Shown here: positions 1 through 64,000 of the stretch, one piece after another
How positions within the stretch are numbered: position 1 is the first letter of the stretch
Layout of the letters: every line of letters starts with the position of its first letter
NCBI GenBank assembly: GCA_017798125.1
Contig: CP059070.1
Span: 372,001 to 436,000, forward strand
DNA: 64,000 nt
Reading direction: 5' to 3'
From: Cryomorphaceae bacterium
GTDB lineage: Bacteria; Bacteroidota; Bacteroidia; Flavobacteriales; ECT2AJA-044
Position numbers and translations under genes: made by a program
The notes under the pieces: generated by a model
Database searches by the model: none
What the model was told of the DNA's origin: nothing
The model's input: the letters and a program-made list of their open reading frames with translations, nothing else

Positions 1-1
1 T

Positions 2-181
2 GTTAAATTGAGTGGTGAGGACTGCTTGAGAAGAGTTCAGCAGTATGTGCGGCCGGGCAGCATCATTGTCTTTCACGACTCCGTGAAAGCTTGGCCCAGA
101 CTGCAAGAAGCATTACCCGCGACCTTGAGTTGGCTCAAGGCCGAGGGCTATGCGATGCGCGCCCTGAAAGAGCGCGAGTGA
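2..181 (+). CDS. Polysaccharide deacetylase, C-terminal end (partial)
   Basis: The frame is open from the window edge and ends at TGA 179-181, giving 59 residues. The run RPGSIIVFHDS followed by a short helix and LKAEGYAMRAL matches the last strand and helix of NodB/polysaccharide deacetylase folds, where the conserved xxFHD histidine-aspartate pair lies near the end of the domain. These enzymes remove acetyl groups from cell-wall or surface polysaccharides. The N-terminal metal site lies outside the window, so substrate and activity cannot be judged. The gene converges on the rhodanese at 183 with one base between the two stop codons. Confidence 0.7.
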   Translation, partial: VKLSGEDCLRRVQQYVRPGSIIVFHDSVKAWPRLQEALPATLSWLKAEGYAMRALKERE

Positions 182-182
182 T

Positions 183-608
183 TTACTCGACTACGGGTTG
201 GCCCGAGCGACTCCAAGCGTCGTACCCACCGGCCAAATTATAGACTTCGGAGAAGCCCATTTCGTGCATCATGCTCATGGCTTTTGCACTTCGTCCGCCA
301 GCTTTACAGTAGACGTATACCGGGGTTTCGGGATCTAGCTTGGCCAGCTGATCGGCGAAATCGGCATCGTAGATGTTGTGGTGTACCGAGCCCTCTAGGT
401 GGCCAGCGTTGTACTCCTCCGGAGTGCGCACGTCCAGAACAATACCTTCACCAGAAGCAACGAGCTCGGCAAAGCGTTCAACGTTTACGTCTTCAGCTGT
501 TCCGGAGGCCTGCTCCACTACCTCTTCTGTTGCAGTGTCTTCAGTGGGCATCGTGCCGCAGGCACTAAAACTGATCAGGGCCAAAGCGCCCAACAAGAGA
601 TTCTTCAT
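183..608 (-). CDS. Rhodanese-like lipoprotein
   Basis: A 141-residue protein with a lipoprotein signal (MKNLLLGALALISFSACG), an acidic spacer and one rhodanese domain. The start at 608 is chosen over a longer frame from 644 because it begins the signal peptide exactly. The active-site loop is YCKAGGRS, with the catalytic Cys and the usual CxxGxRS form, so sulfur transfer or thiol chemistry in the periplasm is plausible. It follows the cytoplasmic-type rhodanese at 611-922 with a two-base gap, so the two are probably cotranscribed. The lipobox cysteine codon lies inside a copy of the dispersed palindrome (550-565). Physiological sulfur donor and acceptor are unknown. Confidence 0.85.
   Translation of the reverse strand: MKNLLLGALALISFSACGTMPTEDTATEEVVEQASGTAEDVNVERFAELVASGEGIVLDVRTPEEYNAGHLEGSVHHNIYDADFADQLAKLDPETPVYVYCKAGGRSAKAMSMMHEMGFSEVYNLAGGYDAWSRSGQPVVE
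550..565 (-). repeat. Dispersed palindrome, copy 1 (GTGCC-TGC-GGCAC-GAT)
   Basis: Read on the minus strand, the arms GTGCC and GGCAC pair perfectly around the triplet TGC and are followed by GAT. It lies in the signal-peptide end of the rhodanese lipoprotein; the loop TGC is the lipobox Cys codon. The loop differs from the usual TAC by one base. Confidence 0.6.
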
Positions 609-610
609 GG

Positions 611-922
611 TTAGTCGATTTTGTGCAAGCGGACATCGGTCCATCCTCCACCGTTATGTACATCTTCAAAGCCTTGAGCCGAAAGGTAGGCGGTAGCATT
701 TCCACTACGGGCACCTGAACGGCAACACAAGATGAGTGGGCGAGACATGGCGCGAAGCTCCTCGATTCGGGCCTCGACTTCGTCCAAGGGGATATTGATG
801 GAGCCATTGAGGTGGCCGCTTTCAAATTCGCCTACCGTGCGTACGTCGACGATGGTGGCGTTGGGGTCGTTGATTTTATCTGCGATCATGCGTTTGCGTT
901 TTCTATTGAATAAAAACATCAT
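611..922 (-). CDS. Rhodanese-like domain protein (cytoplasmic type)
   Basis: 103 residues with a short basic N-terminus (FNRKRKR) and a single rhodanese domain. The active-site loop is CCRSGARS, giving a catalytic Cys in CxxGxRS. There is no clear signal peptide, although the first residues MMFLF are hydrophobic. It is the first gene of a two-gene minus-strand unit with the lipoprotein rhodanese and is divergent from a third rhodanese at 1012. The start at 922 follows a -7 promoter element by 17 nt. A later Met at residue 12 is an alternative start. General family role: sulfurtransferase or persulfide carrier. Confidence 0.85.
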   Translation of the reverse strand: MMFLFNRKRKRMIADKINDPNATIVDVRTVGEFESGHLNGSINIPLDEVEARIEELRAMSRPLILCCRSGARSGNATAYLSAQGFEDVHNGGGWTDVRLHKID

Positions 923-939
923 TCGAATTTAATGAATTG

Positions 940-947
940 CAAAGGTA
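940..947 (-). promoter_or_regulatory. Promoter -7 element TACCTTTG
   Basis: Exact match to the Bacteroidota -7 consensus TAnnTTTG on the minus strand, 17 nt upstream of the rhodanese start at 922. No convincing -33 TTG was seen at the usual distance. Confidence 0.55.
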
Positions 948-998
948 CGCGCGTGTAGGAGTCGTTAAAGTGACCTGAATCACGCGGGTGCAATTCAT

Positions 999-1006
999 TA
1001 TATTTG
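999..1006 (+). promoter_or_regulatory. Promoter -7 element TATATTTG
   Basis: Exact TAnnTTTG match ending 5 nt before the ATG at 1012. With the usual short distance from this element to the transcription start, the mRNA would begin at or next to the start codon (leaderless). Confidence 0.6.
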
Positions 1007-1011
1007 GAAGG

Positions 1012-1527
1012 ATGAAGCGCTATGTCATCTTTTTAGGATTGCTGCTAGGTTACGCCTGCAGCCACGGTCAAGATCGACCTAAAGTATCGTCGGGCACCTA
1101 CGAAACCATGCTCAATGGATTGCTGACCCGCGATGTACCAGAGGTCTCAGTGAAAGAACTGGACACCACCGCTCAGAATGTGCTCTTACTGGATGCGCGT
1201 GAGCGCGGAGAATTCGAGGTCAGTCATTTGGACGAGGCACGATGGGTGGGTTATGACGATTTTGATCTTGAACGGGTTGCCGATATTCCGAAAGATTCTG
1301 CCATTGTCGTCTACTGCAGTGTAGGCTATCGAAGCGAGCGGGTGACCGAACAGCTTCAGGAAGCAGGATATACCAACGTCCGCAACCTGTATGGAGGTAT
1401 TTTCGAATGGTCCAATGAAGAACTGGAAGTGGTCGACCCAGAGGGAGATCCGACCAGCAAGGTCCATGCCTATGACCGCGTCTGGGGCGTTTGGCTCACC
1501 AAGGGCAAAAAAGTCTACAAACCTTGA
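1012..1527 (+). CDS. Rhodanese-like protein, exported
   Basis: 171 residues. MKRYVIFLGLLLGYACSHGQ is a lipoprotein-type signal (LGYAC); the start at 1012 is preferred over 988 because of this signal and the promoter immediately upstream. The rhodanese domain has the active-site loop YCSVGYRS. A C-terminal tail of about 40 residues (ending WLTKGKKVYKP) follows the last helix. The stop overlaps the likely TTG start of the mannosyltransferase (TTGA at 1524-1527). It is the third rhodanese in under 1.4 kb, with the active cysteine kept in all three. Confidence 0.85.
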   Translation: MKRYVIFLGLLLGYACSHGQDRPKVSSGTYETMLNGLLTRDVPEVSVKELDTTAQNVLLLDARERGEFEVSHLDEARWVGYDDFDLERVADIPKDSAIVVYCSVGYRSERVTEQLQEAGYTNVRNLYGGIFEWSNEELEVVDPEGDPTSKVHAYDRVWGVWLTKGKKVYKP

Positions 1528-2870
1528 ACATTCACTGGGGCAGAACCGCTTGGTACGCGTTGCTGGTCGCCTCAGCCGTCGGCTACTTTGCCCTGGCCTA
1601 CCACACCGAGCGGAGCAACTTTCCTCAGCTCATCTCCATTGTCGCGGGTCTCTTTGGGGCCTATGCGGTGCTTACTGCCTCTCAATTTCGAAATTCCACG
1701 GCCCTGTTGGTGGCTTTTTTCGCCTATCGCTTGATTTGGATGGGCGCGTTGCCAGAACTCTCCGATGATTACTTCCGCTTCTTGTGGGACGGGAGACTCT
1801 GGGTTGAGGGCATTAACCCCTTTGCTTATCTGCCCTCTGAAATCCTCGCCCAAGAAGTCTTACCGGACGGAATTTCCACCGAACTATTCCAGAATCTCAA
1901 CTCACCCGAATACTTTTCGGTGTACCCGCCCATTGCACAATTGACCTTCGGCTTGGCGGGCTTGTTGTTTCCCCAGAACGACCTCGCCGCCGTCGTGACC
2001 CTTAGGGTCATTCTTTTGCTCGGCGATCTCCTGGCCCTGTATTCCCTCCGCCGCATTCTCCGCTATTTCCGACGTCCGGAAGACATCGCCTACGTCTATC
2101 TGCTCTGCCCCATGACCGTAATGGAATTCACGGGAAACCTGCACTACGAAGGCCTCATGATGGGACTCGTTCTCAACGCGTACTACCACATCCTCAAAAG
2201 GCGTTGGCTCAGTTCCGCCATCATCTTCGGACTAGCCATCTCAACCAAACTGGTCCCCCTTATCTTTTTGCCTTTCCTTCTTCGCTTCGCCGGATGGCGC
2301 ATTGCGGGCACCTACTACGCCATCGTAGCCGTAGTCGTGGGTATCCTCTTCGCCCCATTCGTCAATATGGAACTGATTCTGAACTTCTCGGACAGTCTTG
2401 ACCTCTACTTCCGAAACTTTGAATTCAATGCCAGCCTCTACTACCTCGCCCGTGAAGTGGCCATTTGGATGAACGGATACAACCGCATTGACCTCATCGG
2501 CCCGAGTCTTTCGCTGCTGACTTTTTTGATTTTGATGATTTGGGCCCTCACGGGCCGATACGGCACCCGAGAGCACGAGCTCCCCACAGCCTGGATGGGC
2601 GCACACACCATCTTTCTTCTCCTCGCCACCACCGTTCACCCTTGGTACATCAGCATCTCCCTGGCCTTTGTTCCACTGTCCCGCTTTCGCTATCCCATCC
2701 TTTGGGCAGCCATGGTGTATTTGAGCTACGCGACCTATAGAACAACCGCCTACACCGAAGACCTCGTTTTGGTCTTGGTCGAGTACGGCGTGGTGATCGC
2801 TTTTTTAATTTGGGAGGTGAGTCGAAAACCTACTTCGACCAAGATCCTCGGATCGAGTGAAGCACGCTGA
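1524..2870 (+). CDS. Polytopic membrane glycosyltransferase (mannosyltransferase-like)
   Basis: About 448 residues with ten or more hydrophobic segments. The early loop motif DDYFRFLWDGRLWVEGINPF is typical of GT-C fold, polyprenyl-phosphate-sugar dependent mannosyltransferases of Bacteroidota, which use acidic residues in the first extracytoplasmic loop. Two starts are possible: TTG 1524, which interlocks with the preceding stop, or TTG 1491 further upstream; no ATG is suitable. The 3' end overlaps the convergent cellulose-synthase-like gene by 41 bp. It likely works with the nearby family-2 enzymes, one of which resembles dolichyl-phosphate-mannose synthase and could supply the lipid-linked donor (inference). 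Confidence 0.75.
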   Translation: MNIHWGRTAWYALLVASAVGYFALAYHTERSNFPQLISIVAGLFGAYAVLTASQFRNSTALLVAFFAYRLIWMGALPELSDDYFRFLWDGRLWVEGINPFAYLPSEILAQEVLPDGISTELFQNLNSPEYFSVYPPIAQLTFGLAGLLFPQNDLAAVVTLRVILLLGDLLALYSLRRILRYFRRPEDIAYVYLLCPMTVMEFTGNLHYEGLMMGLVLNAYYHILKRRWLSSAIIFGLAISTKLVPLIFLPFLLRFAGWRIAGTYYAIVAVVVGILFAPFVNMELILNFSDSLDLYFRNFEFNASLYYLAREVAIWMNGYNRIDLIGPSLSLLTFLILMIWALTGRYGTREHELPTAWMGAHTIFLLLATTVHPWYISISLAFVPLSRFRYPILWAAMVYLSYATYRTTAYTEDLVLVLVEYGVVIAFLIWEVSRKPTSTKILGSSEAR

Positions 2871-4314
2871 GGACATACACCGTACCGAATCCGAAGGCTA
2901 ACATTAAGTGATAGGGCACCAAGCCGAAATCGCCCAATTCATAGGCCACATACAAGGCGCCAATGAAATAGGCCGCCAATAGCCCTTCGACGAGTGTCAC
3001 TATGTTCAAAGCGGACTTCAAGTAGACGTTACTTCGCCACCCTGTACTCCCTTCTTCTACATTGAATTTCGGGGTCCGAACAAAAGGTGTTTTTCTGCCG
3101 ATCAAGCCCTCGAGCACCGCTACGGCATTATGTAGACTCATCCCCATCGAAACGGATAAGAACATGGGGAATTTAATGAGGAAGACGTGCAGGCGAGGTC
3201 GAGTCTCGCGATGTACATAACTCACCCAGTAGAACACCGTCAAGATCAGCAGGCTAATGACAAAGAAGGAGCCGAAATAGAAGATGTTTCGAAACTCCGG
3301 GAAGCTGTCCTTGATGAACAGCATAGGCACGCTTAAAATGGCCGTAAAGAGAATGCACAAAAAGAGAAAGCTGTTCATCAAGTGAAAGGTCGCGTGGATC
3401 TTGGTGCTCCATCCAATGGGTGCACGTAAGACCTTGCCCAAGTTTTTACGCGCGCATTCCGCGGCTCCTTTGGTCCATCGGAACTGCTGCGTCTTGAGTG
3501 CGTTCATCGAAGCGGGCAACTCGGCCGGAGATCCCAGTTCTTCGATGAAATGGAACTTCCATCCACGCAGCTGAGCCCGGTAGCTCAAATCCAAATCTTC
3601 TGTTAGGGTATCGCTGGCCCACCCTCCAGCATCATCGATGCAAGAGCGGCGCCATACACCTGCTGTACCATTGAAGTTGATGAAGTGCTCACCGGCGTAC
3701 CGCCCTCCTTGTTCCACCGAGAAGTGGGCGTTCAATCCAAAGGCCTGCATGCGCGTCAACAAACTGTGGTTTTCGTTGAGGTGTTCCCAGCGCGATTGTA
3801 CCAAGCCAATGTTATCATCGGCAAAAAGCGGAATACACTGCATCAGGAAATCGGGCTTGGGAACAAAATCCGCGTCAAAAATGGCGACGTACTCCCCACG
3901 GGCAGATTCCAATCCAAAGGCCAATGCCCCAGCTTTATACCCTTGACGATGAGGCCGGCGGACATGGTGGATGGTGTAGCCTTCCGATCGAAGTCGATTG
4001 ACCGATTCGGCAATCCGTTCCACCGTATCATCCGTGCTATCATCGAGCACTTGAATCTCCATCCGGTCCACGGGGTAGTCCAAGGCCGCAGTGGCCTCAA
4101 TCAGCCGTTCAACCACGTAGCGCTCATTATAAACGGGCAGTTGAACAGTCACCATAGGCCACTCTTCAAAGTCCTTGGGCTTGGGGTAAGCGAAGCCCTT
4201 TCGCTTGGCTCTTACGTAGTGAATCACCAGACTGAGCTGGACCAGCGCGTAGAAGAAGATGAAGGTCATCATTCCCGTATACAGGGCTATAATAAGGTAG
4301 CTAAGCGTCTTCAT
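2830..4314 (-). CDS. Processive family-2 glycosyltransferase, cellulose-synthase-like
   Basis: 494 residues. One N-terminal membrane helix (about 4-33), a cytoplasmic GT-A domain, and four to five C-terminal helices. The processive GT2 signature is complete: DDSTDD (91-96), DAD (147-149), TED (238-240) and QQFRW (276-280), so it should polymerise or extend a beta-linked glycan while feeding it through the membrane. The start at 4314 begins the first membrane helix; a longer frame from 4368 adds a non-hydrophobic leader. It is the last gene of the minus-strand operon, 10 nt after the Dol-P-Man-synthase-like gene. Sugar specificity cannot be read from the sequence. Confidence 0.85.
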   Translation of the reverse strand: MKTLSYLIIALYTGMMTFIFFYALVQLSLVIHYVRAKRKGFAYPKPKDFEEWPMVTVQLPVYNERYVVERLIEATAALDYPVDRMEIQVLDDSTDDTVERIAESVNRLRSEGYTIHHVRRPHRQGYKAGALAFGLESARGEYVAIFDADFVPKPDFLMQCIPLFADDNIGLVQSRWEHLNENHSLLTRMQAFGLNAHFSVEQGGRYAGEHFINFNGTAGVWRRSCIDDAGGWASDTLTEDLDLSYRAQLRGWKFHFIEELGSPAELPASMNALKTQQFRWTKGAAECARKNLGKVLRAPIGWSTKIHATFHLMNSFLFLCILFTAILSVPMLFIKDSFPEFRNIFYFGSFFVISLLILTVFYWVSYVHRETRPRLHVFLIKFPMFLSVSMGMSLHNAVAVLEGLIGRKTPFVRTPKFNVEEGSTGWRSNVYLKSALNIVTLVEGLLAAYFIGALYVAYELGDFGLVPYHLMLAFGFGTVYVLSVLHSIRGSWSK

Positions 4315-4324
4315 TTCTGGGGCC

Positions 4325-5014
4325 TCAAAGGTATTTAAAGATGGTGTAGAGGATTTTATATCCAGCACTCACTGCGCCCTTGACGGTACCACTGACTTTG
4401 CTTTGTCCTATACGTTGACGATATGTGACGGGGACTTCAGTGGTACGCAGGCCAAGCTTTGCTGCTTTGAGCTGCATTTCCACGGTCCAACCGTAGTTTG
4501 TGTCGACCATTCCGATGTGCTGGAGAGCATCGTATCGAATGGCCCGGAACGGGCCTAGGTCGGTAAATTCTACTTTGTAAAACCAGCGCAGCAAGGTGGT
4601 GGCGAGCCAGTTTCCAAATACTTGAGGGAAGGTCATACTCCCTTTTTCTCGATCTCCCAAGGCTCGCGAACCGATCACGAGATCCATTCCATTCTCCAAG
4701 ATGGGACGAACCAAGCTCGGCAGCTCTTCTGGGTAGTCGCTGTAGTCGGCATCCAAAAAGACCACGACATCCGGCAGTGGATCCAAGGTATCCACATAGG
4801 ACAGACCTTTCAGGCAGGCCGCTCCATACCCCTGCTTCGGTTCGCTGAGCACGGTAGCTCCCTCCGCCAAAGCAGACTGTTCGGTAGCATCGCTGGAATT
4901 GTTGTCCACCACTATGACCTCATCCACACAATCCTTCGGGATATCGCGAACCACCTTCCCGACGGAATTCTCTTCGTTAAAGGCCGGTATAACGACCACG
5001 ATCTTCTTTTTCAT
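4325..5014 (-). CDS. Family-2 glycosyltransferase, dolichyl-phosphate-mannose-synthase-like
   Basis: 229 residues, soluble GT-A domain starting MKKKIVVVIPAFNEENSV, with DNNSSD and the metal-binding FLDADYSDYPEELP. No C-terminal membrane helices are present, as in short DPM1-like enzymes that attach a sugar to a polyprenyl phosphate. The product could be the donor for the GT-C enzyme at 1524-2870. The start ATG overlaps the stop of the MORN-repeat gene by 4 bp (ATGA), showing translational coupling. Acceptor lipid and sugar are inferred from family only. Confidence 0.85.
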   Translation of the reverse strand: MKKKIVVVIPAFNEENSVGKVVRDIPKDCVDEVIVVDNNSSDATEQSALAEGATVLSEPKQGYGAACLKGLSYVDTLDPLPDVVVFLDADYSDYPEELPSLVRPILENGMDLVIGSRALGDREKGSMTFPQVFGNWLATTLLRWFYKVEFTDLGPFRAIRYDALQHIGMVDTNYGWTVEMQLKAAKLGLRTTEVPVTYRQRIGQSKVSGTVKGAVSAGYKILYTIFKYL

Positions 5015-5706
5015 TCTCCGTAATCCTTCGCTTGAATCGGTTCACCCGATCGATCGTACTGTTCCCAGACGCCTACACGACGTCCGTTCTCGTATCGCCC
5101 TTCTTCCTTCTTGGTTTTATCATCGTATCCGTAAATCCACCATCCGCTTTTTTCCCCTTTCCGGTAATCTCCGAAACTCTCCGGGTTTCCGTTGGGATAA
5201 AAGGTCATCCACCAGTCGTCGCGCACTCCTCTTTTGAAATGCCCCACCTCTGTTTTGATCCCGGACTCATCGAAGAATTCCCAATAGCCCGACTTAAAGT
5301 CATTCTTGTACTTCCCAACGCTCTCCAGCACTCCATCTTCGTAGTAGAACCGCCACCAATCCGTTCGTTTGTCATCGTTGTAGGTGCCCTCCCACTGCAG
5401 GGTTTGAGCGTCCGGGTAATAGGCTTTCCAATAGCGTTGTTTCTTATCGGCATAATATGGCCCAACCTTCAAGACTGCGGAATCCGCTCGGTGAAATTTG
5501 TACCAGCCTCTTCTTTTGTTGTCTCGGTAGTCGCAGGTTTCGAACGTGCCATCTGGATTGTGAAAGACCCAGGTACCCTGTCGAAGGGCCTTATTGCACA
5601 CCCAGCCTTCGGACTCAATGCTGCCGTTCGGACCCTTATTCTTCACATAGGTTTCCGGTCCACCTGGGAAGAAGAGAAGCGCCATAAGAATAGCCAATAC
5701 TTTCAT
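5011..5706 (-). CDS. YwqK/MORN-like repeat protein, exported
   Basis: 231 residues. A short signal peptide (MKVLAILMALLFFPGG) is followed by about seven repeats of roughly 23 residues with the core GxWxxYYxDGxxxxxGxYxNDxKxGxW, the MORN_2/YwqK antitoxin-like repeat. No catalytic motif is visible. Such proteins are common in Bacteroidota, and the antitoxin name is inherited from YwqK with no toxin partner seen here. The ATG at 5706 shares its A with the stop of the polyferredoxin gene (TGATG), which is why this start is chosen over the GTG at 5709. A surface or periplasmic scaffold role is possible but unproven. Confidence 0.8.
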   Translation of the reverse strand: MKVLAILMALLFFPGGPETYVKNKGPNGSIESEGWVCNKALRQGTWVFHNPDGTFETCDYRDNKRRGWYKFHRADSAVLKVGPYYADKKQRYWKAYYPDAQTLQWEGTYNDDKRTDWWRFYYEDGVLESVGKYKNDFKSGYWEFFDESGIKTEVGHFKRGVRDDWWMTFYPNGNPESFGDYRKGEKSGWWIYGYDDKTKKEEGRYENGRRVGVWEQYDRSGEPIQAKDYGE

Positions 5707-7502
5707 CACTTCAACAATTCAGTATTCAACTCAATGCTCTTGTTTCCGATGGTGATTGGGGCCACGTCAAAACGGCCCGCTTCAGGAGCATTCTCCAATT
5801 TCAGTACCCCGCGTGGGCAGACCGCGGAACACACCCCGCAGCCGACACAGCTCGAGCGCACAATGTTTTGACCGCGCTGGGCATACCATTTCACGTCAAT
5901 CCCCATTTCGCAATAGGTAGAGCAGTTCCCGCAACTGATGCATTGGCCACCGTTGGTGGTGATGCGGAATCGAGATTTAAAGCGTTGGACAATACCTAAA
6001 TAAGCCGCAAGCGGACAACCAAATCGACACCAAACACGATTCCCCATCAAAGGATAAAAGCCCGTACCGACAACTCCGGCAAAGGCACTGCCGATGAGAA
6101 ATCCGTAAGTTTTCTGAACACCTCCTGTTTGAATTCCAAAAGGGCTGTAGTTTCCGCTGAAATACGTGTATAAGGTGAGTCCGGTCATGAACACTGCAAA
6201 GACCAGTACGCTGTGGATCATCCAGCGCTCGATTTTCCAGGCCTTGACCGACTTGTCGCTCAATTGGCGGAAAGGATCGCCGAGGGTTTCGGCCAGTCCT
6301 CCACAACCGCAGACCCAGCTGCAGTACCAGCGCTTTCCGTAAAAATAGGTGATGATGGGTACGCCCAAAACGATTAGTGCCAAGCCCCAAACCAACATGA
6401 AGATTCCAATGGCTCCACTATCGATGAGGGAGCTGAGGTGCCAATTGAAGAAGAAGTCGTAGTCCAGCGGCCAGATGTTCTTAAAATCGTAGTAGGGTTG
6501 ATTTAAGCGAACCAGAATTTCGGGGATCAAGAAGGCAAAAGCCGTTTGGAAGAACATCACGGAGATGGTTCTGATGATCTGGTAGCGATTACCCCTGTAC
6601 TTGAGGAGCATACGAATGCCCATGACGCCCATGACTACGGTATACATGAACCCGTAGAGGAACCACTGGCTGGCCGGATTTCCACTGAGCGCTCGACTGA
6701 CCGGATCCACGAGAATCACCCAATTGGTCAGGTATTCCGGGAACCAGTAGAGGAATACATAAAAGGCAATCAAGTACGTACCCAGGATGATTCCGAGCCA
6801 TCCGCGCGTCATGACCGCACTGAAAAAGATGTGGTGGTTTTTGATGCCCGGAGGTTCGTTCCGGTACTGGGGCAACAAATACATCAAAGCACCGACAATG
6901 CCGAGGCCAAAAGTGAACAGAAGCATCCAACCCGTCTTTTCGACGAGGACTCCATGGCTGGCCGCTTTGGTCAAAGAGAAGGAGAGGTTCTTGATTTCCG
7001 AGTCGGAGAAACCGAGTTGACTGCCGACGTTGGCATTCAATTCATCGAGTTTGGCTTGTGCATCGGCCCGTAAGGCCATCTCATCAGCATATTCCTTGGA
7101 GGCCATCCAAGAGGTGTTGTCGATGAGCGTTTGAATTTGATCGGAGCCGAGGGTGGAGGCCAACGCGCTGCGCACCTCATCGAGGTTATAACGCGCGGGG
7201 TCGGACAATCCAGATTGCAGCTGAGCTACTGTTTCGGCGGGGAAAGCGTAGCGGCCCTCGATGGAGGCGTTGGCGGCCTTGAGGGCGTCTTTTAAAGAAG
7301 CGACAAACGAGAAGTTGCTAGAGAATGGTGTGCCGAATAATTCTGTAGCCCCCTCTTCGAATGCCGCTAGTTTAATCTCACCGCTGATCTCTTCGCTCGC
7401 CAATTCCGGCGTCAGGGTATACTGACTCCACGTAATAGCAGAAGTAAATAAGATCAGCGCGGCCAGGAAAAAACCTAAGCCTGTCTTTTGTAAGACGTTC
7501 AT
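5706..7502 (-). CDS. Membrane polyferredoxin, NapH/NosR-related
   Basis: 598 residues. TM1 at about 6-26, an extracytoplasmic helical domain at about 28-180, then six to seven further helices. Cysteine motifs characteristic of NosR/NapH-type electron-transfer membrane proteins are present: C394-x3-C398-x-C400 and C492-x3-C496-P. Two [4Fe-4S] ferredoxin motifs follow at C521/524/527/531 and C552/555/558/562. It probably passes electrons between the FAD protein encoded just upstream (4-bp overlap at 7499-7502) and a periplasmic or membrane acceptor. The large N-terminal periplasmic domain has no motif I recognise. It is not a standard NapH (too long) and lacks the FMN-binding domain of NosR. 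Confidence 0.8.
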   Translation of the reverse strand: MNVLQKTGLGFFLAALILFTSAITWSQYTLTPELASEEISGEIKLAAFEEGATELFGTPFSSNFSFVASLKDALKAANASIEGRYAFPAETVAQLQSGLSDPARYNLDEVRSALASTLGSDQIQTLIDNTSWMASKEYADEMALRADAQAKLDELNANVGSQLGFSDSEIKNLSFSLTKAASHGVLVEKTGWMLLFTFGLGIVGALMYLLPQYRNEPPGIKNHHIFFSAVMTRGWLGIILGTYLIAFYVFLYWFPEYLTNWVILVDPVSRALSGNPASQWFLYGFMYTVVMGVMGIRMLLKYRGNRYQIIRTISVMFFQTAFAFLIPEILVRLNQPYYDFKNIWPLDYDFFFNWHLSSLIDSGAIGIFMLVWGLALIVLGVPIITYFYGKRWYCSWVCGCGGLAETLGDPFRQLSDKSVKAWKIERWMIHSVLVFAVFMTGLTLYTYFSGNYSPFGIQTGGVQKTYGFLIGSAFAGVVGTGFYPLMGNRVWCRFGCPLAAYLGIVQRFKSRFRITTNGGQCISCGNCSTYCEMGIDVKWYAQRGQNIVRSSCVGCGVCSAVCPRGVLKLENAPEAGRFDVAPITIGNKSIELNTELLK

Positions 7503-8848
7503 ATGGGCATCCAGGTTTGTTGTGCGTTAAAAATTCGGACCCAATTTTTCTTTTTCGGCCGGATCGAGGTGCCGAATTGGTCGTTAAAGCAGTGGAGGAT
7601 GTCGAGAATATGGTCTCTGTAGAACTCCGGATCAAAAAGGGCATCACGCCAGTGTTCCAGCAAATAGTCCACCGTCCGCTCTTCTTCGAGCATGCGATCG
7701 AGCACCGTATGGCGCAGTCGAATTCCGAATACATTGATCCCTATAAGCTTGCGCCCGTCCGTTTCAAAAACGATTTTGACGCATTTGCGCCCGTCGGGAT
7801 GCTGCCAATAAAAGTCGGATTCGCCCTCAGCGAGTTGATTGCGCACCCACCCATAGGTTTGGTACTCAATGTCGAAGAATTTCGCTGAGTTGAACCAATG
7901 CCCGGGCTTGTACTCCGTGGGATCGCCGGTGAGGGTGCGGGCGACCGCCTCCCCCATCATTTTGCCGGTGTACCAAACCTGTTCGATGGGCCTACGGCCC
8001 GATACCGGATTTCGGCGCTCGGCACAATCGCCAATCGCATAGACATTCGGGAGATTGGTTCGGCAAAAACCGTCCACCAAGATTCCTCTGCCCAACTCCA
8101 ATTCAGCGCCCTTCAAGAAGTCTACATTGGGGCGGACCCCTACCGTTAACCCGACAAACTCACAGTCAATTTCTTCCCCAGTACTGGTGCGAATGGCCCG
8201 GACATTTCCGTTGTCGTCCGCCAGAATTTCTTCTAAGGTGGTGCTGAGTCGAAGGTCAACGTGGTGTTCGCGGATATGGTTGGTGATGAGTTCTCCTTCT
8301 TCGCTCGGGAGCACTCCACCCCAAAAACGGTCTTCACGAACCAAAAAGGTCACTTCAATACCTCGGGTGCGGAACATCTCCGCCATTTCCACCCCGATGA
8401 GTCCCCCGCCGACAATCACCGCTCTGCGCGTGGTAGGGCTCCATTTTTCCATCGACTCCAAATCCTGCCATGAGTAAAGACCTTGTACTTGAGGGAGGTC
8501 TTTGCCGGGCCAGTCGAATACGTTGGGTTTGGAACCTACGGCCAATACTAAGGAATCGTAATCCAAAGTAGATCCGTCATCAAAGGAGAGGGATTGAGCT
8601 GAATAATCGATCTTATTGACGTAGCCGAAAACCAGGTCAATGTTATTTTTGGCCCAGAAGCGGTCTTCGTAAGGCTTGATGTTTTCGTACTTCATGTGGC
8701 CCATGTAGACATACATCAAAGCCGTCCGAGAGAAGAAGTGCTCCGTCTCGGATGAAATGACCGTGATGCGGTCTTTGCTTCGCTTTCGAATGTGTCGGGC
8801 GGCGGTTATGCCGCTTATTCCATTTCCTATAATGGCGATGTGGGCCAT
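7499..8848 (-). CDS. NAD(P)/FAD-dependent pyridine nucleotide-disulfide oxidoreductase
   Basis: 449 residues. The N-terminal FAD site is IIGNGISG (7-13), the central NAD(P)H site is VIVGGGLIGVEMAE (145-157) and the second FAD contact is YAIGDCAE (270-277). There is no CxxxxC redox disulfide at the usual place, so it resembles the ferredoxin reductase or nitrite-reductase FAD-domain branch. A C-terminal extension of about 120 residues is unassigned. First gene of the operon that continues into the polyferredoxin, with a 4-bp overlap, so it likely feeds NAD(P)H electrons into that protein. It contains a dispersed palindrome at 7988-8003. Confidence 0.85.
   Translation of the reverse strand: MAHIAIIGNGISGITAARHIRKRSKDRITVISSETEHFFSRTALMYVYMGHMKYENIKPYEDRFWAKNNIDLVFGYVNKIDYSAQSLSFDDGSTLDYDSLVLAVGSKPNVFDWPGKDLPQVQGLYSWQDLESMEKWSPTTRRAVIVGGGLIGVEMAEMFRTRGIEVTFLVREDRFWGGVLPSEEGELITNHIREHHVDLRLSTTLEEILADDNGNVRAIRTSTGEEIDCEFVGLTVGVRPNVDFLKGAELELGRGILVDGFCRTNLPNVYAIGDCAERRNPVSGRRPIEQVWYTGKMMGEAVARTLTGDPTEYKPGHWFNSAKFFDIEYQTYGWVRNQLAEGESDFYWQHPDGRKCVKIVFETDGRKLIGINVFGIRLRHTVLDRMLEEERTVDYLLEHWRDALFDPEFYRDHILDILHCFNDQFGTSIRPKKKNWVRIFNAQQTWMPI
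7988..8003 (+). repeat. Dispersed palindrome, copy 2 (GGGCC-TAC-GGCCC-GAT)
   Basis: Perfect 5-bp arms around TAC with a 3' GAT, antisense within the FAD oxidoreductase, in the stretch coding NPVSGRRPIEQ just after the GD motif. Confidence 0.7.
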
Positions 8849-8945
8849 GTCTTGTAATTTACACCTTCAAAGTAAATGCATTGGAATGTAGGCTTTTGTC
8901 GTTGCTCTGACAATGAAGCTCATCACATTGATTTTCCTTTGTGAT

Positions 8946-9815
8946 ATGAAAAAGAATATCATTCAGAACGTCTTGGCCGGTCTCTTTTGCCTCGTGATCG
9001 GCGTATCGCACGCTCAAGAGAGCTCCAATATCCGTACTTATACGCCTTCTTCACTCCTACAGAAAGGACAGATTGAAGTGAAGCTCTTTCAGAATCTGTA
9101 CACCCAGACCTCCTTTTACAATTCGGACGGGGACAATCAGGTCCTGAGCCAACGCTCTACCTATTATACTTCCCTCAACAGTTTCGTCTTTGGGGTATCG
9201 GAGTCAAGACGTTTGAACGTGGGGTTCGACGTGAACATCAAGTCGGTCTTGAACGCCGATCCGAGCTCATCGGCCCTCGATGTGCTCAAGTTTGGTAACG
9301 ACGGGGTGAACAGCCGCACCGCGGTTAGTGGTGTAGGACCAACGGTAAAATGGCAACCCATTGAAGACTGGAAACGCGTTTCAATCTACAGCCACTTTTG
9401 GATCCCCACTGCCGAGAACATGGACGGTGCTGAAGGGGGTCCCTTCTTGGAGTACCAGCAATTCCAATGGTGGAATCAACTCTTTTTCGACCGGACCATC
9501 TGGGGTGGAGACTGGCAGGTCTTTACCTCTATTGAGGCGTGGTGGCGGTTCGGAAACAACCGTGAGGACTTGGTCCAATTGCCTATGAGTGCCTTTTTGA
9601 GCTGGTTCCCGAACAACAACTTTACCATCTACGGAATGACCCAGTATACGCCAACGGCGAACTCTGGCGGAACCTATTTCATTCAAAGTGGATTGGGCGG
9701 GAAATGGCAGTTTACCCCTTCGTGGGAATTGGAGCTTAGCTACACCAATTTCTGGGATGGAAACAACGCCGGTGCCGGAGAGACCTTCAATATTGGCTTC
9801 CGTTTCTTGCGTTAA
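8946..9815 (+). CDS. Outer-membrane beta-barrel protein, unknown substrate
   Basis: 289 residues. The Sec signal MKKNIIQNVLAGLFCLVIGVSHAQ fixes the start at 8946 rather than the frame opening at 8913. The mature part alternates polar and aromatic residues with repeated WxF/FxW strands and ends in NIGFRFLR, a C-terminal aromatic-type ending common in outer-membrane barrels. It resembles the transporter-family barrel proteins of Bacteroidota but has no substrate motif. It is divergent from the FAD oxidoreductase operon, and its stop interlocks with that of the convergent membrane protein (TTAA 9812-9815). TTCCTTTG at 8934-8941 is a near match to the -7 element. Confidence 0.7.
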   Translation: MKKNIIQNVLAGLFCLVIGVSHAQESSNIRTYTPSSLLQKGQIEVKLFQNLYTQTSFYNSDGDNQVLSQRSTYYTSLNSFVFGVSESRRLNVGFDVNIKSVLNADPSSSALDVLKFGNDGVNSRTAVSGVGPTVKWQPIEDWKRVSIYSHFWIPTAENMDGAEGGPFLEYQQFQWWNQLFFDRTIWGGDWQVFTSIEAWWRFGNNREDLVQLPMSAFLSWFPNNNFTIYGMTQYTPTANSGGTYFIQSGLGGKWQFTPSWELELSYTNFWDGNNAGAGETFNIGFRFLR

Positions 9816-10273
9816 GCGAAACGATCCAGCAGCCATCGCACCGTAAGGTGCAAAAGCAAGACTAAAAGAAACACAAAGGGAAGAGCCCCAACGATCTTGG
9901 TCCAATTCCAGAACCAAAGCGAGGCTCTTGGACTTCCGCGCCATCCGGGAACGGCACTGCTAAAGGAGTAGTTCCAGTTTCCCGAGAACCCGTAGCTCAC
10001 GATTCCCCAGACAATCCCCAGCGAGATAGCGATCTGAAACACGCGTTTATACACGAGCCACATGCCGCTTTCGGGTGATTCAAATTGGGGAAAGGCGAAG
10101 TAAATGGCCGTGGGTAATGCAATCATAGCCGCCCAGGTGATGAGCGTTCCAGCCGGGAAATTGAGCGATGGGATTAAGACCTTCACCAAAACTTCTGGGG
10201 TGGCCACTAAAGCTGTGGAACACCCCAGGAAGATAAATACGGCGGCAAAAAAATACAGTCGGCGTTCGCCCAT
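9812..10273 (-). CDS. Conserved membrane protein, unknown function
   Basis: 153 residues with four hydrophobic segments (roughly 8-28, 40-58, 78-98 and 128-146) and an aromatic loop (GNWNYSFSS). I recognise no family. The start at 10273 is preferred to 10294 because it is the first Met after the stop of the DUF547 gene and the two share one base (TAATG), indicating translational coupling. A role tied to the exported DUF547 protein is inferred from this coupling alone. Confidence 0.6.
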   Translation of the reverse strand: MGERRLYFFAAVFIFLGCSTALVATPEVLVKVLIPSLNFPAGTLITWAAMIALPTAIYFAFPQFESPESGMWLVYKRVFQIAISLGIVWGIVSYGFSGNWNYSFSSAVPGWRGSPRASLWFWNWTKIVGALPFVFLLVLLLHLTVRWLLDRFA

Positions 10274-10974
10274 TAAAAACCGTTTAGAGTCCAATCGTAC
10301 TCAATGTACGTGATTTTGGCTTTGGGGCTGATCTTGGTCGCGCTGTAACCATTGAGGAAATCAATGATATCGCCTTCTTTGGTAAAGTCTTCCTCAAACC
10401 ATTGGAAGATGTAGCTGATGCCGATTTTCTTTTCCGTGATTTGATTTCGGCTATCGTCGTTGACAAACTCCGTCATCAGCTCGGTCAACATTCCGTCTAC
10501 ATTCTCTGCATTAAAGGCCGTTTGGGCCAATCGAGGGCAGGATTTTGAAGCACAGTTGATTCCGACATGAATTCGAGGGTCGCTGAAGTCCTTGCGCAGT
10601 ACTTCGTGCTCGATCCAATTCAAGCTCTTCATTTCATCGCCCACCGGAATCCACTCGCGGTCCCATGGCTTCTCCAAATCGGTGATGCTCTTCAAGGGGT
10701 AATGCTCAATCATCAATTGAAGCGTATAGGCGTTGTAGGCATTCATCCAATAGGCCTTAGTAGCATTTGCATCCCAGGAAGCATCAGGCTGGTTGGCTTG
10801 TAGCGTTTTTAAATAGGCTTCTAACTGCCCTCCATTCTTTTGAAGTTCCCCATAATTCACATCTCCTTCCGCGCTGACAAATTCCATTAATAGGGCGTCT
10901 AGTTCTGCATGATTGACTTGTGCGCCTACGGCGAGATGAACGAACACGACGAGTAATAGGGCTAATTTTTTCAT
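10273..10974 (-). CDS. DUF547 domain protein, exported
   Basis: 233 residues. The signal peptide MKKLALLLVVFVHLAVGAQ is followed by a DUF547 domain: AYWMNAYNAYTLQLMIEHYP, then ISIHVGINCASKSCP-type sequence (here PRIHVGINCASKSCPRL), both hallmarks of the family. DUF547 carries a conserved Cys/His-like set resembling a papain or transglutaminase fold, but its activity is not established to my knowledge. Transcribed from a -7 element at 10995-11002 and coupled to the following membrane protein. The signal-peptide end contains a degenerate dispersed palindrome. Confidence 0.85.
   Translation of the reverse strand: MKKLALLLVVFVHLAVGAQVNHAELDALLMEFVSAEGDVNYGELQKNGGQLEAYLKTLQANQPDASWDANATKAYWMNAYNAYTLQLMIEHYPLKSITDLEKPWDREWIPVGDEMKSLNWIEHEVLRKDFSDPRIHVGINCASKSCPRLAQTAFNAENVDGMLTELMTEFVNDDSRNQITEKKIGISYIFQWFEEDFTKEGDIIDFLNGYSATKISPKAKITYIEYDWTLNGF
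10922..10937 (+). repeat. Dispersed palindrome, copy 3, degenerate (GCGCC-TAC-GGCGA-GAT)
   Basis: Four of five arm pairs are kept around TAC, and GAT is conserved. It lies antisense in the signal-peptide end of the DUF547 gene. Confidence 0.4.
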
Positions 10975-10994
10975 GATGATGTTTATTGTTTCAA

Positions 10995-11024
10995 CAAATC
11001 TAGTTCACAGGGGGAATTCAAAAA
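10995..11024 (-). promoter_or_regulatory. Promoter with TTTTTG and TAGATTTG
   Basis: Minus strand TTTTTG (11024-11019), 16 nt, then TAGATTTG (11002-10995), 20 nt before the DUF547 start. The -7 element is exact; the -33 spacing is slightly short. Confidence 0.55.
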
Positions 11025-11060
11025 GTAGGATTCCCGACATATTCCGAGGTCTGCTGATGC

Positions 11061-11879
11061 CTAAAGTCGCTCAATGGCATGCAGAAAAACCCGAATCAAC
11101 TTGGTCTCAGCCTGGCCGGCTACAGCGATGATTTCTTCTATATCTACAGGCTTCAGATTATCCGGATCACACTCATCCGTCAGCACCGAAATGGCCGCAC
11201 AGGGAAGCCCCATGTGCGCGCAGACAATAACTTCTGGAACGGTGCTCATTCCTACAACGTCCGCGCCAATACGACTCAAGAATCGGTACTCAGCTCTCGT
11301 TTCCAAGTTGGGCCCACCGACGGCCACATACACACCTTCATGAAGGGTGATATCATTGGCCTCCGCGGCTTGATGCAAAAGCTTATTGATGCGCTTATCA
11401 TAAGGCGCGCTCATGTCGGGGAATCGACCACCCCAAGCGTCCACGTTCTTTCCGAAAAGCGGGTTGTCCGGCAACAAATTGATGTGGTCCTCTATGAGCA
11501 TCAGATCGCCCTTGCGGTAGTCCATATTCATGGCGCCTGCCGCATTGCTCAAGAGCAGCTGTTCAATCCCCAATAGTTTGAGTACGCGGATGGGGAAGGT
11601 AATATCCTTAGCGGTATAGCCTTCGTAGTAGTGAAAACGTCCGCTCATAGCAAGAACCCGTTTCCCAGCCAACTGGCCATAAATCAATCGTCCACTGTGG
11701 AATTCAACTGTTGCAATGGGGAAATGAGGAATATCGTCGTAGGCAATCTCCACTTCGATGTCGATTTCTTCGACGAGTTTCCCGAGCCCTGTTCCAAGGA
11801 CAATTCCAACTTGTGCTTCCTGCATTCCAGCACCCTGCAAGAAGGCTACTGCTTCATTGACTTTTTCTTCGTAGGTCAT
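11061..11879 (-). CDS. Purine nucleoside phosphorylase (trimeric type)
   Basis: 272 residues, the usual length. Phosphate-binding motif GTGLGKL near the N-terminus, SGRFHYYEGY, LLSNAAGAMN and the substrate loop GVYVAVGGPNLETRAEYRF are all present. It splits purine ribonucleosides or deoxyribonucleosides with phosphate to free base and (deoxy)ribose-1-phosphate in the cytoplasm, for purine salvage. The ATG overlaps the stop of the TIGR04282 gene by 4 bp, placing it last in a three-gene unit behind the S9 peptidase. The trimeric enzymes usually prefer guanosine and inosine; this is family knowledge. Confidence 0.92.
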   Translation of the reverse strand: MTYEEKVNEAVAFLQGAGMQEAQVGIVLGTGLGKLVEEIDIEVEIAYDDIPHFPIATVEFHSGRLIYGQLAGKRVLAMSGRFHYYEGYTAKDITFPIRVLKLLGIEQLLLSNAAGAMNMDYRKGDLMLIEDHINLLPDNPLFGKNVDAWGGRFPDMSAPYDKRINKLLHQAAEANDITLHEGVYVAVGGPNLETRAEYRFLSRIGADVVGMSTVPEVIVCAHMGLPCAAISVLTDECDPDNLKPVDIEEIIAVAGQAETKLIRVFLHAIERL

Positions 11880-12478
11880 CTCATGTGTTGCTTCAAATCT
11901 TCATAATGGGCCAAGTCTTCTGCATGATCCACGTCCCTTAAGGTTTCCAGCGAATCAATCGAAAAACCTCGGGTCAAAACCGCCTTGCGAGTATCATTGT
12001 ATACGGATGCCGTGCTCCAGGCAATGTCCTGAAAGAGATAATCAGAAGGGCGTTTCATGCCCAGCAAATAGTACCCACCGTCATGTGCCGGACCAATCAC
12101 ATAATCTGTTCGGTCCAAAGCCCGGTAAGCAGCTTCTATATGCCCCGATTCAATTTCATAGCAGTCTGAACCAATGATCACTACCTTTTCTGCCCCTTCT
12201 TGAAATGACTGATTGAAGGCCGCGTTCATTCGATCGCCGAGGTCTGAACCCTTTTGCACGTTCTTGGTAAAGTGATCCGTAGACCAAAGGTCGTGATCGG
12301 CCACTTGCTGGCTGTAGTAGAGCTGCCGTTTGGCCTCCACCGCCAACGCCACCTCTCGGGTATGCCTGAGAAGCTTGACGTAAACAATTAGGGCTTCCTC
12401 TTCGCCGATGCTCTGAGCCAATCGCGTTTTGACATGACCTAGAATCGGATTCTTGATGAATATGATCAGGTGGTTCAT
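11876..12478 (-). CDS. TIGR04282/DUF2064 family nucleotidyl- or glycosyltransferase-like protein
   Basis: 200 residues. Starts MNHLIIFIKNPILGHVKTRLAQSIGE, the phosphate-binding loop of GT-A-like nucleotide-sugar enzymes, with VVIIGSDCYEI as the metal-binding strand and GPAHDGGYYLLG downstream. This is the DUF2064/CofC-like family annotated as TIGR04282 arsenosugar glycosyltransferase in some genomes. No arsenic genes are visible here, so the substrate is open. It overlaps its neighbours on both sides by 4 bp (S9 peptidase before, purine nucleoside phosphorylase after). Confidence 0.8.
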   Translation of the reverse strand: MNHLIIFIKNPILGHVKTRLAQSIGEEEALIVYVKLLRHTREVALAVEAKRQLYYSQQVADHDLWSTDHFTKNVQKGSDLGDRMNAAFNQSFQEGAEKVVIIGSDCYEIESGHIEAAYRALDRTDYVIGPAHDGGYYLLGMKRPSDYLFQDIAWSTASVYNDTRKAVLTRGFSIDSLETLRDVDHAEDLAHYEDLKQHMR

Positions 12479-15294
12479 TCAGAAAGCTCTAGGCCATACT
12501 CTTTACCCTTGACCTTGGCAGGCACACCATCGGTCATCCAAACAGGTGCCGCGGCATCCTTTAAATAATGGTCAAAGAACTGATACATCCGCTGATCCAA
12601 ATCCATACGGTTGTGCCATTCTCTAAGGTTGTGTGCTTCTCCGTTGTAGACGAGCATCCACACGGGCTTGTTGTTTCGACGAAGGGCCATGAAGTATTCA
12701 ATCCCTTGATACCAGGGCACTGCTCCGTCCTCATCGTTGTGCATAATCAAAAGCGGAGTATTCACGCGATCCGCAAAGAATACTGGCGAATTCTCGATGT
12801 AACGCTCTGGATAGTCCCAAAGTGTTCCACCTAACCGGCTTTGCGAACGTTCGTACTGGAACTGACGACTCAGACCACTTCCCCATCTGATTCCACCGTA
12901 TGCGGAAGTCATGTTACTCACTGGGGCACCGGCAAAACCGCAAGCGAAAATATCCGTCTGGGTCACCAAGTAAGCAGTTTGGTATCCACCCCAGCTTTGT
13001 CCTTGAACTCCGATTCGAGCAGGATCAACATATCCTTGACTAATCATGTGCTGAACTCCGGGAATGATGCAATCGTAGCTGCTTGGACCAGGATACCCAT
13101 CGCGGTACACGATGTCCGGAACAAAAACTACATAGTCGTTGCTCACCAAATAGCTAAAATTGACAATGCTCCGACTCGGGCCCGGTGTGTAGTATGAATG
13201 CAAGCGATCGCTGTATCGCTCGTAGAAATATACAATCATCGGGTACTGCTTATTCGGATCAAAATCTTCAGGCTTGTAAATAAGGCCTTGAAGCATTTCT
13301 CCGTGGTTCGACCGCCACGATGTCAATTCCACTGTACCCCATTTAATCCCTGCTTGCTGAGGGTTGAGGTTGCTGATTTGCACGAGGTCATCAAACCCGC
13401 CTTCCGTCCAATACAGATCAACTGGATCGGTGAATGTAGCTCTCGCGATTAAGATGCGATCGGTTCCTTCTTCACTCATCACGCGCCCAAAACTCTGCGC
13501 GCCCATGATCAATTCTGCGGGATCTTCCCCGAGCTTATTCAGTAGATAATAACCGTCTTCTTTGGTTTCTTCATTGAAGGCGGAGAGCAGCCAATCGCCC
13601 TTCGGGCGGAAGATCTCTTCGGGGTCATCGGTCTCATATCGGAGCGTGATCTTGTTCTTTCTTCCAAACCCGTTGGTCACGCAAACAGGGGCTTCTTTTC
13701 CGAGGGGATCCAAAGACCAGATGTCATAACGGTCGTAGACATAAAGTCGCTTATCCCCTTTACTCCAACCCATAGTACCATAGGGATAGGGTGATGCCGG
13801 ATGATCATCCTCTTCATCGTACCAAGCTACATCGGCCCCTTCGTCCACGATCAAATCCCGGCTGCCAATACGGTCGTAAACATGCCAAGAACTATCGCGC
13901 TGTGAATAATAGGCCATGTAGTTTCCGCCCTCACTAATATCGGCGCCAAAGCCAACAGCTTCCGCGGCGAGGATTCGGTCTCCCGTACGTAAATCAACCA
14001 TGTAGTAATCCGTTAACCAAGGATACGCGTAGCTGCGCATGGCTCGATACTTGTCATCTGCATCTCCCATAGCTATGGCGTGCTCGCTCTCCAAGTTGAT
14101 GTAGACATCCGGAATATTCCTATTCTCAATCATGATCAGACGATTCTCGCGGAAGCTGTATCGTGCGGTATAGCTCTTGTTCTTTGCCTGACCCGCATTC
14201 TCCTTTTGGTAGGGCTGTATATCTGGGTCGGTCCACGACCAGATGTCCACACTTACTTTTTCATCGTCCAGCTTTGTGCTGTCTTCTTCATAGATTTTGG
14301 GCCTAGGCGCTACTTCCAAGAACAGGAAGCGCCCATCCTCCATCCACTTTGGCGAACCACTGGTGCTCAGCATCCAGCCATCTGCAAGTCCTTTTGTTGT
14401 TGTATCCGCCAATAACTTGGCCTCCTTTCCGGGTTCGTACATGTAGGCAGAGAAGAACTGAATATCCGCTTCCGATGAATCCTGTGTCGCCAAGTACAAT
14501 AGGCGCTTCCCTTCCGCATCGGGCACAAAGCTCTCTATTTCCTCACTGCTGGTGTCGATCATGGTCACCAATCCACTAGCGTTTTCTACAACGTACAATC
14601 CATCGTCGTGAAGGGTGTCTTCCGTTTCCCGCATGAAGTACGTATAAGCCCCAAAGTCGACGAGCTCATAGTCTGCGGTCTGAAAAATCCGATGTTCCGT
14701 TTCACCGTTAAAACTGCGCACGACCAACTCGTACCCCGGACGTTCTGAGGGATCTTCAGGTTTTTCGACGGCCGTTGAATCCTCATCCAGCTTTTCCCCC
14801 ACTTCTTCCGTGGTATCCGGTTCCAAGGGCAGCGGCGTATGGTGCTGGTAGACGAAGAAATTTGATGCTTCACTCGGCATTTGATAGCTCTGCACTCGCT
14901 CAATTTTCTCCATTTCTCCGGTGGTCAAATCCAGGATAACCAAGGTGTCTTTCGGATGCTCATCTGCGTCTACATCGTCTAATTTCAATTGGCGAATAGT
15001 ATCGTAGGCTGGTTCAATAACGCAGACGAAAAAGCTCCCGGTCCTGGCTAAATTCCCATCCGTACCACGGGGAATATTGAATTTTCGTGTACCGTCGAGC
15101 TTGTGTACTTCTAGGTAACCATCGCTCTTTGAAGTCGTGACCTCAAAATAGGCCCACCTGCCATCAACGCTAAGGCCTCGATTTCCTAGGCGTTCCCAGA
15201 TGCCGTAATCGTCTGCCGTAAGCGGTCTTTTCTCTTGAGCTAGGGTGGTAAATGCGGCGCAGAGGAGGAAGGCCGCGAGTAGATTCAGTCGCAT
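12475..15294 (-). CDS. S9 family prolyl oligopeptidase, exported
   Basis: 939 residues with signal peptide MRLNLLAAFLLCAAFTTLAQ; this start is preferred to the open frame at 15366. The N-terminal two-thirds forms a likely beta-propeller with many Tyr/Trp/Asp blades. The C-terminal alpha/beta-hydrolase domain has the nucleophile GQSWGGYQTAY, the Asp in NDEDGAVPW and the His in GEAHNLR. It should cleave short peptides in the periplasm, as DPP IV/S9C-like enzymes do. First gene of a unit with the TIGR04282 protein and purine nucleoside phosphorylase, which have no obvious functional link. TATCTTTA upstream is an imperfect -7 element. Confidence 0.9.
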   Translation of the reverse strand: MRLNLLAAFLLCAAFTTLAQEKRPLTADDYGIWERLGNRGLSVDGRWAYFEVTTSKSDGYLEVHKLDGTRKFNIPRGTDGNLARTGSFFVCVIEPAYDTIRQLKLDDVDADEHPKDTLVILDLTTGEMEKIERVQSYQMPSEASNFFVYQHHTPLPLEPDTTEEVGEKLDEDSTAVEKPEDPSERPGYELVVRSFNGETEHRIFQTADYELVDFGAYTYFMRETEDTLHDDGLYVVENASGLVTMIDTSSEEIESFVPDAEGKRLLYLATQDSSEADIQFFSAYMYEPGKEAKLLADTTTKGLADGWMLSTSGSPKWMEDGRFLFLEVAPRPKIYEEDSTKLDDEKVSVDIWSWTDPDIQPYQKENAGQAKNKSYTARYSFRENRLIMIENRNIPDVYINLESEHAIAMGDADDKYRAMRSYAYPWLTDYYMVDLRTGDRILAAEAVGFGADISEGGNYMAYYSQRDSSWHVYDRIGSRDLIVDEGADVAWYDEEDDHPASPYPYGTMGWSKGDKRLYVYDRYDIWSLDPLGKEAPVCVTNGFGRKNKITLRYETDDPEEIFRPKGDWLLSAFNEETKEDGYYLLNKLGEDPAELIMGAQSFGRVMSEEGTDRILIARATFTDPVDLYWTEGGFDDLVQISNLNPQQAGIKWGTVELTSWRSNHGEMLQGLIYKPEDFDPNKQYPMIVYFYERYSDRLHSYYTPGPSRSIVNFSYLVSNDYVVFVPDIVYRDGYPGPSSYDCIIPGVQHMISQGYVDPARIGVQGQSWGGYQTAYLVTQTDIFACGFAGAPVSNMTSAYGGIRWGSGLSRQFQYERSQSRLGGTLWDYPERYIENSPVFFADRVNTPLLIMHNDEDGAVPWYQGIEYFMALRRNNKPVWMLVYNGEAHNLREWHNRMDLDQRMYQFFDHYLKDAAAPVWMTDGVPAKVKGKEYGLELSE

Positions 15295-15388
15295 GTTTTC
15301 AATTTTACAAGAAGGGTAAAGATAGCATAGTTCTAAGTTCGTCTTGAAGGGACGAGTCACGCCCATCGAAATAATGTACTTTAGAGCT

Positions 15389-16297
15389 ATGAGTTGGCGA
15401 AGACCCCCTTACCTACATCCCGGTGACACGGTGGGAATTGTATCCACGGCCCGGAAGTTAAGCCCTGCTGAAATAGAACCCGCCGTGGCGGTATTCGAAG
15501 CTTGGGGATTCAAGGTCAAATTAGGCCCTCATTTACATCAATCCTACCATCAATTCAGCGGGACCGATCAGGAGCGAGCTGCGGATCTACAATTGATGAT
15601 TGAAGATCCTGGCGTCAAAGCGATCTACTGTGCTCGAGGAGGGTACGGAAGTGTGCGCATTATTGACCATGTTCTTTGGGAGCCCTTGATCGAACGGCCC
15701 AAGTGGATTTTGGGATACTCCGATGTCACCGCCATTCACAATCACCTCCACTCCAATCTCCAGATACAGTCGGTTCATGCTCCTATGCCCCTGGAGTTTT
15801 CCATCAACAGTCAAGAATGTCTTGAAGATGTTCGAAGCATACTGACCGGCGATCTCCAAGAAACTCATGCTCCGCACCATCCCTTCAATCAAGAAGGCGT
15901 AAGTACCGGGGTTTTGGTCGGTGGAAATCTGAGCGTTCTTTATTCACAAAGAGGAACACCTTCAGATCTGGATGTTCGAGGTAAAATTCTGTTCATCGAA
16001 GATTTGGACGAATACCTCTATCACATGGATCGGATGATGATGAATCTCGTTCGAGGAGGATGGATGGATCAGATCTCTGGACTTATTGTAGGGGGCATGC
16101 AAGACATGAATGACAATACCATTCCCTTCGGAAAACAGGCCATAGAAATCATTAGAGAACATACGGCCGGGCAATCTTACCCTATTGCATTCGGCTTCCC
16201 ATCGGGGCATTTGGATGACAATCGTCCGCTCCGATTCGGCGCAGAAATAGAATTGTCCGTAGAGACAGAAAACACCAAAATCAGGTATCAATCATGA
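15389..16297 (+). CDS. ldcA: LD-carboxypeptidase (S66 family)
   Basis: 302 residues. Nucleophile motif LGYSDVTA (Ser111), the family's DxxEYLYHMDRM helix and the late catalytic His in FPSGHL are all visible. The enzyme trims the terminal D-Ala from murein tetrapeptides during recycling, in the cytoplasm. The start at 15389 is chosen because MSWRRPPYLHPGDTVGIV aligns with the family N-terminus, and the upstream 15 codons look unrelated. It is divergent from the S9 peptidase, and its stop overlaps the yraN start (ATGA). Confidence 0.88.
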   Translation: MSWRRPPYLHPGDTVGIVSTARKLSPAEIEPAVAVFEAWGFKVKLGPHLHQSYHQFSGTDQERAADLQLMIEDPGVKAIYCARGGYGSVRIIDHVLWEPLIERPKWILGYSDVTAIHNHLHSNLQIQSVHAPMPLEFSINSQECLEDVRSILTGDLQETHAPHHPFNQEGVSTGVLVGGNLSVLYSQRGTPSDLDVRGKILFIEDLDEYLYHMDRMMMNLVRGGWMDQISGLIVGGMQDMNDNTIPFGKQAIEIIREHTAGQSYPIAFGFPSGHLDDNRPLRFGAEIELSVETENTKIRYQS

Positions 16298-16659
16298 CGC
16301 ATGCACAAGAGTTTGGGCGCTGGGGAGAGGACAAGGCTACTAATTTCTTGGCCCGTCTAGGCTATGAAATTCTGGAGCGAAACTGGCGAGGAGCAGAAGG
16401 AGAAATCGATATTCTCGCACGCCACGAAAACGAGATGGTCGTTGTAGAGGTCAAAACAAGGGCGGAACCCGTAGATGGTGACGAATACATCCGAGACGCC
16501 CAAGCCCACCGTCTCTTGGATGCCGCTGAATTTTGGATGGAGAAACGAAATTTAGAAGCGGAATTAAGGTGTGATCTCATCTTGGTGATTGGGAATAGTG
16601 AGAACTACCGAATCAAGCACATTCAGGACGCTTGGCGTGGGGGTCCTCAAGAGCTCTGA
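16294..16659 (+). CDS. yraN: YraN/UPF0102 family nuclease-fold protein
   Basis: 121 residues, the normal length. EFGRWGEDKATNFLARLGYEILERNWR followed by GEIDILA and VVVEVKTR gives the E...D...ExK arrangement of a PD-(D/E)XK nuclease fold, although no activity is established for most members. The ATG overlaps the stop of the LD-carboxypeptidase by 4 bp. Its role in DNA processing is inferred from the fold. Confidence 0.88.
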   Translation: MTHAQEFGRWGEDKATNFLARLGYEILERNWRGAEGEIDILARHENEMVVVEVKTRAEPVDGDEYIRDAQAHRLLDAAEFWMEKRNLEAELRCDLILVIGNSENYRIKHIQDAWRGGPQEL

Positions 16660-16665
16660 AAACGC

Positions 16666-16673
16666 TATTTTTG
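16666..16673 (+). promoter_or_regulatory. Promoter -7 element TATTTTTG
   Basis: Exact TAnnTTTG match between yraN and metG, 20 nt before the metG ATG. No clear -33 TTG was seen. Confidence 0.5.
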
Positions 16674-16693
16674 CCGCTTAACGAAGTCCCTTC

Positions 16694-18748
16694 ATGAGCA
16701 AACGCTACACCATTACCTCTGCCCTGCCTTACGCCAACGGCCCAGTACATATAGGCCACTTGGCTGGCGTCTACGTCCCTGCCGACATCTATACGCGTTA
16801 CTTACGGATGAAGGGAGCCGATGTCTTGCACATCTGCGGGTCGGACGAACACGGTGTCGCCATTACTTTGCGAGCGAAAAAAGACGGAGTCACTCCGCAG
16901 CAAGTTGTGGACCAATACCACAACATGATCAAGAGTTCCTTTGCCGAATTCGGGATCGCCTTTGATCACTACTCACGGACTTCATCTAAGGGCCACGCCC
17001 AAACCGCACAGTCTTTTTTCAAAGAAATGGACGAGTCTGGCGAGTTCGTCGTTCAAGAATCCGAGCAGTATTTCGATGAGCAAGAACAGCAGTTCTTGGC
17101 TGATCGATACATCATGGGGACATGCCCCAACTGCGGGTTCGAGGAAGCCTACGGAGACCAATGTGAGAACTGCGGGACTAGCTTGAGTCCGGAGGAATTG
17201 AAAAACCCAAAGTCTCGACTTTCCGGGAATGCACCCATTAAGAAGACGACCAAGCACTGGTATCTTCCCTTAGACAAGTACCAAGAGACCTTCCTCAACG
17301 ATTGGATCGGCACCAAGAAAGGGATCTGGCGAGCGAATGTATATGGACAATGCAAGAGTTGGCTCGATCAAGGTTTAGCTCCAAGAGCCATTACCCGAGA
17401 CCTCGACTGGGGCATCCCGGTTCCCGCCGAAGGTGGAGAAGGGAAAGTCCTCTACGTTTGGTTCGACGCTCCCATTGGATACATTTCTGCCACGAAGGAG
17501 TATTTTGAAGAAAAAGGTGATAGCGATGCTTGGAAAGCCTATTGGCAAGACAAAGAGACCGAGTTGGTCCACTTTATCGGGAAAGACAACATTGTTTTTC
17601 ACTGCATCATTTTCCCGGCCATCCTGAAGGCTCATGGTGGATATGTACTACCCACCCAAGTACCCTCCAATGAGTTTTTGAACCTTGAAGGCAACAAGAT
17701 TTCCACGTCTCGAAACTGGGCTGTTTGGCTACACGAGTACCTGGAGGACTTCCCGGGTAAGCAAGATGTACTCAGGTACGTGCTAACCGCTAATGCGCCG
17801 GAAGCCAAAGACAACGACTTTACTTGGAAGGACTTCCAGACCCGAAACAACAGCGAACTCGTGGCCATCTTCGGGAATTTTGTCAATCGCGTGGTGGTCT
17901 TGACCAACAAATACTACGACGGTGCCTTGCCGCCCTGTTCACTGGACGATTTAAGCGAAGAGGATCACGAGCTGGTCAAATACCTCATGGACCGGCCAGA
18001 AGCGATTGCCAACTCCTTGGACAAGTACCGCTTCAGAGAAGCCCTCCAAGAGATGATGAATTTGGCTCGTGCCGGAAACAAATACCTCGCGGATCAAGAG
18101 CCTTGGAAGCTGGTCAAGACGGACGAGAAACGGACGGAAGTGGTGATGCACGTTGCACTGCAAGTGGCTGCAGCTCTGGCCGTCGTGGCCGAACCCTTCT
18201 TGCCACATACGGCCGCAAAACTGCGCGACATGCTTCACATGGGAGATGTACAATGGGGCGATGTGAAAGCGGCGCCCATGCTCCCACAAGGCCATACCAT
18301 TGGAAAAGCGGAACTGCTCTTCGAGAAAATTGAAGACTCCGCCATCGAAGCACAGATAGAGAAGCTGCAGGCGACTAAAGCCGCCAATGACGCGGAAAAA
18401 TCTAATATTATGCCCCAGAAAGACAATGTCACCTTTGACGATTTCACAAAACTGGACCTCCGAGTAGCCAAAGTCCTAGAGGCTGAACGCGTTCCGAAGA
18501 CCGATAAGTTGCTGAAGCTCCAAGTGGATACCGGAGTGGACAAAAGAACGGTTGTGTCGGGAATTGCGGAATTCTTTGCTCCCGAAGACCTTGTTGGCAA
18601 GCAAGTCGTGATGGTGCTCAACCTAGCACCACGAAAAATACGCGGAGTCGAATCTCAAGGCATGATCTTGATGGCCGAAAATCCTGAGGGTCAGTTGGTG
18701 GCCGTCAGTCCTCAAAACGAAATGGAACCTGGAAGTATCGTAAGTTAA
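16694..18748 (+). CDS. metG: Methionyl-tRNA synthetase with C-terminal tRNA-binding domain
   Basis: 684 residues. The class I signature is HIGH at 19-22; the KMSKS loop is present as KISTS (335-339), a common bacterial variant. A zinc knuckle is made by C144, C147, C157 and C160. The C-terminal part (about 575-684, from [14 protein letters not shown]) is the Trbp111-type OB-fold tRNA-binding domain fused to the core. It charges tRNA-Met in the cytoplasm. It has its own -7 element at 16666 and ends 5 nt before an outer-membrane barrel gene, which may be read from the same transcript. Confidence 0.97.
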
Positions 18749-18753
18749 GCCCT

Positions 18754-19557
18754 ATGAAAACAAAAGCCCTTGTCCTCACGCTCTTCATCGCCCTTGGCGC
18801 CCTTGCCCAAGAAGGTGGATCTGCATTTGAACCTCAACACTACATCACTCTAGGGACCGGTTACGGTTGGGCTCAAGGAGACTTAGCCAGTAACGACGAC
18901 TCGGGCGACCGAGGGAACGAAGCCAAAGGAGGGTACAATGGTGAAATCAGTTACGGCTACTACCCGCACCAAAACTGGGGAATTGATGCACGGTTTGGTA
19001 TCGGATTTTTCCGTGCCGAATTCGACACCAATTTTCGTGGCTTAAACTTCGAGGACTTCGAAAACATCCCGGGACTCGAAGGCATTACACTGATCCTGGA
19101 TGAATCCAGTTTCGAGACCTTTTATTTTAGCCTTGGGCCTACGGCCCGATTACCCTTGAAGCCCTTTGATATCCATCTCGGGGTACAAGGTGGACTTCTT
19201 TCCTATACAGAGCCCACTTTAACAGGGACTGGGTTTGCCTTTGGTAGCGTTGACGTTGGCCCGATTGGGTTTCCGTATACCGTACCATATGAGACCTTCA
19301 ACGACCCCAAGCAGATCACCACCTTTACCTACGGAGGTAATCTCGCCATCGTCTTTACTTTTCAGGAGTTCCTTACGGTCCGGGCGGAAACCAGTTACTA
19401 CTTTGCCAACCTGAGCTATGATGAGGCCATCACGGTAGAGATTGATGACTCTACACTCCCCGTCGACCTGCCACAAACCACTTTCCAAAGTGAATTGGCT
19501 CGCGACCTTTCTGCGGGAATGCTCCAGATTCGATTGGGAATTGGCGTACGCCTTTAA
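18754..19557 (+). CDS. Outer-membrane beta-barrel protein (OmpA/porin-like)
   Basis: 267 residues. Signal peptide MKTKALVLTLFIALGALAQ, then alternating strands with GYGWAQGD, GYYPHQNWGIDARFGIGFF and a final LQIRLGIGVRL. This pattern fits an eight- to ten-strand barrel of the outer-membrane-beta-barrel families. No periplasmic domain is fused. The gene starts 5 nt after metG, and its stop interlocks with that of trpS (TTAA 19554-19557). A dispersed palindrome (19135-19150) codes for GPTAR. Function unknown. Confidence 0.75.
   Translation: MKTKALVLTLFIALGALAQEGGSAFEPQHYITLGTGYGWAQGDLASNDDSGDRGNEAKGGYNGEISYGYYPHQNWGIDARFGIGFFRAEFDTNFRGLNFEDFENIPGLEGITLILDESSFETFYFSLGPTARLPLKPFDIHLGVQGGLLSYTEPTLTGTGFAFGSVDVGPIGFPYTVPYETFNDPKQITTFTYGGNLAIVFTFQEFLTVRAETSYYFANLSYDEAITVEIDDSTLPVDLPQTTFQSELARDLSAGMLQIRLGIGVRL
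19135..19150 (+). repeat. Dispersed palindrome, copy 4 (GGGCC-TAC-GGCCC-GAT)
   Basis: Identical to copy 2 at all 16 positions, sense strand inside the barrel protein. Confidence 0.7.
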
Positions 19558-20525
19558 TCCATGCCAACGGCCGAGCGAACGCGGGAAAGTGTAGCGCTAG
19601 CTACTGATCTTGCCTTGTCTGCTCCAATAGCCAACTGACGGTCCAGTTCTGGTTTGTTGGCCATGAGCTCGTCGTAGATTCTTCTCGGCTCTTCAAAACG
19701 TGCTATCAATGCCTCGTATAAGGCTTGCTTGGCGTGTCCGTATCCATAACCTCCAGCACGATAATTGGCTTCCATTTCGGCTACTTGTTCTGCCGATGCA
19801 ACGAGTCGATAAAGGGCTACCACATTGCAGGTATCCGGATCTTTAGGCTCTTCAAGTGGAGTACTGTCCGTTACAATCCCCATGACCTGTTTACGCAACT
19901 TTTTGTCCGGCTGGAACAGGTTGATGAAGTTGTTGTAACTCTTGCTCATTTTTTGACCATCCGTTCCAGGAACCACCTTTACTTCTTCACTAATCTTCGC
20001 CTCAGGAAGCACAAAGATTTCGCCGTACTGATGATTGAAAGAACCCGCCATATCACGTGTCATTTCCAAGTGCTGTTGCTGATCCTTTCCGACAGGTACA
20101 AAGTGGGCGTCATACAAGAGAATGTCGGCCGCCATGAGTACTGGGTAGGTGAATAATCCAGCGTTGACTTCGTTCAAACGGCTCGATTTATCCTTAAAGG
20201 AATGAGCGTTTTGAAGCATGGGGAAGGGAGTCCAGCAGTTCAAATACCACATCAATTCGGTGACCTCAGGGACATCGCTTTGACGGTAAAAGGTATTGCG
20301 GTCTGTATCGTATCCAAAAGCGAGGTACGCCGCAGCTACGCTGTAGGTATTTTCGCGAACCAATGCGGCATCTCTGATGGCGGTCAGTGAATGCATGTTC
20401 GCGATGAAAAGAAAGGTGTCGTTCCCGTCTTGTTTGGACAACTCAACGGCCGGCTCAATTGCTCCGAGAATGTTTCCCAAGTGTGGGATTCCGGTCGCTT
20501 GAACTCCTGTTAATATTCTCGCCAT
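19554..20525 (-). CDS. trpS: Tryptophanyl-tRNA synthetase
   Basis: 323 residues, the usual size for this class I synthetase. The HIGH-like motif is GIPHLGN (12-18) and KMSKS is intact at 192-196. It attaches Trp to tRNA-Trp. Transcribed alone on the minus strand; divergent from plsC with 44 nt between start codons. It converges on the barrel gene with interlocked stops. Confidence 0.96.
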   Translation of the reverse strand: MARILTGVQATGIPHLGNILGAIEPAVELSKQDGNDTFLFIANMHSLTAIRDAALVRENTYSVAAAYLAFGYDTDRNTFYRQSDVPEVTELMWYLNCWTPFPMLQNAHSFKDKSSRLNEVNAGLFTYPVLMAADILLYDAHFVPVGKDQQQHLEMTRDMAGSFNHQYGEIFVLPEAKISEEVKVVPGTDGQKMSKSYNNFINLFQPDKKLRKQVMGIVTDSTPLEEPKDPDTCNVVALYRLVASAEQVAEMEANYRAGGYGYGHAKQALYEALIARFEEPRRIYDELMANKPELDRQLAIGADKARSVASATLSRVRSAVGMD

Positions 20526-20557
20526 GTTCCGATTTTAGGCAGGTAAAAATAGTAAAC

Positions 20558-20565
20558 TAAATTTG
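20558..20565 (+). promoter_or_regulatory. Promoter -7 element TAAATTTG
   Basis: Exact TAnnTTTG match ending 4 nt before the GTG start of the acyltransferase, consistent with a leaderless message. Confidence 0.6.
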
Positions 20566-20569
20566 CGGG

Positions 20570-21316
20570 GTGAACCTATTGCGCATCCTTTGGAGAATTT
20601 GGTACTACATGGTCATCGCCGTGGCTATTGTACTGCTCTTCCCATTCATCTTGGTGACGGCCCTAGTGCCCCAATGGCACAAGACCTTTTTCTGGTTTGC
20701 CCGGCTTTGGGGGAAGACCGTCGTGAAGGCCATGGGCTTTAGACTACAGGTGGATCAAAAGGCTGAAGTGAACTGGAACAAGCCTTTCGTTGTCATCGCC
20801 AACCACACCTCAGAAATTGACATCATGGCCACCCTAGCCCTCGCGGAAGGAAACTGGTTGTTCATAGGGAAAGCGGAATTGGCTCGAATCCCAGTATTCG
20901 GGTTCTTCTACAAACGCACCAACATTTTGGTGGACCGCGCCAGTTTGCGATCTCGTCGTGAAGTGTACACCAGGGCACAGGAAAAGATTGAACAGGATTA
21001 CGGCGTGTGTATCTACCCTGAAGGTGGAATACCGGACACCAAATGGCGTTTGGCCCCATTCAAAATGGGCGCCTTTCGACTCGCCGTGGAAACAGGCGTT
21101 CCAATCATTCCTATTACCTTTGTAAACAACAAAGAGCGCTTTCCAGAACATTGGAGTGGAGGCGGACCGGGTAAATTGCACTGCATCATCCACAAGCCCA
21201 TCATCACGACCCAAATGAACGAGAACGATGTTCACGTTTTGCGCAGGAAAGCTTATCGCATCATCAACGAAACTCTGAAAGGACATCATGTCGAAGGAAA
21301 AGAACAGTATCAGTAA
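20570..21316 (+). CDS. plsC: 1-acyl-sn-glycerol-3-phosphate acyltransferase
   Basis: 248 residues. An N-terminal membrane helix (about 10-34) precedes the NHxxxxD catalytic motif (N78-H79...D84); the substrate motif YPEGGIPD lies further on. It adds the second acyl chain in phospholipid synthesis at the inner membrane. The start is GTG, placed directly after a -7 element; no nearer ATG fits the family N-terminus. The last 29 bp overlap gatC in another frame. Confidence 0.9.
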   Translation: MNLLRILWRIWYYMVIAVAIVLLFPFILVTALVPQWHKTFFWFARLWGKTVVKAMGFRLQVDQKAEVNWNKPFVVIANHTSEIDIMATLALAEGNWLFIGKAELARIPVFGFFYKRTNILVDRASLRSRREVYTRAQEKIEQDYGVCIYPEGGIPDTKWRLAPFKMGAFRLAVETGVPIIPITFVNNKERFPEHWSGGGPGKLHCIIHKPIITTQMNENDVHVLRRKAYRIINETLKGHHVEGKEQYQ

Positions 21317-21596
21317 AGAGGAAATTCTTCACCTAGCTCACTTGGCCCGTTTAGACTTAGATGAGCAAGCGGTTGATGCCATGATGCAGGACATGGATAA
21401 GATTCTAGCCTTTGTCGATCAACTCAACGAGTTGGATGTGGAAGGCGTTGAGCCTTTGAAGTACATGAACGAGGACACCAATATCCTGCGTGCGGACGAT
21501 GCCAAATTGGAGATTTCACAGGAAGAAGCCTTGAAGAACGCTCCTCAGAAAGACACGGACTACATCAAAGTGCCCAAGGTCTTGAAGAGAAAATAG
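21288..21596 (+). CDS. gatC: Glutamyl-tRNA(Gln)/aspartyl-tRNA(Asn) amidotransferase subunit C
   Basis: 102 residues, family length. ISKEEILHLAHLARLDLDE and the mid-region KILAFVDQLNELDVEGVEPL are typical of GatC, which stabilises the GatA-GatB contact in the amidotransferase complex. The start lies inside plsC (29-bp overlap), so the two are coupled. gatA and gatB are not in the window. Confidence 0.92.
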   Translation: MSKEKNSISKEEILHLAHLARLDLDEQAVDAMMQDMDKILAFVDQLNELDVEGVEPLKYMNEDTNILRADDAKLEISQEEALKNAPQKDTDYIKVPKVLKRK

Positions 21597-21661
21597 TGCC
21601 TCCGGCGAACTTCCCGCGCCCGTGGTTAGTTTTCCCTCTTTAGAGCTATAAGATCAGACCC

Positions 21662-22354
21662 ATGAATGAATGGATTGAGTACATCCCGATTCTCACCACG
21701 CTATTTTCCTTTTACTTCGTTCGCGAGATCTACGCCCACTATAAATACAGAAAAACGTCCTACCTGATGTGGTGGACCATTGGCGTTTTGACCTTTGGAG
21801 CCGGAACTTTGACGGAGAGCATTAATGCCCTCTTTGGCTGGAGTGCTTTGAATACACGGGTTTGGTATGTGGTGGGCGCACTTTTGGGTGGATTCCCCTT
21901 GGCTCAAGGATCCGTGTACTTACTCATGCGCAAGCGCTTCGCCAATGCCACGAGTTACTTCTTTGTGACGCTCATTTTGGTGGGATCCTTGTTTGTTTTC
22001 ATCAGTCCCATCGACGTGCCGGAAAACTTCGAAGGCAAATTGACGGGAAGCGTCTTTGCCTGGGAATGGGTACGCTACTTTTCGCCGCTCATCAACCTCT
22101 ACGCCTTTATCTTTTTGGTAGGAGGAGCTATTTACAGCGCCATCAAGTACTACCGCATGGAGAATAAGGAGGTACGGTTTATTGGCAATGTATACATCGC
22201 CATCGGAGGCCTTCTACCTGGAATCGGCGGGTCCTTTACACGTGCCGGATACGTGAACGTACTCTTCGTTACGGAATTGATCGGTCTGATTTTGATCTAT
22301 GTGGGATACCGCATGATTAAAATGGAAAAGCGCAGCGTTCCACAAGCAGCTTAA
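21662..22354 (+). CDS. Seven-helix membrane protein, unknown function
   Basis: 230 residues with about seven hydrophobic segments (near 8-24, 36-56, 66-90, 98-116, 138-160, 172-196 and 200-218) and a basic tail. The topology is reminiscent of seven-helix sensory or 7TM proteins, but I recognise no ligand-binding lysine or family motif. The next gene starts one base after the stop, so the two are cotranscribed. TAGTTTTC upstream is a poor -7 match. Confidence 0.6.
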   Translation: MNEWIEYIPILTTLFSFYFVREIYAHYKYRKTSYLMWWTIGVLTFGAGTLTESINALFGWSALNTRVWYVVGALLGGFPLAQGSVYLLMRKRFANATSYFFVTLILVGSLFVFISPIDVPENFEGKLTGSVFAWEWVRYFSPLINLYAFIFLVGGAIYSAIKYYRMENKEVRFIGNVYIAIGGLLPGIGGSFTRAGYVNVLFVTELIGLILIYVGYRMIKMEKRSVPQAA

Positions 22355-22355
22355 A

Positions 22356-23129
22356 ATGAATTCGAAAGTCCACAACGCCTCACAAATTTATCTGGTCGGA
22401 ATTCGCGATGGTGATTTCGATCGGGCCATGGATGAATTCACCGGAGATCGATATACCCAACACAACGCCGACGTCAAGGATGGCAAGGAAGGGTTCAAAG
22501 AATTCTTCAAGGACTTTGTTGAACGGAATCCGAAAAGAGACATTGAAATCGTTCGAAGCTTCTCGGATGGAAACCTCGTATTTGTCCACGCTTATCAGAA
22601 TCTGAATGATGGCGCTGCTCAATACGTCACCTTGGATTTTTTTGATACGGACGAGAACGACAAGGTGGTGGAACACTGGGACGTGCTCACGGAATTTGCC
22701 GAGACCACACCAAGTGGTCATACCTCTACGGACGGTCCAACAGAGGTGGTGGACCTCGAAAAAACAGAGGAAAACAAGGCCTTGGTTCGTCGACTCATGG
22801 AAGGAGCCTTGATGAAGGATGGAGACCCTCGGGTCATCCTTGAATTGGTTCATGAGAACTACATCCAGCACAACAAAGAAGTGCCCGATGGTCGAGCACC
22901 GTTCTTGGCCTTGGCCTCAGACCCGAATCGCCCATTGTGGTATCAAGAGATCTTCATGCTCGTAGGGTCTGGGAATTTTGTAGCGGCCTTATCCAAAGCT
23001 ACTTGGGAAGGCGAGGATTATGCTCAAGCCGATTTATTCCGAGTGGAAAATGGACTCGTGGTGGAGCATTGGGATGCCGCAGAGAAAATCAAACCCAGGG
23101 AGGAGTGGGTGAACTCCGGCAAGTTCTAA
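22356..23129 (+). CDS. Tandem SnoaL/NTF2-like protein
   Basis: 257 residues made of two homologous halves. Half one has YTQHNADVKDGKEGF and VVEHWDVL; half two has YIQHNKEVPDGRAPF and VVEHWDAA. Each half matches a SnoaL-like, NTF2-fold domain with the QHN and EHWD motifs of the family. Members range from polyketide cyclases to proteins of unknown role, so no reaction is proposed. Having both copies in one chain would give an internal dimer in place of the usual homodimer. It is coupled to the seven-helix protein before it and interlocks stops with the M28 peptidase. Confidence 0.8.
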   Translation: MNSKVHNASQIYLVGIRDGDFDRAMDEFTGDRYTQHNADVKDGKEGFKEFFKDFVERNPKRDIEIVRSFSDGNLVFVHAYQNLNDGAAQYVTLDFFDTDENDKVVEHWDVLTEFAETTPSGHTSTDGPTEVVDLEKTEENKALVRRLMEGALMKDGDPRVILELVHENYIQHNKEVPDGRAPFLALASDPNRPLWYQEIFMLVGSGNFVAALSKATWEGEDYAQADLFRVENGLVVEHWDAAEKIKPREEWVNSGKF

Positions 23130-24505
23130 TAATACTTATCGACCAAGTAGATCATGCTGCAAAAAGCAGCACAGCCGAGTTCTAATTCTCGCTTGTCTAC
23201 ATTCTCAAAAACGTCGTTATCACTGTGGTGGTACTTGAAGTATTCCTGTGAATTTGGACGCAAGCCCAACTGGAGCATTTCGGGATAGTAATCACGCAGC
23301 GGACCGATGTCCACGCCTCCGTAGCCCGGATCCAAGACATAAATTCCGTAATCGTAAAAGAGCTCGCTGAATTGACGAACGAACTTGACTTGCTTCTTGT
23401 CGCCGACAATACCAAAGCCATAAGGTACTCCTGCACCGGCATCAGATTCTAGAGCAACCACATGTTCTTCACCGCGCTCTTGGGATACCCACTTGGCATA
23501 GGTCTTACCTCCCATGTTCCCGTTTTCTTCATTCATGAAGAGCACTACACGGAGCGTTCGTTGAGGCGTGTACTCCAATTCTTTGAGTATGCGTAATGCT
23601 TCAATGGAGTGCGCAATTCCAGCTCCGTCGTCATGGGCACCTTCTCCCATGTCCCAAGAATCCAAGTGACCGCCGAAGGTGATGATCTCATTTGGGCGCT
23701 CCCCGCGTATTTCGCCAATCACGTTGAAGGAAGGAACGGTGCCGTAAAAACGGCAGTCCATTTCCAAACGCACTTCCAGTGTTTCGCTTTCAATAAGCTT
23801 TTGAATGAAGGCAGCATCCTCGGTGGAGATGGCGGCGGCGGGAATTCGAGGAACCGAATCCACATAATACATGGACCCCGTGTGTGGATAGGGATCCTGA
23901 TGGCTGGCTAAACTGCGAATCAAAATCGCCTTGGCGCCGAGCTTGGCTGCTTCGACAGCTCCGTATCCTCGCATGGACCAACAGCCCCCATATCCTTGAA
24001 AGGTGTTGATCAAGCTTTGGTCGAAACCCTGATTGACAAAGACCACCTTGCCTTCCACTTCGGCAGGGTCCATCGCTTTCAAGGCTTCCATGTCCTCGGC
24101 GTAGACCAACGAACCCGAAAGCAACCCTTCCGTACTGATGGAACCTCCAAGTGCGGTCAAACGCAGAGGGTGCAGATCTCCTGCAGCATCCACGATCCAA
24201 CCGGCCTCTTCTGTCCCTCGCTCCCAATGAGGTACCTCAATGGGCTGGAGGTAGACACTGTCAAAGTCGTAGGACTCCAAAAGTCGCTGACCCCAGTAAA
24301 TGGCCATTTCGGCTTCGGCTGATCCAGTCAAGCGAGCACCCACGTCCTTGCACAAGGAGCGGAGGTTTTCGTAGGCATGACCGCGGACAAGGGCTTCGTC
24401 ATAGATTTGACGCAGGAATAAGGAGTCGTCCTGACCTTGGGCGTGGGACATCGTGCCGTAGGCACAAAGCAAGAGGAATATGGGAATTTTGAGGAAGCTT
24501 TTCAT
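23126..24505 (-). CDS. M28 family zinc peptidase with PA domain, exported
   Basis: 459 residues. Signal peptide MKSFLKIPIFLLLCAYGTMSHAQ, an inserted protease-associated (PA) domain at about 115-235, and an M28 catalytic domain. Zinc ligands expected for the family are visible: H280 in GGHLDSWD, D292/D293 in AHDDGAG, E326/E327 in NEENG, D355, and His426/427 in YHHSDND. It should act as an aminopeptidase or carboxypeptidase on periplasmic peptides, like related Bacteroidota enzymes. Its signal-peptide end carries a dispersed palindrome (24450-24465). Confidence 0.9.
   Translation of the reverse strand: MKSFLKIPIFLLLCAYGTMSHAQGQDDSLFLRQIYDEALVRGHAYENLRSLCKDVGARLTGSAEAEMAIYWGQRLLESYDFDSVYLQPIEVPHWERGTEEAGWIVDAAGDLHPLRLTALGGSISTEGLLSGSLVYAEDMEALKAMDPAEVEGKVVFVNQGFDQSLINTFQGYGGCWSMRGYGAVEAAKLGAKAILIRSLASHQDPYPHTGSMYYVDSVPRIPAAAISTEDAAFIQKLIESETLEVRLEMDCRFYGTVPSFNVIGEIRGERPNEIITFGGHLDSWDMGEGAHDDGAGIAHSIEALRILKELEYTPQRTLRVVLFMNEENGNMGGKTYAKWVSQERGEEHVVALESDAGAGVPYGFGIVGDKKQVKFVRQFSELFYDYGIYVLDPGYGGVDIGPLRDYYPEMLQLGLRPNSQEYFKYHHSDNDVFENVDKRELELGCAAFCSMIYLVDKYY
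24450..24465 (-). repeat. Dispersed palindrome, copy 5 (GTGCC-TAC-GGCAC-GAT)
   Basis: Perfect arms on the gene strand of the M28 peptidase, coding CAYGTM at the signal-peptide end. Confidence 0.7.
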
Positions 24506-24521
24506 AGGGCGCTAAATAACG

Positions 24522-24553
24522 AAAAAAGCCGCGATCCCGGAGGAAAGCGGCTT
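24522..24553 (-). terminator. Intrinsic terminator after the bacilliredoxin gene
   Basis: On the minus strand, AAGCCGC (24553-24547) pairs with GCGGCTT (24532-24526) around a 14-nt loop and runs into a T tract. It lies 19 nt past the stop at 24573 and before the M28 peptidase start. Confidence 0.8.
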
Positions 24554-24572
24554 GAGGTTCAATGAGTTTGGA

Positions 24573-24983
24573 TCAACAGTGCTCGTCGAAAGCACCGGTC
24601 AAATTCTCAGCGATCATTTCCGCTGGACGACCTTCAATGTGGTGGCGCTCCACCATGTGCACGAGCTTCCCGTCTTTGAAAAGGGCGATGCTCGGAGAGC
24701 TGGGTGGATATGGGGCCATCAAGGCGCGTGCGTGATTCACGGCCTCGACGTCGTTTCCGGCAAATGCGGTAACGAAACGATCTGGGCGCTTGCTGTGCTG
24801 AGCCGCCATCTTCGCCGCAGGGCGAGCATTGGCTGCCGCGCAACCGCAAACCGAGTTGATCACGACCATGGTGGTACCTTCTGCTTTGATCGCTGCATCT
24901 ACTTCAGCAACGGTCTTTACCTCGTCGAATCCGTGGCCAGACAAATCTTGGCGCATCGGTGCAATGAGTTCTTCTGGATACAT
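24573..24983 (-). CDS. BrxA/BrxB family bacilliredoxin
   Basis: 136 residues, family length. MYPEELIAPMRQDL is the conserved N-terminus of the YphP/YqiW family and the redox motif is C46-G47-C48. In Bacillus these proteins remove bacillithiol from mixed disulfides; which low-molecular-weight thiol is used here is not shown by the sequence. It is a single-gene unit with a -7 element at 25020-25027 and its own terminator at 24522-24553. Confidence 0.93.
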   Translation of the reverse strand: MYPEELIAPMRQDLSGHGFDEVKTVAEVDAAIKAEGTTMVVINSVCGCAAANARPAAKMAAQHSKRPDRFVTAFAGNDVEAVNHARALMAPYPPSSPSIALFKDGKLVHMVERHHIEGRPAEMIAENLTGAFDEHC

Positions 24984-25019
24984 ATTGAGTTCGTTTTTTG
25001 CTTGTTTGGAATGAGTCTA

Positions 25020-25027
25020 CAAATATA
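25020..25027 (-). promoter_or_regulatory. Promoter -7 element TATATTTG
   Basis: Exact TAnnTTTG match on the minus strand, 36 nt before the bacilliredoxin ATG and just after the tadA stop. Confidence 0.55.
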
Positions 25028-25054
25028 CGCCGAAAATGTTTTTAACGGACTGGA

Positions 25055-25498
25055 CTAGATGCGCTTGGAACGGAAGAACTCCGTGAGCAAGGTACCGCAG
25101 TCTTCGGCCAGAATTCCGCCGACCAATTCCGTCTTCGGATGCAACCGAGCGCCTTCACTTTGGTAGCCGCGCTTCTCATCGTAGGCCCCAAAGACCACTT
25201 TGCCGACCTGAGACCAGAAGAGTGCCCCTGCACACATCACACAGGGTTCCAGGGTCACGTAAAGCGTGCAGTCTTGCAGGTATTTTCCACCCAAATAGTC
25301 GGCCGCACTGGTGATGGCCTGCATCTCGGCATGCGCCGTAACGTCGTTCAGCGTCTCGGTCAAATTGTGTGCCCGCGCGATGATGCGTTGATTCACCACA
25401 ACCACCGCGCCCACAGGCACTTCATCGCGTTCGTAGGCCTTTTGCGCCTCCTTGAGCGCCTCCTTCATAAAATGTTCGTCTGAAAATACGCTGAGCAT
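25055..25498 (-). CDS. tadA: tRNA-specific adenosine deaminase
   Basis: 147 residues. Zinc and catalytic motifs of the deaminase fold are intact: H56-A-E58 in TAHAEMQ, and C86/C89 in EPCVMC. The enzyme converts A34 to inosine in tRNA-Arg(ACG). Divergent from aspS with 52 nt between starts. The neighbouring bacilliredoxin has its own promoter, so this gene may be monocistronic. Confidence 0.93.
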   Translation of the reverse strand: MLSVFSDEHFMKEALKEAQKAYERDEVPVGAVVVVNQRIIARAHNLTETLNDVTAHAEMQAITSAADYLGGKYLQDCTLYVTLEPCVMCAGALFWSQVGKVVFGAYDEKRGYQSEGARLHPKTELVGGILAEDCGTLLTEFFRSKRI

Positions 25499-25520
25499 GG
25501 GTAAACCCTGGGTCGTTTTG

Positions 25521-25528
25521 TAATTTTG
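25521..25528 (+). promoter_or_regulatory. Promoter -7 element TAATTTTG
   Basis: Exact TAnnTTTG match, 22 nt before the aspS ATG. Confidence 0.5.
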
Positions 25529-25550
25529 CGGCTTCTAAAGTAGTGAAACC

Positions 25551-27299
25551 ATGTACAGAACGCATACTTGCGGGGCCCTACGGGCCGATGAAATTGGACA
25601 AACGGTAACCTTGAGCGGTTGGGTACAGAAGTCTCGCGATCTCGGCGGGATGACCTTTATTGACCTCCGCGACCGTTACGGCATCACGCAGTTGGCCTTC
25701 AACGAGGAGACTGATGCAGGTCTATTGGCCGAAGCGCGCAAGCTCCAACGTGAGTATGTGGTTCAGGTGACGGGTGAGGTCATTGAGCGCGCCAGCAAAA
25801 ACGCCAATATGGATACGGGGGACATTGAGATCAAAGTCACCGAATTAAAGGTCTTGAATGCGGCGCAAACACCTCCATTCACCATCGAAACCGAAACCGA
25901 TGGCGGAGATGAGCTTCGCATGAAGTACCGCTACTTGGACATTCGTCGCGCCCCAGTTCGCGACAACTTGATGCTGCGTCACCGCATGGCGATTGAGACC
26001 CGAAACTACTTGGACAAGCAAAACTTCGTGGAGGTCGAAACTCCGTACTTGATTAAATCCACACCGGAAGGTGCGCGTGACTTTGTGGTTCCTTCACGCA
26101 TGAATGAAGGACAATTCTATGCCCTCCCTCAGTCACCACAGACCTTCAAGCAGCTTTTGATGGTGGCGGGTATGGATCGCTACTACCAAATAGTCAAATG
26201 CTTCCGCGACGAGGATTTGCGCGCCGACCGTCAGCCAGAGTTTACGCAGATTGACTGCGAAATGGCCTTTGTGGAGCAAGAAGATATTTTGAGCGCTTTT
26301 GAGGGTTTGGTCCGCCACCTCTTTAAGGCCGTATTGGACGTCGAAATCGACGAAGTTCCCCGCATGTCCTACGATGAGGCCATGAAGCGCTACGGTTCCG
26401 ACAAACCGGATATTCGCTTCGGGATGGAGTTCGGTGAACTCAACGACTTGGCTCAGGGCAAGGGCTTTGGAGTCTTCGACAGCCAGGAATTGGTGGTGGG
26501 GATTGCCGTTCCTGGAGCAGCGAGCTACAGCAGAAAAGAAATTGACGCCATCACCGACTGGGTGAAGCGTCCACAAATTGGCATGAAAGGACTCGTGTAC
26601 GTCAAGTGCAATGAGGACGGAAGCTACAAGTCTTCAGTCGACAAGTTCTTCGGAGCTGAAGACCTTGGCGGGTGGGCTGAGCGCACCGGAGCAGAAGCAG
26701 GTGACCTCATCTTGATTCTTGCTGGCGACGCCGGTAAGACGCGTAAAGCACTAAACGAACTGCGATTGGAAATGGCCGAACGCCTCGGTTTGCGCAAGGC
26801 CGATCACTTCCAACCACTTTGGGTAACGGACTTCCCGCTACTTGAGTGGGATGAAGATACCGAGCGTTACCACGCCATGCACCACCCGTTTACCTCTCCA
26901 AAGCCAGAGGACTTGGCCTTGATCGATACCGATCCAGGAGCCGTTCGGGCCAATGCCTATGACTTGACCTTGAATGGAAACGAGATTGGAGGTGGAAGTA
27001 TCCGGATCCACGATCGCGATCTTCAAAAACGAATGTTTGACCTACTAGGATTCAGCGAAGAAGAGGCACAAAAGCAGTTTGGCTTTTTAATGAATGCCTT
27101 TGAATACGGTGCACCGCCTCACGGTGGAATCGCCTTTGGATTCGATCGCCTGGTGGCCTTGTTCGGTGGTTCGGAGTCCATTCGAGACTTCATCGCCTTC
27201 CCGAAGAACAACTCAGGCCGTGACGTAATGATTGATGCGCCCGCAACCTTGAACGAAGAGCAGTTGGGCGAGTTGCACTTGAATGTCGTGACCGACTGA
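25551..27299 (+). CDS. aspS: Aspartyl-tRNA synthetase
   Basis: 582 residues, the bacterial length. N-terminal OB domain ([19 protein letters not shown]), then class II core with [18 protein letters not shown], the bacterial GAD insertion and the C-terminal motif 3 [12 protein letters not shown]. It charges tRNA-Asp. A dispersed palindrome (25574-25589) lies at codons 9-13 and codes for LRAD, where this family normally has LR, so the protein is not disturbed. The ClC gene starts one base after the stop. Confidence 0.97.
25574..25589 (+). repeat. Dispersed palindrome, copy 6 (GGCCC-TAC-GGGCC-GAT)
   Basis: Perfect arms of the GGCCC type around TAC with GAT, sense strand in the first codons of aspS. 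Confidence 0.7.
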
Positions 27300-27300
27300 T

Positions 27301-29079
27301 ATGCCGTCCGGAAAGACGAGCATATTGGGTCGTTTCCTGATTTGGCGGGTGCGTCACGTACCACACCGTCAATTCATCCTTATTTCTAGTGCGATCGTTG
27401 GTATCCTTTCGGGGACGGCCGCGGTTATGATCAAAACCTCCGCACACTTTATAGAGGTATTGATTACCCAGGGCATCATCCGCGACTACTACCTGGGAGC
27501 CTATTTCGTCTTCCCCGCCCTTGGTTTGTTGCTTTCCTTCCTGTTCATCAAGTACGTTGTTCGGCAGCCGGTGAGTCACGGAATTCCAACGGTACTGCAT
27601 TCGATCAGCAAACGAAACGGGATTATGAAGCGCTACCACATGTTCGCCTCTTTGGTCGCCAGTTCCATCACCGTAGGTTTTGGAGGAAGCGTTGGATTGG
27701 AGGGGCCTACTGTAAGTACCGGCGCGGCCTTGGGTTCCAATTTTGGGCAGCTCATGCACCTGAATTACCGGAATCGAATTCTGTTGATTGCCTGTGCCGC
27801 CGCAGGAACAATGGCCGCGATTTTTAAAGCACCCATTGCGGCAGTTGTATTTGCCATTGAGGTTCTGATGTTGGACTTGACCTTCAGCTCTCTCATTCCC
27901 CTTCTGATCGCCTCGGTCATGGCGGTCTTAACCAGTTACCTGTTTACAGGAGATGACTTCATCATCCCCACGCGGGTCACCGAGTCCTTTCAATTCAACC
28001 ACATTCCATACTACTTGCTTTTAGCCGTCTTTAGCGCACTTTTCTCGATCTATGTCGAGAAGGTCTTTTTTACGGCACAAGCTCGATTCGGCAGCATTAA
28101 AAACGACTGGACTCGTTTGGCCATCGGCGGATTCATCCTGGGTGTACTAGTCTTCATCTTCCCCAGTTTATACGGAGAGGGATTTAATGTCATCAACGGC
28201 CTACTGGCTGGTGAAGAGGCCGTTCTTTTCCAAGACAGCGTCTTTTATTGGTTCGTCGAAGAGACCGACGCCATCTTGCTGATGCTCTTCTTAATCATGG
28301 CCCTCAAAATTGTGGCGACCTCCGTGACTTGGAATGCCGGAGGGGTAGGTGGCATCTTCTCCCCAACGCTGTTTATGGGAAGTACCATGGGATACCTTTT
28401 TGCCCGAGTGGCTCGCGGCTTTGGAGCCGACATTTCCATGGTGCATTTCACCCTGGTGGGGATGGCTGGACTCATGGCCGGAGTTTTACACGCCCCGTTG
28501 ACCGCCATCTTCTTGATCGCAGAACTCACGGGCGGGTATCAGCTCTTTGTTCCCCTAATGATTGTGGCAACGTTGAGCTTCACTCTGACCAAAGCCTTTG
28601 CTCCTCACTCCATTTACACCCAGCAATTGGCTCGCCGGGGTGAGCTGCTGACCCACAACAAAGACAAGGTGGTCTTGAGCCGTCTCCAGATGTCCAAGGT
28701 CATCGAGAAAGACTTCAAGCCGATCAAGCCTACTTATTCACTCGGCGAACTGGTCAAGGTGGTGGCGCAGAGTACGCGGAATATTTTCCCAGTCCTGAAC
28801 GATGACGATGAACTGCTCGGAGTACTCTTACTCGACGATATCCGCCACGTCATGTTCGATCGCGATATGTACGACCGCGTTACCGTTAGGGAGCTGATGC
28901 GTCAAGCGCCGGCCTTCATCGACTACAACGAGCCTATGCAGAAGGTCATGGACAAGTTCAAGTCCACCGGCGCTTGGAATCTTCCGGTATTGAACAACGG
29001 ACTCTATGTTGGCTTTATCAGTAAGTCTAAGTTGTTCTCAGCTTATCGACGGATGCTGGTTCAGTTTTCGGACGAATAA
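27301..29079 (+). CDS. ClC-family chloride channel or H+/Cl- antiporter with CBS pair
   Basis: 592 residues. About ten to twelve membrane helices with GGSVGLEGPTV (gating Glu134), a second glutamate at 187 (FAIEVLM) near the position of the proton glutamate of exchangers, and GGVGGIFSPTLFMG. Residues about 445-590 form two CBS domains, likely sensing adenine nucleotides. Keeping both glutamates argues for an antiporter over a passive channel, as in CLC-ec1 (inference). It directly follows aspS with a one-base gap and is followed by yaaA after 10 nt. Confidence 0.9.
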   Translation: MPSGKTSILGRFLIWRVRHVPHRQFILISSAIVGILSGTAAVMIKTSAHFIEVLITQGIIRDYYLGAYFVFPALGLLLSFLFIKYVVRQPVSHGIPTVLHSISKRNGIMKRYHMFASLVASSITVGFGGSVGLEGPTVSTGAALGSNFGQLMHLNYRNRILLIACAAAGTMAAIFKAPIAAVVFAIEVLMLDLTFSSLIPLLIASVMAVLTSYLFTGDDFIIPTRVTESFQFNHIPYYLLLAVFSALFSIYVEKVFFTAQARFGSIKNDWTRLAIGGFILGVLVFIFPSLYGEGFNVINGLLAGEEAVLFQDSVFYWFVEETDAILLMLFLIMALKIVATSVTWNAGGVGGIFSPTLFMGSTMGYLFARVARGFGADISMVHFTLVGMAGLMAGVLHAPLTAIFLIAELTGGYQLFVPLMIVATLSFTLTKAFAPHSIYTQQLARRGELLTHNKDKVVLSRLQMSKVIEKDFKPIKPTYSLGELVKVVAQSTRNIFPVLNDDDELLGVLLLDDIRHVMFDRDMYDRVTVRELMRQAPAFIDYNEPMQKVMDKFKSTGAWNLPVLNNGLYVGFISKSKLFSAYRRMLVQFSDE

Positions 29080-29089
29080 TAAAACGCCC

Positions 29090-29863
29090 ATGTTGATTTT
29101 GATCTCTCCGGCCAAAACGCTGGATTACGATACACCTGTTTGGACAGAAAAGCACTCGGAACCTCGTTTGATGGAGTCGGCGCAAAAGCTTGCCGGTCGA
29201 TTGAAAAAGAAATCTGCTGGCCAGCTCGGAAAGCTGATGAACCTTTCAAAAGACCTGTCAGTACTCAACGCCGAGCGCTACAGTAATTGGCAATACCCCT
29301 TTGACCCGGAACAAACCCGTCAAGCCATCTTCGCCTTTAAGGGAGATGTGTACTTGGGCCTAGACGTACACGAGCACTTTGAAGAAGAAGACCTGGAGTA
29401 CGCACAAAATCACTTGAGAATCCTGAGCGGCCTATACGGTGTGCTTCGCCCTTTGGACAATATGATGCCCTACCGTTTGGAAATGGGTACAAAGCTAAAA
29501 GTGGGGCGCCCCAACAACCTCTATGAATTCTGGGGTGAATCCATTGCTCGTTTGCTTCAAGAGGATCTCGAAGCCCAAGGCGATCAAATCATCGTCAATT
29601 TGGCGAGCCAGGAGTATTGGAAAGGGGCCAATAAAAAGAGCCTGAATGCTACGGTCATTACCCCCGAGTTCAAGGATTGGAAGAATGGACAGTTCAAGAT
29701 GCTGAGCTTCTTCGCCAAGAAAGCTCGCGGCATGATGACGCGGTACTTATTGACCGAACGCATCGATACAATGGAAGGTCTCAAGGCCTTCAATCTTGAC
29801 GGTTATAGCTACAACGAAGAACTCAGTTCAGACCTCAGTCCTGTCTTTACAAGAAAGGCCTAG
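29090..29863 (+). CDS. yaaA: YaaA/DUF328 peroxide-stress protein
   Basis: 257 residues. MLILISPAKTLDYDTP is the conserved N-terminus and fixes the start at 29090; the frame is open further upstream into the ClC gene. The late region MLSFFAKKARGMMTRYLL and FNLDGYSYNEELS also fits the family. In E. coli YaaA lowers free iron under peroxide stress and binds DNA. It probably shares the aspS-ClC transcript. Confidence 0.92.
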   Translation: MLILISPAKTLDYDTPVWTEKHSEPRLMESAQKLAGRLKKKSAGQLGKLMNLSKDLSVLNAERYSNWQYPFDPEQTRQAIFAFKGDVYLGLDVHEHFEEEDLEYAQNHLRILSGLYGVLRPLDNMMPYRLEMGTKLKVGRPNNLYEFWGESIARLLQEDLEAQGDQIIVNLASQEYWKGANKKSLNATVITPEFKDWKNGQFKMLSFFAKKARGMMTRYLLTERIDTMEGLKAFNLDGYSYNEELSSDLSPVFTRKA

Positions 29864-29892
29864 TTCCTATTGTCTTTTTGCTAAATTGGAGC

Positions 29893-32376
29893 ATGAACCT
29901 GCGCCACCTCGTTCTCGTCCTGAGTCTTCTTTGGACCATCCTCTCTTATGCCCAATCCGGACGGCAAAAGGGGGCACAGCCGCACGCCGAACCCGTTGAT
30001 CTTCTCGCCAAAGAACAGCTTGATTCTTCGGATGTCACTCTTTATTACAACAACCACACGTACTACTACGCCAAAGGACCTTACTACAATATTCGACTCG
30101 TCCTGCGGCTGCTTCCGGAAACGGAAGACCCAATGCGCCTGCAGCATCTTCACTCCCAAATTGCCGGTTCGTATCGGGACTTGGGCATGTACGGACGCGC
30201 CATCGAACACCAAGTAGACTGTATTGAAATGTCCTTGGTCTTGGAAGACAAAATTGCGGAAGGCTATGCGCGCATACAGTTGGGTAACCTCTTCTACGAC
30301 CAAGAGAATTGGAGAGCGGCTGAAGAGTTATATCGCCAGAGTATGGCTATTGACTCGATTATTGACCAAGGCCATATTCGCACGGTGGCCTTGAACAATC
30401 TCGGGATGATCGAAGAGGCAAAGGGAAACTATGAGAAGGCTCTAAAATGCTATTTCGAAGCCCTCAAAATCAGGAGAATCAGAAAGTCTAACCGCGACGG
30501 CCTAGCTCATAGTTATAGTCATATTGGGCAGGCCTATGCGCGAAAAGGCATGCGGGATTCTGCGCTTTACTACCTGAACAAAGCCCTCAACGGGTACACC
30601 TCGATTTCGGCCTATTTCGGCACCATGAATACCTATGAACGCCTGGGACGAGCTCATACCTGGCTCGGAGAATTTCCGGCGGCACTAGAGGCCTATGAGG
30701 CTGGTCTAAACGTCGCCCGTCAAGAGGAAGTACCCATGCGCGAAGCCGACTTTTTGTGGAGTATCTCGCAGATTTACAAGAAAATGGGCAAGCGCGAATC
30801 GTATGAAAAGACAATCATGTCCATCCCACCGATCGCAGAACGCATTCGCTACCTCAATATGCTGCCCAAAGTCTACGAAGATCTATATGAGGTCTATCGC
30901 GGGGAAGGCAATTTTGAGACGGCCTTGAACTATCACGAGCTCTTGGATGCTTCAGAAGACCGGCTTTACGATGAAGACTTGCTGATGAAGCTCGGAGAAG
31001 CGGAGCGTGATATTCGGGAAATCGAACAGCAGCAAGAACTTACTGCGGCACAACAACGGAGTAAGCTCGTCGGATTAATCGCCTTGGCCTTTGGTCTCCT
31101 TTTGATCGCTACAGTGATCTTTGGCGTCATTTTCTACCGCCAGAACAAAAAGCTCAAGGAAGTCAATGAGCGGATTGAGGTTCAGAAAAACGAGATCGAG
31201 CTCCAAAACATCGCCCTGGAAAAAGCCCTGAATCAAGCGGAAAGCAGTGTCTTGGCCAAGAGCCAATTTTTGAGCCGGATGTCTCATGAGATCCGCACCC
31301 CGATGAACGCCATTGTGGGACTTACGGACGTAATCATTGACCAGCCGCACATCAACGACGAAGGCCGGAGAAACGCCGAAGCCATAGCGGAGAGTGCGGA
31401 AAACCTCCTGGCCTTAATCAATGAAATCCTGGAATTCTCCCGAATGGAGACCAAGGAATACCAATTGGTCCCTAAGCCTTTCGACCTGCGTCGACTCTTG
31501 CAGAACATCGAACAGACCAACCTGCATCGGGCCGAGGCTCAGAAAAATACCTGGTCGCTAAAAATTGATCCGCAAATTCAATCGTGGTATACGGCTGACG
31601 CGCCGAAACTCGGTGAGGTCTTGATCAACTTGGTGGGAAATGCTCAAAAGTTCTGTAGGGAGGGTGCTGTAAGCCTAGAGGCCGAGTGCCTACGGCACGA
31701 TGAATCCACTCAGACCATTAAATTCTCCGTTACGGATACCGGAATCGGAATCGCGTCGGATCGACAACAGGAGATTTTCCATGAATTCGTGCAGGCCTCC
31801 GAAGAAATCCACCTTCGTTATGGCGGAACGGGCTTGGGATTGACCATCTCTCAGCGCATTATTGAAAAGATGGGTGGAACTATTGAAGTCTATTCCAAAC
31901 CCGGAAAAGGAGCGACCTTCTTCTTCTCCATTGACCTGCCCTTGGCCGAAGGGCCTGTTGAGACCGTCCGCGATTTGGATCCTCAACGCCTCGCTGGCGA
32001 AGTTCTTCTCGTGGAAGATGACACCATGAACCAGATGGTCTTCAAGCAACTGTTGAGCAAGACGAAATGCCAACTTGACATAGCCGGTAACGGTCGCATT
32101 GGATTCGAGAAAGCCTGCGAAAAACGCTACGACATCATCTTCATGGATTTGCAGATGCCGGAGATGAACGGATTTGAGTCAGCGCACGCCATCCGGCGCC
32201 AGGAAGAGAGTTTGAATCAAAAGACGCCCATCATTGCCTTCTCTGCAGACGTCTTTGAAGAGCGCCAAAAACAGGCACGTGCCATCGGGATGAATGAGTT
32301 TCTGATGAAGCCCGCCCGACAAAGCGACCTATACACGGCCTTGGCGCAATACTTGCACGTATCGGTATCGTCTTAA
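29893..32376 (+). CDS. TPR-containing hybrid sensor histidine kinase
   Basis: 827 residues. Signal peptide or anchor (about 1-20), periplasmic TPR repeats (about 85-350), a membrane helix at about 393-415, a coiled coil (about 416-455), HisKA with SRMSHEIRTP (His465), HATPase with GGTGLGLTI, and a receiver with FMDLQMPEMNG (Asp752) and LMKPA. The message would be phosphorelay to an unseen partner; no DNA-binding domain is fused. The ATG at 29893 is used because a TTG five codons earlier lies inside a -7-like TAAATTGG. A dispersed palindrome lies in a variable loop of the ATPase domain. Confidence 0.9.
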   Translation: MNLRHLVLVLSLLWTILSYAQSGRQKGAQPHAEPVDLLAKEQLDSSDVTLYYNNHTYYYAKGPYYNIRLVLRLLPETEDPMRLQHLHSQIAGSYRDLGMYGRAIEHQVDCIEMSLVLEDKIAEGYARIQLGNLFYDQENWRAAEELYRQSMAIDSIIDQGHIRTVALNNLGMIEEAKGNYEKALKCYFEALKIRRIRKSNRDGLAHSYSHIGQAYARKGMRDSALYYLNKALNGYTSISAYFGTMNTYERLGRAHTWLGEFPAALEAYEAGLNVARQEEVPMREADFLWSISQIYKKMGKRESYEKTIMSIPPIAERIRYLNMLPKVYEDLYEVYRGEGNFETALNYHELLDASEDRLYDEDLLMKLGEAERDIREIEQQQELTAAQQRSKLVGLIALAFGLLLIATVIFGVIFYRQNKKLKEVNERIEVQKNEIELQNIALEKALNQAESSVLAKSQFLSRMSHEIRTPMNAIVGLTDVIIDQPHINDEGRRNAEAIAESAENLLALINEILEFSRMETKEYQLVPKPFDLRRLLQNIEQTNLHRAEAQKNTWSLKIDPQIQSWYTADAPKLGEVLINLVGNAQKFCREGAVSLEAECLRHDESTQTIKFSVTDTGIGIASDRQQEIFHEFVQASEEIHLRYGGTGLGLTISQRIIEKMGGTIEVYSKPGKGATFFFSIDLPLAEGPVETVRDLDPQRLAGEVLLVEDDTMNQMVFKQLLSKTKCQLDIAGNGRIGFEKACEKRYDIIFMDLQMPEMNGFESAHAIRRQEESLNQKTPIIAFSADVFEERQKQARAIGMNEFLMKPARQSDLYTALAQYLHVSVSS
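31686..31701 (+). repeat. Dispersed palindrome, copy 7 (GTGCC-TAC-GGCAC-GAT)
   Basis: Perfect arms with GAT, sense strand, coding ECLRHDE in a loop between two strands of the kinase HATPase domain. Confidence 0.7.
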
Positions 32377-32389
32377 CACGAATACCATC

Positions 32390-33130
32390 ATGGGAAAATA
32401 CAGTAAATGGATTGGCGGCGGTTTAGGTTGGGTCTTGGGTGGACCTATTGGAGCCATCTTCGGATTCGCCATTGGAAACTACTTCGACAACCAGGGGCAA
32501 GCTGAGGCATATTACCGTCAACGCGTCCATTCAGGTCAACGCGGGACACAGTCCGGTGACTTTGAAGTCAGTCTTTTGGTACTATCGGCCATTGTCATCA
32601 AAGCCGACGGTCGTGTCGATCAGAAAGAGCTTGATTTTGTCCGCCAGCACTTTGTGCGCATGTTCGGAAAACAGCGCGCAGAACAAAGCTTCAAACTCTT
32701 TAAGAACGTCATCAACAAGGGAGACATCAGCACCCGACAGGTGGCCATGCAGATTCAGCATCACATGGACCACCCCTCGCGTCTGCAACTGATCCACTTC
32801 CTGTACGGTATTGCCAAGGCCGATGGGCAGGTTACGGAACCAGAGGTTCTGGAAATCGAGAAAATTGGCCACTACTTCAACATCAACGCTCGAGATTTGG
32901 CCTCCATCAAGGCGATGTTCTACGAAGAAAAGGACAAGTGGTATAAGATCTTGGAGATCGATGAATCAGCCACCAATGAAGAGGTCAAAAAGGCCTATCG
33001 TAAAATGGCCATGAAATACCATCCCGACAAGCTACAGCACCTAGACGAAGAGCTTCGCAAAGGAGGAAAGGAGAAGTTCCAGAAGGTCCAAGAGGCCTAC
33101 GAGGCCATTCAGAAAGAACGGGGGATGTAA
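32390..33130 (+). CDS. TerB-DnaJ (DjlA-like) co-chaperone
   Basis: 246 residues. Short glycine-rich hydrophobic N-terminus (IGGGLGWVLGGPIGAIFGFAIGNYF), a TerB-like helical domain (about 50-170), and a C-terminal J domain with the HPD motif in MKYHPDKLQ. The order matches DjlA, a membrane-associated J protein that stimulates DnaK. It follows the histidine kinase by 13 nt on the same strand. Convergent with the holin-like gene, with a dispersed palindrome between them. Confidence 0.88.
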   Translation: MGKYSKWIGGGLGWVLGGPIGAIFGFAIGNYFDNQGQAEAYYRQRVHSGQRGTQSGDFEVSLLVLSAIVIKADGRVDQKELDFVRQHFVRMFGKQRAEQSFKLFKNVINKGDISTRQVAMQIQHHMDHPSRLQLIHFLYGIAKADGQVTEPEVLEIEKIGHYFNINARDLASIKAMFYEEKDKWYKILEIDESATNEEVKKAYRKMAMKYHPDKLQHLDEELRKGGKEKFQKVQEAYEAIQKERGM

Positions 33131-33145
33131 GATCGGGAAGGTCGC

Positions 33146-33161
33146 ATCGCGCCGTAGGCGC
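33146..33161 (-). repeat. Dispersed palindrome, copy 8 (GCGCC-TAC-GGCGC-GAT), intergenic
   Basis: The only copy outside a gene, in the 36-bp gap between two convergent genes. Arms are perfect. It could also act as a weak terminator hairpin, but no T run follows on either strand. Confidence 0.7.
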
Positions 33162-33166
33162 TCTGT

Positions 33167-33532
33167 TTAATAATTGCGATCTGTCGGCTCCCCTGAGCCC
33201 GATAAGCTTTCGAGAATACTCGTGATGGCGGACAAGATCAGGCTGAAGAGCAAAGCCCACCAGAATCCCGAGACGTGAAATCCGGAGACGATGTTTCCGA
33301 TCCATCCGATGACTACGGCATTGATCACCAGTAAGAATAGACCCAGGGTCATGATGGTGATGGGGATGGTTAAAATGATCAGAAGTGGTTTAATAGTCAC
33401 GTTCATCAGGGCGAGAAATGCCGCGACGACGAGGGCGCTGAAAAAGCTGCTCACTTGAACATGAGGAGCGAGTAAGTAGCTCGTGAGAATCACGGCGACC
33501 GCAGAGATGACAAGGCGTACAATGAAATTCAT
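33167..33532 (-). CDS. Phage holin family 4-like (YvlD-type) membrane protein
   Basis: 121 residues with four membrane helices. The run NVTIKPLLIILTIPITIMTLGLF and VINAVVIGWIGNIV are marks of the PF04020 family, found widely in chromosomes without phage. No lysis or phage genes are nearby, so the holin label is historical. Start at the ATG 33532; two more codons to a TTG are possible. Confidence 0.85.
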   Translation of the reverse strand: MNFIVRLVISAVAVILTSYLLAPHVQVSSFFSALVVAAFLALMNVTIKPLLIILTIPITIMTLGLFLLVINAVVIGWIGNIVSGFHVSGFWWALLFSLILSAITSILESLSGSGEPTDRNY

Positions 33533-33602
33533 AGGCAATTAGGTTGCCCTCAATTTAGTACTTTTAGCGCTCGCAATAAAGATCGACCTACAATTTCAAG
33601 CG

Positions 33603-35483
33603 ATGTTAAGAACACTTTCGATAGCCCTTTTGGGCGGCTGGCTCATTTCTTGCTCGAGCCCTTCCACTACAGAAACTGAAAACGAAACGGCTGAAACCAT
33701 GATGGAACTTCCCGCAGATCCGCACAGTTATGCTCGTCCAAATGAGGCGCGCATCCAACATTTGCACTGGGTAGCCAATGTGGATTTCGACCGCGAGGTT
33801 ATCGAAGCCACGGCGACTTATGACCTTCAGAAAAAGGCAGATGCACGCGAGTTGATCTTAGACACCTACGATCTTGAAATTGAATCGGTCACCGATCAAG
33901 ATGGTCGCGAGCTTCTTTTCGAAGTGGGTGATCACGATGAAATTCTTGGAGCCTATTTGAGCATTGGCTTGGAGGAAAGCACTTCGAAAGTTTCGGTGAA
34001 GTACACAACCAGCCCAGGGGCCCGCGCCCTTCAATGGCTGGATCCGGAACAGACGGCAGGGAAAGAACTTCCTTTCTTGTTCACTCAAAGCCAGGCTATT
34101 TTGGCGCGTACTTGGATTCCGGTACAAGACAGTCCTGGAATACGCTACACGTACACGGCTGATGTGACCGTGCCGTCGTCAATGCTGGCCTTGATGAGTG
34201 CCACGAACCCAACGGAACGGAACGAGAGCGGGACCTATTCCTTCTCTATGGACCAGCCTATTCCTTCCTATTTGATGGCACTTTCTGTAGGCGATATCGT
34301 CTTCAAACCGGTTGGTGAGCGCACGGGTGTGTACGCCGAACCATCATTGGTGGATACGGCGGCTTGGGAATTCGGTCGTATGGAGGATATGCTTATTGCT
34401 GCTGAAGAATTGTACGGGCCTTATGCTTGGGACCGATATGATGTCATTGTGTTGCCCCCATCCTTCCCATTTGGTGGAATGGAGAATCCGCGATTGACCT
34501 TTGCAACGCCCACCATTTTGGCTGGGGACCGCAGCTTGACCGCCCTGATCGCGCACGAGCTGGCACACAGTTGGAGTGGAAACTTAGTGACCAATGCCAC
34601 ATGGAACGACTTCTGGTTGAACGAGGGCTTTACGGTCTATTTTGAGCAGCGCATTATGGAAGCTGTACGCGGACGCAATTATGCGGAGATGTTGATTTCC
34701 CTAGGACGTCAGGACCTTGAAGGAACGGTTGCCGAAATGGGCGACAGTCATGATTCCCACCTCAAATTGGACTTGGCTGGACGCGATCCAGACGACGGAC
34801 TTACAGACATTGCCTACGAAAAGGGGAATTTCCTCTTGAAAACCATCGAGAAGGCTGTTGGGCGCGAGGAGTTTGACGCGTTCTTGAAGTCTTACTTCGA
34901 GCGTCACAAGTTCCAGGTTATGGATACTGAACGCTTTATTGAAGAAGTGAATGCCGAGCTGTTGACTACGCCATCGCTCCGTGAAGAAGTGCGCATTGAG
35001 GAGTGGATCTACGGGCCTGGATTACCGGACAACGCTCCGGTGTATGCCTCCGCAAATTTCGAAGCCGTGGATGCGCAAATCAACGACTTTGCTGGAGGAG
35101 CGGCTGCTTCTACGCTAATAACCGACAACTGGACCACACATGAGTGGCTCCGTTTTATTCGCAACCTTCCCGATGAGCTCTCCGTAGACCAGCTCTCCGA
35201 CTTGGACGCGACCTTTGGATTCACCACTTCAGGAAATAATGAAATCCTCGCGGCTTGGTTCCAAAAGACCATTCCGAACGGGTATGCACCGGCAGATGAG
35301 CGGGTGGAGCGCTTCCTGATTGAAGTGGGCCGTCGTAAATTCTTGACACCGACCTACAAGGCGCTCGTCGAAGCGGATCCATCGAAAGATCGAGCTCGAG
35401 CCATTTACGCACAGGCCCGTCCAAACTACCACGCCGTCAGTCGTCAAACGATGGACGCGCTCTTGGATTGGTCTGAGGAGTAA
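33603..35483 (+). CDS. M1 family zinc aminopeptidase, lipoprotein
   Basis: 626 residues. Lipoprotein signal (LGGWLISCSSP), leukotriene A4 hydrolase-like N-domain, then FGGMENPRL (291-298, substrate N-terminus binding) and HELAH (318-322) with the third zinc ligand E341 18 residues on. The C-terminal half is helical. It removes N-terminal residues from peptides in the periplasm. TACTTTTA at about 33563 is an imperfect -7 element 32 nt before the start. Confidence 0.92.
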   Translation: MLRTLSIALLGGWLISCSSPSTTETENETAETMMELPADPHSYARPNEARIQHLHWVANVDFDREVIEATATYDLQKKADARELILDTYDLEIESVTDQDGRELLFEVGDHDEILGAYLSIGLEESTSKVSVKYTTSPGARALQWLDPEQTAGKELPFLFTQSQAILARTWIPVQDSPGIRYTYTADVTVPSSMLALMSATNPTERNESGTYSFSMDQPIPSYLMALSVGDIVFKPVGERTGVYAEPSLVDTAAWEFGRMEDMLIAAEELYGPYAWDRYDVIVLPPSFPFGGMENPRLTFATPTILAGDRSLTALIAHELAHSWSGNLVTNATWNDFWLNEGFTVYFEQRIMEAVRGRNYAEMLISLGRQDLEGTVAEMGDSHDSHLKLDLAGRDPDDGLTDIAYEKGNFLLKTIEKAVGREEFDAFLKSYFERHKFQVMDTERFIEEVNAELLTTPSLREEVRIEEWIYGPGLPDNAPVYASANFEAVDAQINDFAGGAAASTLITDNWTTHEWLRFIRNLPDELSVDQLSDLDATFGFTTSGNNEILAAWFQKTIPNGYAPADERVERFLIEVGRRKFLTPTYKALVEADPSKDRARAIYAQARPNYHAVSRQTMDALLDWSEE

Positions 35484-35494
35484 GTTCTTGAATT

Positions 35495-35527
35495 GCCGTA
35501 AATTGGGAAGGTCATTAACCCAACGGC
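35495..35527 (+). promoter_or_regulatory. Stem-loop in the leader of the secreted protease gene
   Basis: GCCG...TTGGG pairs with CCCAA...CGGC around an 11-nt loop, with a 4-nt bulge. It overlaps TAAATTGG, a near match to the -7 element, and sits 6 nt before the ATG. It could be an operator or an RNA hairpin; no family was recognised. Confidence 0.3.
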
Positions 35528-35533
35528 ACAAAC

Positions 35534-38176
35534 ATGCGATTACTACTTCTAGGAGCGGCAGCGCTCCTCTCTACTCTGGCATGGGGTCAAATTGCTCATG
35601 ACGGGCAGCCCATGGCTTCTGGTTCTAAATGGGGGGCACCTTCTTTTGTCACCACGCCTACCCCAAACTTGGCCCAACTGGCGGCTCAGGATGACCGGAA
35701 CGATCAAGACAAAGCCCAACCCTGGCGCTTTGGAGTCAACTACGACGTCCATTATCACCCCGGAAACAGCGGGACCCTAACCCAAGTGGCCGGGGGAACC
35801 GTTTGGCGATTGGGGATCCATGCACCGGGAGCCGTGTCCATCAACTTGCTTTTTGAAGATTACAACGTGCCGGCGGGCGCTCGGGTGTTTATGTACACAC
35901 CGGACCAGCAAATTGTCCGCGGTGCTTTTACCGAAGAGAACAACAAGTCCCACGGTGCGCTTGCTACCGACGTTGTGGAAGGAGACTCTCTGATTGTCGA
36001 GTACTTCTATCCGGGGCCCATCAGCGGAATTCATGGATTGGGTATCAAACGCATTACCTACGGTTATCGAGGGCTGGATAAGTTCAAGGGATACGGAGAC
36101 TCTGGGGCCTGCAACAACAATGTCAATTGTCCAGTAGGTGTTCCCTGGAGTGTTGAAAAGCGTTCTGTTGCCATCATTCTTGTCGGCGGAAATGGTGCGT
36201 GCACCGGCGCAATGGTCAATAACACAGCGAACAATGGGACGCCATACTTCCTGACGGCGGATCACTGCTTGGGCGGAAGCGTAGCGAACTGGGTTTTCCG
36301 GTTCAATTGGGAAGCTCCGACCTGTGCGAATGCCAATCCAACGAATATGCAGACCGTTTCGGGGAGCACGCTTCGAGCGAGCAACGGCGGTTCTGATTTT
36401 GCCTTACTCGAGTTGTCCAGCGCTCCTCCGGCTTCGTACAATGTCTACTACGCCGGTTGGGACAAGAGCGGAAATACACCGATAGAACAAGTGGCTATCC
36501 ATCATCCCAGTGGAGACATCAAAAAAATCAGTTTCGACGATGACCCAGCACAGCAAGCTCTATGGGGTGGCGCACAGTGCTGGCACATTCTCGATTGGGA
36601 AGATGGCACTACAGAGCCCGGCAGTTCTGGATCGCCTCTTTTTGATCAGAATCACCGCATCATTGGCCAGCTCTATGGAGGGACCGCGAGTTGTTCCAAC
36701 AACATCGATGACTACTATGGACGTTTCGACGTGAGTTGGGATGGAACCAGTGCTTCCACCCGATTGAAGGATTGGTTGGATCCAGGGAATATTGCCGTAG
36801 ACACTCTGGATGGATACGATCCAAACAGCCCAACCATGGCTCTAGATGCCTCCAGCACGCAGATATTAGGAATTGGGAGCATTGTCTGTGACAGCATCGC
36901 CGATCCAGAGCTCATGTTTACCAATCGTGGCTTTGACACCCTGACTTCCGTACAAGTTCATTACCAGATCAATGCAGCACCCTGGCAAACTTCGTCGTGG
37001 ACAGGAAGCTTGCTCACGCTAGACTCGGATACCGTTTCGCTTCCGAGCATGATGTTGGTCAACGGATTGAACACTTTGACTGTAGCCGTATCAGCGCCTA
37101 ATGGAGGAGTTGACGGAAACCCATTGAACGATACCTTGAGTTTGAGCTTCACAGCTTTCCCTAACGGAACCACCATGACGGTGGAAATTCAAACGGACGA
37201 CTACCCCGGTGAAACCACTTGGGAGATTGTGGATTCCGTGGGAACCGTTATCTATCAAGGAGGGCCATACAGCAATCCAAACACCAATCATTTGGAGGTC
37301 CTTTGCCTTGGGGATGGTTGTTACGACTTCATCATTTACGACTCCTATGGCGACGGCATCTGTTGCTTTTTTGGATCGGGGTATGTCAACCTCTTGGATC
37401 AAAACGGTGCAGTGATGGCCTCCCACAACGGGCAGTTTAACCTTCAAGCAACCGTACCCTTCTGTATGTCCGGATGTTCGTTCAGCGATAATCCCAGCTT
37501 GGACGACCCCACCTGCTTTGATGTGGCAGACGGGTCCATTCAGCTAGCCCCAAGCGGAGGTACTGGAACCAACTACACCTACAGTTGGAGCAACGGAAGT
37601 AATGCTGCCAGTATTTTCAATCTTCTGGCCGGGACCTACACTTGCACCATCACGAACGATGGATGCTCGGTGGTGAACAGCTACACCTTGAACAATCCTG
37701 CCCCCTTCGTACCCACGATTAGTCAAAATGGTTTTACGCTATTCACGAATGCAAGTGGAACGTACCAATGGTTCCGTGATGGTGTTCAGATCAGCGGGGC
37801 CAATACATCCAGTTATTTGGTGACGCAAAACGGGACCTATACGGTACAGGTCACCGACATAAGTGGGTGCATTGGACTGTCCTCTGGATACGTCGTCAGC
37901 AATATTTCTTGGGAAAGCCTACAGCTGGCCGGATTCACAGCATTCCCGCAGCCTACTAGTGAACAACTGAATCTACGCTGGGAATCAGCGCGAAACGAAT
38001 CGCTCCAAATTCAAGTCAGAAATGTCTTGGGTCAATTGATGTACGAGGGCGTCATCAGTATGGAAGCCGGATCAAACCAATGGTCACTCGATGTCCGCGG
38101 TTGGGCGACCGGAACCTATCACCTGCACCTGATCGGTGCCGAAGGAAATAAGGGGCTGAGCTTCATTGTGAAGTAG
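35534..38176 (+). CDS. Secreted trypsin-like serine protease with T9SS sorting domain
   Basis: 880 residues. Signal peptide MRLLLLGAAALLSTLAWGQ, a propeptide-like region, and a lysyl-endopeptidase-like S1 domain with His244 (TADHC), Asp288 (GSDFALLEL) and Ser365 (EPGSSGSPLFD). Then come linker domains, a SprB-type repeat near 650-720 and a C-terminal type-A T9SS sorting domain (about 800-880, ending LSFIVK). It should be exported through the type IX system and anchored or released for extracellular protein breakdown. The S1 specificity residue was not identified, so Lys preference is not claimed. Its end overlaps the M23 gene by 14 bp. Confidence 0.92.
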   Translation: MRLLLLGAAALLSTLAWGQIAHDGQPMASGSKWGAPSFVTTPTPNLAQLAAQDDRNDQDKAQPWRFGVNYDVHYHPGNSGTLTQVAGGTVWRLGIHAPGAVSINLLFEDYNVPAGARVFMYTPDQQIVRGAFTEENNKSHGALATDVVEGDSLIVEYFYPGPISGIHGLGIKRITYGYRGLDKFKGYGDSGACNNNVNCPVGVPWSVEKRSVAIILVGGNGACTGAMVNNTANNGTPYFLTADHCLGGSVANWVFRFNWEAPTCANANPTNMQTVSGSTLRASNGGSDFALLELSSAPPASYNVYYAGWDKSGNTPIEQVAIHHPSGDIKKISFDDDPAQQALWGGAQCWHILDWEDGTTEPGSSGSPLFDQNHRIIGQLYGGTASCSNNIDDYYGRFDVSWDGTSASTRLKDWLDPGNIAVDTLDGYDPNSPTMALDASSTQILGIGSIVCDSIADPELMFTNRGFDTLTSVQVHYQINAAPWQTSSWTGSLLTLDSDTVSLPSMMLVNGLNTLTVAVSAPNGGVDGNPLNDTLSLSFTAFPNGTTMTVEIQTDDYPGETTWEIVDSVGTVIYQGGPYSNPNTNHLEVLCLGDGCYDFIIYDSYGDGICCFFGSGYVNLLDQNGAVMASHNGQFNLQATVPFCMSGCSFSDNPSLDDPTCFDVADGSIQLAPSGGTGTNYTYSWSNGSNAASIFNLLAGTYTCTITNDGCSVVNSYTLNNPAPFVPTISQNGFTLFTNASGTYQWFRDGVQISGANTSSYLVTQNGTYTVQVTDISGCIGLSSGYVVSNISWESLQLAGFTAFPQPTSEQLNLRWESARNESLQIQVRNVLGQLMYEGVISMEAGSNQWSLDVRGWATGTYHLHLIGAEGNKGLSFIVK

Positions 38177-39458
38177 AGAGCGCAATAGGCGTCTCTTCCG
38201 GTGATTCAAAATCTTCAACGACTCCAGGGTAGTGAATATCCTGGAGTTGTTTTTTACGGCTAGCTTTGAGCGCGTCAAAACGAGCGCGATTTTCATCTTT
38301 AATAGGTTCACTCGGAGGAAGATCCTCTTTAAATGGATCCACTTGAACTCCATTCTTCCAGAATCGATAACACACATGAGGACCGGTCGCTAAACCCGTA
38401 GAACCGACGTATCCGATGGCCTGCCCTTGGCGGACCCGAGTGCCGACTTTGACATCCGCCACGAACTTACTCATGTGGAGGTATTGGGTTTCATAGGTAC
38501 TGTTGTGGCGCACTTTGACGTAGTTACCGTTGCCGCGGGTATATCCTCTTTTGGTCACTACCCCGTCTGCGGTACTGTAAATGGGCGTTCCATGAGGGGC
38601 GGCATAATCCGTACCGAGGTGTGCCTTCCACCTTTTTTGAACCGGGTGGAAACGGCGTTTGGTATAGCGACTGCTGATCCGACTGTACTCCACGGGGGCC
38701 ATCAAGAATACCCGACGCAGATTGTCTCCGGCATCGTCAAAATAATCTCCAAAAGCTTCTTCTTCCTCAAAGTAGTACGCGGGGTAGGTCTCGCCCATGT
38801 GCACGAATTCTACGGCACGCACGCGACCAACACCTAAGTACTCTCCATCGACATACTTCTCTTCATAAATGACCTTGAACTTGTCACCTTTCTTGACACG
38901 GAAAAAGTCCAGGGTCCAGGCGTAGATGGCGCTGAGCTCCATCACGAGTGCGGGGCTCATGTCGTTGTCCACCATGGCGTTCCAAAGAGAACTCTCAATG
39001 ACTCCGGCTGCGTGCTTTTCCCGGACCTCAATTTCTTTTTGTCCCCGATACACATTCAGCGAATCTCGAAGATCGACGACAACATAATCTGCCGGCGTGG
39101 GCTGATAGACAAAGCACTCCGCTCGGAGGATGCTGTCTTCAGTACAATAGACTTTATAGGGTTTTCCCGCTTGAATTCGGCGAATATCAAAGACTTCACG
39201 AGGAGTGCGTGCAATGCGATCGATGGTGGGGTAGTCTACTCCGTAGGGCAAGAGCAGTTCGCTCAAATTTTGCCCGTTCTTGATTTTATCCTCAACGACC
39301 ACATACTGGTCCACGGGGATTCCAAATTCCTCCCGGACTTCAACGGAAGCCGAATCCGCTTCCACACCCGAATCATCTCCCTCGTTCTTGGACGATGTAC
39401 AGGAGGAAACCAAAATAAGTAGGCTCAGGGCCCCAAAAAGCTGTTTTGCACCGATCAT
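38163..39458 (-). CDS. M23 family peptidoglycan endopeptidase, lipoprotein
   Basis: 431 residues. Lipoprotein signal (LSLLILVSSCTSS), an acidic spacer, LysM-like and OapA-like middle region, and a C-terminal M23 domain with HLGTDYAAPHGTPIYS, YLHMS and GPHVCYRFW supplying zinc ligands. It cleaves cross-links in peptidoglycan, as MepM-like enzymes do. The start at 39458 is chosen because the -7 element TATTTTTG ends 4 nt upstream; an open frame continues to 39482. Some relatives act as activators only, but here the zinc ligands look intact. Confidence 0.9.
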   Translation of the reverse strand: MIGAKQLFGALSLLILVSSCTSSKNEGDDSGVEADSASVEVREEFGIPVDQYVVVEDKIKNGQNLSELLLPYGVDYPTIDRIARTPREVFDIRRIQAGKPYKVYCTEDSILRAECFVYQPTPADYVVVDLRDSLNVYRGQKEIEVREKHAAGVIESSLWNAMVDNDMSPALVMELSAIYAWTLDFFRVKKGDKFKVIYEEKYVDGEYLGVGRVRAVEFVHMGETYPAYYFEEEEAFGDYFDDAGDNLRRVFLMAPVEYSRISSRYTKRRFHPVQKRWKAHLGTDYAAPHGTPIYSTADGVVTKRGYTRGNGNYVKVRHNSTYETQYLHMSKFVADVKVGTRVRQGQAIGYVGSTGLATGPHVCYRFWKNGVQVDPFKEDLPPSEPIKDENRARFDALKASRKKQLQDIHYPGVVEDFESPEETPIALSTSQ

Positions 39459-39462
39459 AAGA

Positions 39463-39470
39463 CAAAAATA
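39463..39470 (-). promoter_or_regulatory. Promoter -7 element TATTTTTG
   Basis: Exact TAnnTTTG match on the minus strand, ending 4 nt before the ATG of the M23 gene; leaderless layout. Confidence 0.55.
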
Positions 39471-39539
39471 ACGGGAAATCAACGCACCTGTTTCACCAGC
39501 TAGCGTCTTTTTGAACGGTTGACCGTTAATAAGTACTTC

Positions 39540-40358
39540 TTATTGGAAATCAATGGGTCTGCGGACCCCATCATAGTCGATCAAATCCATTTTAATGGAC
39601 CCGAAGAGCAATTCGCTTTGGAGACGAACGGGAACGTGGTTCTCGTCCTTCGTGGCCCAGAGATACATTCCTTCAGCTTCCTTAAAGACCCGACCCACCA
39701 ATACGATGGGCTGAAACTTCATGCATTCCACCTTTCCGAACTTGGTTTTGACCAGGTCATCACCCATATACCGCAAGCGCAGTGGAAAGACTTCGTGGTC
39801 CAGAAAAGTCGTGATCTCGAGTTCGTCCCCCACCTGAATGCCATCGACATCGAAGGTGCGACTGTAGTAGAAGGCGCTCAGAAGGTCCTGCACATTCTCC
39901 GGGGTCGCATAGGACTTCCCGTTACTGCTGTAGGCCGAATCGACATAATGGTCAAAGTCGATCTCGCGATTGATCTCATATCCCCCTTCGTAGACATCTC
40001 GAATGAACTTCCAAGGCACCAGTGCCGAACGGTCGAGGTAGGTCTCGTATCGATCATCCACCTTGTAAAACAGGTTGAACATCCCAACGGATCCTCCAGT
40101 CCCCACGATGTGATAGGTCGGCCGCCCGTGAACGCGGGTTTCTTCTAACACCCTCAACTCCGCGATTCCCGCGTTCACTAGGCCGTAATGAATTCTGTAT
40201 TTCAGGTATTCTCCGACTTCGAACGCATCATTTTGGAGCATGCGCATCCCCTCTTCATCAACCCCCACCACGCGCGCGACCTCCTCGGCAGGAGGCGGGG
40301 TTGTTTGCAGTTGGCTTCCCAACGGCAAGAGTAAAAGAAGTAGGGCAAGTCGTTTCAT
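39540..40358 (-). CDS. DUF3108 domain protein, exported
   Basis: 272 residues. Signal peptide MKRLALLLLLLPLGSQLQ; the frame is open upstream to 40436, into leuS, but the signal fixes the start. The mature protein has the DUF3108 pattern (GEYLKYRIHYGLVNAGIAELRV, FYYSRTF, LWATKDENHVPVRLQS). The family forms a lipocalin-like periplasmic barrel; its ligand is not established. It follows leuS by 43 nt on the same strand and is probably cotranscribed. Confidence 0.88.
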   Translation of the reverse strand: MKRLALLLLLLPLGSQLQTTPPPAEEVARVVGVDEEGMRMLQNDAFEVGEYLKYRIHYGLVNAGIAELRVLEETRVHGRPTYHIVGTGGSVGMFNLFYKVDDRYETYLDRSALVPWKFIRDVYEGGYEINREIDFDHYVDSAYSSNGKSYATPENVQDLLSAFYYSRTFDVDGIQVGDELEITTFLDHEVFPLRLRYMGDDLVKTKFGKVECMKFQPIVLVGRVFKEAEGMYLWATKDENHVPVRLQSELLFGSIKMDLIDYDGVRRPIDFQ

Positions 40359-40401
40359 AACCTCGTAAGTACAAAACGAGTGCCAAAGTGAATTATTGGA
40401 A

Positions 40402-43170
40402 TCAGCAGACGACGTTGATGATCTTCTTCGGCACAACGATCACTTTTTTAATCGGATTGCCTCCCGCGTATTTCTCGGTGCGCTCATCGGCCCGAATCGC
40501 CGCTTCAACCTCAGCCAGAGGAAGGGCCAATGAAAATTCTTGCTTGAAACGCATCTTCCCATTGAACATCACCGGATACTCATGGCTGTCTTCCACCAGA
40601 ACACTTTCGTCGTGGACCGGATAAGCCTGGGTCGTTACGGACGGCGCATGTCCCAAGCGCGCCCACAACTCCTCCGCAATGTGCGGAGCAAAGGGCGATA
40701 CCAGAATGGCCAAAGACTCCAGAACTTCACGCTTGTGGCACTTGAGGTCATTCAATTCGTTCACGCAGATCATGAAATTGGAGATACTGGTGTTGTAGCT
40801 CAGATTCACGATGTCCTCATTGATCTTCTTGATTGCGGTATGCAGGGCCTTCAGTTCCTTCTTATCGGCCTTGTCTTCCACCACCAGATTTTGGCCCTCC
40901 GGGCCGACGTACAAGCGCCACAACTTTTTAATGAAGTTGCTCACTCCGCTAATACCATTCGTATTCCAGGGCTTGGCCTGATCAATAGGCCCTAAGAACA
41001 TCTCGTACATCCGAAGCACATCCGCACCGTAACGATCGCAGATGTCGTCGGGGTTGACCACGTTGTACCAGCGCTTGGACATTTTCTCAACCTCGCTTCC
41101 GCAGAGGTATTGACCGTCTTCGAGGATGAATTCAGCATCGGCAAATTCGTTGCGCCAAGCCTTAAAGCGATCGAGATTCAGTACGTCATTTTCGACCATG
41201 TTGACGTCTACATGCAGGGCTGTTGTCTCATGCTCGGACGCAAGACCTTTGGAAACGAAGGTGTTGGTTCCGTTGATGCGGTAGACCAAGGCCGAAGTCC
41301 CCAAAATCATTCCCTGATTGACGAGTTTTTTGAACGGCTCGTCAAATCCGATGTATCCAAAGTCGTACAAGAATTTAGTCCAGAAACGACTGTACAATAA
41401 GTGTCCTGTGGCGTGCTCGCTTCCACCGACGTATAGGTCCACCTGTCCCCAGTAATCCGCTACTTCGCGACTGACGAATTCCCCTTCATTGTGCGGATCC
41501 ATGTAGCGCAAAAAGTACCAGCTCGATCCAGCCCACCCGGGCATGGTGTTGGTTTCCATTCGGTCTCCGTGGAACTGTGGCCAATCCTCTTTGGCCGCTC
41601 GAGCGAGTGGCGGTTCTCCGTCTGAAGTGGGAAGGTATTCATCCACTGGAGGGAGGGTCAAAGGCAACTCTTCGTCCTTGAGGGCAAAGGGCAAGTCGTC
41701 TTGATAGTAGATTGGGAAAGGCTCTCCCCAATAACGCTGGCGTGAGAAAATAGCATCGCGCAATCGGAAATTCACTTTTCCTTTTCCGCGACCGGCCTTC
41801 TCAATTTCTTCAACCGCTTTAACAATGGCTGCCGGAATCTCGAGCCCGTTCAAAAAGTCTGATTGAGCAATGCGCCCTTCCTTCTCGCCGTAGGCGGCCT
41901 CAGAAATATCTTGATCCTCAAAAATATTGGGGATGTCGATTCCAAAGTGGCGGGCAAATTCATAGTCGCGCTGATCGCCGCAAGGAACGGCCATGACCGC
42001 TCCAGTTCCGTAACCCGCGAGGACGTAGTCGCCGATCCAGACAGGGACCCGTTCGCCGGTAAATGGATGAAGAACGTGGGCCCCGGTAAAGACGCCGGTA
42101 ATGTTTTTGACATCGGCTTGTCGATCACGCTCAGACTTGCGCGATGTGGCCTCGATGTAGGCCTCCACTTCGTTTCGCTGCTCATCGGTGGTGATTTGCG
42201 CTACGAGCTCGTGCTCGGGTGCAAGGACCATGAAGGAAACTCCGAAAATGGTGTCGGGGCGCGTGGTGAAGACTTCTATTTGCTCCTCGTGTCCGTCTAG
42301 ATCGAAAAAGACTTGTGCTCCTTGAGAGCGGCCAATCCAATTCCGTTGCTGTTCCTTGAGGGCCTCACTGAAGTCAACGGTATCGAGTCCGTCCAACAAA
42401 CGTTGAGCATATGCCGTGATGCGCATGCTCCACTGCCACATACGCTTCTGCGTTACGGGATGGCCTCCACGTTCGCTTACGCCATCTTTAATTTCGTCGT
42501 TGGCCAGAACGGTGCCTAGGGCTTCGCACCAGTTTACCCAAGTTTCGCTGAGGAAGGTAAGGCGGTATTCGGAAAGGACGTTTTGCTGCTCGGCAGCCGT
42601 CATCGAACGCCAGGCCGAAGCGGTAAACTCTTGCATCTCGCCGTAGGCGGCATCCAAGCCTTCCGTACCGTGCTCTTCAAAATGAGCGATCAGTTCGTTG
42701 AGCGGGCGAGCGCGGTCGGCGGAGTTGTCATACCAAGAGTTGAATAACTGCTTGAAGATCCATTGCGTCCAGCGGTAATATGCCGGATCACTGGTACGTA
42801 CTTCTCGATCCCAGTCGAAGCTGAAGCCAATGCGGTCGAGCTGACCGCGGTAACGGGCAATGTTCTCTTCGGTGGTGATGGCTGGGTGCTGCCCGGTTTG
42901 AATAGCGTACTGCTCTGCAGGCAAACCAAAGCTATCGTAGCCCATGGGGTGCAACACGTTGAATCCTTTGTGTCGTTTGTAGCGCGCATAAATGTCGCTG
43001 GCAATGTATCCCAGCGGGTGACCCACATGAAGTCCCGCTCCAGATGGATAGGGAAACATGTCCAAGACGTAAAATTTAGGTTGCTCAGAACCGTTCTGTG
43101 CTTGATAGGTCTTTTGCTCTGCCCAATATTGCTGCCACTTGGCTTCGGTGGCGCGGTGATCGTAGCTCAT
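40402..43170 (-). CDS. leuS: Leucyl-tRNA synthetase
   Basis: 922 residues. HIGH motif as HVGH in SGAGLHVGHPLGY; an editing (CP1) domain; and the KMSKS loop written KMSKR in VEKMSKRWYNVVNPDD. It charges tRNA-Leu and edits mischarged residues. The start at 43170 follows the -7 element TACCTTTG by 20 nt; upstream codons are not conserved. The last KMSKS position being Arg in place of Ser is unusual. Two degenerate palindromes lie in the gene (41882 and 42635), both coding AAYGE. Confidence 0.96.
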   Translation of the reverse strand: MSYDHRATEAKWQQYWAEQKTYQAQNGSEQPKFYVLDMFPYPSGAGLHVGHPLGYIASDIYARYKRHKGFNVLHPMGYDSFGLPAEQYAIQTGQHPAITTEENIARYRGQLDRIGFSFDWDREVRTSDPAYYRWTQWIFKQLFNSWYDNSADRARPLNELIAHFEEHGTEGLDAAYGEMQEFTASAWRSMTAAEQQNVLSEYRLTFLSETWVNWCEALGTVLANDEIKDGVSERGGHPVTQKRMWQWSMRITAYAQRLLDGLDTVDFSEALKEQQRNWIGRSQGAQVFFDLDGHEEQIEVFTTRPDTIFGVSFMVLAPEHELVAQITTDEQRNEVEAYIEATSRKSERDRQADVKNITGVFTGAHVLHPFTGERVPVWIGDYVLAGYGTGAVMAVPCGDQRDYEFARHFGIDIPNIFEDQDISEAAYGEKEGRIAQSDFLNGLEIPAAIVKAVEEIEKAGRGKGKVNFRLRDAIFSRQRYWGEPFPIYYQDDLPFALKDEELPLTLPPVDEYLPTSDGEPPLARAAKEDWPQFHGDRMETNTMPGWAGSSWYFLRYMDPHNEGEFVSREVADYWGQVDLYVGGSEHATGHLLYSRFWTKFLYDFGYIGFDEPFKKLVNQGMILGTSALVYRINGTNTFVSKGLASEHETTALHVDVNMVENDVLNLDRFKAWRNEFADAEFILEDGQYLCGSEVEKMSKRWYNVVNPDDICDRYGADVLRMYEMFLGPIDQAKPWNTNGISGVSNFIKKLWRLYVGPEGQNLVVEDKADKKELKALHTAIKKINEDIVNLSYNTSISNFMICVNELNDLKCHKREVLESLAILVSPFAPHIAEELWARLGHAPSVTTQAYPVHDESVLVEDSHEYPVMFNGKMRFKQEFSLALPLAEVEAAIRADERTEKYAGGNPIKKVIVVPKKIINVVC
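41882..41897 (-). repeat. Dispersed palindrome, copy 9, degenerate (CCGCC-TAC-GGCGA-GAA)
   Basis: Four paired arm bases around TAC, with GAT replaced by GAA, sense strand in leuS. Could be chance. Confidence 0.3.
42635..42650 (-). repeat. Dispersed palindrome, copy 10, degenerate (CCGCC-TAC-GGCGA-GAT)
   Basis: Four paired arm bases and a conserved GAT, sense strand in leuS. Confidence 0.4.
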
Positions 43171-43190
43171 CTCCAATTTCTTTGAAGGTG

Positions 43191-43198
43191 CAAAGGTA
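43191..43198 (-). promoter_or_regulatory. Promoter -7 element TACCTTTG for leuS
   Basis: Exact TAnnTTTG match on the minus strand, 20 nt before the leuS ATG. Confidence 0.55.
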
Positions 43199-43231
43199 TT
43201 CAATCGCCTTAACAAAACTGCGTCTTCTGTA

Positions 43232-44449
43232 CTACCTCAACAGAGTAATCGATCCTTTTTCTTCAACGGTTTTCCCGTCACTGCCAATGCCTTTGGCCAC
43301 CACATAGTAGGTTCCTTCTGCGACTTCATGACCGTCCCAGCCAGCAAGATCTTCAAAACTTCCGTTGTAGCTCCAAACTGGTTTTCCCCATCTGGAGAAA
43401 ATTTGGATGTCCATTTGCTCAATGTCCTTTCCTGTCGGTTTCCATAGTTCGTTTTCTCCATCGCCGTTTGGCGTAAACACGTTGGGCAACTCCAATTCTA
43501 AGCACGATTTATTGAATACGCTTACCGTATCCCAAGTCACATCAAACTTAAAGTCCATTTGAGCGAGGTAGTAGGTGCTTGGGGTATCCCCAACCCAAAA
43601 GGTTCTTTCGGTGCTTATCGTATCTCCGAAGCTGTTCACCCACCAGTACATATATTCATCGTTGCGGTATGGAGAAGTCAACTCCACGGAATCCCCTTTA
43701 CATACGGTTACATCTTCACCGGCATCGGCGACGTATACCGGGGCATTGCAAGGGTACAGGACGAAGTTGTCAATAAAATAACTAAAGCTGTAAAAAGTAT
43801 TTTCGTGATATGCTAAAGGTGTGTTGAACCATCCAATCGTTAAGTGCCGCATAGTGTCTTGAATGACAACATTAGTTGATAAGTTTTCCCACTCTGACCG
43901 TGACAGGCTATCGAGTTCCGAAAAGGAATGCTGAGGCGTTATGTTTGGCCTGAACATTGAATCTAGAACAAAGTCTGTACTTGAAAAGTAAAGATCCAAT
44001 CCGAAATTAAAATCTTCAGGTGAATTGTCAGTTAAGCTAATATCCAGTTTTAGAGTATAGCATTATCCAGGTATTAGGTCTATGAGCAAAGTGGGCTGAA
44101 TAGTTTCAATATTCACGTAGTTGTCCGTTGATCCAAACCATCCTATCTCAGTTGCAACATGAGCATAATTGAAACCATATTTTGGTTCTTGGTATCCAAG
44201 AATTGTATATGGCGGCCTATAATCATCTGTCCATGAACATGGACTTATCAAGTCACTAGTCCATCCAAGATGGCGATGCGCTCTTTCCCAACCTAATGCA
44301 TCATAGATCCTCCCTTGGCCATAAACATCCTCACACGAAACGCTATATTCTTCAAAAGAAGGGTTAACAATCAAGTTTTGAGCACAAATAGGTGTCGTCA
44401 TTGTGACGACACCTATTACTATTCTAAATATTGATCTTTTAATGATCAC
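43232..44449 (-). pseudogene. T9SS type-B cell-surface protein broken by one in-frame stop
   Basis: One reading frame from GTG 44449 to the stop near 43232, interrupted only by TAA at 44065-44063. Upstream: signal peptide (VTMTTPICAQN) and NLIVNPSFEEY, a known start of Bacteroidota surface proteins. Downstream, in the same frame: CYTLKLDIS, a middle domain, and a type-B sorting domain (LPNVFTPNGDGENELWKP to KGSITLLR). Relatives read PGxCYxL at the junction, so TAA probably replaced CAA (Gln). The piece from 43999 starts at an internal TTG with no promoter and is not a separate gene. Base composition is AT-rich in the N-terminal part. A sequencing error is the main alternative. Confidence 0.8.
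44387..44417. repeat. Perfect 14-bp inverted repeat with 3-nt loop
   Basis: AATAGGTGTCGTCA (44387-44400) and its exact reverse complement TGACGACACCTATT (44404-44417) flank TTG. It lies within the signal-peptide codons of the broken type-B gene (IGVVTMTTPI). No T run follows, so terminator function is not supported. Confidence 0.85.
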
Positions 44450-44634
44450 TTGATTACAACTGAATGAACCTCGTTTTTGTCGTTGTACTGGAGGGTTAGT
44501 TGATATACTCCAGCGGGGATTTCATTTAGGTAAAACCCGTAGGCTTTTCCCGTGAATACCACGTCGTTTCTATAAACCCTACTTCCAAAGATATTCAAGA
44601 TTTTTATGGATACTAGTTGATCTTCAGCATTGAA
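44446..44634 (-). pseudogene. Remnant: C-terminal type-A T9SS sorting domain without a body
   Basis: 62 codons, from just after an in-frame TAA to TGA 44448-44446: LVSIKILNIFG, then VYRNDVVFTGKAYGFYL, IPAGVYQLTLQY and VHSVVIK. This is a clear Por_Secre_tail domain, whose normal hosts are large secreted proteins. No start codon, signal peptide or body is present; upstream the frame has stops and the ftsX gene follows on the other strand. Its TGA overlaps the GTG of the next gene (GTGA), so the two were once coupled in an operon. Most of the first gene has been deleted. Confidence 0.8.
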
Positions 44635-44764
44635 TTACACCTCTTTATACTAGGCCGTACACTTTAAACATTGCTCCCGTTGACTTTATAGACTGAGATA
44701 ACGTGCGTTAAACTTTAACTTTTCATTACCTCACGCCTTTCTTCAAAACCCTTACTTTAGCGGC
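44635..44764. other. Intergenic stretch with no gene seen
   Basis: AT-rich sequence between the sorting-domain remnant and ftsX. Stops occur in all frames that would extend the remnant. TACTTTAG about 10 nt before ftsX is a poor -7 match; no other signal is seen. Confidence 0.5.
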
Positions 44765-45643
44765 ATGTCGAACAAGATGGACAAATACACGAAACGGCGC
44801 CTGCGCTCCAGCTATGCGAGCGTAGTGGTGAGCATATCGCTGGTGTTGTTCATGATCGGCATGCTCGGCCTCTTGGTCTTGAATGCCAAGCGCATTTCCG
44901 ATCACGTCAAAGAGAACTTTGTCTTCACCGTAATGCTGAAGCCCGATGCCAAGGAATTGGAAGTTCGGCAGTTTCAAAAATCGCTTGAACTCAAAGACTA
45001 CGTTTTGGCCACAGAGTATGTCAGTGCGGAAGAAGCGGCGGATCTCTTGAAAGAGGACTTGGACGAAGATTTTGTGCAGTTCTTGGGATTCAATCCCCTC
45101 TCCAATTCTATTGACGTGTACTTCAAGGCGGATTATGCGACCTCAGAAACCCTGGGTGTTGTGGCCGATGAACTGGGCGATCATCCCCTGGTGCAGGAGG
45201 TAGCCTACGACAAGCCTTTGATTCAATTGATGAACGAAAACATTCGCAAGATCAGCATCGGAATTCTCTCAGTGAGTGCGCTGCTGACCTTGATTGCCGT
45301 GGCCTTGATCAACAGCAGTATTCGACTCAGTATTTATTCGCGCAGATTCCTCATTAAAACCATGCAACTGGTTGGGGCCACCAAGCGCTTTATTCGACGA
45401 CCCTTCTTGTGGCGTGGAGTGCGCATGGGGGTCATCGGGGCCGTGATCGCCTTGGCATTGCTGGCCGGTATGCTGGTGGGTATTGAGCGAAACATACCAG
45501 ACCTGGTCGTGGTGGACGACTATCAAATGCTCGGGACATTGGCCGGCGGGACCCTCCTGCTCGGCGTTTTCATCTCGTGGATTTGTACTTTCTTTGCAGT
45601 ACGTAAGTACTTGCGCCTTAAAACGGACGAACTCTATTTCTGA
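44765..45643 (+). CDS. ftsX: Cell division ABC transporter permease FtsX
   Basis: 292 residues. One N-terminal helix (about 18-40), a periplasmic domain (about 45-150) and three C-terminal helices around the conserved RSLRLxIYSRRFLIKTMQLVGAT-type cytoplasmic loop (here SIRLSIYSRRFLIKTMQLVGAT). With FtsE it controls murein hydrolases at the septum. ftsE is elsewhere. It is first in a unit with DUF3098, uppP and truB; the stop and next start overlap (TGATG). Confidence 0.93.
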   Translation: MSNKMDKYTKRRLRSSYASVVVSISLVLFMIGMLGLLVLNAKRISDHVKENFVFTVMLKPDAKELEVRQFQKSLELKDYVLATEYVSAEEAADLLKEDLDEDFVQFLGFNPLSNSIDVYFKADYATSETLGVVADELGDHPLVQEVAYDKPLIQLMNENIRKISIGILSVSALLTLIAVALINSSIRLSIYSRRFLIKTMQLVGATKRFIRRPFLWRGVRMGVIGAVIALALLAGMLVGIERNIPDLVVVDDYQMLGTLAGGTLLLGVFISWICTFFAVRKYLRLKTDELYF

Positions 45644-45891
45644 TGGAAGAAAGAAACAAGGACTTTATTTTCGAAAAGCGCAATTATCAATTGATGATTG
45701 TTGGATTGGTGGTTATGGCCATCGGATACCTACTCATGGTGGGCGGAGGATCGGAAGACCCAGAAGTTTTCAACCCTGAAATCTTCAGCGCGCGCCGCAT
45801 CGTGGTTTCCCCTACGGTTATCATCATCGGATTTGCGATCGAGATCTACGCCATCATGTGGCGTCCGAAGTCTAAATCAACGTCTGAATGA
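45643..45891 (+). CDS. DUF3098 membrane protein
   Basis: 82 residues with two helices and the family start DFIFEKRNYQLMIVGLVVMAIGYLLMVGGGSEDP. It is found between ftsX and uppP in many Bacteroidota; its function is unknown. Overlaps ftsX by one base and uppP by four (ATGA). Confidence 0.9.
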   Translation: MEERNKDFIFEKRNYQLMIVGLVVMAIGYLLMVGGGSEDPEVFNPEIFSARRIVVSPTVIIIGFAIEIYAIMWRPKSKSTSE

Positions 45892-46688
45892 ATTGGTTCG
45901 AGGCATTAATCCTGGGTATTATCCAGGGTTTGACCGAATTTCTGCCCGTATCGAGCAGTGGTCACCTCGAACTCGCTAAAGCCCTTTTCGGGGAAGGTTC
46001 CGTCCCCGAAGAAAGCCTCCTTTTTACCGTTTTGGTACACGGCGCCACGGCGCTGGCTACCCTACTCGTTTTCCGAAAAGACGTCAACGAAATTCTGAAG
46101 GGTCTGATGACCTTTCAATGGAATGACGAGGCAAAATTTGTCACCTTCATTTTGGTCTCCATGGTTCCTGCGGCCGCCGTCGGACTGCTTCTTGAAGATC
46201 AAATCGAAGCGCTTTTCGGCGGACAAATCACACTCGTTGGAGCCATGCTCATCGTTACAGGAGGTCTGCTCTTCTTGGCCGATCGTGCCAAGAACACGGA
46301 CAAACCCGTAGGCGCCATGAACGCCTTCATTATTGGTGTGGCACAGGCCATCGCTATTCTTCCTGGAATCTCTCGATCTGGAGCAACCATCTCCGCAGCG
46401 GTCCTTCAAGGGATTGACCGAGAAAAGGCGGCTCGTTTTTCCTTTTTAATGGTGGTGCCCCTTATCCTCGGCAAAATGCTGCTCGACCTCAAGGATCTGG
46501 CCACCGGAGAAATGACCATTAGCCAGGGCGCTAGCCTACCCATGACCATCGGCTTCCTCGCTGCATTCTTTAGCGGAGTCGTGGCCTGCCGCTGGATGAT
46601 CGCCTTAGTCAAACGCGCCCAATTGCGCTACTTCTCTTTTTATTGCTTTGCCGTAGGCGCCATTGCCATCGCCGTTAGCTTACTCTAA
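45888..46688 (+). CDS. uppP: Undecaprenyl-diphosphatase
   Basis: 266 residues, seven to eight helices. Family motifs GLTEFLPVSSSGHLEL and PGISRSGATI are intact. It converts undecaprenyl diphosphate to the monophosphate carrier used in peptidoglycan and surface-glycan synthesis; activity also gives bacitracin tolerance in other species. It overlaps DUF3098 by 4 bp and truB by 1 bp (TAATG). Confidence 0.95.
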   Translation: MNWFEALILGIIQGLTEFLPVSSSGHLELAKALFGEGSVPEESLLFTVLVHGATALATLLVFRKDVNEILKGLMTFQWNDEAKFVTFILVSMVPAAAVGLLLEDQIEALFGGQITLVGAMLIVTGGLLFLADRAKNTDKPVGAMNAFIIGVAQAIAILPGISRSGATISAAVLQGIDREKAARFSFLMVVPLILGKMLLDLKDLATGEMTISQGASLPMTIGFLAAFFSGVVACRWMIALVKRAQLRYFSFYCFAVGAIAIAVSLL

Positions 46689-47389
46689 TGTCCGCAGATC
46701 AAGACCTCAATGAATATCAGCTAGGCCGCGTCCTACTGATCGATAAGCCCTTGGAATGGACCTCTTTTCAAGTGGTCAATAAAATCCGCTGGGTCATTCG
46801 CAAGCACTACGGACTTCGAAAAATCAAGGTTGGTCATGCAGGTACTCTAGACCCATTAGCAACGGGGCTCCTCATCCTGTGCACGGGCCGGAAAACGAAA
46901 GAAATTGAGCAGTTCCAAGCCGAAGAAAAAGAGTACACCGGCACCTTCCTTCTCGGCGCAACCACTCCGAGCTACGACCTAGAAACCGAGGTCGACCGTG
47001 AATTTCCCACGGAGCACATCACTCCAGAAAAAGTAGAGTTGGTCCGCCAACAATTTCTAGGGGAAATCTTGCAGCGGCCGCCCGTATTCTCTGCGGTTCA
47101 CATTGACGGCAAGCGCGCTTACGATTTAGCGCGCAAGGGCCTACGGCCCGATGTTCCCCCGAGGCAAATCTCCATCCACAGCCTAGATCTGAACCTGGAA
47201 GCCTTCCCTGAAGTCTCTTTCGTGGTTCGATGCAGCAAAGGAACCTATATCCGAAGTTTAGCGCACGACATAGGTCAGGCCCTCAACTCCGGAGCACACC
47301 TCACCTCACTGCGACGCACGGGAAGCGGTGATTTTCGCGTCGAAGACGCCATGACTATAGGCGGATTTATTGAACAGCTAGAAGCTTAG
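46688..47389 (+). CDS. truB: tRNA pseudouridine-55 synthase
   Basis: 233 residues. The catalytic Asp lies in GHAGTLDPLATG and the later GTYIRSLAHDIG motif is present. It isomerises U55 in the T-loop of tRNAs. The C-terminal PUA domain of longer TruB proteins is absent, as is usual for short forms. Codons near 151-156 (KGLRPD) contain a dispersed palindrome where the family has a loop. Its stop interlocks with the next gene (TTAG). Confidence 0.95.
   Translation: MSADQDLNEYQLGRVLLIDKPLEWTSFQVVNKIRWVIRKHYGLRKIKVGHAGTLDPLATGLLILCTGRKTKEIEQFQAEEKEYTGTFLLGATTPSYDLETEVDREFPTEHITPEKVELVRQQFLGEILQRPPVFSAVHIDGKRAYDLARKGLRPDVPPRQISIHSLDLNLEAFPEVSFVVRCSKGTYIRSLAHDIGQALNSGAHLTSLRRTGSGDFRVEDAMTIGGFIEQLEA
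47137..47152 (+). repeat. Dispersed palindrome, copy 11 (GGGCC-TAC-GGCCC-GAT)
   Basis: Identical to copies 2 and 4, sense strand in truB, coding GLRPD. Confidence 0.7.
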
Positions 47390-48117
47390 ACTCGGTACCG
47401 CGAATTCCATTCGGCATCATTGAAGTTCTTTTCCATGGCCAAGGTGAAGAAAGAAGCCATAGCACTGAAGGCAATCAGCAACCAGAAAAACAAGATTCCT
47501 CGGATGGGCCAACTCGCCATATCCGGATCTGTGACCATTACGCGATGCGGCACTAGCATTGAAATCGTAAATGCGAGCGCAAATACGAATTTGACCATGT
47601 TGCCAAAGGTCTGAAGTGGCCAGCTCAAAATGCGGCGCATGGCATTGAGTTCCCCACCCCATTTGTGGACCAAGTAATAGTGGTTTTGACCTACTGGAAC
47701 CAACAAAAGCGGATCCTTGTCGCGTTCCTTAAGATTGAAGAGTTCTGCCGGGGCAACGATTTTGTATCCGTCTAGCTCAACGCTGTGGTCTTTCTGCAAT
47801 TCTTTAACCTTCGAAATGGCTTCACTCGGAATCTCTCCTTTGAAGTACTTAGCATCCAAGAAGCGCAAGCGATACTGCACGCAGATCTTCTTGATGTCCA
47901 CAATGGAGTAAATGCGATCCGCCTGAAGTTCCTCCATGTTCAAGACAGGAGCTCCTTCACCGGCTGAGCCCAGAATATTCTCTAGTATCTGTTCGTCCAG
48001 TCGATCATCTCTTTCCAATAAGGCCTTGAAGGCAGACAACGTATCGTCTTGGTTTTGCTTCAGTCGCTTCGCGCGCTCTTTATACAGAGCACTTTCTAGG
48101 TTTACTCCTTCAAACAT
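47386..48117 (-). CDS. Conserved membrane protein, unknown function
   Basis: 243 residues. A soluble N-terminal part (about 1-160, with YRLRFLDAKYFKGEIPSEA and VPVGQNHYYLVHKWGGE), then two C-terminal membrane helices (about 173-195 and 205-228). I recognise no named family; relatives seem to be confined to Bacteroidota (memory, unverified). It starts divergently from queA and converges on truB. TATCTTTC 40 nt upstream is a near -7 match. Confidence 0.65.
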   Translation of the reverse strand: MFEGVNLESALYKERAKRLKQNQDDTLSAFKALLERDDRLDEQILENILGSAGEGAPVLNMEELQADRIYSIVDIKKICVQYRLRFLDAKYFKGEIPSEAISKVKELQKDHSVELDGYKIVAPAELFNLKERDKDPLLLVPVGQNHYYLVHKWGGELNAMRRILSWPLQTFGNMVKFVFALAFTISMLVPHRVMVTDPDMASWPIRGILFFWLLIAFSAMASFFTLAMEKNFNDAEWNSRYRV

Positions 48118-48226
48118 TTCGAATGCTTTGCGTTAGGATATGATAACTGCTCAGAAAGATAATTAGTTTTCAAATTGAATTGAAATTCCTTTTCGCCTTA
48201 TTTTCTGGTGTTTTTCAGCGGATTAC

Positions 48227-48258
48227 TTGACAACCCCCCTCGCCGGAATGTATATTTG
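48227..48258 (+). promoter_or_regulatory. Complete promoter TTG-N21-TATATTTG for queA
   Basis: TTG (48227-48229), 21 nt, then TATATTTG (48251-48258), 37 nt before the queA ATG. Both elements and spacing fit the Bacteroidota consensus; the best promoter in the window. Confidence 0.75.
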
Positions 48259-48295
48259 CGCTCATTTTTTACCAACTCTTTAAAGCCCGTAAGCT

Positions 48296-49351
48296 ATGAA
48301 GATGAAGCTTTCGCACTTCAATTTTGACCTTCCTGAGAAACTGCTCGCAGAACGCCCTGCGGAAAATCGCGATGAGAGTCGACTCATGGTCGTCCACCGT
48401 GATTCTGGCAAATTCGAGCACAAATTGTTCCGGGACGTGATCGACTACTTTGACGATCGCGATGTCATGATCCTCAACAACACCAAGGTATTCCCTGCTC
48501 GCATGTACGGGAATAAGGAAAAAACCGGTGCACGTATTGAGGTCTTCTTGCTGCGTGAGTTGAACCAAGAAAGCCGCTTGTGGGACGTATTGGTTGATCC
48601 AGCACGTAAAATTCGCATCGGAAACAAGCTCTACTTTGGAGAAGATGATAGCTTGGTGGCAGAAGTCATCGACAACACCACTTCCCGAGGCCGCACGCTT
48701 CGCTTCTTGTTTGATGGCAGCTACGATGAGTTTCGCAGCAAGCTTTATGAGTTGGGTCAAACACCTCTTCCCAAATACATCAATCGCGAACCGGATGAAT
48801 TGGATGCGGATCGCTACCAAACCATTTACGCGAAGGAAGAAGGTGCCGTTGCGGCGCCTACAGCCGGGCTTCACTTCAGCAAGCAATTGTTGAAGCGTCT
48901 AGAGATCAAAGGAATTCGATTCCCAGAATTGACCTTGCACGTAGGTTTAGGAACCTTCCGCCCGGTGGAAGTAGAAGACCTCAGCAAACACAAGATGGAT
49001 TCTGAGCAAATCAGTGTCCCTCAGGATTGTGTGGATATCGTCAACCAAGGAATTGATGAAAAGCGTCGCATTTGCGCGGTTGGTACCACCGTTATGCGCG
49101 CCGTGGAGAGTTCTGTGAGCACCGACGGGCACCTGAACACTTTTGCGGGCTGGACCAACAAATTCATCTTCCCTCCATACGATTTCACCATTGCGAACAG
49201 CATGATCACGAACTTCCACACACCGAAGTCAACGCTGATGATGATGACCGCTGCCTTTGCCGGATTTGACCTGCTTAAAGAGGCGTATGCGGAAGCCGTA
49301 AAAGAAGAATACCGCTTCTACACGTACGGTGACGCTATGCTTATCCTCTAA
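48296..49351 (+). CDS. queA: S-adenosylmethionine:tRNA ribosyltransferase-isomerase
   Basis: 351 residues, normal length. [27 protein letters not shown] at the start, and [10 protein letters not shown] and GTFRPV motifs are family marks. It moves the ribosyl part of AdoMet onto preQ1 in tRNA to make epoxyqueuosine. Transcribed from the promoter at 48227-48258 and overlapping ispD by one base (TAATG). Confidence 0.96.
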
Positions 49352-50013
49352 TGAAGAGATACGCCGTTATTGTCGCCGGAGGATCGGGAACCCGAATGGG
49401 CTCGGAGATCCCAAAGCAATTCATTCCCCTCCGAGGGCGTCCACTATTGATGCACACCTTGGAGACCTTCTACGACTACGACCCTTCCATGGAAATCATC
49501 TTGGTTCTGCCAAAGGATCAGTTTGACTACTGGAACCAGCTCTGCCGAGAATACGGTTGGGATTTACCCTTCACTTTGACCGCTGGGGGCGAAACGCGCT
49601 TTCATTCGGTAAAGAATGGTCTTGACCAAATTGAGGAAGATGGGGTTGTGGGCATTCACGATGGCGTCCGTCCTTTCGTAAGCCGAGAAACCTTGGATCG
49701 CTGTTATTCAACCGCCGCAAAGAGCAATTCAGCAATTCCTGTAGTTCCCGTTACGGACTCCTTGCGAAAGATTGATGAAGGGGGAAATAAAGCGGTTCGC
49801 CGTTCGGACTTCCGTTCGGTACAGACACCCCAGTGCTTTTGGTACAACGTGCTGGCGCCCTGCTACGATGTAGGTTATCGCGAAGACTTTACGGACGATG
49901 CCAGTGTTTTTGAAGCTGCGGGCTTTAAGGTCAACCTAGTCGACGGAAATCCGGAAAACATCAAGATTACGACGCCGAAGGATCTTAAGCTGGCCGAGTA
50001 TTTATTGGGGTAA
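49351..50013 (+). CDS. ispD: 2-C-methyl-D-erythritol 4-phosphate cytidylyltransferase
   Basis: 220 residues. Nucleotide loop AGGSGTRMGSEIPKQF, GIHDGVRPFVS and TDDASVFE motifs are intact. It makes CDP-methylerythritol in the MEP isoprenoid pathway. Coupled to queA at its start; the 3' end overlaps the convergent amidohydrolase by 29 bp. Confidence 0.95.
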   Translation: MKRYAVIVAGGSGTRMGSEIPKQFIPLRGRPLLMHTLETFYDYDPSMEIILVLPKDQFDYWNQLCREYGWDLPFTLTAGGETRFHSVKNGLDQIEEDGVVGIHDGVRPFVSRETLDRCYSTAAKSNSAIPVVPVTDSLRKIDEGGNKAVRRSDFRSVQTPQCFWYNVLAPCYDVGYREDFTDDASVFEAAGFKVNLVDGNPENIKITTPKDLKLAEYLLG

Positions 50014-51193
50014 CCTTTTGAACCGATGCAGCACTGAAGCTCCCGTCGGTTTCGAGGTGAATCAAGCCCGGACGTGCTCCTTCTTCGAGCCTTCCAAGGT
50101 GCTTTAGTTCCAAAGCTTCAGCTCCGTTCAAGGTGGCCCATTGAAGAAGCTCTTCGAAAGGCAGATCGGAAACGCGCTCGTCGATGAAGCTCAATTCATT
50201 CCAGAAGTTCAAATCCCAATTGCTGCTCAGTGAATCCGTACCCACGCAGATGCGCAGCCCCATCTCACGCCAAAGGGCGTAGTTCGGTAGGCGGCGTTCA
50301 ATGTACCAATTGGCTCGGGCACAGGTCACCCAGAAAAAGCGGCTGGAATGTTGAAGCGAGCGCTCCAAATCCGCTTGCTCGGTCATGGTGTTGTGGACCA
50401 AGAGCATGTTCTGGCATCGCGGTAAAAGGGGCACCACATATTGATTACTGTTGGCTCGGTGCGGTCTGAAGGTATCTGACCTTCCCCGAACCTGAGACAA
50501 GAAATCCGCCATGGGTCCGGAAGCCGATTCAAAGAGTTCATTTTCTCCAGGGGTCTCCTGATGGTGAAGGGTCATGGGGGTGCCATCGCAGTACTCTCCG
50601 TGATTCATGAGCTGAAACAGCTTATCGCTCACGGTATACGGCGCATGAGGATTAATGCTTACGTGCGCGGTTCGGTGCAGGCCTTCAAATACTCCCTCAT
50701 ACTTGGCCCTTAAGGCCACGCCTCGTTCGTAGGTCTGGTGGGCCCGCTCCGGATTCCAGTCAAAGAGCTCTATAAAGGTGTGGTACTCGATGGAGCTCAT
50801 CGCTTTTTGACTAAAGGTGTCCGCGACATTGCTGATGTCTCCTACAGCGACTACACCGGAGTCGATCATTTCTTGTTCTGCAGACCTCCGCGCCTCTTCT
50901 TTTTCTTTTTCGGGAACTTCCCGTAAAGTGTAAACGTGGTTCAGGAAATCTGGGAGCCCCGTTCCCTCCGGGATTCGCCCTTTAAGGTGACTGAGTTCCA
51001 AGTGACAATGCGCATTCACAAAGCCCGGCGAAAGGACACCCTTGAGACGTGTCGGGGCGATGTGCGCATCGGGCCGTGAGGCCCCCTTCGGAAAAACTCC
51101 GGCAATTCGGCCGCTTGATTCTACCGCCACTACAGCTTCTGGAAGAGGCTTGCCCTTTCCCGTGAAGACCCAATCGGCGGTATAGAATTTCAT
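49985..51193 (-). CDS. Amidohydrolase (chlorohydrolase/SsnA-like)
   Basis: 402 residues. Metal ligands HCH (62-64) in NAHCHLELSHL, NPHAPY, the LHHQET strand, VHNTM and GTDSLSSN follow the order of the cytosine deaminase/SsnA-like amidohydrolases. The substrate is unknown. The start at 51193 has a -7 element 4 nt upstream and lies back to back with rlmN. Codons 37-43 (KGASRPD) contain a dispersed palindrome with a 4-nt loop. Confidence 0.85.
   Translation of the reverse strand: MKFYTADWVFTGKGKPLPEAVVAVESSGRIAGVFPKGASRPDAHIAPTRLKGVLSPGFVNAHCHLELSHLKGRIPEGTGLPDFLNHVYTLREVPEKEKEEARRSAEQEMIDSGVVAVGDISNVADTFSQKAMSSIEYHTFIELFDWNPERAHQTYERGVALRAKYEGVFEGLHRTAHVSINPHAPYTVSDKLFQLMNHGEYCDGTPMTLHHQETPGENELFESASGPMADFLSQVRGRSDTFRPHRANSNQYVVPLLPRCQNMLLVHNTMTEQADLERSLQHSSRFFWVTCARANWYIERRLPNYALWREMGLRICVGTDSLSSNWDLNFWNELSFIDERVSDLPFEELLQWATLNGAEALELKHLGRLEEGARPGLIHLETDGSFSAASVQKVTPINTRPA
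51068..51084 (-). repeat. Dispersed palindrome, copy 12, long loop (GGGCC-TCAC-GGCCC-GAT)
   Basis: Perfect arms with GAT but a 4-nt loop TCAC in place of TAC, sense strand in the amidohydrolase. Confidence 0.55.
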
Positions 51194-51197
51194 GCTT

Positions 51198-51205
51198 CAA
51201 AGCTA
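51198..51205 (-). promoter_or_regulatory. Promoter -7 element TAGCTTTG
   Basis: Exact TAnnTTTG match on the minus strand, 4 nt before the amidohydrolase ATG. Back to back with the rlmN element. Confidence 0.6.
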
Positions 51206-51222
51206 CGAAACCACGAATACCC

Positions 51223-51230
51223 TACCTTTG
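51223..51230 (+). promoter_or_regulatory. Promoter -7 element TACCTTTG
   Basis: Exact TAnnTTTG match, 4 nt before the rlmN ATG. Only 17 nt separates it from the divergent element, so the two promoters overlap. Confidence 0.6.
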
Positions 51231-51234
51231 CCCC

Positions 51235-52278
51235 ATGTCAAAAAAACGAGACATCCGAGCGCTGAGCAGAGCAGATTTGCGCGGCTATTTTGTGGAGATG
51301 GGCGACAAGGCCTTTCGCGGGGACCAGGTCTATGAATGGCTCTGGAACAAAAGCGCGAAGGGTTTCTCCGACATGACCAACCTATCCAAGGGTTTGCGTG
51401 AACACCTGGAGGCCCACTTCAGCATTAACCACATCCATGTGGACAAGATGCAGCGCAGCTCCGATGGGACCATCAAGAATGCCATCAAGCTGCACGACGG
51501 TCTCGTGGTCGAAAGTGTTCTCATTCCCACCGACACGCGAATCACAGCCTGCATTAGTTCGCAAGTGGGGTGTAGTTTGGACTGTCAGTTTTGCGCTACG
51601 GCGCGATTAAAGCGGATGCGCAATTTGAACCCGGACGAGATTTACGATCAGGTCGTGGCCATCAAAGAACAGGCGGAGCTCTACTTTGATCGGCCCCTGA
51701 CCAATATCGTCTTGATGGGTATGGGTGAGCCGCTCATGAACTACAAAAACGTGATGGCGGCCATCGACAAAATTACTTCTCCCGAGGGACTGGGTATGGC
51801 CTCGAAGAGGATTACCCTCAGTACGGTCGGAGTGGCCAAGGGTATTCGTCGATTGGCCGATGATGACGTCAAGTTCAATTTGGCCTTGAGTCTGCATTCG
51901 GGCCGAGAAGTCGTTCGAAAAGACATCATGCCCTTTACCGAGCACAACCCGCTCGATCAACTGAAGGATGCTTTGAAGTACTTCCACGGGAAGACCGGAA
52001 AAAAGGTGACTTACGAATACGTCGTCTGGGAAGGAATCAACGACCAGGACGAAGACATCGACGCGCTGTTGGAGTTTTGCCGTTTGGTCCCGTCCAAGGT
52101 GAACCTCATCCAATACAACCCCATTGGCGACACTCGATTTGTTCCCGTCGCCGGACCTCAATTGGAGCACTACATTGAGCGCTTGCGTGCGGAAGGAGTC
52201 GTGGTGAATGTTCGCATCAGTCGCGGGCAAGATATCGACGCTGCTTGCGGCCAGTTGGCGAACAAGGAAAGCGCCTAA
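51235..52278 (+). CDS. rlmN: Dual-specificity RNA methyltransferase RlmN
   Basis: 347 residues. Radical-SAM cysteines C113, C117 and C120 (CSLDCQFC) and the late acceptor Cys in DAACGQL are present. It methylates A2503 of 23S rRNA and A37 of some tRNAs. The promoter lies 4 nt upstream. A short gap of 36 nt precedes the polyprenyl synthase gene, which has its own -7 element. Confidence 0.96.
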   Translation: MSKKRDIRALSRADLRGYFVEMGDKAFRGDQVYEWLWNKSAKGFSDMTNLSKGLREHLEAHFSINHIHVDKMQRSSDGTIKNAIKLHDGLVVESVLIPTDTRITACISSQVGCSLDCQFCATARLKRMRNLNPDEIYDQVVAIKEQAELYFDRPLTNIVLMGMGEPLMNYKNVMAAIDKITSPEGLGMASKRITLSTVGVAKGIRRLADDDVKFNLALSLHSGREVVRKDIMPFTEHNPLDQLKDALKYFHGKTGKKVTYEYVVWEGINDQDEDIDALLEFCRLVPSKVNLIQYNPIGDTRFVPVAGPQLEHYIERLRAEGVVVNVRISRGQDIDAACGQLANKESA

Positions 52279-52297
52279 ACGGTTGTCCTTTTTGCCG

Positions 52298-52305
52298 TAC
52301 ATTTG
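52298..52305 (+). promoter_or_regulatory. Promoter -7 element TACATTTG
   Basis: Exact TAnnTTTG match 9 nt before the ATG at 52315. A TTG start at 52303 would fall inside this element, supporting 52315. Confidence 0.5.
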
Positions 52306-52314
52306 GCTGCGCGC

Positions 52315-53289
52315 ATGGGCCAACTCGACCACATAAAGCAACCGATTGCAAGCGAGATGGCGGAATTCGAAAAGAAGTTCCGCGCCTCGATGGCCAGTCG
52401 TGTCCCCCTACTTGATCGCATCACGCATTACATCGTTAAACGCAAGGGCAAACAGATGCGTCCCATGTTTGTCTTCTTGAGCGCTCAACTCAATGGGGAA
52501 CTGGACGAAAGTACGCATCGCGCCGCAGCGCTCATTGAGCTGCTGCATACAGCGACCCTCGTTCATGACGATGTAGTAGACGATGCCAATATGCGTCGCG
52601 GTTTCTTCTCCCTCAATGCCCTTTGGAAGAATAAGATTGCTGTACTCGTGGGTGATTACTTGCTTTCACGCGGGCTTCTGCTTTCTGTCGAGAACAAGGA
52701 CTACCACCTGCTGGAAATCGTGAGCAATGCCGTTCGCGAAATGAGTGAAGGGGAGCTCCTTCAGATCGAGAAAGCCCGTCGTTTGGACATCAAAGAAGAC
52801 ATTTACTTCGACATCATTGAGCAAAAAACGGCAACGCTGATTGCCGCTTGTTGTGCGGCTGGGGCCGCAAGCGTCAACAGAGATGAGGCAGTGATTGAAC
52901 GCATGCGGGAGTTTGGATTGAAGGTGGGCATTGCCTTTCAAATCAAGGATGATTTATTTGACTACGCAGCCGTCGGAAAGATTGGCAAGCCTGTTGGAAT
53001 CGACATCAAGGAACAAAAGATGACTTTGCCTTTGATCTACGCCCTGGAACATGCGGAGCGCAAGGACAAAAGGCGAATCATTAATACGGTGAAGAACCAC
53101 AACTTGGAGCCCGATCGGGTCAAGGAAGTCATCGATTATGTGAACGCCAGTGGCGGAATTGAGTACGCGCAAAAGAAAATGTTGGAGTATCGAGATGGAG
53201 CGCTTGCCCTCCTCGATGAGTACCCAGAGAGCGACGCAAAAAACAGCTTGCGCGACTTGGTGAATTACGTGATCGACCGCGACCAATAA
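52315..53289 (+). CDS. Polyprenyl diphosphate synthase
   Basis: 324 residues. First Asp-rich motif DDVVD (85-89) in LVHDDVVDDANMRRG, second motif DDLFDY. Conserved GKQMRP binds isopentenyl diphosphate. It extends allylic diphosphates, probably to octaprenyl or a similar chain for quinones; chain length cannot be read here. ispB is a possible name. Confidence 0.9.
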   Translation: MGQLDHIKQPIASEMAEFEKKFRASMASRVPLLDRITHYIVKRKGKQMRPMFVFLSAQLNGELDESTHRAAALIELLHTATLVHDDVVDDANMRRGFFSLNALWKNKIAVLVGDYLLSRGLLLSVENKDYHLLEIVSNAVREMSEGELLQIEKARRLDIKEDIYFDIIEQKTATLIAACCAAGAASVNRDEAVIERMREFGLKVGIAFQIKDDLFDYAAVGKIGKPVGIDIKEQKMTLPLIYALEHAERKDKRRIINTVKNHNLEPDRVKEVIDYVNASGGIEYAQKKMLEYRDGALALLDEYPESDAKNSLRDLVNYVIDRDQ

Positions 53290-53316
53290 GCCCTCTCAAA
53301 TCTTTATATTCGAGGG

Positions 53317-55290
53317 ATGATCCCAAAGGAGACTGTTGACCGAATTTTTGAAGCTGCCCGAATCGAGGAGGTGATTGGCGAATTCGTACAATTGAAGCGG
53401 TCCGGGTCCAACCTAAAGGGATTGAGTCCTTTCTCCAACGAGAAGACACCGAGCTTTGTGGTCAGTCCCGCCAAGCAGATCTATAAGGACTTTTCCAGTG
53501 GGAAAGGTGGCAGTGTTGTGAACTTCCTGATGGAGCACGAGCACTTCACGTACCCCGAAGCCTTGCGCTACCTCGCAGACAAGTACGGGATCGAAATCGA
53601 GGAAAAAGAACAAACGCCCGAAGAGCTCAAAGCTGCCAATGAGCGGGAGAGCTTGTTTATCGTCAGCAAGTTCGCCGCAGAGTGGTTTCACGACCAACTC
53701 AAGACCGATGAAGGGCGCGCCATTGCTTATGGCTACTTACGCGAACGAGGCTTTAGCGATCAGACCATTGAAGACTTTCAGCTGGGCTACAACCCCGATC
53801 AGTGGACGGCCTTGACGGACAGCGCCATTGAAGCAGGGTATCAATTAGAGTATTTGGACAAAGCCGGACTGACCATTGTCCGGGATGAAGGGGCAAAGAA
53901 ATTTGACCGATTCAAAGGGCGCGTCATGTTCCCCATTCACAACTTGAGTGGACGGGTCATTGCCTTTGGAGGTCGCACCTTGAAAAGCGACAAGAGCGTT
54001 GCGAAATACGTCAACTCCCCGGAGACGAGCATCTATTCTAAGAGTAAGGTGCTCTATGGTATATACCAGGCCAAGCAGACCATTGTCAAAGAAGACGTTT
54101 GCTATTTGGTTGAAGGGTATACCGACGTCATCAGTCTTTATCAGGCCGGGATTAAGAATGTCGTTGCGAGTTCGGGTACTGCCCTGACTCCCGATCAAAT
54201 TCGGTTGATTCGGAGGTATACGCCAAATGTGGTCATCCTATATGACGGAGATCCCGCGGGGATCCGGGCATCGTTCCGCGGAATTGACTTGATCTTGTCG
54301 GAAGGCATGAATGTGAAGGTGGTGCTCTTCCCAGACGGAGAGGATCCAGACAGCTTTGCCAAGAGCCGATCTAATGAAGAAGTCACGGCCTATTTGGATG
54401 CCGAAGCCAAAGACTTCCTGCAGTTCAAGAGCCAGCTCTTGCTCGAAGAGGCCAAAGGTGATCCAGTTCGACGAGCAGCCCTCATTCGGGAAATCCTGAC
54501 CAGCGTGAGTAAGATTCCCGATCGCATTACACGTGATGTGTACGTTCGGGAGACGGCCCGGATGTTTGAGATGGGCGAAGACGTCTTGTACAACGAGCTA
54601 GCCCAGCAGCGTCGAAAGGATCAGAACAATCAACGCAAACGCGAACAGCGCAGCTCGGAACGGGAGGTTGAGGATCCGATGAGCGTGGTCCATCGGCCCG
54701 TTAAGGGCCCAAGTAAACCTACCCTGCCCGAAGATTTTGAGCAGGAAAAAGGAATCATTGCCCTGCTCCTGAATCACGGGAGTCATGGGATGGAAATAGA
54801 AAATCCGGAATGGGACGAAGAAGTGCACGCTGAAGAAGATCGGACCGAGCAGATTTCACTGGCCGAATTGGTCGTGGAAGATATTTTGGGCGATGGATTG
54901 TCCTTTCGCGATGAGCGTTTTGCTAAAGTTTTCAACAGCATTGTGGAAGGGATCGATGAAGGCGAAGTACGTGACGGTCAGTTCTTTGTACGAAGTGAGG
55001 ACCAGGAACTTTCGGCCTTGGCCAGTGAGCTTCTGAGTGAGCCCTACGAGTTGAGCGATTGGAGTAAGCGACAAATTTTTGTGGCGACGCGCGAGTCGAA
55101 GATTGAAGAGGACATGCGCCAGAAAGTCCTACGATTCAAGGAAAGGAAGGTGCTGCTGCTTCGGAAAGAAGTTACCGAAGAGCTCAAAAAGGAACTCGAC
55201 GACGCTACACGGCAAGCACATCTGCAACGTCTTTTAAAACTGAATCAAGTGGCCGAGCACCTGAGCAAGCCGCTGGGGCGCATTCTATAG
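53317..55290 (+). CDS. dnaG: DNA primase DnaG without zinc ligands
   Basis: 657 residues. The N-terminal zinc-finger fold is recognisable (GLSPFSNEKTPSFVVSPAKQ), but the four ligand positions C-x2-H-x17-C-x2-C are S37, S40, D58 and S61. The toprim core is intact (VEGYTDVISLYQAG, YDGDPAG) and the C-terminal helicase-binding region follows. It makes replication primers. The same loss occurs in flavobacterial DnaG proteins as I recall, so this is lineage-wide and not decay. A palindrome (54692-54709) lies in the linker near residues 460-465. Confidence 0.95.
   Translation: MIPKETVDRIFEAARIEEVIGEFVQLKRSGSNLKGLSPFSNEKTPSFVVSPAKQIYKDFSSGKGGSVVNFLMEHEHFTYPEALRYLADKYGIEIEEKEQTPEELKAANERESLFIVSKFAAEWFHDQLKTDEGRAIAYGYLRERGFSDQTIEDFQLGYNPDQWTALTDSAIEAGYQLEYLDKAGLTIVRDEGAKKFDRFKGRVMFPIHNLSGRVIAFGGRTLKSDKSVAKYVNSPETSIYSKSKVLYGIYQAKQTIVKEDVCYLVEGYTDVISLYQAGIKNVVASSGTALTPDQIRLIRRYTPNVVILYDGDPAGIRASFRGIDLILSEGMNVKVVLFPDGEDPDSFAKSRSNEEVTAYLDAEAKDFLQFKSQLLLEEAKGDPVRRAALIREILTSVSKIPDRITRDVYVRETARMFEMGEDVLYNELAQQRRKDQNNQRKREQRSSEREVEDPMSVVHRPVKGPSKPTLPEDFEQEKGIIALLLNHGSHGMEIENPEWDEEVHAEEDRTEQISLAELVVEDILGDGLSFRDERFAKVFNSIVEGIDEGEVRDGQFFVRSEDQELSALASELLSEPYELSDWSKRQIFVATRESKIEEDMRQKVLRFKERKVLLLRKEVTEELKKELDDATRQAHLQRLLKLNQVAEHLSKPLGRIL
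54692..54709 (-). repeat. Dispersed palindrome, copy 13, long loop (GGCCC-TTAAC-GGGCC-GAT)
   Basis: Perfect arms with GAT and a 5-nt loop, antisense in the poorly conserved linker of dnaG. Confidence 0.5.
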
Positions 55291-55412
55291 TGTCCTTTTT
55301 ACACTAAGCTTCTGTTTATCAACAGACTCCGACCCGTGTTAACAACTTGGGTTTTTATTCGAAGGTAAAATCAACTTAACTTACTCGTAAAGTATAGAGC
55401 GTGAGCTCTCCT

Positions 55413-55420
55413 TACTTTTG
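55413..55420 (+). promoter_or_regulatory. Promoter -7 element TACTTTTG
   Basis: Exact TAnnTTTG match 24 nt before the TonB receptor ATG at 55445. A TTG start at 55418 would fall inside it. Confidence 0.55.
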
Positions 55421-55444
55421 ACTCAAACTAAACCTAGTTTCAAA

Positions 55445-58168
55445 ATGCACAACAAACTAAAATGGAGTTTCTTGGCCATTTTCTGCCTCGCGTTTTCGTG
55501 GGGAGCCATGGCACAAGGAACGATCACAGGAACAGTCGTCGACGCGGAGACAGGCGAAGCGATTGTCGGAGCAAACATCGTAGTAAAAGGAGCATCTTTA
55601 GGGACGTCGTCAAGTTTTGACGGCTCTTTTTCTTTTAGGGCACCTGCAGGCGATCATGAATTGCACATTTCCTTCATCGGTTACACCGAAATGACGGAAA
55701 ACGTAACTGTTCGAGACGGGCAAACTGCCGACCTCGGAGAGCTGTCTTTAGCTTCAAGCTCAATTGGCTTGAACCAGGTCAACCTCATCGCGGATGTCGC
55801 GGTAGATCGTGAAACGCCAGTAGCTGTTTCTACGATCGATGCTGCGGAGATTCAGACTAAGTTGGGTAACCAAGAATTCCCGGAGGCCATGAAAAACACA
55901 CCTTCCATCTATGCGACGAAAGGAGCTGGTGGATTCGGTGACTCGCGAATTACCGTTCGTGGATTCTCGCAAGAGAATGTGGCCTTGTTGATCAATGGTA
56001 TTCCCGTGAACGGAATGGAAGACAACCGAGTATACTGGTCGAACTGGGCTGGTTTGGGTGATGTAACCCGTACCATTCAAGTACAGCGTGGACTCGGAGC
56101 TTCAAAATTGGCGATCACTTCTGTAGGTGGTACCATCAACATCATCACCAAAACAACTGACCAAGAGAAAGGTGGAAGCATCGGAACCATGATTGGAAAC
56201 GACAACTTCCAGAAAACTCAATTGACCTTATCTACCGGCCGCTTGGACAATGGCTGGGCGGTGACCTTCAGCGGTTCACGCACAACGGGTGATGGATACA
56301 TCAACAACGGATACATCGATGCTTGGAGCTACTTCCTTTCTGTAGCGAAAGAAATCAACCAAGACCACCAATTGGTCTTCACTGTGTTCGGAGCACCTCA
56401 GAAGCACGGTCAGCGTAGCTTCCAGCACCGCTACAGCGATTTCCAGAAGTACGGAATCCGCTACAACGATGACTGGGGTTATAAAGGCAACCAAGCTTAC
56501 GGTTGGAGAGACAACTTCTACCACAAGCCTCAAGCGGCTTTAAACTGGTATTGGAACATCAACGAAAAGACCTTCCTTTCGACTTCTGTTTACGGATCTT
56601 CAGGCCGCGGTGGTGGTACCGGAGATATTGGAAGTCGTCGCGAATTCCAATTGCCACGTGACTACAATGGAGAGGTAAACTTCGACGACATCGTCGCTTG
56701 GAACTCTGGTCAGAACGCACTTGGTGGTGATACACTCCAAGCCTTGAACTATGCCACGGCTGCAGGAGATAGCGGAACGGCTTTCATCGCGAACAAAGAA
56801 ACCGGTGGAACTATTAAGCGTGCTTCAATGAACGAGCACCAGTGGTTCGGCGCCTTGTCTACATTGACTTGGGACATCACCGACAATTTGCGTTTGAACA
56901 CAGGAGTTGACCTTCGCTGGTACTATGGAGATCACTACCGCAAGACCGTTGATCTTTTGGGTGCTGAATGGTGGTTTGACCAAGACAGTCGTCAAATCTC
57001 AGCTGCACAACTCGACTGGGTTGACTTCAACGGCGATGGTGTGCGCGACGACAATGAGCTCGGAAACTTGGTTCGTCCAGGAAACGACGCTTTGAACTTC
57101 TTCGGAACGGAGGATACGGAAAACCGTATCGATTACTCCAACCAAGAGCAAATCAACTGGGCGGGAGTCTTTGGAGAGTTTGAATACTCTAAAGATCGTT
57201 TGAGCGCCTTCTTGAGCTTGAGCTTGTCGAACATCTCTTATGAGCGTTACGACGAATTCAACAGTGGGCCAACTACGAGTGAGAAGTTGAACTACCTCGG
57301 ATACAATATAAAGGCAGGAGCGAACTTCAATATTGACGAAAACAACAATGTCTTCGTAAATGCTGGACAATTGTCTCGTGCTCCTTACTTCGACATCGTC
57401 TTCCCACGCTTCAACAACGTAGACATCAACAAAGAAGCTGAGAACGAAACCACTACGGCTTTCGAGATTGGCTATGGCTACCGAAACAATTGGTTCTCTG
57501 TAAACGTGAACGGGTACTACACGCTATGGCAAAACAAAGCCGAGTCATTCTCTGAGACTGATGATGACGGAAACCTTCGCTTTGCAAACGTACTTGGAGT
57601 AGATGCCCTTCACCAAGGAATTGAAGTTGATGCCCGCATCCGTCCGGTGAGCAACTTGGAATTGATGGTCATGGGATCCTTCGGAGACTGGAAATGGCAA
57701 GGAACTGCGAGCGGTGTTATTCAGGATGACGACCAAAACGTCATTGGTGAAGAGACCTTCTACGTAGATGGTTTGAACGTTGGAGACGCTGCACAAACGA
57801 CTGGAATGTTGGGCGCAAGCTACCGCTTCCCATTCGGCATCACGATCGACGCGAGCTGGTCTGTATACGATCGTATTTATGCGAGCTTCCAGCCTAGCGA
57901 CCGTACTTCTGAAGCGGATCAAGGTATCCAGCCATTCGAACTTCCATCTTACCAATTGGTGGACGCAGGTTTGACTTGGAAATTCGACCTCTTCGGATAC
58001 GATGCTGTTCTTCGCGGAAACGTCAACAACTTGTTTGACGAAATCTTCGTGATGGAAGCTCAGGATCGTGGAGACGATACGCAAACAGATCAAGAGCGTT
58101 TGGAAAGCTCACGTGTATGGTACGGTTTCGGTCGTACTTGGAACGTAGGATTGAACGTTCGATTCTAA
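55445..58168 (+). CDS. TonB-dependent receptor with carboxypeptidase-regulatory-like domain
   Basis: 907 residues. Signal peptide (MHNKLKWSFLAIFCLAFSWGAMAQ), a CarboxypepD_reg-like domain (about 25-105), plug domain (SRITVRGFSQENVALLINGIPVN), and a 22-strand barrel ending WNVGLNVRF. It takes up a large ligand across the outer membrane using TonB. No SusD partner is beside it, so it is not a SusC glycan system by context. The gene has a -7 element upstream and a strong terminator downstream, and looks monocistronic. Ligand unknown. Confidence 0.93.
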   Translation: MHNKLKWSFLAIFCLAFSWGAMAQGTITGTVVDAETGEAIVGANIVVKGASLGTSSSFDGSFSFRAPAGDHELHISFIGYTEMTENVTVRDGQTADLGELSLASSSIGLNQVNLIADVAVDRETPVAVSTIDAAEIQTKLGNQEFPEAMKNTPSIYATKGAGGFGDSRITVRGFSQENVALLINGIPVNGMEDNRVYWSNWAGLGDVTRTIQVQRGLGASKLAITSVGGTINIITKTTDQEKGGSIGTMIGNDNFQKTQLTLSTGRLDNGWAVTFSGSRTTGDGYINNGYIDAWSYFLSVAKEINQDHQLVFTVFGAPQKHGQRSFQHRYSDFQKYGIRYNDDWGYKGNQAYGWRDNFYHKPQAALNWYWNINEKTFLSTSVYGSSGRGGGTGDIGSRREFQLPRDYNGEVNFDDIVAWNSGQNALGGDTLQALNYATAAGDSGTAFIANKETGGTIKRASMNEHQWFGALSTLTWDITDNLRLNTGVDLRWYYGDHYRKTVDLLGAEWWFDQDSRQISAAQLDWVDFNGDGVRDDNELGNLVRPGNDALNFFGTEDTENRIDYSNQEQINWAGVFGEFEYSKDRLSAFLSLSLSNISYERYDEFNSGPTTSEKLNYLGYNIKAGANFNIDENNNVFVNAGQLSRAPYFDIVFPRFNNVDINKEAENETTTAFEIGYGYRNNWFSVNVNGYYTLWQNKAESFSETDDDGNLRFANVLGVDALHQGIEVDARIRPVSNLELMVMGSFGDWKWQGTASGVIQDDDQNVIGEETFYVDGLNVGDAAQTTGMLGASYRFPFGITIDASWSVYDRIYASFQPSDRTSEADQGIQPFELPSYQLVDAGLTWKFDLFGYDAVLRGNVNNLFDEIFVMEAQDRGDDTQTDQERLESSRVWYGFGRTWNVGLNVRF

Positions 58169-58188
58169 TCGCGATCAGCGCTATGAAG

Positions 58189-58223
58189 AAAAGGGAGCCC
58201 ACTTCGGTCGGCTCCCTTTTTTT
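58189..58223 (+). terminator. Intrinsic terminator after the TonB receptor
   Basis: AAAAGGGAGCC pairs with GGCTCCCTTTT (11 bp) around a 10-nt loop and the second arm runs into a T tract, 20 nt after the stop. Confidence 0.85.
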
Positions 58224-58234
58224 ATCTTCCCTAT

Positions 58235-59230
58235 ATGAAAAGACTCTTACTCCTCTTTCTCCTCCCCTTTTCTCTTCACGCCCAAGAAGAAGCTGCGCTC
58301 ACTAAAATTGCTTTGGGAAGCTGTTCCAAGCAAGACATGCCGGAGATGCAGATGTGGGATGAAATCAATGCCGAGAACGCCGATTTATGGGTTTGGCTCG
58401 GCGACATCATTTACGCGGACTCCGATCATCTCGACACGATTAAAGACAAATACGCACGCCAGAAGGCCCATCCGGGATACCAAGATCTCATCTCGAAGAC
58501 CCCGGTCATTGGCGTTTGGGACGATCACGACTACGGTGTCAACGATGGAGACCGTACCTATCCGCGCAAGGACGCTTCTAAGAAACTGATGTTCGACTTT
58601 CTGGACTATCCCGAAGATCACCCCGATCACCTGCACGACGGAGCCTACCAAAGCTATACCTATGGCCCCAAGGGCCAACAGGTCCGCATCATCCTGCTGG
58701 ACACGCGTTATTTTCGAGATCCTCTGGGACGTGCCAATGCGGATGCAGGACAGCGCTACTACAAGGATCCAGAAGGTGAACTGCTTGGAGAAGAACAATG
58801 GAAGTGGCTCGAAGGAGAGCTCAAGAATTCACCCGCGCAAGTGAATATTGTCGTCTCCAGTATTCAAATCATCTCGTCTCGGCACCCGTATGAGAAATGG
58901 AGCAACTTCCCGCTCGAACGGGAACGGTTCTTCAAATTGCTTTCCGAAACCCAACCCGAAGGTCTTGTGCTCATCAGCGGTGACCGTCACATCGGGGAGG
59001 TTTCGATGATTTTGTTGGAAGAAGAATACGAAGTCTACGAAATGACCACGAGTGGACTCACCAATACGTGGACCGATGAATACGACGAGGAAAATCCATA
59101 TCGGCTTGAAAGAGCCATCAGTCGTAACTACGGTCTCGTTGAAATTGACTGGTCCGAAGAATTGCCGCGGGTATCAGTTCACGTCAAGGGACCGGGAGGT
59201 GAATCACTGATTCGGACCGAAGTCAAGTAA
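58235..59230 (+). CDS. PhoD-like metallophosphatase, exported
   Basis: 331 residues. Signal peptide MKRLLLLFLLPFSLHAQ. Metal-site motifs GSCSKQ, LGDIIYAD, WDDHDYGVND and SGDRHIGE follow the PhoD/alkaline phosphatase D order. It likely hydrolyses phosphodiesters or phosphomonoesters in the periplasm. The 3' end overlaps recJ by 8 bp. Confidence 0.9.
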   Translation: MKRLLLLFLLPFSLHAQEEAALTKIALGSCSKQDMPEMQMWDEINAENADLWVWLGDIIYADSDHLDTIKDKYARQKAHPGYQDLISKTPVIGVWDDHDYGVNDGDRTYPRKDASKKLMFDFLDYPEDHPDHLHDGAYQSYTYGPKGQQVRIILLDTRYFRDPLGRANADAGQRYYKDPEGELLGEEQWKWLEGELKNSPAQVNIVVSSIQIISSRHPYEKWSNFPLERERFFKLLSETQPEGLVLISGDRHIGEVSMILLEEEYEVYEMTTSGLTNTWTDEYDEENPYRLERAISRNYGLVEIDWSEELPRVSVHVKGPGGESLIRTEVK

Positions 59231-60935
59231 GGTCTAGGTCTTTCACCAAGAGCTGCAAGGTCGTATGACCCATCCAGTGATTTTCATTGAGCTCAAAAAC
59301 GGCATGAAAGCTGTGTCCATTCTCCAATGACGGCACCCATTCACTCATGCCAAAGCCAATGGCTTCCATGCTTTTTGTAGCGCCTTCACCCGTGAGGGTC
59401 ATTTTCAAATGATCACGCTGCTTTCCTATGGCCATGACATAAGGACTTCGCGTCCGCAATTCACGAGCACAAAAAACCGGAACGGGATTCTCTGGACCAA
59501 AGGGTTCAAAGCGACGCAGCAGACGATAAAACTTAGGCGAAAGCTCATCAATATCCACCTCGAGATCAATTTCAATTTCCCGCTGGCGTTGATGCTCGGT
59601 GATCCGTTCCCCCACAACTTCTTCAAAGGCCGCTTTAAATCCCTCAAGCTGCTCTTCTCGAAGCGTCATGCCCGCCGCATACATATGGCCTCCGAATTGC
59701 TCTAAGTGCTCCGAACAGGCCTCGAGGGCTGCATAAACATCAAAGTTGTGAACTGACCGAGCGGAGCCCGCCAGCACTCCATTGGATTTGGTCAAGACAA
59801 CTGTGGGCCGATAGAACTTCTCAATCAATCGGGAGGCCACAATCCCCACAACACCTTTATGCCACTCGGGTTGATAAACGACCGTACTGTAGGCGTCCTC
59901 TGAGATTTCGTTTTCGATCTGCGCCAAGGCTTCGAGGGTAGTCGATTCATCCGTCCGCCGACGTTCCTCATTTGCTGTTTCCAAGCCGTGCGCTTTTTGC
60001 AGGGCCAATTGGCCATCCTTCTCGATCAATAACTCCACCGCCAAACGACCGTGCTCCATACGACCGGCCGCATTGATTTTGGGTGCAATCTTAAACATGA
60101 CATCGGTGCTCGAAAGCCTATTGGCCACCTTAGAAAGCCGGACAAATGCCTGCAGCCCGGGACTGGGCTCAGTATTCAAGCGTTCCAGGCCAAAATAACT
60201 CAGGATGCGGTTCTCGCCCGTGACAGGCACCATGTCCGCTGCAATGGCCACCGCGACCAAATCGAGGAAACGAACCAAAGCCTGTTCGTCCAGTCCTTTT
60301 TTGCGGGAAAGCCCTTGCATCAGTTTGAATCCTACACCAGCACCACAGAGCTCCTTAAAGGGGTAATCGCAATCCGAACGTTTAGGGTCTAGGACGGCAT
60401 AAGCCGGCGGCAACTGAGCACCCGGACGGTGATGATCGGCAACAATGACATCGACCCCACGCTCTTGAACCCAGGTGATTTCCTCAATGGCCTTAACGCC
60501 GCAATCCAGTGCAATAATTAGGTCAAAATCGTTGTCCACCGCATACTCCATTCCTGTGCGAGAAAGGCCATAGCCCTCAGCGTATCGGTCCGGGATGTAG
60601 AAATCCAAATGCTCCGTGTAGGGTTCCAAAAAGGTATAGACCAGTGCAACGGCAGTAGTCCCGTCCACATCGTAGTCCCCGTAGACCAGGATGCGCTCTT
60701 CTTGTTCGAGTGCGGTGTGCAATCGATCCGCGGCCTTTTCGAGATCCGCCATGGTGAATGGATCGTGAAGATCTTCCAATCTAGGTTTGAAAAAAGATTC
60801 TGCCTCCTGGTAACTGGTGATCCCACGCTGTGCCATCAACTGGGCAATGGTTCCCGGAACTCCGAGCTCTGAGCGCAACTGCTCCACCACGCTCCCCTTG
60901 GGTGTGGGCTTCATCCGCCACCGCGCTTTCCTCAT
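59223..60935 (-). CDS. recJ: Single-stranded-DNA-specific exonuclease RecJ
   Basis: 570 residues. DHH-family motifs DYDVD (87-91) and DHH (167-169) and the C-terminal DHHA1 and OB regions fit RecJ. It degrades single-stranded DNA 5' to 3' in recombination and repair. The start overlaps the stop of the DAHP synthase gene by 4 bp (ATGA). Confidence 0.95.
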   Translation of the reverse strand: MRKARWRMKPTPKGSVVEQLRSELGVPGTIAQLMAQRGITSYQEAESFFKPRLEDLHDPFTMADLEKAADRLHTALEQEERILVYGDYDVDGTTAVALVYTFLEPYTEHLDFYIPDRYAEGYGLSRTGMEYAVDNDFDLIIALDCGVKAIEEITWVQERGVDVIVADHHRPGAQLPPAYAVLDPKRSDCDYPFKELCGAGVGFKLMQGLSRKKGLDEQALVRFLDLVAVAIAADMVPVTGENRILSYFGLERLNTEPSPGLQAFVRLSKVANRLSSTDVMFKIAPKINAAGRMEHGRLAVELLIEKDGQLALQKAHGLETANEERRRTDESTTLEALAQIENEISEDAYSTVVYQPEWHKGVVGIVASRLIEKFYRPTVVLTKSNGVLAGSARSVHNFDVYAALEACSEHLEQFGGHMYAAGMTLREEQLEGFKAAFEEVVGERITEHQRQREIEIDLEVDIDELSPKFYRLLRRFEPFGPENPVPVFCARELRTRSPYVMAIGKQRDHLKMTLTGEGATKSMEAIGFGMSEWVPSLENGHSFHAVFELNENHWMGHTTLQLLVKDLDLT

Positions 60936-62038
60936 GCGGTCGGATCTTCTTCGACCCGGTGGGTCATATCTGTTTGGGTACGTACCGAGTGCTTGTGGAT
61001 CAGCTTAAAGAGCTCTTCGACCAACTCGCGATAAAGACTTTGTTCCTCACCCCAATCCGATCGCGTTTCCAAGATTTCGAACCAGCGGTCCAATTGGAAT
61101 ACAGCGACGTTTCGATCCTTCTTGAATGCTCCAATCTCCTCTACAACGCGGATCCGTCGAGCCAATACCTCGATCAATTCGCTGTCAATTTCATCAATGC
61201 GCTCTCGTAGCGTTTTCAGCTTGCTCAAGAAAAGGGCATCCTCAGAAGAGGTATCGCGAAGCACAAGTCCGCTCATAATTTCCCCGAGTCTGCGCGGCGT
61301 CACTTGCTGCTGCGCATCGCTCAAAGCCACCGAAGGGTTCCAATGCGATTCGATCATCAACCCATCCATATTCAAATCGAGCGCCGTTTGACTCACTTCA
61401 GAAATGAGTCCAGGTGTTCCGGCAATGTGGCTCGGGTCGCAAAGAATGGGTAAATCGGGAGCCAATCGACGCATTTCGATGGCCAACTCCCATTTGGGTT
61501 CATTCCGATACGGCTTGCTGTCGTAGGCAAAAAAGCCTCGATGAATGGCCGCCATATCCGTAATTCCGGCGCGGTTCACTCGTTCAAGAGCGCCAATCCA
61601 CAGTCCGATATCCGGGTGCAGGGGATTCTTCACCCACACTTTGCGATCAGTCCCTTTCAAGGCGTTGGCAATTTCCTGTACGTAAAAGGGATTCACCGTG
61701 GTGCGCGCACCCAGCCACAAGTATTCAATATCATGCTTGAGGGCCCATTCCACATGCTCGGCATTCGCCACTTCTGTTGCAAGTGGCAATCCGAATTCTT
61801 GGCGGGCTTCGTCCAACCAGCGCAAAGCAGGCGTTCCAATGCCTTCAAAGGATCCCGGACGCGTGCGCGGCTTCCAAACACCGGCACGAATGACATCCAC
61901 ACGAGCGTGCTTCACCAATTCGGCTATGGTTTGATGGACCTGTTCTTCGCTTTCCGCACTGCACGGACCGGCCACCAAAAATGGACGTTCCTTACCTCGG
62001 GCTACCGAAGGCTCCACATGAAGTTCCGTAGGGCTCAT
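60932..62038 (-). CDS. Bifunctional DAHP synthase/chorismate mutase (type II)
   Basis: 368 residues. N-terminal KDPG-like DAHP synthase (about 15-250: VAGPCSAESEE, GVWKPRTRPGSFEG, DPSHIAGTP) followed by an AroQ-type chorismate mutase (about 262-350: RERIDEIDSELIEVLARRIRVVEEIGAFKK). It carries out the first step of aromatic synthesis and the first step toward Phe/Tyr. The fused order is common in Bacteroidota, where the mutase may act as a regulatory domain. The start at 62038 lies 8 nt after a -7 element; a TTG at 62044 would sit too close to it. Confidence 0.93.
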   Translation of the reverse strand: MSPTELHVEPSVARGKERPFLVAGPCSAESEEQVHQTIAELVKHARVDVIRAGVWKPRTRPGSFEGIGTPALRWLDEARQEFGLPLATEVANAEHVEWALKHDIEYLWLGARTTVNPFYVQEIANALKGTDRKVWVKNPLHPDIGLWIGALERVNRAGITDMAAIHRGFFAYDSKPYRNEPKWELAIEMRRLAPDLPILCDPSHIAGTPGLISEVSQTALDLNMDGLMIESHWNPSVALSDAQQQVTPRRLGEIMSGLVLRDTSSEDALFLSKLKTLRERIDEIDSELIEVLARRIRVVEEIGAFKKDRNVAVFQLDRWFEILETRSDWGEEQSLYRELVEELFKLIHKHSVRTQTDMTHRVEEDPTA

Positions 62039-62046
62039 AGACAATA

Positions 62047-62054
62047 CAAAAGTA
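62047..62054 (-). promoter_or_regulatory. Promoter -7 element TACTTTTG
   Basis: Exact TAnnTTTG match on the minus strand, 8 nt before the DAHP synthase ATG. Confidence 0.55.
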
Positions 62055-62061
62055 CGGGTTT

Positions 62062-62733
62062 TTAGCGCTTCCCTTCGACCACCAAAACGAGTTCGCCCTT
62101 TGCTTTGTTCGCCTCAAATTCGGCGTGCAACTCCCCGAGGGTGCCGCGGTGGTAGGTTTCGTACAGCTTGCTGATTTCCCGGACAAGAGTGGCCCTACGG
62201 GCCGATCCAAACACATCGCTCAAATCACCCAAGGTCTTGACAATCTTGTGCGGTGACTCATAGAACACCATGGTCCGCGGCTCTTCCGCCAATTCCTTCA
62301 GTCGCGTTTGTCGTCCTTTCTTCACCGGCAAAAAACCCTCAAAGGTGAAGCGATCATTGGGTAGGCCTGCGGCCACTACGGCAGGAATCATGGCCGTGGC
62401 ACCCGGCAAGCACTCGACTTCCACCCCAGCTTCCGTCGCTGCACGAGCCAAGAGAAAGCCCGGGTCCGAAATTCCCGGCGTTCCCGCATCGGTGATGAGC
62501 GCATAGGTCACTTCTCCGGACAATTCGCGGACCAGCGATTCGCTGATCTTGTGTTCGTTGTGCATGTGGTACGCGCGCATGGGCGTATCAATAGCGTAGT
62601 GCTTCAGTAATTTCCCAGAAGTCCGGGTATCCTCTGCTAGAATCAGATCGGCTTGCTTCAATACCTCCAGAGCTCGGAGCGTAATGTCTCCGAGGTTACC
62701 AATCGGAGTGGGCACCAGCACCAGCCTTCCCAT
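62062..62733 (-). CDS. rsmI: 16S rRNA 2'-O-methyltransferase RsmI
   Basis: 223 residues. Tetrapyrrole-methylase fold: LVLVPTPIGNLGDITLRALEVL, LILAEDTRTSGKLL, ALITDAGTPGISDPG and FYESPHK motifs are intact. It methylates C1402 of 16S rRNA. It begins one base after the stop of the gene at 62735. A palindrome (62191-62206) lies in the segment before REISKLYE. Confidence 0.95.
   Translation of the reverse strand: MGRLVLVPTPIGNLGDITLRALEVLKQADLILAEDTRTSGKLLKHYAIDTPMRAYHMHNEHKISESLVRELSGEVTYALITDAGTPGISDPGFLLARAATEAGVEVECLPGATAMIPAVVAAGLPNDRFTFEGFLPVKKGRQTRLKELAEEPRTMVFYESPHKIVKTLGDLSDVFGSARRATLVREISKLYETYHRGTLGELHAEFEANKAKGELVLVVEGKR
62191..62206 (+). repeat. Dispersed palindrome, copy 14 (GGCCC-TAC-GGGCC-GAT)
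   Basis: Identical to copy 6 over all 16 positions, antisense in rsmI, in the codons for GSARRA. Confidence 0.7.
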
Positions 62734-62734
62734 C

Positions 62735-63307
62735 TCAGCTAAAGTGACGTTCGATCAATTCCATGAATCGAGTTTCAAACTCCTCTTGCTCGGACCAATT
62801 GTAATCCGGCTTGACGACGTGTTCCACGAAGTTGCGCGCTTCCACGAAGGTGCTCATGGTGTTCAATTGGGAAATGACCCGGTTGAAATCGTCCTGATTG
62901 CGATCAAAGAGCTTGTTGACAAAGGCCCATCGATCATTGAAGTCAATTAAAATCTTTGAGGGTTGCGGGCCCTTCTTGTCTCCCGAAGTCACCGCCGGGA
63001 TGGCCGTTTCTACTTGGGCGACCTGCTCGGGTTCTGGTGTTTCCGCTTTTACCTCAACTGCCTTAGGCACCTCAGGTGCAGGAGTTGCGGATTTCGGAGA
63101 TGAAGGCAGGGGATCCGATGCCATCAATCGGTCCGCGGGCGGAGCCGGGGGAATGGCCGACTTTGGATTCTGCTCTTCCGCATAGCGCAATTCCACCAAT
63201 CCCTCGTACACGTCACGGGCCAAATGAACCAATTCACTAGCCTCGGCAGAGTCCCAATTCGTACGCAGTTGTTCCAATCGCGCCGCAAGGCGCTCCTTTG
63301 CTTTCAT
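62735..63307 (-). CDS. Conserved protein with Pro-rich linker, unknown function
   Basis: 190 residues. N-terminal helix (about 1-45), a Pro/Ala/Glu-rich linker (about 50-110) and a conserved C-terminal part (about 115-190: [53 protein letters not shown]). The tail resembles conserved flavobacterial proteins of unknown role encoded near tdk (memory, unverified). Likely first gene of a unit with rsmI. TACCTTTA about 20 nt upstream is a near -7 match. Confidence 0.75.
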
Positions 63308-63361
63308 CGATGTCCGTTTATTCTCGTTAAAGGTATATTTTTACGCTATATTTCCCTGACG

Positions 63362-63949
63362 ATGTTTCTGGAAAACACCATAAATCACACCAAGCAGAGT
63401 GGCTGGATCGAGGTCATCACGGGCTGCATGTTTAGCGGCAAGACCGAAGAGCTCATCCGACGATTGAAGCGAGCGAAATTCGCCAAGCAACAGGTGGAGA
63501 TTTTTAAGCCAACGGTTGATGATCGATACGATCAGACCGCTGTGGTGTCCCATGATCAAAACGCCATTCAGAGCACGCCCGTACCTGCGGCGGCCAATAT
63601 TTTGATTCTCGCTCAGAACGTCGACGTGGTAGGGATTGACGAAGCGCAATTCTTTGATGACGAAATTGTCAATGTCTGTAATCAACTGGCGAACGAAGGA
63701 AAACGTGTCATTGTCGCGGGCTTGGACTTGGATTACAAAGGGGTGCCCTTCGGGCCGATGCCCTTTCTCATGGCCCACGCCGAGTACGTCACCAAGGTAC
63801 ACGCCATCTGCGCGGAGACCGGTAACCTTGCTCATTATTCACATCGCATTACCGCCGAAGAAGACCTCATCGTGCTTGGAGAGAGCAATGAATATGAGCC
63901 TCTTTCGCGATCGGCCTTTCAAGAAGCCCAGAAAAAGACCGAGTCGTGA
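63362..63949 (+). CDS. tdk: Thymidine kinase (type II)
   Basis: 195 residues. Walker [11 protein letters not shown] and the catalytic Glu94 in GIDEAQFF. The start at 63362 aligns with the family; the frame is open far upstream. The structural zinc site is eroded: the first Cys pair reads C-x2-T (CAET) and the C-terminal RxCH is RSAF. The core motifs for phosphorylating thymidine are intact. TATATTTC upstream is a near -7 match. A similar loss is seen in other Bacteroidota (memory). Confidence 0.93.
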
Positions 63950-64000
63950 AGTATTCGGTCCAACAAGTGGCCGAATTCACGCATGGAGAACTCCATGCTT
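63946..64000 (+). CDS. MurF or MurF-alanine racemase fusion, N-terminus (partial)
   Basis: GTG 63946 overlaps the tdk stop by 4 bp (GTGA) and gives [18 protein letters not shown] before the window ends. This resembles the start of MurF (UDP-MurNAc-tripeptide:D-Ala-D-Ala ligase). In Bacteroidota, murF fused to alanine racemase often follows tdk, so the fusion is likely, but only 18 residues are visible. Confidence 0.55.

Follow-up and report, generated by a model that had tools for sequence, protein, structure and literature searches.

A nonsense codon splits a gene for a type-B T9SS protein

The window, the whole 64,000-nucleotide stretch of DNA analysed here, comes from a genome (G000) that consists of a single 2.84 Mb contig. 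On its minus strand, one reading frame runs from a GTG start at 44449 to a TAG stop at 43232, and the sole internal stop in this frame is a TAA codon at 44065-44063. The features of the locus are as follows:

43232-44449, minus strand: split gene for a T9SS type-B surface protein, duplicate of G000:C1:186430-187644 (from the frame and the paralogue alignment)
44063-44065, minus strand: in-frame TAA nonsense codon, at the turn preceding a central jelly-roll strand (from the alignment and a model of the paralogue)
44066-44449, minus strand: 5' part of the gene, 128 codons, with the signal peptide and the first half of a CBM-like jelly roll (from the frame, alignment and model)
43232-44062, minus strand: 3' part, 276 codons and the stop, with the remaining jelly roll, an Ig/PKD-like linker region and a CHU_C type-B sorting domain (from profile matches)
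43241-43492, minus strand: CHU_C / TIGR04131 type-B T9SS sorting domain (from profile matches)
44387-44417, minus strand: 14-bp perfect inverted repeat with a 3-nt loop, within the signal-peptide codons (from an inverted-repeat search and the alignment)
44447-44635, minus strand: remnant of an upstream type-A T9SS gene (gene 1), its last ~62 codons and stop, with the TGA overlapping the GTG of the split gene as GTGA (from homology to the paralogous locus)

The preliminary description of the locus had proposed two open pieces in the same frame with the TAA as the only obstacle between them, and this arrangement is borne out, with both pieces aligning unbroken to a paralogue in the same genome. 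The 63-nt gap that it placed between the pieces arises because the next start codon in the list lies that far on; the frame is open right after the TAA. When the window was scanned for neighbouring open pieces that share a frame and span at least 80 codons, no pair other than 44449-43232 turned out to form one gene. In the RlmN/prenyl-synthase/DnaG run and in the pair at 38166-40439, each gene has its own start and stands by itself.

The 5' part of the gene opens with what by eye looks like a signal peptide (MIIKRSIFRIVIGVVTMTTPICAQ), ~24 residues long and ending in ..ICAQ, and also contains an 'NLIVNPSFEEY' domain. At the other end of the gene, the sorting domain passes the curated cut-offs of both TIGR04131 (40.1 bits, cut-off 35) and PF13585 (53.2 bits, cut-off 27), and with the signal-peptide-like start this upholds the earlier assignment to type-B T9SS proteins with a signal peptide. 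The 276-codon frame is the shortest among the 21 CHU_C matches in the genome, the others ranging from 389 to 3554. The N-terminal NPSFE domain is shared with OmpA-domain fusions in Flavobacteriaceae, and a profile search of the PDB returned mostly matches to the OmpA domains of the added relatives, which are uninformative on the split gene.

No Pfam family matches the jelly-roll domain of the split gene itself, and PF02018 falls slightly under its cut-off in one relative. The likeness of this domain to CBM4/16/22-like jelly-roll passengers comes from a Foldseek comparison with a model of the paralogue, which has a mean pLDDT of 62, with higher values in the jelly roll. The top matches are mostly carbohydrate-binding modules of families 4, 16, and 22, with E-values of 3e-6 and up and low query-normalised TM-scores of 0.2-0.3. 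On this model, which is of modest confidence, the stop maps between strands 115-124 and 130-138, inside the jelly roll. As a CBM-like fold in the model, the domain may bind sugars.

An intact paralogue lies in a two-gene cassette

The intact paralogue (G000:C1:186430-187644; 404 amino acids) is 66% identical to the split gene, covers both halves from end to end in the alignment with a single one-codon indel, and has the same domain order. It is the second member of a gene pair. Gene 1 of this pair, ~1250 codons long, specifies a type-A T9SS protein, and the TGA of gene 1 shares bases with the GTG start of gene 2. Homology between the window and this locus has a sharp edge at 44635, within gene 1, and extends as far as the stop codon at 43232. 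As judged from the aligned sequences, the window locus is a truncated duplicate of the two-gene cassette, because gene 1 survives there only as its last ~62 codons. No silent copies beyond the single paralogue were found in the genome.

Two further observations concern the cassette. Gene 1 at the paralogous locus (280 + 969 codons) has an in-frame TGA at L023:3512-3514 (G000:C1:183511-183513), which sits in a similar-looking NPSFE jelly roll near the position matching the TAA of the window. In addition, third-position GC is mosaic in both copies of gene 2 (window 43235-44449 and L023:6430-7641), at ~0.32-0.42 in the first part and middle and ~0.5 in the C-terminal part, with values of 0.53-0.67 in neighbouring genes of the window.

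The split gene resembles known T9SS type-B proteins (TIGR04131 / PF13585 CHU_C), such as SprB and PG1035, in its Sec-type signal peptide, extracellular passenger, and type-B CTD, but unlike them it is interrupted by a nonsense codon. A linked PorP/SprF-like partner is common for type-B genes and not obligatory. In contrast to the partner pairs SprB-SprF and PG1035-PorP (PMC9143113), the split gene has no adjoining PorP/SprF-like gene: the genome has six PorP_SprF matches, and all lie more than 150 kb away from the window locus.

The hairpin formed by the inverted repeat at 44387-44417 (-20.8 kcal/mol, z -7.7) lies ~30 nt past the stop of gene 1; no other perfect inverted repeat in the 64-kb window combines arms of ≥11 bp with a loop of 3-8 nt. 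The hairpin is present in the paralogue (L023:6461-6491, plus strand), where two changes leave the arms paired through G-U, and was not seen in the copies from a second genome of the genus (G001). It may act between the two genes as a terminator or attenuator, although its U tract is weak. As a dispersed repeat or recombination site the palindrome can be set aside: it is exact at two copies only, and matches with three mismatches are no more frequent than in a reversed control. An Rfam search gave no match, and a scan for sigma-70-like promoters performed at chance level. Scanning the strand of the gene for the Bacteroidota-type motif TAnnTTTG gave three matches, one just upstream of leuS and two within coding or remnant sequence, and none marks a clear promoter of the split gene. 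Only one match, inside gene 1, occurs in the paralogous locus, leaving the scan uninformative.

Cassette copies in a second genome of the genus are broken or run into contig ends

Comparison within the genus involved one other genome, G001, a draft assembly with Ns. Parts of the cassette occur there on four contigs: C82 (L046), by ribF-atpD; C41 (L047), by groEL; C45 (L048), by ftsZ; and C32 (L045), at a contig end by an rdgB-like gene. These copies are ~40-60% identical to the split gene. C82 carries the orthologue of the paralogous locus and keeps the pairing of gene 1 with gene 2, with a frameshift in gene 2 near L046:10915 and a deletion close to its end. On C41, gene 1 is truncated, frameshifted, and joined straight to gene 2, and the copies on C45 and C32 are interrupted by contig ends or Ns. 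The domains are the same in the split gene, the paralogue, and the G001 copies, and of the sister copies the paralogue is intact whereas those of G001 are broken or run into contig ends. Given the draft status of the assembly, some of the G001 lesions may be assembly faults. Orthologues of LeuS and FtsX were not found in G001 (listed as 97% complete), probably because the draft lacks a contig for the part that would be syntenic to the window. Scans of wider contig collections gave one generic sorting-domain match in genome contigs and none in viral contigs. On these comparisons, the cassette looks like a genus-restricted family with fast gain and loss.

Opposite the TAA, the intact paralogue has K. 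Three same-genus copies span the site and all have S, and distant relatives show K, V, T, E, A, or H. The preliminary description expected PGQCYTL at this point and CAA as the intact codon. A glutamine is unsupported, as Q is never seen at the aligned site in any of these sequences, and CAA consequently has no comparative basis.

Rates of change indicate a recent stop or a base-call error

The window copy and the paralogue differ by a dN of 0.255 and a dS of ~1.8, with dN/dS of 0.187 before the stop and 0.125 after it. Taking G001 C82, a damaged copy in the Ns-containing draft, as outgroup, unique amino-acid changes number 32 in the window copy and 28 in the paralogue (p = 0.70), 24 and 20 of which, respectively, fall after the stop, with no acceleration. 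Either the stop is too recent for acceleration to be seen, or the gene is not a pseudogene.

Across the 405 codons, the reading frame is never shifted and contains a single stop. Some 4-5% of random substitutions in the split gene would create a stop, and one stop fits ~0.02 neutral substitutions per site, with a 95% upper bound of ~0.09-0.11. In simulations, neutral drift of at least 0.2 substitutions per site gives an expectation of at least 8 stops and a probability of 0.003 for at most one. The branch of the window copy carries ~0.9 synonymous substitutions per site, and as these sites are near saturation the bound on age is rough. As a rough estimate from these rates, the loss of constraint would fall no earlier than about the final tenth of the branch, or would not have happened at all if the TAA is an error. 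The equal change in both copies, the lack of frameshifts, and the single stop despite near-saturated synonymous sites indicate that the stop is either recent or a base-call error. The proposal of a recent pseudogene fits these tests (32 versus 28 changes, low dN/dS, a single stop). As expected of a pseudogene made by a nonsense mutation, the premature stop removes essential domains and an intact homologue exists.

Interpretation of the split gene

We consider it probable that the locus is a duplicate, recently inactivated by a nonsense mutation, of a genus-restricted T9SS type-B surface protein. In the proposed sequence of events, an ancestral two-gene cassette, with a type-A CTD protein followed by a type-B CTD protein and a GTGA overlap, would have come to be present at two loci, and the window locus would have retained the gene 1 tail and gene 2 that are seen there. 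The rates suggest that purifying selection acted on gene 2 while most of the divergence between the two copies built up, and that the TAA was then acquired at codon 129. Translation would end within the CBM-like jelly roll. T9SS substrates require both a Sec signal peptide and a CTD (PMC12618676). The two signals are on one chain in the paralogue but not in the split gene as sequenced: the 5' product would be exported by Sec and have no sorting domain, and any restarted 3' product would have no signal peptide. Because each fragment is without one required signal, the split gene as sequenced should give no surface protein, and no T9SS substrate would be produced. The loss would be tolerable because the sister copy can carry the function. 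Decay is also seen in sister cassettes, in the TGA of the paralogous gene 1, in gene 2 on G001 C82, and in gene 1 on G001 C41.

The next reading in likelihood, though an unlikely one, is that the TAA is a base-call or assembly error, and that the organism has an intact, functional second copy. Selection seems undisturbed on both sides of the stop, the defect is limited to one codon, and equal rates would be expected of an intact gene too. However, no second case of an in-frame stop dividing a gene turned up in the 64-kb window, and uninterrupted frames are longer at the remaining 20 CHU_C matches, so errors are not abundant in the assembly. The stop also lies outside any repeat, in a locus that is already a truncated cassette.

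That the stop is a strain polymorphism or phase switch, toggled in the population or by recombination with the paralogue, appears improbable. In its favour, the genome does contain a potential donor of partial similarity, and the copies match more closely at the 5' end than elsewhere (dS 0.15 in the signal peptide), perhaps a trace of earlier conversion. However, no tandem repeat, invertible element, or silent cassette array is present at the stop, and the copies are only ~50-56% identical in DNA around it, so that conversion would be inefficient. The earlier suggestion of a phase variant is not supported, there being no repeat tract at or near the stop and no silent copies except the paralogue, and slippage-type variation is rejected for the same lack of repeats at the stop. 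A search of the literature on T9SS pseudogenes and phase variation found no paper on this protein family. Ordinary polymorphism of a pseudogene is possible.

We give very little credence to the idea that the genus keeps paired T9SS genes partly interrupted by stops, with TAA in gene 2 and TGA in gene 1, as a reversible reserve of surface variants and not because the genes are dying; both interruptions are in apparently related jelly-roll domains. Readthrough of the TAA, or halves that work as separate proteins, is scarcely plausible: the 3' part is constrained as strongly as the paralogue and the sister cassette has a second stop-interrupted gene (TGA), but the paralogue and relatives have sense codons at the site, two different stop codons are concerned and the rest of the region reads normally (grounds on which a code change is rejected as well), and the stop falls inside one domain, with the 3' part lacking a signal peptide and the 5' part a sorting domain.

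Inactivation of a duplicate by a recent nonsense mutation is ordinary gene decay, and its significance here is mainly for annotation. If the TAA is confirmed, the locus should be annotated as a pseudogene with an intact paralogue, and the orphan 3' ORF with its CHU_C domain should be left out of any list of secreted proteins. The locus would then be another instance of birth-and-death turnover of T9SS surface proteins.
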